Shown here: one piece after another, positions 1-26,097 of the stretch
Position numbering within the stretch: the first letter of the stretch is position 1
Layout: every line of letters starts with the position of its first letter
Translations under genes and position numbers: made by a program
The notes under the pieces: model-generated
Seen by the model: only the letters and a program-made list of their open reading frames with translations
Told to the model about the DNA's origin: nothing
The model's database searches: none
NCBI GenBank assembly: GCA_002730985.1
Contig: PCBP01000054.1
Coordinates: 1-26,097, forward strand
Direction of reading: 5' to 3'
Origin: Flavobacteriales bacterium
Lineage (GTDB): Bacteria > Bacteroidota > Bacteroidia > Flavobacteriales > BACL11
Length of the DNA stretch: 26,097 nt

Positions 1-193
1 CGCTTCGAGGACGAATCAATATTCGAACAGGAATATTTAATATTTTCAAGGTTTTCTTTATTTCTTCTTTGCTTGGAGTCAATCCTCCAAGTTCTAAATT
101 GCGACAAAGCTCGATTCTATTTGCCCCACCATTCTGTCCATTTATTGCTGATTGAAATGAGTTTGCGCAACATTCAATTGAAAAAAAATTCAT
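1..193 (-). CDS. cutC: CutC family protein, N-terminal part (cut by window edge)
   Basis: The minus strand from the ATG at 193 reads through to the window edge (64 codons) without a stop. The visible protein contains the features of the CutC TIM-barrel family: an ANRIELC segment near residue 25, the GGLTPS motif about ten residues later, and an IRPR segment at the edge of the window. CutC was first linked to copper tolerance, but its biochemical role is not settled. The gene follows accC on the same strand after a gap of about 50 bp, so it may be the last gene of the acc operon. No good promoter box is visible in that gap. The C-terminal two thirds lie outside the window. Confidence 0.85.
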   Translation of the reverse strand, partial: MNFFSIECCANSFQSAINGQNGGANRIELCRNLELGGLTPSKEEIKKTLKILNIPVRILIRPRS

Positions 194-242
194 GGGTTAA
201 ATGTATGTAAAATAAAAAAAAGGAAATGGAGAGGTTTTTCTG

Positions 243-1580
243 TTATATTTCAAATGTTTCCATAAACTTAGTTGTATAGCTCCCTTTTCGGAATTTTTCA
301 TCTTTCATCAGTTTTTGATGAAATGGAATAGTGGTTTTAATTCCTTCAATAATGAACTCCTCTAACGCTCTTTCCATTTTTGCAATTGCCTCTTCTCTTG
401 TCTGTGCAACCGTAATCAGCTTTGCAATCATAGAATCATAAAATGGAGGAATCATATAATTTGCATATGCATGAGTGTCTACTCTAATCCCATGACCTCC
501 TGGAGCATGAAAATTAGTAATCATACCTGGGGATGGCCTGAAATCATTTTCAGGATCTTCTGCATTTATTCTGCATTCGATGGCATGTAATTGAGGAGAG
601 TAATTTTTCCCAGATATTTTAGTTCCTGCAGCAACTTTAATTTGCTCTCGGATTAGATCATAATCAACAACTTCTTCTGTAATTGGATGCTCAACTTGAA
701 TACGGGTATTCATTTCCATAAAGTAGAAATTTCTGTGTTTGTCAACTAAAAACTCTACAGTTCCAACTCCTTCATATTTAACTGATTCAGCAGCTTTAAT
801 AGCAGCCATACCCATGTCCTCTCTTAATTTTTTAGTCATAAACGGAGATGGGGTTTCTTCTACTAATTTTTGATGTCTTCTTTGTATAGAACAATCTCTT
901 TCTGATAAGTGAGCTGCTTTACCTGTCTTATCTCCAATAATTTGGATTTCAATATGTCTTGGATTTTCAATAAATTTCTCCATGTACATTCCATCATTTC
1001 CAAATGCTGCTTTTGACTCCTGTCTTGCACTATTCCAAGCGTCTTCTAAATCTTCTTCCTCCCAAACTAATCTCATCCCTTTTCCGCCACCACCAGCTGT
1101 TGCTTTAAGCATTATTGGATATCCAACTACATCAGAGGCTAATTTTTTGCATTCTCGAAAATCTTTTATTAAACCATCTGATCCAGGAATTGTTGGCACT
1201 CCTGCTTTTTTCATTGTTTCTTTTGCAGCTGCTTTATCGCCCATTCCATCAATCATTTCTGCAGATGCACCAATAAATTTGATGTTATTTTCATCACAAA
1301 TTTTTGAAAAGGTTGAATTCTCAGCTAAGAAACCATATCCTGGATGAATTGCATCAGCATTTGTAATCTCAGCTGCTGCAATAATATTTGCTATTTTTAA
1401 GTAGGAATCTGAACTTGCAGCAGGCCCAATACAAACTGCTTCATCAGCAAATCTAACATGTAAACTTTCAGCATCAGCTTTTGAATACACAGCTACTGTT
1501 TGTATTCCCATTTCTTTGCAAGTACGGATAATTCTTAATGCAATTTCACCTCTGTTGGCGATTAGAATTTTTTTAAACAT
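243..1580 (-). CDS. accC: Biotin carboxylase subunit of acetyl-CoA carboxylase
   Basis: This 445-residue protein has the full biotin carboxylase layout: an N-terminal pre-ATP-grasp domain (opens with [10 protein letters not shown]), a central ATP-grasp domain and a C-terminal lobe. Key residues are visible and fall where the E. coli enzyme has them: K116, K159, the glycine-rich ATP loop at 163-168, E201, H209, K238, E276, E288, R292 and E296. It carboxylates the biotin on AccB with bicarbonate and ATP, the first half-reaction of malonyl-CoA synthesis. It lies 19 bp downstream of accB on the same strand, the usual accBC pair. The length is normal for the family (about 450), and nothing suggests decay. 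Confidence 0.98.
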
Positions 1581-1599
1581 AAGTATTAATCTAAATATA

Positions 1600-2121
1600 T
1601 TAAGAAGGGTCTACCAGAAAAAGAGGTTGATCAAATTCAATAGGAGTAGTATCATCCACAAGCACTTTTATTATTTTCCCTGATATTTCAGATTCAATTT
1701 CATTAAAAAGTTTCATAGCTTCAATAATGCAGATCGTGTCACCTTCTTTAATGGAATCGCCCACGCTCACAAACGGAGGGGTTTCAGGAGATGATGAGCG
1801 ATAAAAAGTCCCAATCATAGATGCCTTTATAGTGATGTAATTTGTTTCATCAGTAGAGTCTTCTTGTTTTGCATTAGACAACAATTCGGTTGTTGACTTC
1901 TCAGTAATCGGTATTGATACTGCCTCTGGCGTAGTTGTTTGTTGAGTTACTATTTGTTGAGGAATTTGCTGAACAATCGTTTTAACTTCATCTTCTGCGC
2001 CTCTTCTTTTTTTAGCTGGTGATTTTATAGAAATTTTTATATTATCTATTTCCAAATCTACCTCTGTGGCTCCTGACTTTGCAACAAATTTTATTAATTC
2101 TTGAATATCTTTTAAATTCAT
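1600..2121 (-). CDS. accB: Biotin carboxyl carrier protein of acetyl-CoA carboxylase
   Basis: The 173-residue protein has the BCCP layout. The N-terminal helix region (residues 1-40) starts with an LKDIQELI segment. A Q/T-rich flexible linker covers about residues 45-92. The C-terminal biotinyl domain carries the biotinylation motif EAMKLFNE, with the modified lysine at residue 137. It carries the carboxyl group from AccC to the carboxyltransferase (AccA/AccD, not in the window). It is followed by accC. Its start lies just downstream of a TAnnTTTG box, so accBC may have its own promoter inside the larger operon. Confidence 0.97.
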
Positions 2122-2152
2122 TCCATTTAGTTTAATAATTATTTAACAAGTA

Positions 2153-2160
2153 CAAAAGTA
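2153..2160 (-). promoter_or_regulatory. Putative -7 box before accB
   Basis: On the minus strand this 8-mer reads TACTTTTG, matching the Bacteroidetes -7 consensus TAnnTTTG. It lies in the 40-bp gap between fabH and accB and would give a leader of roughly 25 nt. No well-spaced TTG -33 element is visible, so it may be a weak internal promoter for accBC. Confidence 0.4.
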
Positions 2161-2161
2161 A

Positions 2162-3163
2162 CTATTTATTTGAATCATAAGCCCACTTCAGATAGATTGA
2201 CCCCCAAGTAAACCCCCCTCCAAACGCTGCTAAAATTAAATTGTCACCTTTTTTTAGTTGATTTTCCCATTCCCATAAGCATAAAGGAATAGTCCCATTT
2301 GTAGTATTTCCATACTTTTCAATATTTATCATCACTTTTTCTTTTCCTACTCCCATTCTTTTTGCTGTTGCATCAATAATTCTTTGATTTGCTTGATGAG
2401 GAACAAGCCATGCAACATCTTCAGGAGACAAACTATTTCTTTTCATGATTTCCTCAGAGACATCTGCCATTGATGTTACTGCTGACTTGAAAACTGTTTG
2501 CCCGTCTTGCCAAACATGATGTTCTCGTGCATCTACTGTTGCATAACTTGCAGGTTTAGCAGAGCCTCCTGCTTTCATATGTAAGAATTCACTACCAGAC
2601 CCATCACTTTTTAGGATAGCATCTTGCAACCCTAAACCTTCTTTGGATTGTTCTAACATTACAGCCCCTGCACCATCTCCAAAAATAATGCAAGTTGCTC
2701 TATCTTGATAATCAACAATAGAAGACATTTTATCTGCTCCAACTACAATTACCTTTTTATAAGTGCCTGTCTCTATAAATTTTGATGCGGTTGAAATTGC
2801 GTATAAAAACCCTGAACAAGCCGCCATTAAATCGTAAGCAAAGGCATTAGTTGCCCCTACTTTGTCAGCTATTATACAAGCTGTTGAAGGAAAAATCATA
2901 TCAGGAGTTGCAGTTGCACAAATAATCAAATCTACTTCTTGAGCATCAATATTTATTTTCTTTAAAAGACCCCGTACTGCTTCAATTCCTAGAACAGAAG
3001 TCCCTTTCCCTTCCCCTTTTAGAATTCTCCTTTCCTTTATGCCAGTCCTACTACGAATCCACTCATCATTGGTTTCCACCATTGTTTCTAATTCTTTGTT
3101 ATTCAGTATATAATTTGGAACATACCCCTGTACGCCTGTTATTTCAGCTGTTATTTTTTTCAT
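2162..3163 (-). CDS. fabH: Beta-ketoacyl-ACP synthase III
   Basis: This 333-residue protein is a thiolase-fold condensing enzyme of the KAS III type. The catalytic triad is visible: C116 in AACSGF, H256 in VPHQANQR and N286 in YGNTTNGT. The substrate-pocket feature GDGAGAVML follows at about 162-170. It condenses an acyl-CoA primer with malonyl-ACP and so starts fatty acid synthesis. Its ATG overlaps the stop of plsX (TAATG), which indicates translational coupling. The order plsX-fabH upstream of accBC places malonyl-CoA supply and chain initiation in one operon. Length is typical. Confidence 0.97.
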
Positions 3164-4101
3164 TAGTTAAAGTGGTTTTTTATTTTATTTGCTAAATCTG
3201 CCTCTATCACATCTTTAGTAAGTATAATCATATTTTTAATAGCCATCTCATTAGAAATGCCATGACCAATAATTACAGTTTTATTTAAACCTAAGATAGG
3301 AGTTCCGCCGTAATTCTCATAATTAAATCGTTTGAAGTAATCATCAAGAATTCCTCTTTTTTTCATAATAGCATAAATTCCTTCGGCTTCTTTTAAGACG
3401 ATATTTCCTGTAAACCCATCACAAACAATAACATCGCTCTCCGAGTTAAAAATATCTCTTCCTTCACAATTGCCAATAAATGTGTAGTCAGGATTATCCT
3501 TCATTAATGTGTATGTTGCCTGAGTAAGTAAATTCCCTTTTGTTTGCTCTTCCCCAAGGTTGAGTAGACTTACTTTTGGGGTTTTAATCTCACAAACATG
3601 TTGAGAGAATAAAGATCCCAAAACACCAAATTGGTATAAAACATCTGGTTTGCAGTCAGCATTTGCCCCTACATCAAGCAAGACTGTAACTCCACCATTT
3701 TCTCTAGGAACTAGTGCAACAAGAGGAGGCCTTAAGATTCCAGGTATAGTTTTTACAGCATAAAAACCTCCTACGAACATGGCTCCTGTATTTCCCGCAG
3801 AAGCCAATCCATCAATTTTTCCTTTTGCTAAATATTCAAATCCTTTTGCAATGCTTGAATTTGGTTTTGCTCTGAATGCTTTTGTAGCATGCTCATCCAT
3901 GCTAATAACATCAGAACAATCAATAATTTCAAGTTTTTTTGGCTTAAAATTATGATTTTTCAGTTCATAAAGGATTTCATTTTCCTTTCCGAATAAGAAT
4001 ATAGTTGTGTTTTTTGGAAGTTCTTTAAGAGCAAGAATTGTTCCCTGAAGAGTTTTTTTGGGAGCATAGTCACCTCCCATTATATCTATACCAATTCTCA
4101 T
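3163..4101 (-). CDS. plsX: Phosphate acyltransferase PlsX
   Basis: The 312-residue protein opens with the PlsX signature [11 protein letters not shown] and continues with family motifs such as ASAGNTGAM near the middle, a DVGANAD segment and a [13 protein letters not shown] segment (here [10 protein letters not shown]). PlsX makes acyl-phosphate from acyl-ACP, which the membrane acyltransferase PlsY then uses for phosphatidic acid synthesis; it is a peripheral membrane enzyme. The yceD-rpmF-plsX-fabH order is the same as in E. coli and many other bacteria. A perfect 9-bp inverted repeat lies in the 40-bp gap just before its start. The gene is coupled to fabH by a TAATG overlap. Confidence 0.97.
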
Positions 4102-4110
4102 AAATAAGTT

Positions 4111-4135
4111 GTAGTTTTAGATATGGTAAAACTAC
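4111..4135. repeat. Perfect 9-bp inverted repeat before plsX
   Basis: GTAGTTTTA at 4111-4119 and its exact reverse complement at 4127-4135 are separated by 7 bp. The repeat lies between rpmF and plsX, about 10 bp before the plsX start. No T-run follows on the minus strand, so it is not an ordinary intrinsic terminator. An operator for a dimeric regulator, an RNA processing site or a leader hairpin are all possible. Confidence 0.6.
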
Positions 4136-4141
4136 AAAAAT

Positions 4142-4330
4142 CTATTTAGGAGCTTCTGAAGAAACTAATTTTCCTCTGTAGTAGAGCTTTCCTTCATGCT
4201 CATGTGCATGATGGTATAAATGAGCTTCTCCAGTTTCTTGACAAATTTTAATTGTTTGCGTACTGGCTTTATAATGGGTTCTTCTTTTATCTCTTCTTGT
4301 TTTGGAAATCTTTCTTTTAGGATGTGCCAT
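4142..4330 (-). CDS. rpmF: 50S ribosomal protein L32
   Basis: The 62-residue basic protein begins [19 protein letters not shown], the typical L32 N-terminus, and ends with the ETGEAHLYH and YYRGK segments seen in Bacteroidetes L32. It is a structural protein of the large ribosomal subunit. It follows yceD after 12 bp, the classic yceD-rpmF pair, and precedes plsX. Linking a ribosomal protein to the fatty-acid initiation genes is a widely conserved arrangement that ties membrane synthesis to growth. Confidence 0.97.
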
Positions 4331-4342
4331 CTTTTTCTTTTA

Positions 4343-4867
4343 CTATTTTAGTTCAATTTTTTTTAATGCATCCCACCTATCGTCTGATGCTTTTTCTTGT
4401 ATTTGAGTGTATTTATTTACTAAATCTATCATTTCTTTATTGCAGGTACTATTTCCTTGTCTGTCCAAAGCGTGTTGCTGTTTCTTAGGAGCATTTAAAA
4501 CTATTAATTCAAAAATTAAGTGCTTTAAATCTATTTGATTTTCACTTCTTTTAATGTAAAATATTTCATCAGTTGAGATTAACTCTTCATTAGTTGTTTT
4601 AATGATGATATTTGTCTCTCCTGAGATTTCTACAGACAATTCATCAGTACAAATATCACAAGCTAATTGATTTATCTGCCCCTTAATCATTAAATTCAGT
4701 TTAATGTTCTCTCCATCTTTATCTAGTTTTGCTCTAGCAGAAATATCTACATGCTTAATATCTGAAAAAGCAAACGCTTCAAAGAACGCATCCTTAATCT
4801 CAAAAGAAAAGGATTTTCCCCCAGTATCACTAGTTATTGAACCTAATTTTACTGTAAAATCATTCAT
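4343..4867 (-). CDS. yceD: DUF177 (YceD-like) protein
   Basis: I chose the ATG at 4867 (174 residues), because a TAnnTTTG box at 4898-4905 would place the transcript start downstream of the longer alternative ATG at 4900. The protein has the DUF177 features: a central cysteine pair in ACDICTDEL, preceded by a beta-rich region, and a late GNSTCNKEM segment near the C-terminus. DUF177 proteins are linked to 23S rRNA accumulation and ribosome assembly in plants and bacteria; the molecular role is unclear. It is directly followed by rpmF, as in most bacteria. Confidence 0.9.
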   Translation of the reverse strand: MNDFTVKLGSITSDTGGKSFSFEIKDAFFEAFAFSDIKHVDISARAKLDKDGENIKLNLMIKGQINQLACDICTDELSVEISGETNIIIKTTNEELISTDEIFYIKRSENQIDLKHLIFELIVLNAPKKQQHALDRQGNSTCNKEMIDLVNKYTQIQEKASDDRWDALKKIELK

Positions 4868-4897
4868 TCCTCTCAATTTTAAAGGGCTGCAAACATA

Positions 4898-4905
4898 CAA
4901 ATTTA
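4898..4905 (-). promoter_or_regulatory. Putative -7 box before yceD-rpmF-plsX-fabH
   Basis: The minus strand reads TAAATTTG, a full match to TAnnTTTG. It lies in the 65-bp gap after pdxA and would start a transcript about 25 nt before the yceD ATG at 4867. The nearest TTG upstream is only 13 bp away, closer than usual for a -33 element. Confidence 0.5.
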
Positions 4906-4932
4906 TTACTATTTAACGCAATAAGCTGTTGT

Positions 4933-5964
4933 TTAGGACTTAAAAGCTAAGGGATCTTCATTTAATAGCTTAAATTCGGTTCTTTTTTTATGAATTTCAC
5001 AAGCCATAAATACAGCTTCTCTAAATGACTGCTCATTTGCAAGGCCCTTTCCCGCAATTTCATATGCGGTACCATGTACGGGTGATGTTCTGATTATGTT
5101 TAATCCAGCTGTAAAGTTTACTCCGTCATAAAAAGATAATGTTTTAAAAGCTGTTAATCCTTGATCGTGATACATTGAAAGTATTCCATCAAAATTTCCC
5201 AAATTTTTGCTAGTAAAGAAACTGTCTGCAGGGTAAGGTCCAAAAGACATGATGCCTTCTTTTTTTAGTTCTTTAATTGCAGGAATAATGCATTTGTTTT
5301 CCTCTTCACCAAGCAATCCATTTTCTCCGGCATGAGGATTAAGCCCTAGAATAGCGATTTTTGGCATTCTAACACCAAAATCTTCAATTAAGGAAGTGTT
5401 TAATTTTTTAGTTTTTAAAATTATATTTTTAGTAGTAATGGCTTTTTTTACTTCTGTTAAGGGAATGTGTCCTGTTACAAATGCAATTTTCATTTTCTCA
5501 CTTGCCATTATCATTAAAGATTCTCCCTCAAAATTACCTTGTAAAAATTCAGTATGACCAATAAAATTAGTTATCTTATCTTGAATTGATGCTTTGTTAA
5601 TTGGCGCAGTAACAAGCACATCAATTTCTTTGTTTTTTAATGCATCTGAAGATTTCTTTAAGGAATTGAACGAAAGCTCTCCTGATTTAGTAGTTGCTTT
5701 ACCAAAGTTAATTTCTATATCTTCATTCAAGATATTTAGTAAATTCACTCTTTTAGGATTAGCATCTTTTATGTTATTAATGAGATTAAAATTAAAGTCC
5801 TGCATTAGAATTGCTTTTCTGTGGATAGAAGCAACTTTTGATGACCCAAATACAATTGGAGTGCAAAAATCCATCATTCTAATATCTTTAAAAGTCTTTA
5901 TGATTATTTCTAATCCAATCCCATTTAAATCTCCAATTGAAATACCTACCTTTATTTTTGACAT
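4933..5964 (-). CDS. pdxA: 4-hydroxythreonine-4-phosphate dehydrogenase
   Basis: This 343-residue protein belongs to the PdxA family, which oxidises 4-phosphohydroxy-L-threonine in the DXP-dependent route to pyridoxal 5'-phosphate. The three metal-binding histidines of the family are visible at H166 (VTGHIP), H211 (NPHAGENG) and H266 (MYHDQG), the same numbers as in the E. coli enzyme. The GHTEFL segment (H137) is also present. Its ATG overlaps the pepA stop (TAATG), so it is coupled to pepA. A promoter-bearing gap separates it from yceD. Confidence 0.97.
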   Translation of the reverse strand: MSKIKVGISIGDLNGIGLEIIIKTFKDIRMMDFCTPIVFGSSKVASIHRKAILMQDFNFNLINNIKDANPKRVNLLNILNEDIEINFGKATTKSGELSFNSLKKSSDALKNKEIDVLVTAPINKASIQDKITNFIGHTEFLQGNFEGESLMIMASEKMKIAFVTGHIPLTEVKKAITTKNIILKTKKLNTSLIEDFGVRMPKIAILGLNPHAGENGLLGEEENKCIIPAIKELKKEGIMSFGPYPADSFFTSKNLGNFDGILSMYHDQGLTAFKTLSFYDGVNFTAGLNIIRTSPVHGTAYEIAGKGLANEQSFREAVFMACEIHKKRTEFKLLNEDPLAFKS

Positions 5965-7376
5965 TATGCTCTGTTCTTAATGAATTGATACAGTAGTCTC
6001 ACTCCCATACCTGTAGCCCCTTTGCCTCTGTAACCATATTTTGTTTTTGTATATGATGGTCCTGCAATATCTAAGTGAATCCAAGGATAATCAGCAAAAT
6101 GAGCTAGAAATTTTCCTGCTGTAATTGCTCCAGCATGGGCCCCTCCTAAGTTTTTAATATCAGCAATATCTGATTTAATCAATTCATCATAATCTGACCA
6201 AAATGGCATTTCAGCTAATCGCTCATGAGTATAGTCTCCGGCTTTTTTTAGTTCTGCATGTTCTTTTTCTGCTCCTTCATGCATACTTACAATCCCGTAA
6301 TGTCCAATAGCAGCTACTGCCGCTCCTGTTAGCGTAGCTAGGTCAATTACTAATTCTGGCTTGTATTGTTTTGCAAAACTAAGAGCATCGGCAAGAATTA
6401 ACCTCCCTTCGGCGTCAGTATTAAGTACTTCAACGGTTGTCCCATCATACATATTAATTACATCTCCTGGCGCATACGCATTTCCCGAAGGTCTGTTGTC
6501 GGTTGCCGGCGTTAACGCAATTACATTTATTGGTAATTTATTGCTAGCAATTGCTTGCATAGCTCCAATTACAGTGCCAGCACCCCCCATATCTGTTTTC
6601 ATTAAATCCATAGAATTTGCAGTTGGTTTTAAACTTAATCCTCCAGTATCAAAGACGATTCCCTTTCCTATTAAAACAATTGGCTGGTTATTTTTAGCAT
6701 TATTTGGTTTCCATTCCATGATTGTAAACGTAGGCTCATCAATAGAACCTTTATTTACTGCTAGCAGACCCCCCATTTTTAAGGATTCAATCTTTTTTTT
6801 GTTTAATACTGTAATTTTAATTCCATTTTCTGCACCTGATTTTATGGCTGCACTTGCTAGATCTTTTGCTGTAAGATGAGAAAAAGGCTCATTAATTAAG
6901 TTTCTAGTAAGATATACGGCATTAATAATATTTTGTAACTCAGTAATATTTTTTTGGTTAGATTTTTTACATAAATAAATTGTTTCTAATTTATTTGGTG
7001 TTTTTTCTGTTTTATGTTTTGTAAACGTATAATTTGACAGGGCTATTCCTTCTGTAATTTGCATAGCTTCAGATTGATTTCCTTTAACATCAATAATTAA
7101 AACAGTTTTCTCATTTTTCAATTTTTGAGCCAGTTTATCTCCAAGCATTCTGCAAGCTTCAGCATGTTTGTTTGCATTTTCTTCTTTTTTAGGAAGGATT
7201 ACAAAAATGTGTCGTTGATATTGATTTATTGCAATAATTTCTTTGTTTTCTTTTTTAATATAATCTAACTCTTTTTTAGATAGTTTAAATTCAGAAAGCT
7301 TGCTTTTTGAATTACATAAAAGGATTAAATTATCTGTATTAGAAATTGTTGTTTTCTTTTTGATTAGCATCTTCAT
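5964..7376 (-). CDS. pepA: Leucyl aminopeptidase, M17 family
   Basis: The 470-residue protein has a divergent N-terminal domain and a conserved C-terminal M17 catalytic domain. Two-metal ligands are visible at K238, D243, D262, D321 and E323, and the catalytic residues at K250 and R325; the signature NTDAEGRL covers 319-326. It removes N-terminal residues from peptides in the cytoplasm. Two ATGs, at 7376 and 7370, are both compatible with the promoter box at 7399-7406, so the exact start is open by two codons. It is the first gene of the long minus-strand operon. Confidence 0.95.
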   Translation of the reverse strand: MKMLIKKKTTISNTDNLILLCNSKSKLSEFKLSKKELDYIKKENKEIIAINQYQRHIFVILPKKEENANKHAEACRMLGDKLAQKLKNEKTVLIIDVKGNQSEAMQITEGIALSNYTFTKHKTEKTPNKLETIYLCKKSNQKNITELQNIINAVYLTRNLINEPFSHLTAKDLASAAIKSGAENGIKITVLNKKKIESLKMGGLLAVNKGSIDEPTFTIMEWKPNNAKNNQPIVLIGKGIVFDTGGLSLKPTANSMDLMKTDMGGAGTVIGAMQAIASNKLPINVIALTPATDNRPSGNAYAPGDVINMYDGTTVEVLNTDAEGRLILADALSFAKQYKPELVIDLATLTGAAVAAIGHYGIVSMHEGAEKEHAELKKAGDYTHERLAEMPFWSDYDELIKSDIADIKNLGGAHAGAITAGKFLAHFADYPWIHLDIAGPSYTKTKYGYRGKGATGMGVRLLYQFIKNRA

Positions 7377-7384
7377 AAAATGTG

Positions 7385-7392
7385 TAATTTTG
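7385..7392 (+). promoter_or_regulatory. Promoter of the mqnC operon (-7 box)
   Basis: TAATTTTG matches TAnnTTTG. A TTG at 7360-7362, 22 bp upstream, fits the -33 position. The expected transcript start near 7398 leaves a short leader before the mqnC ATG at 7416, which is why I did not use the ATG at 7380. The box faces the pepA promoter at 7399-7406. Confidence 0.6.
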
Positions 7393-7398
7393 GAGATA

Positions 7399-7406
7399 CA
7401 AAACTA
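7399..7406 (-). promoter_or_regulatory. Promoter of the pepA-pdxA operon (-7 box)
   Basis: The minus strand reads TAGTTTTG, matching TAnnTTTG, with a TTG at 7430-7428 exactly 21 bp upstream (inside the first codons of mqnC). The expected start near 7392 gives a leader of about 16-22 nt for pepA. It overlaps the oppositely directed mqnC promoter. Confidence 0.6.
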
Positions 7407-7415
7407 AGTAAATTT

Positions 7416-8537
7416 ATGCATAGTAAGCAATTGCTTGAAAGAGCATTGAAAAAAGAATTTTTATCAGCAGAGGAAGGCCAATTCTTATTTAAAAACACTC
7501 CAACTGCTGAGCTGATGTTTGTTGCAAATGAATTAAGAAAAATGAAAATTCCAGGCAATGTGGTTACTTGGCAGATTGATCGTAATGTCAATACGACTAA
7601 TGCCTGTACAGCTAATTGTAAATTCTGTAATTTTTTTCGACACCCTAAGCATGAGGACGTGTATATTACAGATATTGAAACCTATAAATCAAAAATTAAC
7701 GAAACTATAAATTATGGTGGTGATCAGTTGTTATTACAAGGGGGTCATCACCCTTCTTTGGGGCTAGATTATTACGTTAAGTTGTTTCGAGAGTTAAAGG
7801 AACTTTATCCGCAGATAAAATTACATGCTCTTGGACCCCCTGAAGTTGCTCATATTTGTAAAATTGGAGGACATACTCACTTGGAAGCTCTTACTGCACT
7901 TAGAAATGCCGGAATGGACAGTATGCCAGGTGCTGGAGCAGAGATTTTAAGTGATCGAGTAAGAAGATTAATTTCTAAAGGCAAATGTTCAGGGCAGGAG
8001 TGGTTGGATATCATGAAAGTTGCACATCAGATTGGTTTAACTACATCAGCCACTATGATGTTTGGTCATATTGAAACTATTGAGGAGCGTTTTGATCATT
8101 TAGTTAGAATAAGAGAAGTGCAATCTCAAAAACCTAATAAAGAAAATGGTTTCTTAGCATTTATTGCGTGGCCATTTATGGATGACGGGACACTTTTGCA
8201 AAGAGTAAAAGGCATTAATAATAACGTAAGTCCTGATGAGTATTTAAAAATGATTGCCATCTCTAGAATTATGCTTCCTAATATTAAAAATATACAAACT
8301 TCTTGGCTTACAGTTGGAGCAAATACAGCACAACTCACATTACATGGAGGGGCAAATGATATGGGATCTATTATGATTGAAGAAAATGTAGTTTCGGCTG
8401 CAGGAGCCCCTCATCGATTTACCGCAGATAGTATACAAAGGTGTATTGCAGAAGCCGGTTTTACTCCTAAATTAAGGGATCAGTTGTATGAGGAAAGAAA
8501 AATGCCAGAAATGGTTGAACAAGTAATAAATTATTGA
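7416..8537 (+). CDS. mqnC: Cyclic dehypoxanthinyl futalosine synthase (radical SAM)
   Basis: This 373-residue radical SAM enzyme has the cluster motif C64-x3-C68-x2-C71 (ACTANCKFC). Segments typical of MqnC rather than its paralogue MqnE are present: GGDQLLLQGGHHP, PGAGAEILSDRVR and TTSATMMFGHIET. MqnC closes the ring of dehypoxanthine futalosine in the futalosine route to menaquinone. The other mqn genes are not in the window. The ATG at 7416 was chosen because the promoter box at 7385-7392 lies downstream of the earlier ATG at 7380. It is the first gene of an operon with ribE, which starts 3 bp after its stop. Confidence 0.95.
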   Translation: MHSKQLLERALKKEFLSAEEGQFLFKNTPTAELMFVANELRKMKIPGNVVTWQIDRNVNTTNACTANCKFCNFFRHPKHEDVYITDIETYKSKINETINYGGDQLLLQGGHHPSLGLDYYVKLFRELKELYPQIKLHALGPPEVAHICKIGGHTHLEALTALRNAGMDSMPGAGAEILSDRVRRLISKGKCSGQEWLDIMKVAHQIGLTTSATMMFGHIETIEERFDHLVRIREVQSQKPNKENGFLAFIAWPFMDDGTLLQRVKGINNNVSPDEYLKMIAISRIMLPNIKNIQTSWLTVGANTAQLTLHGGANDMGSIMIEENVVSAAGAPHRFTADSIQRCIAEAGFTPKLRDQLYEERKMPEMVEQVINY

Positions 8538-8540
8538 TAG

Positions 8541-9128
8541 ATGTTTACAGGAATAATAGAGGAAATAGCAGAAATAGTCTCTTTTAAGGAAGAAGGGGGT
8601 AATTTGCATTTTGCATTAAAGTCTAGAATAACTAATGAACTTAAGATTGATCAATCGATAGCGCATAATGGAGTATGTTTAACAGTAGTTGATATTGATG
8701 AAGAAGTATATACGGTTACTGCAATAAATGAGACTTTGCAAAAAAGCAATCTTGGCAGTTTGAAAATAGGCAGTAAAGTGAATTTAGAAAGAAGTGTTCA
8801 AGTGGGAGCCAGACTTGATGGCCATATGGTTCAGGGACATGTAGATCAAACTGCAATATGCATTAAAGCAAAAGAAGATCAAGGCTCCTATATTTATACG
8901 TTTCAGTATAAAGATTCAGACAATATAACAGTAGAGAAAGGATCTATTTGTGTAAATGGCGTCAGTCTTACTGTTATAGATTCTAAAGACAATGTCTTTT
9001 CCGTTGCTATCATACCGTATACTTTTGAGCACACAAATTTACATACAGTTAAAGTAGGCACGATAGTAAATTTAGAATTTGATATTTTAGGCAAGTATAT
9101 TTCAAAAATGAGAATTAAAAATTTATAA
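8541..9128 (+). CDS. ribE: Riboflavin synthase, alpha subunit
   Basis: The 195-residue protein starts with the signature MFTGIIEE and shows the two tandem lumazine-binding repeats of riboflavin synthase. The first runs to about residue 95 and contains HNGVCLTVVD; the second repeats this pattern with NGVSLTVID. HMVQGHVD lies at the junction. It converts two molecules of 6,7-dimethyl-8-ribityllumazine into riboflavin and the pyrimidinedione. It is packed between mqnC (3-bp gap) and a nucleotidyltransferase (3-bp gap), so co-transcription is very likely. Length is normal. Confidence 0.97.
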   Translation: MFTGIIEEIAEIVSFKEEGGNLHFALKSRITNELKIDQSIAHNGVCLTVVDIDEEVYTVTAINETLQKSNLGSLKIGSKVNLERSVQVGARLDGHMVQGHVDQTAICIKAKEDQGSYIYTFQYKDSDNITVEKGSICVNGVSLTVIDSKDNVFSVAIIPYTFEHTNLHTVKVGTIVNLEFDILGKYISKMRIKNL

Positions 9129-9131
9129 AGC

Positions 9132-10043
9132 ATGAAACCAACATTATTAATTTTAGCAGCAGGAATGGGTAGTCGTTATGGGGGCTTAAAGCAAATAGAT
9201 GGTATTGGGCCAAATCAAGAACCAATAATTGAGTATTCAATATATGATGCTGTAAATTCAGGATTTGGGAAAATTGTATTTGTTATTAGAAAAGAATTTG
9301 AAGAAGCATTTCGTGATCGTTTTGATCAGTTTACTAATCGCATTCAAATAGAATATGCATATCAAGAGGTAAATATAAAAGTACAGGGGATTACTATTGT
9401 AGAAAGAAAAAAGCCTTGGGGAACTTCGCATGCAGTACTGGTTGCTAAGGATCTAATTAATGAGCCATTTGCCGTAATTAATGCTGATGATTATTATGGC
9501 TCAGGTTCTTTTAAGCTTATTGCTGATTTTCTAACTAATGAGTGTTCCTCATCGTTAATGTCTATGATAGGATATACTTTGCATAATACTTTGTCTGATC
9601 ATGGCACAGTAAATAGAGGCGTGTGTGAGGTGGATGCAGTAAATAATCTTATTGAGGTTGTAGAGCGTACAAAAATTGCAGATCAGAACGGAATAGTACA
9701 GTATAATATTGGCTCTGATCAACCATTAGGTATTTTGGATGGAAACGCAAGTGTTTCTATGAATTATTGGGGTTTTCATCCATCTATATTTTTAGAAATA
9801 GAGAAAGGGCTACATAATTTTATTAGTAAAAATCATGATAATCCAACTGCGGAGTATTATATACCTAATATTGTCACTGATATGATTGTAAGTGGACAAA
9901 TGACTGTGCGTGTAATCCCAACAAATGATAATTGGTTTGGAGTAACTTATAGGCAAGATAAACCTATGGCAATAGATGCAATAAGCAAGTGTATTGCCGA
10001 TGGAGTTTATCCAAAAAAACTTTGGAGTCAAGATGAGAAATAA
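9132..10043 (+). CDS. Sugar-phosphate-type nucleotidyltransferase
   Basis: The 303-residue protein has a GT-A-like nucleotidyltransferase fold. The N-terminal nucleotide-binding loop [11 protein letters not shown] (8-18) is followed by a lysine at 20, and a metal-binding INADDYYG segment has aspartates at 119-120. This matches a family common in Bacteroidetes that is annotated only as nucleotidyltransferase or NDP-sugar pyrophosphorylase. The true sugar substrate is unknown; the phosphotransferase often found beside it is not here. Its last 11 bp overlap the purT start, so the two are translationally coupled, but no metabolic link to purT is evident. Confidence 0.85.
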
Positions 10044-11193
10044 GATACTTTTATTAGGTTCAGGAGAGTTAGGAAAAGAATTAGTAATTGCCATGCAAAG
10101 GCTCGGGCAATATGTTATTGCAGTGGATAATTATGAAAATGCCCCTGCAATGCAAGTAGCACATGAATTTGAAGTAATAAACATGCTAGATGGTGATGCA
10201 TTAGATAAAATAGTTGAAAAACACAACCCCGATTTTATAGTTCCTGAAGTAGAGAGTATCCGGACAGAACGTTTTTTTGATTATGAAAAGAGGGGATATA
10301 AGGTAATTCCTTCTGCAAAAGCAGCTAACTTTACTATGAATCGCAAGGCTATTCGTGATTTAGCATCTGTAGATTTAGGGGTAAAAACAGCAAAGTATAA
10401 ATATGCTACATCATATGAGGAGTTAAAAGAAGGAGTGGCATCTACAGGTATGCCTTGTGTTGTAAAGCCTTTAATGTCTAGCTCGGGAAAAGGTCAGTCA
10501 GTAATAAAAACCGAAGCTGATATTGAAACAGCATGGAGTTATGCTTTAGAAGGCTCAAGAGGAGATTTAATGGAGGTAATAGTTGAAGCGTTTATTGATT
10601 TTGATTATGAAATAACATTGCTTACACTTACTCAAAATAACGGTAATACACTTTTTTGTCCTCCAATAGGTCATAGGCAAGAGAGAGGTGATTACCAAGA
10701 AAGTTGGCAGCCTATGCAGATGTTAGACATTCATTTAACAGAAGCACAAGAGATGGCTGAAAAAGTTACTAGAGCACTCGGAGGAAGTGGGATTTGGGGG
10801 GTAGAATTTTTTATCAGCAAGAATGGAGTTTATTTTTCTGAGTTATCGCCACGGCCACATGACACAGGCATGGTGACACTTGCAGGAACACAAAATTTCA
10901 CAGAATTTGAATTACATGCTCGTGCTATTTTAGGTATTCCTGTTTTTGACATATCTTTTATAAGAAATGGAGCATCTGCTGTGGTATTAGCTGATAATAA
11001 TAGAACTAATTTTCCTAACTATACAGGATTAGAAGAGGCAGCAAGCTTTAAAAACACTGACTTCAGGATATTTGGCAAGCCAAGCACAAGAAAATTTAGA
11101 AGAATGGCAGTTGCTTTAGCATATGGGGATGAAAGTGTTGAGGACTTAGTATTAAGGGCAAAAAAGATTGCGGATAAAATTAAGATAGTTTAG
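10033..11193 (+). CDS. purT: Formate-dependent phosphoribosylglycinamide formyltransferase
   Basis: This 386-residue ATP-grasp enzyme matches PurT, which uses formate and ATP to make formyl-GAR in purine synthesis without folate. Visible are the N-terminal [13 protein letters not shown] nucleotide-fold segment, the ATP-grasp loop [11 protein letters not shown], the EVESIRTE segment and the late GVEFF...[14 protein letters not shown] motif with metal ligands. I chose the ATG at 10033, because the family N-terminus begins there and an upstream ATG at 9994 only reads out of frame through the previous gene. The start overlaps the nucleotidyltransferase end by 11 bp. It is the last gene of the mqnC operon and converges on ispG. 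Confidence 0.96.
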
Positions 11194-11239
11194 ATTTTTT
11201 GTTATTCATTTTTTCTAAATAGCTTTAATTTTTTTGTGT

Positions 11240-13153
11240 TTATTTTTTTTCCACCCAATCTCCATGTGATTTAATAAGATTGATTAGTGCTTTTACAGCT
11301 TCTTTTTCTGGGATATTTTTTTCTACAACTTCTTGCTCTTTGTAGAGAGTTATTTTCCCTGGTCCTGTACCTACATAACCATAGTCAGCATCTGCCATTT
11401 CCCCAGGGCCATTCACTATACAACCCATAATACCTATTTTCACTCCTTTTAGGTGATCAGTTTCTTTTCGGATTTTTGCAGTGGTTTCTTCTAAATCAAA
11501 AAGGGTTCTTCCACAAGATGGACATGAGATGTATTCTGTTTTAGAAATTCTTGTTCTAGCAGCCTGAAGTATCCCAAAAGATAAATTATTAATCATTTGG
11601 TCTGAACCACAATTTTTTGCATAAATAAAGATGCCATCACCTAAACCATCTAATAGTAAGGCTCCGATATCTGATGCTGCAGAAAGTTGGAATTGTTCCT
11701 GTGATAAATCTGTATATCCTCTTCCAATAATCACAGGGGTCTTAATTTGATTATTAATCAGTTCTACAAACAATCTCCTCTGTTCTGCAATCCCATTTTT
11801 ATTATGGGTATCTATTAATAGTACGGCTGTTTTATCTTCTTTCAGTTTATTCTTAACCTCTTTAGATAAATCTGAAAAGCAAGCATGAACTATATTTATT
11901 TTATTAGATTGGATCTCCTCGGTTAAATATTCTTTTATGTTTAAGCAAGGATATCCTTTTTTATGTTTTTTCCATGTTTTATAATTATAAATAACTCCTA
12001 AAGTTCCCGGGACTTTAAAGTCAAGATCATGATCTCCAATAAATACATAATCTGCTGCCATATCAGAGATGTGCCACTTGTCTAAGGAAATAGAATAATT
12101 ATATCCTAATGCAAAAAAGGATGCAGGAGTTATTTTCTTTTTTAAAGAAAAATCGGCTCCTACTACTGGAACATTTTTACTTCCAATATTTAAAACGGTA
12201 TTTGTATCTCTCTTCTTATATTCAAAAGAAGATAATGGGTTCTGCTGTATTGTATCTATCTGATCATGATCTTTTATCTGATTAAAATGATTCAATAGCA
12301 TCTGAGCTACTGGCATTTCAAATTCAGGAGCTTCAGTTAATGAGACTCTTATTGTATCTCCAATTCCATCTGCCAAAAGAGTTCCAATTCCTACTGCTGA
12401 CTTAATCCTTCCATCTTCCCCTTCTCCTGCTTCTGTTACTCCTAGATGAAGCGGATAATTCATACTTTCTTTTATCATTTGAGCAACTAATAGCCTATAT
12501 GCCTGAACCATTACCCTTGTGTTAGAAGCCTTCATAGAAAGGATAACATCATGATAATCCTCATCCCGACAAATACGTAAAAATTCCATTGCAGATTCTA
12601 CCATTCCTTTTGGAGTGTCTCCATACCTGCTTAAAATTCTATCAGATAAGGATCCGTGATTTGTGCCAATCCGCATAGCTGTTCCATGTTTTTTACAAAT
12701 CTTTACAAGCGGGGTAAACTTTTTTCTTATTCTGTTAATCTCAGCATTGTAAGTTGCATCCGTATAATCAATGTTTTCAAATTTTTTCTTATCAGCATAG
12801 TTGCCTGGGTTTATTCTCACTTTAGCAATTATCTCAGCTGCAATTTCAGCAGCATTTGGAGTGTAATGTATATCTGCAATTAATGGATTATGATAGCCTT
12901 TTTTTACAAGCCCTTCTTTTATGTTTTTTAGATTCTCAGCATCCTTTTTACTAGGCGCTGTGATTCGTACAAGTTCACATCCGTATTCTATCATTCTTAT
13001 AGCCTCTGCTATAGTCGCTTCGGTATCCATTGTATTTGTAGTAGTCATGGATTGAATGCGAATAGGATTTTCTCCTCCAAGAGCAACATTCCCTACATTT
13101 ACTTCTCGTGTTTTAAAGCGAGAATAATTGGTTAATGAGTTGCAATATTTCAT
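11240..13153 (-). CDS. ispG: 4-hydroxy-3-methylbut-2-enyl diphosphate synthase (long form)
   Basis: The 637-residue protein is the long IspG form found in Bacteroidetes, Chlamydiae and plants, with an extra domain inserted between the TIM barrel and the reductase-like domain. The N-terminal part holds the barrel motifs (VNVGNVALGGENPIRIQSMT, RIGTNHGSL). The [4Fe-4S] ligands are visible near the C-terminus: C544 and C547 (CPSC), C578 (GCIVNG) and E585 (GPGE). It makes HMBPP in the MEP isoprenoid pathway; menaquinone made through mqnC needs such isoprenoids. Its ATG directly abuts the stop of the secreted-protein gene upstream. Confidence 0.97.
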   Translation of the reverse strand: MKYCNSLTNYSRFKTREVNVGNVALGGENPIRIQSMTTTNTMDTEATIAEAIRMIEYGCELVRITAPSKKDAENLKNIKEGLVKKGYHNPLIADIHYTPNAAEIAAEIIAKVRINPGNYADKKKFENIDYTDATYNAEINRIRKKFTPLVKICKKHGTAMRIGTNHGSLSDRILSRYGDTPKGMVESAMEFLRICRDEDYHDVILSMKASNTRVMVQAYRLLVAQMIKESMNYPLHLGVTEAGEGEDGRIKSAVGIGTLLADGIGDTIRVSLTEAPEFEMPVAQMLLNHFNQIKDHDQIDTIQQNPLSSFEYKKRDTNTVLNIGSKNVPVVGADFSLKKKITPASFFALGYNYSISLDKWHISDMAADYVFIGDHDLDFKVPGTLGVIYNYKTWKKHKKGYPCLNIKEYLTEEIQSNKINIVHACFSDLSKEVKNKLKEDKTAVLLIDTHNKNGIAEQRRLFVELINNQIKTPVIIGRGYTDLSQEQFQLSAASDIGALLLDGLGDGIFIYAKNCGSDQMINNLSFGILQAARTRISKTEYISCPSCGRTLFDLEETTAKIRKETDHLKGVKIGIMGCIVNGPGEMADADYGYVGTGPGKITLYKEQEVVEKNIPEKEAVKALINLIKSHGDWVEKK

Positions 13154-16100
13154 CTATTGTTTTACTACTTTATTTTTAGTTTTAGTATCATCAAGAGATA
13201 TGAAATAAATTCCTTTAGATAAATTTCTAACATCAATTTTATGAGTAGAAATGTTTCTGTTAATATTTGTAATATTTACAACCCTACCAATATTATCGCT
13301 TAAAATAATTTTGGAGGAATTATTTAAGTTGCCAATTACAAAAATCTCATCATTTGTGGGATTTGGAAAGATGACGATATTCATATCAGTAATTTCAGAG
13401 CTTGATGAAGCATCTTCTACTCTAAATTCATGATGAATAGATCTCCCAAAATCACCATCAAAAGATTTTAACCAACTAGCTCCTATTTCTCGAAAGCGTG
13501 CCATTCCACCACCATCATTGTTGGCCCAAAAATCAATTCCATCATCATCCGTATCGGTGACTTTAAAGACATAACAACCACTATTAAATGTTAGTGTATC
13601 TCTATACTGTGTGTTGGCAATTAAATCACCACTAGCATATATTGAGTTCCCATTATTATCAAAGAACTCCCAAGAAGATTCAGAAATCTGATTCAACGTA
13701 TTTATTATTCCGTTATTTGTCTGAAACCATAATGCAAAGGTATTTGGATAGATAGGTGCAGATTCAAAAGTAGAATTCATAATATTATTATAATAATACT
13801 GGTCGGACGTGTTATTGGGCAAGGAAATTTCAACATAAAACACATTATTATTTGCTGCTATATTATGCCATAATGTATTAGGATCGGGCAGTTCAATAGT
13901 TTCTTTTTCTAGAAAATTTAGATTTCCACTCCACTGGTATACTTCATGTGATGCAGCACCATTAATCCAATATTCTATTTGCAATGAGGTCAATGGAGTA
14001 TCTCCAGTGTTTTGTATTGTAATTTTAGGCTTTGAACATAGAGGATTAGTTCGCACATGTAATATTTGATTAGTAGGAGAAAGAATATCAATAATTGCAG
14101 CATCTAAAGAGTGGTTTGGTGTTCCGTAACTAACTAGCTGACTACTTACCCAATAATTTGATGTCCCTGATGCATTTGTTACGCCATAATCAATATTATG
14201 CATCTGTCCTGGGGTTACTAAATCAGTAATATCGTCTTCTCTTAAGTCAGAAGCTTGACCTGGGCACCAGCCCGCTCGATCATAAATCCAAGTGCCCCCT
14301 TGCGGATAAATAGGATTCTCTGCACATTCTGTCCAAACCGGCCAAATATACTCTTGTGTCCCCCCATCGATATTTAGATAATGATTTTGTGGAATAAATT
14401 CTCCCTCTTGACCGTGACCTGTAATTGTAGTTCTTAATTTATATGCTGATGCATTTGGATGCATTAAAACATCTCTTGGTTCAAAGGCGTTATTAGCAAT
14501 AATTGTTCCATACCCTTTTGATTGTGGCCTCCAAACTTGCTGCATTTCTAATACATCTCTAGGGGGAGTCCCTACAACAAATAGAAACTTGAGATCTATA
14601 TCTTCTTGCCATTGCCCTCCGCCACTCATTGTAATTTGTTTATTCCCTTTTAATATAGGGGCGAAATCAGTTACATCAAAATACCAAGTTTTTCCATCTG
14701 CCCCAAAATCTACTCCCATGCCGTAAGGGGTAACAAAAGACATGATTTGAAAAGCCATTGGGTAACGTTTATAATAGGTCAAATTATTGATAGAGATTGA
14801 TCCATCAATGTTTGTGGTATCTACATTTAAGATATTTCCATTTTCATCAAATAAATAAGATAATGAATGCCAGTAAGTATTAGTAGCAACAATAGCAATG
14901 CTGTCATGTACTAAAGTTCCATAATTAGGGATTATTGTATATTCTGTAATAGTATTTCCACTAGCTATTAATGAATCTAAAACAGTATCATTAGACAACG
15001 TTATCGAGTATTGACCTTGGTAGAAATTTATATTTGGCCGATAATTTACTTCTGTAAAAAACTGATTTATTTCATTTCCTCTAGTATATTCCCAGTTAAC
15101 ATTTCCATTAAAAGTTGCAACTTGTTGATTGTTTGTATTATTTAAAGAGACTACTCCTTGACCTTCATTGAAAGGATAATGAGCAACTAAATTCGAATAG
15201 TAAGGATGAGAATAGTCAATTCTTTTGTTCATCCAGTTATTTATAGTAGTTGCAGAAAGCTCTTTGTCAAAGATTCTTAACTCTTTAATGTATCCATTCC
15301 AAAAATATCCATTACCATTAGCATGGCTTGCTAATTTTAATGTTTGTATATCTATTGTTCGTGTATGTCCAGTCCCACTATGCCATAGCACTCCATTTCT
15401 ATAAATTTTTAGATCTCCAGTATTTGCATTTTTTGTAAATGACCAGTGACTCCATTCGTCTGTATACTCATTCAATAAAGCTGCTTTATCAATTCTATCA
15501 TAAGCAGAAGTTCCACTATTTCCACAATCCCAATATATTCTGCCATTACTCCAAGGGAAGTGAATGTTTAATGTTCTATAATTGTTTGTATCATAGCCTT
15601 CAATTATTGTAGTATTCTGAGGTAATACATTCGCATTCCCATTTATCCAGAATGAAACAGTGACTTCATTAGAAATGCTTCCCATGTTAGAAGTTGGCAG
15701 ATCAATACTTTCTGCAGAGTTTACAGTTATATGATTTGCATCATTTGAAAACAAACCTAAAATATCAATTGTTTGCTCCCCTTCAATTAAACTTTCTAGT
15801 CCATTCGTAGAGTTTGTTATTGAGAATTCAACTATTATATTAGAAACTGAATCCCAAATGAATTCATGTGTAAATTGGAACTTGTTTACTCCATTATTAA
15901 GAAGTGTATTTGCATTATAAACTTCTGTAAATCCATTTGTATGAGGAGTTATATTACTTAGCACGCTGTCAGCGGTGTGTTTTAATTTGATTGTTAAGAA
16001 ATTTGCTATTTGGCTATTACTAAGTATATTTAATGAAATTCCATGTATTGTATCATCTGTTAAGCCTAATGTCGCTAATTCACTGGCATGATATAAGAAT

Positions 16101-16642
16101 TGAGATTTATGCGCATTTCTTTCCGTTGCAATTACAAAATCAAGAGAATCTGTACCAATACCTACGGAAGTAGTGTCTTCTGAAAGAATTGAATCTACGA
16201 TGGCTATTTGTTGTGGATATTGATAAAAGTTATAAATAGGTGTTATGGAATAATTATAGTTGTTGCCTGTAAAAGAAGAGATAGTATGGCTTACTTGATA
16301 TGATAAAATAGAATCAATTCTTGTTGAATCGTGTATATATGTATGGCAGCTATAGTCCCATGCTCCACAACCTACTCTTGAGTTCCCGCCGGGATTGTTA
16401 TTATTATTATCCTTACATCTCATATTATAGGCCATGATTATCTTTCCAAATGTTAAATTAGAGTTATTAGGGAAGTACCCTATAGTATCTCTTGGAGCAG
16501 ATACTGAAATTGTAGTGTTGCCATTTCCGTCATTCCAAGCATCATGCACAAAAGTTTGGATTACTATTGTGTCTCCTGGGTTCTGTGCTGAACTTTGGAG
16601 AACAAATAATATACAGGTTATTATAAAAGATAGTTTTTTCAT
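13154..16642 (-). CDS. Secreted PNGase F-like protein with LamG-type insert and T9SS tail
   Basis: This 1162-residue protein starts with a signal peptide cleaved near residue 20 (ends SSAQ). Residues about 22-190 resemble the N-terminal part of peptide-N-glycosidase F-related proteins (KIIMAYNMRC, CGAWDYSCHTYI). A Bacteroidetes adhesion-like beta region follows (about 195-290). A LamG/concanavalin-like domain spans about 325-475. A PNGase F C-terminal-like region covers about 640-835 (ITGHGQEGEF, GGTWIYDRAGWCPG). Beta domains and a type IX secretion tail with an FPNP motif (about 1092-1095) end the protein. It may cleave or bind N-glycans at the cell surface. I cannot map the catalytic acids with confidence. 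The ATG at 16642 begins the signal peptide. Confidence 0.85.
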   Translation of the reverse strand: MKKLSFIITCILFVLQSSAQNPGDTIVIQTFVHDAWNDGNGNTTISVSAPRDTIGYFPNNSNLTFGKIIMAYNMRCKDNNNNNPGGNSRVGCGAWDYSCHTYIHDSTRIDSILSYQVSHTISSFTGNNYNYSITPIYNFYQYPQQIAIVDSILSEDTTSVGIGTDSLDFVIATERNAHKSQFLYHASELATLGLTDDTIHGISLNILSNSQIANFLTIKLKHTADSVLSNITPHTNGFTEVYNANTLLNNGVNKFQFTHEFIWDSVSNIIVEFSITNSTNGLESLIEGEQTIDILGLFSNDANHITVNSAESIDLPTSNMGSISNEVTVSFWINGNANVLPQNTTIIEGYDTNNYRTLNIHFPWSNGRIYWDCGNSGTSAYDRIDKAALLNEYTDEWSHWSFTKNANTGDLKIYRNGVLWHSGTGHTRTIDIQTLKLASHANGNGYFWNGYIKELRIFDKELSATTINNWMNKRIDYSHPYYSNLVAHYPFNEGQGVVSLNNTNNQQVATFNGNVNWEYTRGNEINQFFTEVNYRPNINFYQGQYSITLSNDTVLDSLIASGNTITEYTIIPNYGTLVHDSIAIVATNTYWHSLSYLFDENGNILNVDTTNIDGSISINNLTYYKRYPMAFQIMSFVTPYGMGVDFGADGKTWYFDVTDFAPILKGNKQITMSGGGQWQEDIDLKFLFVVGTPPRDVLEMQQVWRPQSKGYGTIIANNAFEPRDVLMHPNASAYKLRTTITGHGQEGEFIPQNHYLNIDGGTQEYIWPVWTECAENPIYPQGGTWIYDRAGWCPGQASDLREDDITDLVTPGQMHNIDYGVTNASGTSNYWVSSQLVSYGTPNHSLDAAIIDILSPTNQILHVRTNPLCSKPKITIQNTGDTPLTSLQIEYWINGAASHEVYQWSGNLNFLEKETIELPDPNTLWHNIAANNNVFYVEISLPNNTSDQYYYNNIMNSTFESAPIYPNTFALWFQTNNGIINTLNQISESSWEFFDNNGNSIYASGDLIANTQYRDTLTFNSGCYVFKVTDTDDDGIDFWANNDGGGMARFREIGASWLKSFDGDFGRSIHHEFRVEDASSSSEITDMNIVIFPNPTNDEIFVIGNLNNSSKIILSDNIGRVVNITNINRNISTHKIDVRNLSKGIYFISLDDTKTKNKVVKQ

Positions 16643-16643
16643 A

Positions 16644-17210
16644 TTATTTCTCTTCAGAAGAGTGATTAAATTCCGCCACCCCCCCCGAAACAATTAATTT
16701 CATTATTTCACTAGATGGAGCGTCTATTGGGGTTAGATATTTTTTTTCAACTACAAATAAATTCCCGGAGAAATTATATGAATGAGGAATATATACTAAA
16801 ACCCGTTTATTATTAATGTTTAATTCAGCCAAATCTTTATTGGTAATAAAGCCAATTCTTTCAATAGTAGAATTTTCAAATATTTTTACAAATACAGCTT
16901 CTTGGAACCCTTTCTTTTTCCCAACAAATGTATTCATTAGGTCTTTCACTGAAGAATAAATAGTTTCTAAAAGAGGGGCTTTCTTTAGTAAGTTTTGGAA
17001 AAAAGAGTTTATTGGTCTAGCAATCACTGTCGACCCTAAAATCCCAATTATAGTTATCAGTATAATGACTATAACTACACCTAATCCAGGGAATAGCCCA
17101 GGGATAATTTTGTCAATTTTATTAAAAGCCCATACTACAAATGCTCCCGTTGCCGTTATAGGTACTATATATAATAACCCTTGTAAAAAATAATTTATAA
17201 ATTTTTTCAT
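16644..17210 (-). CDS. DUF502 family membrane protein
   Basis: This 188-residue protein has the DUF502 layout: a first membrane segment at about 8-30, a second at about 42-68 (VVIVIILITIIGILGSTV), then a soluble domain beginning with PLLETIYSSVKDL. The family has no firm function; plant homologues are called LCV-like. The last residues contain a G8 run in the coding strand (16679-16686) encoding SGG. The gene for the secreted PNGase F-like protein starts 1 bp after its stop, so they are probably co-transcribed. It is the first gene of the minus-strand operon that ends with ispG. Confidence 0.9.
   Translation of the reverse strand: MKKFINYFLQGLLYIVPITATGAFVVWAFNKIDKIIPGLFPGLGVVIVIILITIIGILGSTVIARPINSFFQNLLKKAPLLETIYSSVKDLMNTFVGKKKGFQEAVFVKIFENSTIERIGFITNKDLAELNINNKRVLVYIPHSYNFSGNLFVVEKKYLTPIDAPSSEIMKLIVSGGVAEFNHSSEEK
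16679..16686 (-). repeat. G8 homopolymer tract at the DUF502 3' end
   Basis: Eight consecutive C on the plus strand (G on the coding strand) sit about 35 bp before the DUF502 stop. Losing one G would put the ribosome into the open frame of the next gene and fuse the two proteins; gaining one G would stop DUF502 within a few codons. Confidence 0.8.
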
Positions 17211-17226
17211 ATCTTTAAACCAGTGA

Positions 17227-17234
17227 TAATTTTG
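17227..17234 (+). promoter_or_regulatory. Putative -7 box before the YXWGXW gene
   Basis: TAATTTTG matches TAnnTTTG and lies 35 bp before the ATG at 17270, a normal distance. No convincing TTG is found at the -33 position. Confidence 0.5.
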
Positions 17235-17269
17235 AAGTTATAAAAATACTAATCTTAAAAATAATAACA

Positions 17270-17692
17270 ATGAAAAACTCATTTTTTAGTAAAATATTAG
17301 TTGTAACCTTCTTATTTGGAGGATTATCTGCCAGTGCACAAGTTAGGGTAAAAACAAATACAAGTAACAATAATAAGAAAGTTGTTGTTAAAAAGGATCG
17401 CTCAAATTATTATAATAATAGAAGCAGAGTAAGAGTAAAAAATAATAGAAATAGAGTTGTAGTAAATAAGCCTAATAGACCACATAGAGCTGTAAAAAGG
17501 CCTACTTTTAATAGGCCAGGTTATATCTGGATAGAAGGATATTGGAAGTGGAATGCTTTTTTTGGTCGATATACTTGGCAAAAAGCAAGATGGATGAAAA
17601 TTAAAAGAAATCATTATTGGGTGCCCGGATTCTGGGAAATTACCCCAGGTGGTTTTTTTTGGGTTAAAGGATATTGGCAGTTAGAATACTAA
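17270..17692 (+). CDS. Secreted basic protein with YXWGXW-like repeats
   Basis: The 140-residue protein has a signal peptide (cleavage near residue 23, after SASA), a very basic N/K/R-rich segment at about 27-77, and a C-terminal region with three W-x2-G-x-W type units (IEGYWKW, VPGFWE, VKGYWQ). This is the pattern of the YXWGXW repeat family, common in secreted or periplasmic proteins of Gram-negative bacteria and without a known function. It stands alone between the divergent DUF502 gene and the OmpA-like gene. A TAATTTTG box precedes it. Confidence 0.8.
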   Translation: MKNSFFSKILVVTFLFGGLSASAQVRVKTNTSNNNKKVVVKKDRSNYYNNRSRVRVKNNRNRVVVNKPNRPHRAVKRPTFNRPGYIWIEGYWKWNAFFGRYTWQKARWMKIKRNHYWVPGFWEITPGGFFWVKGYWQLEY

Positions 17693-17779
17693 AAGTAGGT
17701 TGATTTTTTTGTTCTCTGTATTTAATCTTTTGCTGTTGAAAAGTATTTATTGCATTCGGATACTAAGCCTCCTTTTTTG

Positions 17780-17787
17780 TAATTTTG
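17780..17787 (+). promoter_or_regulatory. Putative -7 box before the OmpA-like gene
   Basis: TAATTTTG matches TAnnTTTG and lies 23 bp before the ATG at 17811. The nearest TTG upstream (17750-17752) is 27 bp away, a little far for a -33 element. Confidence 0.5.
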
Positions 17788-17810
17788 ATACAGATAAAAA
17801 CACATAACTC

Positions 17811-18809
17811 ATGCAAAAATCAATTTTATACCTAGTGTCATCTTTAGTGATATTTAGTTCATGCGTAACTCCTAAAATTCATAATGCTTTAATTGCTGAA
17901 AATGAAGGAGCGCAATCTGCTTTGCGCACTCAGGAAATAAGGAATCTAAAGTTACAGTCAGAAGTGGAAGAATTATCAGCGAAAATTAATTATTTGAAAG
18001 CTAGGATTATTAATTTAAGAAATGATTCTACACAAAATGGAGGAGCGTTGATTATTTTACAAGAAAAATATGACGCTTTAAGTGATTCCTATGATTTGCT
18101 TGCTTCAAAAAATAGTAGAGAGATGGCTGAAAAGGCTAAAGAAACAAAGCAACTTTTGGAGCAGTTAGAAGAAGTTCAATCAGATCTTTTTGCAAAAGAA
18201 GATGAATTAAGTAAGCTATCATTATCATTAGAAGCAAAAGAAGAAGAACTTAAGTTGGCACAAGAGAATCTAGAATCAAGATCTACTAGAGTTGTTGAAT
18301 TAGAATCTATTATTAATAAAAAGGACAGTATAGTTACTGCCTTAAAAAAGTCTATTGCAAAAGCACTTATAGGTCTTGAGGGGGAAGGCTTAACTATAGA
18401 AAAAAGAAATGGAAAAGTATATGTTTCTTTAGAAGAAGCTTTGCTTTTTGCTTCAGGTAAGTATGAGGTTAATAGCGGAGGTGTTGTAGCGCTTAATAAA
18501 TTAGCAAATGCTTTAGCTTATCAAAATGATTTAAAGATCTTAGTAGAGGGGCATACGGACAGCATTCCATTTAATAGTAGAGGATTAGTGAAGGACAACT
18601 GGGATTTGAGTGTTATGAGAGCAACCAATGTGGTAAAAGTACTTACTCAAAATCCAGATTTAGACCCTATACAGCTAACGGCTGCGGGAAGATCAGAGTT
18701 TATGCCAATTGCTAGCAATACAAGCGCAGAAGGAAGAAGTGTTAATAGAAGAATCGAGATAATACTTTCTCCTAATTTAGATGATTTATTCAAATTATTA
18801 GAAGAATAA
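17811..18809 (+). CDS. OmpA-like lipoprotein with coiled coil
   Basis: This 332-residue protein carries a lipoprotein signal with a lipobox ending at C18. Residues about 30-180 are rich in K/E/L heptads and predict a long coiled coil. The C-terminal OmpA domain (about 205-325) shows the peptidoglycan-binding signature: GHTDS at 247-251, NWDLSVMRA shortly after, and NRRIEI from N312. It probably anchors the outer membrane to the cell wall from the periplasm, with the coiled coil acting as a spacer. The rhodanese gene follows after 1 bp, so they form a two-gene unit closed by the terminator at 19153-19178. Confidence 0.92.
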   Translation: MQKSILYLVSSLVIFSSCVTPKIHNALIAENEGAQSALRTQEIRNLKLQSEVEELSAKINYLKARIINLRNDSTQNGGALIILQEKYDALSDSYDLLASKNSREMAEKAKETKQLLEQLEEVQSDLFAKEDELSKLSLSLEAKEEELKLAQENLESRSTRVVELESIINKKDSIVTALKKSIAKALIGLEGEGLTIEKRNGKVYVSLEEALLFASGKYEVNSGGVVALNKLANALAYQNDLKILVEGHTDSIPFNSRGLVKDNWDLSVMRATNVVKVLTQNPDLDPIQLTAAGRSEFMPIASNTSAEGRSVNRRIEIILSPNLDDLFKLLEE

Positions 18810-18810
18810 G

Positions 18811-19161
18811 ATGAAAAATTTACCTTTAATTTTATTGTGTGTAGTAGCATTCTTTTTTATAAAGAAAAGGTTTTTTGACAATACAGATTATAGAAATATG
18901 CTGTCTAATGGAGGTATAATTATTGATGTTCGTTCAGAAGGAGAATTTTATTCAGGGCATATTGAGAACTCTTTAAATATTCCATTAGGAGATTTAGCCT
19001 CAAAACTTGATCAGTTTGAGGATAAAGATCAGCCTATTATTACCTGCTGCGCTTCAGGAATGAGAAGCGCAGGAGCTGCAAAAATATTATCGGCTAAGGG
19101 GTATACAAATGTTGTAAATGGAGGAGGATGGTCAAGCCTCGATCGTAAGATAAAAAACTAA
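18811..19161 (+). CDS. Membrane-anchored rhodanese domain protein
   Basis: The 116-residue protein has one N-terminal membrane segment (about 4-18, followed by KKR) and a single rhodanese domain. The active-site loop is C80-A-S-G-M-R85, with a second cysteine at 79. The IDVRSEGEFYSGHIENSLNI stretch is the typical substrate-domain entry. Single-domain rhodaneses transfer sulfur from thiosulfate or persulfide carriers. With the anchor the domain could sit on either face of the inner membrane. The charge pattern (K/R right after the segment) suggests a cytoplasmic domain. It follows the OmpA-like gene after 1 bp. Confidence 0.92.
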   Translation: MKNLPLILLCVVAFFFIKKRFFDNTDYRNMLSNGGIIIDVRSEGEFYSGHIENSLNIPLGDLASKLDQFEDKDQPIITCCASGMRSAGAAKILSAKGYTNVVNGGGWSSLDRKIKN

Positions 19162-19178
19162 TTTTTTAATTAGTTTTT
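19153..19178 (+). terminator. Terminator after the OmpA-rhodanese unit
   Basis: A perfect 11-bp stem (19153-19163 with 19168-19178) around a TTTT loop ends in five T. The left arm overlaps the rhodanese stop codon. The stem is A/T-rich but long, and by symmetry it could also act on minus-strand transcripts. Confidence 0.75.
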
Positions 19179-19190
19179 AGAGTATTTACT

Positions 19191-19886
19191 ATGTCAGTTT
19201 TTCAATTTAAAAAGTTTTCAATTGAACAAAAAAAATCAGCTATGAAAGTTGGTACTGATGGAGTATTATTGGGAAGTTGGGTTTCTTGTAAAGAATCAGA
19301 TTTCATTTTAGATATTGGCTGTGGTATGGGATTAATTTCTTTAATGCTTGCTCAAAGGAGTTTAGCTAGTACTATTGTAGGCATTGAAATTGACACATTA
19401 TCTAGTCAAGAGGCGCAATTAAATATTAGTAATTCTACTTGGAATGAACGTATCAATATTTATAATACGTCGTTACAGGATTTTAATTCTAAGAATAAAT
19501 TTGACCTTATTGTTAGTAATCCCCCATTTTTCCCCTCGGTTAAGTTAGATCAACCTAGAGATATTGCTAGACATAGTAATAAATTGTCATTTGAAGAATT
19601 ACTTAAATACACATCCATTCTTTTATCAGAAAAAGGTATTTTTTCTACAATAATACCAGTTGATTATGAAGACTGTTTTTTTCAAATAGCTAAGAAATAC
19701 GGATTTTTTTGTAATAGAGCTTGCTATATAAAGGGCAATGAAATGGTCAAGATAAAGAGGCTTATGTTAGAGTTCTCATTTACTAATTCTCAGATTAAGA
19801 AAGAGCATCTAACTATTGAAAAATCAAGACACAATTATACGGATAGATATATTGCATTATGTAAGGATTTTTATCTAAGTATGTAG
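19191..19886 (+). CDS. trmN6: tRNA1(Val) adenine-37 N6-methyltransferase
   Basis: This 231-residue protein is a class I SAM-dependent methyltransferase of the TrmN6 (YfiC) family. The SAM loop DIGCGMG is at 41-47, the acidic residue region EID at about 66-68, and the catalytic NPPF motif at 110-113, typical of N6-adenine methylation. The N-terminal FSIEQ...MKVGTDGVLLGSW segment is a family hallmark. It modifies A37 next to the anticodon of tRNA1(Val). The gene begins 13 bp after the terminator and ends directly beside a decayed gene fragment. Confidence 0.93.
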   Translation: MSVFQFKKFSIEQKKSAMKVGTDGVLLGSWVSCKESDFILDIGCGMGLISLMLAQRSLASTIVGIEIDTLSSQEAQLNISNSTWNERINIYNTSLQDFNSKNKFDLIVSNPPFFPSVKLDQPRDIARHSNKLSFEELLKYTSILLSEKGIFSTIIPVDYEDCFFQIAKKYGFFCNRACYIKGNEMVKIKRLMLEFSFTNSQIKKEHLTIEKSRHNYTDRYIALCKDFYLSM

Positions 19887-20019
19887 AAATATACAATACT
19901 TATTTTAGAACTTAGCGCCTAGATAAATGTGCAATTGATGAAACACCTATCAAAAAAGTGCCGCTTTTTACTAACTCATCTGCCACCCCGACTTCTTTAT
20001 AGCTTAATGCCCTACTCAT
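19887..20019 (-). pseudogene. Decayed 3' copy of the outer-membrane barrel gene at 20794-21468
   Basis: On the minus strand this stretch is about 85% identical (by eye over about 98 bp) to the 3' end of the barrel gene plus its downstream flank. It reads in frame as a 35-residue remnant ending in SGTFLIGVSSIAHLSRR and a stop; the intact gene ends SGTFALGVSLIVHLSSY. Upstream codons have no homology to the barrel protein. The similarity begins right after the trmN6 stop codon. A tandem duplication followed by loss, or recombination around the lipoprotein gene, would explain it. It is not expected to make a functional product. Confidence 0.85.
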
Positions 20020-20073
20020 TACTAATTTTTTACTTGATGTGTGATATTAGCTTACATATGTTAATAATTTAAC

Positions 20074-20081
20074 TATTTTTG
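20074..20081 (+). promoter_or_regulatory. Putative -7 box before the lipoprotein gene
   Basis: TATTTTTG matches TAnnTTTG and lies 15 bp before the ATG at 20097, giving a very short leader. No well-spaced -33 TTG is visible. Confidence 0.4.
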
Positions 20082-20096
20082 TATAAATCATAAATC

Positions 20097-20615
20097 ATGA
20101 AAAAGATAATTTATTTAGTATTGGCAGTATCATTTATATTTACTGCATGTAAAAAAGAAGAAGGGTGTACTGATCAGATTGCTACAAATTACAATGGAGA
20201 TGCAGAAGATGATGATGGGTCATGTATTTTTGGAATTGTCGGAGTTTGGACTCCTTATGAAATGACTGTCGAAGCTAATGTAATAGTTACAATAGCAGGG
20301 GCAACTATTCAATCTTTTGACACAAGTTATACTCAGACAGCATTAGAAGCAGGAATAGAAGGGAATATTGAGTTTACAAATTCTGGAACAATTATAACAA
20401 CAAATGAAATGGGAGCATTAGAAACAGACAATTACACTACCTCTGGAAATACTGTAACTATAACAAATAGTGATGATGGCGAAACAGATGTTGCAACATA
20501 TACTGTTACAAAAACAAATCTTTCATTTACAATTTCTGATACTGATATAGAAAATGAGATGGGGATGACTACCACTTCTACTTATGATATGACAATTAAT
20601 TCTACTAGACAATAA
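20097..20615 (+). CDS. Small lipoprotein with lipocalin-like beta domain
   Basis: The 172-residue protein has a lipoprotein signal with the lipid-modified cysteine at C18 (ends FTAC). A short GCTD..ATNYN..A.DDDGSC module (about 23-43) follows, a Bacteroidetes unit often seen in surface proteins. The rest is T-rich beta sequence with a GVWTPYEM entry, like the lipocalin-like lipoproteins of this phylum. It probably sits on the outer membrane. It lies between the barrel gene and a broken copy of it, so it may have arrived or been duplicated together with them. No substrate can be inferred. Confidence 0.75.
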   Translation: MKKIIYLVLAVSFIFTACKKEEGCTDQIATNYNGDAEDDDGSCIFGIVGVWTPYEMTVEANVIVTIAGATIQSFDTSYTQTALEAGIEGNIEFTNSGTIITTNEMGALETDNYTTSGNTVTITNSDDGETDVATYTVTKTNLSFTISDTDIENEMGMTTTSTYDMTINSTRQ

Positions 20616-20652
20616 AGATTGACACTGTATCTATTTTAGAAATAAATGCAGA

Positions 20653-20735
20653 CTCCTTTAGAGCTATACAAACTAGAACTCTTGATTAAGAGAACACCTA
20701 TGAGCATGATTAATCAAACTCTATAGCTTAAGGAG
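20653..20735. other. Nested inverted repeats in the lipoprotein/barrel gap
   Basis: Three perfectly paired arms nest in order: 20653-20658 with 20730-20735 (6 bp), 20662-20668 with 20722-20728 (7 bp) and 20682-20689 with 20710-20717 (8 bp). The inner left arm can instead form a local hairpin (CTCTT, 20679-20683, with AAGAG, 20688-20692). No T-run follows. It lies in the 178-bp gap between convergent genes and holds no gene. It may be a structured RNA, a processing site or the remnant of a small mobile repeat. Confidence 0.45.
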
Positions 20736-20793
20736 GAACATGGTCTTTAGTTGGAGGTCAGTTAACAGAAACATACAATACTTATTTTAAAAC

Positions 20794-21468
20794 TTAGTAG
20801 CTAGATAAATGTACAATTAATGAAACTCCTAGCGCAAAAGTACCGCTTTTTACTACCTCATCTACTGCATAGCCATTGCTATTATAACCTCCATCTTTTG
20901 TTGTTTGAGTAGTAAGGCTGTATGATAATGTTGGATTTAATGATACATAATCATTTAATGAAATTGCGTAACCAGCACCAATAGCCATTGCAGATCTTTT
21001 TGGGAATTTATCATCATCATAAGACCCATCACTATCATCCATAGAGATAGTTGCGATTCCATAAGAGAATGAGCTCCATAATCCAGTCTCTCCAAAATAA
21101 TACCTTATTCCTGGCATAATGATTAACTCATTCTCACTGTAATCATAATCTATTGCTCCCAAATTTTCATATTCAGAGCTGTAATCAGTAATTGATGAAT
21201 TTGATCGATATTCTAATCCTAATCCAATTGCTAGCCCATCAATAATAAAATATCCACCCCCAAAAGATAAATTAAATTCATTTTGCCCTAATTTGTCATA
21301 AACATCTTCAAATTCAGCATTGCCCATGCCTTCCATTGAGCTTACACTTTGTGATTTGAATCCATTGCCACCCATCTCAAGTAAAAATGTTCCTTGCTCG
21401 AATTCTACTTGAGCAATAGTATGGATGCTAAATATTGCACTTATTGTAAATAATAGTATTTTTTTCAT
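20794..21468 (-). CDS. Outer-membrane beta-barrel protein
   Basis: The 224-residue protein starts with a signal peptide (MKKILLFTISAIFSIHTIAQ, cleaved near residue 20) and continues as alternating hydrophobic/polar strands with GGGYFII, GLGLEYRS and IMPGIRYYF segments, ending in ALGVSLIVHLSSY. This is the pattern of small OmpW/porin-like barrels of Bacteroidetes. I chose the ATG at 21468, since it begins the signal peptide and a TATATTTG box lies just upstream at 21495-21502. Its 3' end is repeated as a fragment at 19887-20019. The function may be transport or structural. Confidence 0.8.
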   Translation of the reverse strand: MKKILLFTISAIFSIHTIAQVEFEQGTFLLEMGGNGFKSQSVSSMEGMGNAEFEDVYDKLGQNEFNLSFGGGYFIIDGLAIGLGLEYRSNSSITDYSSEYENLGAIDYDYSENELIIMPGIRYYFGETGLWSSFSYGIATISMDDSDGSYDDDKFPKRSAMAIGAGYAISLNDYVSLNPTLSYSLTTQTTKDGGYNSNGYAVDEVVKSGTFALGVSLIVHLSSY

Positions 21469-21494
21469 AGGGATTTTAATTTTTTGGTTATTCA

Positions 21495-21502
21495 CAAATA
21501 TA
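21495..21502 (-). promoter_or_regulatory. Putative -7 box before the barrel gene
   Basis: The minus strand reads TATATTTG, matching TAnnTTTG, 26 bp before the ATG at 21468. No well-spaced -33 TTG is visible. Confidence 0.45.
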
Positions 21503-21572
21503 TCACAATTAAATAAATTTACATTATTTAATAACAATAAAGAAATTACTGTATATAAGTTATATAAAAAAA

Positions 21573-21599
21573 TGCGGTGAGGAAGGGATTCGAACCTTT
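21573..21599 (-). other. attL: 3' fragment of a tRNA-Ser gene
   Basis: On the minus strand this is a T-loop TTCGAAT (21594-21588), the T-stem 3' strand, the acceptor strand CCTCACC (21582-21576), a G discriminator and CA. The G discriminator and the CCTCACC acceptor fit tRNA-Ser. The T-stem has one A-C mismatch at 21597, and no D-arm or anticodon arm follows to the right. It is therefore not an intact tRNA but the remnant left by integration into its 3' end. The core shared with the tRNA is probably 21573-21596. Confidence 0.75.
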
Positions 21600-21702
21600 C
21601 TTTTCTTAGTTTATCTAATTTGCTTTTTATTTAGAGATAAGCTTAATATTCAGATATAAAATAAATTAAATAAAGAAAAGCTGAGTAAAGATAGATTAAA
21701 AT

Positions 21703-21726
21703 AAACCGACAACAAAACCGACAACA
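21703..21726 (+). repeat. 12-bp perfect tandem repeat upstream of int
   Basis: AAACCGACAACA occurs twice without a gap (21703-21714, 21715-21726), about 30 bp before the integrase gene. Spacing of 12 bp is near one helical turn. It is a plausible arm-type site for the integrase or an operator. Confidence 0.7.
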
Positions 21727-21739
21727 ATAAATATTTGTT

Positions 21740-21747
21740 TAGTTTTG
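21740..21747 (+). promoter_or_regulatory. Putative -7 box of int
   Basis: TAGTTTTG matches TAnnTTTG only 7 bp before the ATG at 21755, so the transcript would be nearly leaderless. The tandem repeat at 21703-21726 covers the expected -33 region, where a protein bound to it could block or help RNA polymerase. Confidence 0.4.
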
Positions 21748-21754
21748 TAGGGTA

Positions 21755-23059
21755 ATGAATTGCAACTTTAATCTTAGAAACCATAAACTTGATAAAGAAA
21801 CCTCTATACACCTTGTAATTAGGTGGGATGGTTTAAGATTAGTATATCCTACAGACCTTAAGATAAAACCTAAGTTTTGGCAAAATGATAAAAAAAGAAA
21901 GAATTATCAAAGAGCAAAAAGAAATAGTCAATTCCCACAGCACCCTGAATTTAATACTCGCTTAGACTATATTATATCTGAAGCAAATAATGTATTCAGA
22001 AAATTTCAAAATGATAACCAACACCAAAAACCTTCAAAAGAGCAGTTAAAGGAATTATTAGATGAGGTGTTTAATCCAAAGTATAATTTATCGGAAAAAC
22101 AGTTGATAGGTTTTATTGAACAGTTTATAATCAATTCAAAAACTAGAATAAATCCAAGAACAGGAAAACCAATTTCAGAGGGTACAATTAAAAGCTATAG
22201 AAATGTATGTGATAGATTAATTGAATATGCAAGAGTTAAGAAAAAGAGAGTTGATTTTGATACAATTACAATAGATTTTTATGATGATTTTAAGCGTTTT
22301 ATGATTACAGAAAAAAACTATGCAGTCAACACTATAGGAAGGTATTTTAACACTTTAATTACTATTATGAATGAAGCCACTGAAAGAGGGTTAAATTCAA
22401 ATTTCTTGTATAAGAGCAAGAGATTTATAGTTGATAAAGAAGAAACAGAAAATATCTTTCTAAATGACAATGAATTAGTTGAAATATATGAACTAGACTT
22501 ATCAGATTTGCCTAAACTTGACAATGCTAGAGACCTTTTTCTAATTGGGTGTTATACAGGTCTTAGGTTCTCAGATTATCAAGAGTTAGATTTAAAAAAA
22601 CTAACTAAAGAAAATACTTTAGAGGTTAGGCAAAAGAAAACACAAAAAAGGTTGACAATTCCATTTTATCACCCGATAGTTCTAGCAATTAAAGAGAAAT
22701 ATAATGGGAAAACTCATAATTCGTTACCTAGACCAATTTCAAATCAAAAGTTAAATAAATACATCAAAGAAGTTGGCTCAATGGTAAGTTCATTAAATAA
22801 TAAGGTAGATAAAAATATGACAATAGGGGGTGTTAAAGTGATTTTACAAAAGCCTAAGTATAGTTTTATAACTACACACACAGCAAGAAGAAGCTTTGCT
22901 TCAAATTTAGTATTAAAAGGGAAAAATATATTTGATATAATGGAAGCGACAGGGCATCAGTCTGAAAAAGCTTTTAGGAATTATGTAAAAATCGAAGCAA
23001 GAGATAAGGTACAAAGAATTTTAAAGCTATATGATAATGTTAAATTAAAGAAAGCTTAA
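21755..23059 (+). CDS. int: Tyrosine integrase (Bacteroidetes type)
   Basis: This 434-residue site-specific recombinase has an N-terminal arm-binding domain (about 1-60), a SAM-like core-binding domain (about 115-215) and a C-terminal catalytic domain. Catalytic residues are visible: R271 (TGLRFSD), H375 and R378 (THTARRS), H401 (TGHQ) and the nucleophile Y410 (NYVK). It should recombine the element with the 3' end of tRNA-Ser, and its own attL lies 155 bp upstream. The start follows directly after the promoter box. The gene is complete, so the element may still move. Confidence 0.95.
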   Translation: MNCNFNLRNHKLDKETSIHLVIRWDGLRLVYPTDLKIKPKFWQNDKKRKNYQRAKRNSQFPQHPEFNTRLDYIISEANNVFRKFQNDNQHQKPSKEQLKELLDEVFNPKYNLSEKQLIGFIEQFIINSKTRINPRTGKPISEGTIKSYRNVCDRLIEYARVKKKRVDFDTITIDFYDDFKRFMITEKNYAVNTIGRYFNTLITIMNEATERGLNSNFLYKSKRFIVDKEETENIFLNDNELVEIYELDLSDLPKLDNARDLFLIGCYTGLRFSDYQELDLKKLTKENTLEVRQKKTQKRLTIPFYHPIVLAIKEKYNGKTHNSLPRPISNQKLNKYIKEVGSMVSSLNNKVDKNMTIGGVKVILQKPKYSFITTHTARRSFASNLVLKGKNIFDIMEATGHQSEKAFRNYVKIEARDKVQRILKLYDNVKLKKA

Positions 23060-23081
23060 TAATCTATTAATTACAATAACT

Positions 23082-23759
23082 ATGCTAACAAAAGAAGAAA
23101 CTAAAAAAATAACAAGTCTATTAAAGCAAATAGCGTTGTTTGTAGATTTTGAACAGAATACATCACTAACCTTTGATAGAGATGTGAATACTTTGTTAGA
23201 GACTTTCTTAGATTTAGAAAATGAGATTACTGCCTTAAAATTATTAATTAATGGATTAAACGCTATGCTATTGCGACCAATAGAGAAAGAAATTGATTTT
23301 GAAGTATATATACGCCAAGACTATTGGAAAGATGACCCTGATCGTATATTATTTTTAATAGAGAAAAGAAAAGAGTTTGTTGATGCAAATTTACTTAAGC
23401 TCAATAATATTCTTGAGAAAAAATTGATTTTGAATAATGATGTTAACTCAAAAGATGATGTCTTAAGCCCCGATTTAAATACATTGCAAAATAGAACAAA
23501 AATATTATTACTTCAAGAGTTGGGTGTTTTAGATTTTTTAAAAAAGAAAGTACCATTTAAGAACAGTACTAATTTAGCGAAACTAATTGCTGAATTAATA
23601 AGTGGAAAGAATGATGATATAAATTCGGTATATGAATCGATAAGAACTGATTTATCATATGTTACTCATAAAAATCAGTCTAAATCACCTTATACAAAGC
23701 CCCAAATAAAGAAAGTAAATTCAACTTTAGCATCATTTTCCTTGCCTCTAATTAAGTAA
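23082..23759 (+). CDS. Unknown element protein downstream of int
   Basis: The 225-residue protein is mostly alpha-helical and rich in L, K, D and N, with no signal peptide or membrane segment. The last third (about 140-205) contains ILLLQELGVLDFL followed by ...LAKLIAELISGKNDDINSVYES, which resembles the C-terminal end of proteins found next to integrases in Bacteroidetes elements. I recognise no catalytic motif. It starts 22 bp after int, so the two may be co-transcribed. A role in regulating or assisting excision is an inference from position only. A 6-bp hairpin follows its stop. Confidence 0.75.
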   Translation: MLTKEETKKITSLLKQIALFVDFEQNTSLTFDRDVNTLLETFLDLENEITALKLLINGLNAMLLRPIEKEIDFEVYIRQDYWKDDPDRILFLIEKRKEFVDANLLKLNNILEKKLILNNDVNSKDDVLSPDLNTLQNRTKILLLQELGVLDFLKKKVPFKNSTNLAKLIAELISGKNDDINSVYESIRTDLSYVTHKNQSKSPYTKPQIKKVNSTLASFSLPLIK

Positions 23760-23760
23760 T

Positions 23761-23780
23761 CCTTATCTGATTTTATAAGG
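23761..23780 (+). terminator. Weak hairpin after the 225-residue gene
   Basis: CCTTAT at 23761-23766 pairs with ATAAGG at 23775-23780 around an 8-nt loop, directly after the stop codon. The T-rich part lies further downstream (23795-23813), so it may be a weak terminator. Confidence 0.35.
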
Positions 23781-23787
23781 TTGCGGA

Positions 23788-23810
23788 TATCCCCTTTTTA
23801 TCCCCTTTTT
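23788..23810 (+). repeat. Overlapping direct repeat TATCCCCTTTTT before the HTH gene
   Basis: TATCCCCTTTTT occurs twice with an 11-bp period (23788-23799 and 23799-23810). The C-runs stand out in an A/T-rich region. They lie about 45 bp before the HTH gene and could be binding sites for that protein or the integrase. Confidence 0.5.
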
Positions 23811-23852
23811 TTTCTCCGTTTCATTGCAGTGTATTAATCAAAAAACATTGTT

Positions 23853-24137
23853 ATGAGCGAATTATCAATTATCAATTTAGAAGATTTAACAAACACTATT
23901 GCTTCTGTCTTAAAAGAGCAACTAGAAGTATTAAATGTTGTAGAGCAAAATAATCAAACTGAATATCTTACAAGAAAAGAAGTTGCTAAACTTTTAGGAA
24001 TTTCATTGCCCACCTTAAGTGATTGGAGTAAAAGAGGAGTTGTGCCATCTTACAGAATACAGTCAAGAGTGAGATATGTTAAAGCAGAAGTACTTGACTG
24101 CCTTGAAAAGGTAAATACTATTAAATATCGTTCATAA
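23853..24137 (+). CDS. Excisionase-like helix-turn-helix protein
   Basis: The 94-residue protein carries a MerR/excisionase-type HTH (HTH_17 class) at about 38-84: EYLTRKEVAKLLGISLPTLSDWSKRG is the helix-turn-helix, followed by the RIQSRVRYVKAEV wing. Small proteins of this class next to an integrase usually act as recombination directionality factors or repressors. The N-terminal 35 residues are acidic and predict a helix. It is placed between the integrase block and the replication block, a position from which it could control both. Nothing shows which role it has. Confidence 0.85.
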   Translation: MSELSIINLEDLTNTIASVLKEQLEVLNVVEQNNQTEYLTRKEVAKLLGISLPTLSDWSKRGVVPSYRIQSRVRYVKAEVLDCLEKVNTIKYRS

Positions 24138-24152
24138 GAAAGTAGCTTTCTT
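24136..24152 (+). terminator. Hairpin at the end of the HTH gene
   Basis: AAGAAAG (24136-24142) and CTTTCTT (24146-24152) form a perfect 7-bp stem with a TAG loop; flanking T and A extend it by one pair. It overlaps the stop codon. No T-run follows, so termination is uncertain. Confidence 0.35.
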
Positions 24153-24269
24153 AAAAGATAATACTTTGGGAATAAATCTAGTAGAATGGTGTAAAAGTAA
24201 GATGATTATGGATAGAGATATGCTAGAACCTTGTTGTATCTAATCAGCAACTAATAAACTTAAGAATAA

Positions 24270-24281
24270 TTGATTAATCAA
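24270..24281. promoter_or_regulatory. 12-bp perfect palindrome before the replication gene
   Basis: TTGATTAATCAA is its own reverse complement and lies 21 bp before the ATG at 24303. Its place fits an operator for the replication gene. It lies in the 165-bp gap after the HTH gene, which otherwise holds nothing I recognise. Confidence 0.45.
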
Positions 24282-24302
24282 GTTTTTTCAAACTTAATAA
24301 CT

Positions 24303-25001
24303 ATGAAGTACACTATATATATAAACCAAAAAGAATTAAGTAAAACAGATTTTGATTTAGTTGATGGGGCAATTCTAGATTATCTTTATTTTATATGTAA
24401 TAGTAAAAATGAGAAAATAGAAGAACAGAGGATTAATGGCTACACTTGGGTAGATTACAATAAGATCCTTACTGATAATCCATTACTTAAAATTAAATCA
24501 AAAGGTGCTTTAAGTAGAAGGGTCAAAAAAATGGAAGAGTCAGGGTTTATCAAATTAAAAGAAAGAAGAAAGAATGGTCATAAACTCAAGTATTTTTCTT
24601 TAACTAAAAAATCTGATAGCCTATTCACTCAAACTCACGACCCTATTCACGAGAATGAAAACCCTATTCATTTAAATTCATACCCTATTGACGAGGATGA
24701 ACCTATAAGTACTATTAAAGATTATACTAATAAAAATAATATTATAAAGATAAAGACAGGGCGCTCTCAATTAAAACCAACTATTGATGATGTTAAATTA
24801 TATTGCCTAGAAAGGAATAATAACATAGATGCAGAAACTTTTTTTGATTTCTATGAAAGTAAAGATTGGTTGGTAGGTAAAAACAAAATGAAGAATTGGA
24901 AGGCTTCTGTAAGAACTTGGGAGAAAAGAGAACATAAAAATAATAACACAACATCACATAGGCATCAGAAAGGTGCAGACTATGGTGATGGTACATTTTA
25001 A
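24303..25001 (+). CDS. Replication initiator (phage replisome-organizer type)
   Basis: I chose the ATG at 24303 (232 residues), since the conserved sequence begins there and the earlier ATG lies before the palindrome. Residues about 15-105 form a winged-helix DNA-binding domain (KSKGALSRRVKKMEESGFIKLK). A linker of about 108-136 contains three PI-containing units of about seven residues (PIHENEN, PIHLNSY, PIDEDE). The C-terminal domain ends with an FYESKDWLVGKNKMKNWKASV motif, seen in phage replication proteins and DnaD-like loaders. It should bind the origin and recruit the helicase loader. The linker DNA carries the repeats at 24619-24701. The next gene, 12 bp on, is the loader. Confidence 0.8.
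   Translation: MKYTIYINQKELSKTDFDLVDGAILDYLYFICNSKNEKIEEQRINGYTWVDYNKILTDNPLLKIKSKGALSRRVKKMEESGFIKLKERRKNGHKLKYFSLTKKSDSLFTQTHDPIHENENPIHLNSYPIDEDEPISTIKDYTNKNNIIKIKTGRSQLKPTIDDVKLYCLERNNNIDAETFFDFYESKDWLVGKNKMKNWKASVRTWEKREHKNNNTTSHRHQKGADYGDGTF
24619..24760. other. Putative replication origin inside the initiator gene
   Basis: The core CCTATTCAC or a close variant begins at 24620, 24642, 24663, 24684 and, shortened, 24702, giving periods of 22, 21, 21 and 18 bp. Right after it comes an almost pure A/T stretch (24705-24760). Iterons followed by an unwinding element within the initiator coding sequence is the arrangement of the lambda origin in gene O. The repeats encode the PI-rich linker, so coding drift could also explain part of the periodicity. 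Confidence 0.65.
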
Positions 25002-25013
25002 ATAAAATAATAA

Positions 25014-25598
25014 ATGAGAACAATTGAAGATACATTTAAAAATGCAGAATACCTGCAGCCAAAAGTTTACAATAGATATAAACTTGGAACAAGAGAAGAA
25101 TTAAAAGAAATGTTTGTCAAAGCATTTAAATATTACGATAAGACTATTGTTGAGTACAAACATCTTCCTGCATATGATGAAATTATTGATTGGATGGTAG
25201 ATACAAAGCGAAAAGGTTTAATTTTAATGGGTGAATGCGGCTTAGGTAAATCTACAATACTTAAGTATGTTATTCCTGCCATATTTCATACAACAAGAAG
25301 TAAAGTACTTAACTGTATTCCTGCAAAAGAATTAGGTCCAATAGACAGAAACGAAAAACCATTCATTGTGATTGATGATTTGGGAACTGAAAGTATAAAA
25401 AATGATTTTGGTACAAGGGTCGATTATGTTGCTGATGCAATATCTTATGCTGAAGATAGTTCAAAGACACTACTGATAAGTACTAATTTAACTCCTAAAG
25501 CACTTGTTAAGTATGATGAAAGAATACTTGATAGACTTAGGAGATGTAAAGTTGTGAAATTTGAAGGAGAAAGCTTAAGAGCCAAGCAGACCTTATGA
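25014..25598 (+). CDS. DnaC/IstB-like helicase loader ATPase
   Basis: The 194-residue AAA+ ATPase has Walker A GECGLGKST at 73-81, Walker B FIVIDDLG at 117-124, a sensor-1 STN at 156-158 and an arginine-finger region near R170-R177 (ERILDRLRR), then ends with FEGESLR. It should load the host replicative helicase onto DNA opened by the initiator, the role of lambda P and DnaC. It is short compared with full DnaC (about 245) but complete in ATPase motifs; the N-terminal extension is helical. It starts 12 bp after the initiator gene. Confidence 0.9.
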   Translation: MRTIEDTFKNAEYLQPKVYNRYKLGTREELKEMFVKAFKYYDKTIVEYKHLPAYDEIIDWMVDTKRKGLILMGECGLGKSTILKYVIPAIFHTTRSKVLNCIPAKELGPIDRNEKPFIVIDDLGTESIKNDFGTRVDYVADAISYAEDSSKTLLISTNLTPKALVKYDERILDRLRRCKVVKFEGESLRAKQTL

Positions 25599-25678
25599 AA
25601 AGAGTGCAAGTATGTATGTCTCTAAGTTTATATGTGATGATAAGATTGATTATGGATTCGTTAAGAAATAATTATTAG
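25595..25678 (+). CDS. Possible 27-residue ORF overlapping the loader stop
   Basis: An ATG at 25595 overlaps the TGA of the loader (ATGA) and reads 27 codons to a TAG. The product would be MKRVQVCMSLSLYVMIRL-like: short, basic and hydrophobic. Only position supports it; the following TAnnTTTG box overlaps its last codon. It may be a chance ORF. Confidence 0.15.
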   Translation: MKRVQVCMSLSLYVMIRLIMDSLRNNY

Positions 25679-25683
25679 ATTTG
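25676..25683 (+). promoter_or_regulatory. Putative -7 box before the element lipoprotein
   Basis: TAGATTTG matches TAnnTTTG 23 bp before the ATG at 25707, which would give the lipoprotein gene its own promoter. The nearest TTG is 27 bp upstream, too far for a good -33. Confidence 0.4.
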
Positions 25684-25706
25684 AGCCTACTTAAAAACAT
25701 ATAATT

Positions 25707-26097
25707 ATGAAAAATCTTTTTTTATTACTACTTCTGTCAATTATTATTTCTTGTTCTGACAAAGAAAAAGAAGCTGAATTAGAAGCTAGAATTACAGAAC
25801 TATCAACACAATTAGATGAATGTAAAAATGGTTCAGATAAATTATTAGCAGCAATTGAAATTGCATATAAGAAAAAGAATAATGTGGAGGTTAAAATCTT
25901 ATTTGAAAATTTAGAAGATAGGCATCCCGAGAGTAAAGAATATTCTATAGCAAGTAAAATTTACAATAAGATTATAGCAGAAGAAAAGGCAATAAAAGAT
26001 AAATTACTTAGAGAAAAGGAGTTAAAAGAAAAAGAAGAAAAGAGAAAAATTGAGTTAGCCAAGAAAGAAAGATTAAAGTCACTAAACAAATTAAAAA
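25707..26097 (+). CDS. Coiled-coil lipoprotein, N-terminal part (cut by window edge)
   Basis: The plus strand from the ATG at 25707 is open to the end of the window (130 codons). The protein begins with a lipoprotein signal ending in IIISC, with the lipid-modified cysteine at residue 16. Residues about 20-50 predict a coiled coil (ELEARITELSTQLDE). The visible C-terminal part (about 85 onwards) is strongly charged, with KEKEEKRK-type repeats, and also predicts a helix. No enzyme motif is visible. It may be a surface or periplasmic cargo gene of the element. The remainder lies outside the window. Confidence 0.8.
   Translation, partial: MKNLFLLLLLSIIISCSDKEKEAELEARITELSTQLDECKNGSDKLLAAIEIAYKKKNNVEVKILFENLEDRHPESKEYSIASKIYNKIIAEEKAIKDKLLREKELKEKEEKRKIELAKKERLKSLNKLK

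Follow-up and report, generated by a model that had tools for sequence, protein, structure and literature searches.

Do the direct repeats in the middle of a predicted replication initiator gene serve the protein, as a linker, or the DNA, as the replication origin of the element that carries them? The question is raised by one end of the window, by which we mean the whole 26,097-nucleotide stretch analysed, where integrase, initiator and helicase-loader genes lie beside a tRNA fragment (Table 1). Sequence comparison makes it, in our judgement, highly probable that an integrated mobile element has its replication origin at 24620–24760, inside its own initiator gene and in the part that codes for the linker.

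An element beside a tRNA gene end

The element is integrated, its integrase and excisionase-like genes adjoining a tRNA 3′ end. Elsewhere in the genome a tRNA-Ser(GCT) has a 3′ end that differs from this tRNA fragment by one mismatch, and no whole tRNA gene was found within the window. The other end of the element was searched for and not found; it lies beyond the contig, which ends 0.5 kb past the loader gene. The element may be a satellite, a prophage or of another kind; the hallmarks of a satellite are present, namely an integrase, a probable att site at a tRNA, and genes for excision and replication. The interval from the tRNA fragment to the integrase gene contains a tandem 12-bp repeat, AAACCGACAACA (window 21703–21727), perhaps a set of arm-type integrase sites, and a tandem TATCCCCTTTT is found at window 23788–23810, immediately 5′ of the HTH_17 gene. 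The 225-aa ORF had no Pfam match above cut-off and nothing in PHROGs or NCBIfam at E <= 1.

The initiator is best read from its ATG at 24303, the frame being open also up to a TTG at 24270. The sequence-only reading had placed a DnaC-like loader 12 bp downstream of the initiator stop, and both the spacing and the identity were borne out, the two PHROGs families matched (phrog_3277 and phrog_50) being annotated 'DnaC-like helicase loader'. We take the helicase-loading function of this product from the family name. It matched no Pfam family above cut-off and no solved structure at E <= 0.1.

Table 1 Features of the element in the window (positions are those of the window).
Feature	Position	Strand	Basis or remark
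tRNA gene 3′ end, 23 bp	21574..21596	-	Probable left attachment site of the element
Tyrosine integrase, 434 aa	21755..23059	+	Phage_int_SAM_5 and Phage_integrase above Pfam cut-off
ORF of 225 aa, integrase / excisionase-like interval	23082..23759	+	No function assigned by profiles
HTH_17 / excisionase-like DNA-binding protein, 94 aa	23853..24137	+	HTH_17 and TIGR01764 above cut-off
Replication initiator, 232 aa	24303..25001	+	Homologues, phrog_15768 C-terminus, predicted fold
Winged-helix DNA-binding domain, codons 1-108 (predicted)	24303..24626	+	AlphaFold2 model
Iteron 1	24620..24637	+	CCTATTCAC, exact; codon frame unlike that of copies 2-4
Iteron 2	24642..24659	+	CCTATTCAC, exact; repeat search
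Iteron 3	24663..24680	+	CCTATTCAT; repeat search
Iteron 4	24684..24701	+	CCTATTGAC; repeat search
Degenerate fifth copy and A/T-rich stretch	24698..24760	+	CCTATAAGT at 24702; candidate unwinding element
Three-helix C-terminal domain, codons 161-214	24783..24944	+	Common to initiators with other N-terminal types
DnaC-like helicase loader, 194 aa	25014..25598	+	phrog_3277 E 2.8e-18, phrog_50 E 1.2e-14

Predicted fold of the initiator

The AlphaFold2 model predicts a winged helix of MarR/PadR-like fold (helices 9–12, 19–32, 37–42, 52–58, 67–80 and 102–108; wing strands 83–90 and 93–100), followed by a disordered linker in which the array sits and by the three-helix domain. This predicted order agrees with the earlier proposal of a winged helix before the repeats and a C-terminal organizer domain after them, the latter being a small helical domain in the model. 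The C-terminus matches phrog_15768 (E 2.3e-21 over residues 136–222), a family annotated 'unknown function'. Viral fold matches of the model carry the names replication initiator or replisome organizer, and both RepA_N plasmid initiators and DnaD are found among tied rows of the fold comparison.

Comparison of the model with the PDB by Foldseek returned nothing at E <= 0.001, and the initiator profile matched no solved structure at E <= 0.05. The arrangement had also been called lambda-like, a description that holds for the layout but not for family membership, as the initiator gave no match to Phage_rep_O in Pfam, PHROGs or NCBIfam at E <= 1. The RepA_N profile PF06970 likewise had no match at E <= 1. 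Array DNA compared with phage records yielded only weak A/T-rich matches, and plasmid records one weak protein match.

The iteron array and its repetition at the nucleotide level

Four copies of CCTATTSAY are followed 18 bp on by a degenerate fifth. The starts given in the sequence-only reading (24620, 24642, 24663, 24684 and 24702, with periods of 22, 21, 21 and 18) were all recovered when the sequence was re-read, and Tandem Repeats Finder reports a single 42-bp array (24620–24701, score 115). The word CCTATTCAC occurs four times in the 1.37-Mb genome, two of these in the array, and its reversed control pattern seven times. With one mismatch allowed, six occurrences were found across the window against 4.8 expected, so such words are not over-represented; what is unusual about them in the window is their clustering. 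Dyad symmetry within the iterons is weak, with 54% complementarity at the best centre and 34% at the next best (21 distinct iterons), and a perfect palindrome, TTCATAATTATGAA, is found only in the final iteron copy of the group A phages described below. The segment TGAACCTATAAGTACTATTAA at 24698–24718 is found again next to the array in phage contigs.

An A/T-rich unwinding element had been proposed inside the coding region after the repeats. The stretch is there, with an A/T content of 0.81 for 24702–24760, compared with 0.62 within the array and 0.74 in the part of the gene that precedes it; a role in unwinding is plausible on this composition, the contrast being modest and not extreme.

Iterons 2–4 double as the protein heptads PIHENEN, PIHLNSY and PIDEDE, seven codons making 21 bp. 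The repetition might then belong to the protein, as a proline-rich heptad linker that grew and shrank by slippage and owes its likeness at the DNA level to recent duplication. The in-frame heptads of copies 2–4 are consistent with such a linker, as are the range of heptad copy number in homologues of the same type (2 to 5) and the near-perfect, recent expansion in the homologue P0014 (PVAEKEK x5). Iteron 1, however, is read in a different frame (AGC CTA TTC ACT, or S L F T), so no protein repeat explains it, and the codons of D, N and Y that precede iterons 2–4 end in C in all three cases.

Because copies 2–4 are heptads, a protein-level cause had to be excluded, and synonymous codons were therefore permuted inside the initiator gene with the protein kept (5000 permutations). 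This comparison had been put forward as a check in the sequence-only reading, and the gene passed beyond every permutation when scored at lags 20, 21, 22, 42 and 43, which like the motif were picked after the array had been seen: the summed self-match was 48 against a permutation mean of 33.3 and maximum of 46. Four copies within one mismatch arose in 4/5000 permutations, and the best score over all lags, which is blind to that choice, gives a more modest result, being equalled by 81/5000. In the family survey described below, with 200 permutations, the window gene had p = 0.03 and stands outside the 53 strong cases.

The closest homologue for which DNA was available, on a Flavobacteriales MAG contig (L091), keeps the out-of-frame copy 1 as CCTATTCA, with CTA TTC retained though both flanking residues differ from those of the window (S/C and T/I). 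Where the two proteins have the same residue, codons are identical at 29/31 positions in codons 106–150 and at 97/123 elsewhere (p = 0.07). On L091 no loader gene was found 3′ of the initiator in the 1.4–1.9 kb left on the contig. A palindrome, AGAGAGCTCTCT or AGAGAGCTTTCTCT, lies 3′ of the A/T-rich stretch on L091 (about 5450–5480) and in the group B inserts L278, L277 and L257; it is degenerate in the window and encodes ERALSF in initiators.

Repeats across the initiator family

Protein search recovered 659 initiator relatives at E <= 0.001. Among the 120 matches listed, 86 have the same N-terminal type as the window initiator and 34 do not. Comparison of homologous initiators, also suggested beforehand as a check, came out in favour of the array: at least two in-register heptads are present in 83/86 proteins of the same N-terminal type against 3/34 with another N-terminus. 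The three heptad-poor exceptions are P0003, with one proline replaced, and two distant proteins, and the three heptad-bearing proteins in the other set have lost most of the N-terminal domain. P0014, P0029 and P0069, seen as protein, have other heptads at the same place (PVAEKEK x5, PIRENEK x4). P0081, also seen as protein only, has the N-terminal domain and array fused to a tail resembling the sequence after the array in group B; judged from this sequence, it is perhaps a gene caught at a capture junction.

For a survey at the DNA level, 250 loci were reduced to 231 complete ORFs, 226 of them 150–420 aa long, and to 151 after removal of near-duplicates. Repeats beyond synonymous permutations (p <= 0.005) were found in 53/151 initiators sharing the C-terminus, against 3/151 control ORFs from the same loci; the other 98 initiators fall short of that threshold. 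The repeats start at 35–60% of the gene in 48 of the 53 strong cases, and 21/53 have a lag of 21–25 bp, many others being short-period A/T-rich repeats. Mid-gene repeats are thus a family trait, and the repeat sequence tracks the N-terminal DNA-binding type. Marine initiators of HTH_36 type, for example, have two GGGTATTAAAGAAAA words spaced 24 bp, a second iteron type that accompanies an N-terminal type other than that of the window. A scan for this pair returned 119 stretches, or 78 distinct sites once copies with the same flanks were removed; all 78 lie inside initiator frames (three cut by a contig end), one of them with the same N-terminus and a different C-terminus.

When 52 genomes of the family were scanned for the paired array word with one mismatch, two occurrences each were found in G000 and G012, in initiator genes, and G033 and G004 had a single occurrence apiece; the control, with the pattern reversed, gave one match. 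A related initiator in another Flavobacteriales MAG (L307, 1865–3057) lies close to a whole tRNA-Asp gene, with no loader gene in the 1.9 kb up to the contig end. Two phage initiator-like genes also contain CCTATTCA arrays spaced 21 bp apart (L520 near 5783–5853, minus strand; L523 near 9934–9962, plus strand). The codon frame of the word differs in L520, where it is translated as YSPHEPP and may be a convergent iteron.

Arrays in phage contigs without the matching gene

Viral contigs were scanned for two iterons in tandem, which gave seven contigs, and for the final iteron together with the A/T-rich sequence beside it, which gave eight, six of them also in the tandem set. In total nine phage contigs carry the array, six assigned to group A and three to group B. 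When the criterion was relaxed to a pair of CCTATTCA words at a spacing of 21 bp, the scan returned 33 stretches, among them the nine known contigs; the other 24 stretches were without the A/T-rich motif. The N-terminal domain of the window type is absent from all nine contigs (tblastn of residues 1–105, E <= 1), and when the viral collection was searched for relatives, none of the best 80 matched residues 1–42.

The group A arrays, of three or four iterons with the A/T-rich stretch, occupy the interval from the structural operon to a divergent gene, and stop codons interrupt the array in some contigs (L256, L258, L260). The contigs that reach far enough (4/6) encode elsewhere both a DnaC-like loader and a complete initiator, the latter with a different N-terminal type. 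The slot is about 100 bp from a 33-bp block with the dyad GTTGC/GCAAC, ATAGAATATACTGTTGCTCATATCGCAACTAGC, which lies next to the structural operon (L279 1747–1779 and 18 other contigs) and is possibly an operator or packaging site. The 19 contigs found through this block comprise six with the array, seven with a short slot and no insert, one that is cut off, three with another repeat-like insert and two with other short inserts. The type of the phage's own initiator is identical with and without the array, and the own initiators of array-free G412 and array-bearing G401 are 95% identical. Five slot pairs were aligned. Two showed a single difference of 103–104 bp (L258 against L302 and L297), that between L258 and L302 being a 104-bp insert with flanks identical at 91/100 and 136/137 positions; in the three remaining pairs the alignment broke the difference up, the longest pieces being 38, 62 and 86 bp. 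The slot, fixed 5′ of the block, is empty in some phages and in others filled by the array or by a different repeat-like insert (TTTCACTTCC-TTTCCATT), as seen in L258, L302, L298, L299 and L306. Comparison of the inserts of L298, L299 and L306 with initiator genes gave short, chance-level matches only.

The group B insert, which adjoins a phosphoesterase-like gene, combines two to four iterons with the A/T-rich stretch and the AGAGAGCTTTCTCT palindrome. The array was found beside this gene in 3 of 80 relatives retained out of 528, the downstream region being readable in 45. The site is empty in the 98%-identical relative L319, and L320 differs from L319 by 145 bp (flanks 197/211 and 104/107). 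Groups A and B share distantly similar genes (e.g., 54–68% over 50–57 aa; 22–37% over 38–68 aa), and their arrays are 71–77% similar over 76–98 bp. They are distantly related phages with different slots; separate acquisitions are not implied.

A probable origin within the initiator gene

Since the array is found in phages that lack the cognate domain, and relatives have empty sites, it works as DNA. DNA that persists in intergenic slots apart from its reading frame, and is present in one phage but missing from a close relative, acts in cis. Its location, after the DNA-binding domain and ahead of the loader gene, makes an origin the simplest interpretation. These gene-free arrays with empty sites in relatives are the strongest support for the embedded origin, which withstood the checks put forward beforehand as far as sequence allows. 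The protein-only heptad reading, very improbable in our estimate, was dropped in view of the shuffles, the out-of-frame copy and the copies that lie apart from any gene of the window type, some of them with stop codons inside.

The winged-helix protein might instead regulate its own operon, or in the phages late or early genes, with the array as its operator and not an origin. A MarR/PadR-like fold would suit a regulator, as would the slots, that of group A lying between divergent genes and that of group B beside promoter-like sequence. An origin nevertheless explains better a site in mid-coding position that always comes with, and moved together with, an A/T-rich stretch, in a mid-gene layout repeated in many relatives, and we regard an operator as highly unlikely.

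We hypothesize that the origin operates as follows. The winged-helix domain would bind the four iterons, which at spacings of 21/22 bp would lie on one face of the helix, and the resulting nucleoprotein complex would open the A/T-rich stretch that follows. The C-terminal helical domain could then deliver the site to the product of the gene 12 bp downstream, the DnaC-like loader, and this would load the replicative helicase of the host. Because linker and origin occupy the same DNA, repeat number and sequence can drift in the protein even as the DNA word is preserved. The array with its A/T-rich flank is a self-contained cis module, found alone as a cassette of about 100–145 bp that is present or absent in phage intergenic regions.

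What the cassette does for a phage is a guess between decoy and auxiliary origin. As a decoy, it would soak up the initiator of a competing element and block replication of that element. Ectopic lambda origins arrest lambda (PMC4488673), and cloned TP901-1/Tuc2009 origins confer phage-encoded resistance (PMC8965321). The presence and absence of the cassette among near relatives, and the other type of the phages' own initiators, are also in keeping with a decoy. That the window element competes with phages is, however, an assumption, and the cassette is in few phages (6/19 and 3/80), so that we hold this role to be possible but doubtful. As an auxiliary origin, the cassette would let the phage be replicated by the initiator and loader of a resident element. 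A titration site alone would not need the A/T-rich flank that is kept with the iterons, or the palindrome that follows in group B, which favours this role, yet it requires the element to be present in the same cell, and we consider it rather unlikely.

The array might also serve the phage directly, as its own origin or within its packaging site, since the group A slot is near the conserved 33-bp block beside the structural operon. Against this, own initiators of the same type occur with and without the array, as in the 95% identical pair, and the block is in all 19 contigs while the array is in six and the group B slot lies elsewhere. We judge this reading unlikely. As candidates, the group A phages' own origin was rejected because array presence is independent of their own initiator, and a common packaging site because the window has no copy of the block and group B has its slot in another place.

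Comparison with known systems

The origins of lambda and Stx phages lie in the middle of O and have 4 or 6 iterons (PMC7466680). As in the window, lambdoid O-ori-P modules (lambda, P27, 933W) have iterons and an A/T-rich tract in mid-initiator gene with a loader gene next, and repeat number varies, which in the lambdoids lengthens the protein (PMC7466680). The window element differs from them in its lack of a Phage_rep_O match, in a loader that is DnaC-like and not lambda P, and in repeats of 21–22 bp with a weak dyad in each iteron. In the P335 phages TP901-1 and Tuc2009, direct repeats within the cognate organizer gene (ORF13 and ORF16, respectively) act as origins and interfere with the phage when cloned, and in the lactococcal r1t a DnaC-like loader is next to the organizer, again as here (PMC8965321). 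The lactococcal P335 systems belong to another sequence family and host phylum, and the origin described here exists also as a gene-free phage cassette.

The RepA_N plasmid pSK41 resembles the window in having central repeats in its initiator gene, with four Rep boxes in rep and a dispensable encoded linker (PMC5703833). Unlike pSK41 and PLE RepA, the window initiator has no RepA_N profile match and is accompanied by a separate DnaC-like loader, and the PLE origin is intergenic. PLE origins covary with the DNA-binding domain, which a phage nuclease mimics (PMC8263062, PMC7145576). That nuclease, the anti-satellite Odn of ICP1, is comparable in that a phage bears a piece of another element's replication module (PMC8263062), but Odn is a DNA-binding domain fused to a nuclease, whereas the phages here carry the origin DNA itself. 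PICMI satellites were also considered (PMC10803314).

With lambda, TP901-1/Tuc2009 and pSK41 in print, the embedded layout is already known; what is new is that phages carry such an origin as a cassette without the gene. A literature search, mostly outside subscription journals, found neither an initiator-embedded origin of a Bacteroidetes element nor phages with another element's origin minus its gene. The earlier suggestion that such an origin is undescribed in an integrated Bacteroidetes element therefore stands with respect to print, but the layout itself is not singular, being common in relatives and published for Gram-positive phages and plasmids.

Implications

The known layout is extended here to a widespread, unnamed initiator family in which DNA-binding domain and iterons are exchangeable, and whose members include those of integrated elements in marine Flavobacteriales. 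For origin prediction in uncultured phages, mid-initiator nucleotide repeats beyond synonymous expectation are the feature to seek. The embedded origin may be portable DNA in a conflict between mobile elements: phages of the same waters may more than once have taken up or kept the element's origin, gene-free and in fixed intergenic slots, as a decoy or as a second origin driven by the initiator of the element, which we think quite possible though somewhat short of probable; if that conflict reading is true, cassette-bearing and cassette-free alleles segregate among near-identical phages. The present-or-absent cassettes are natural test pairs for the question of whether origins are traded, or serve as decoys, between phages and other mobile elements.
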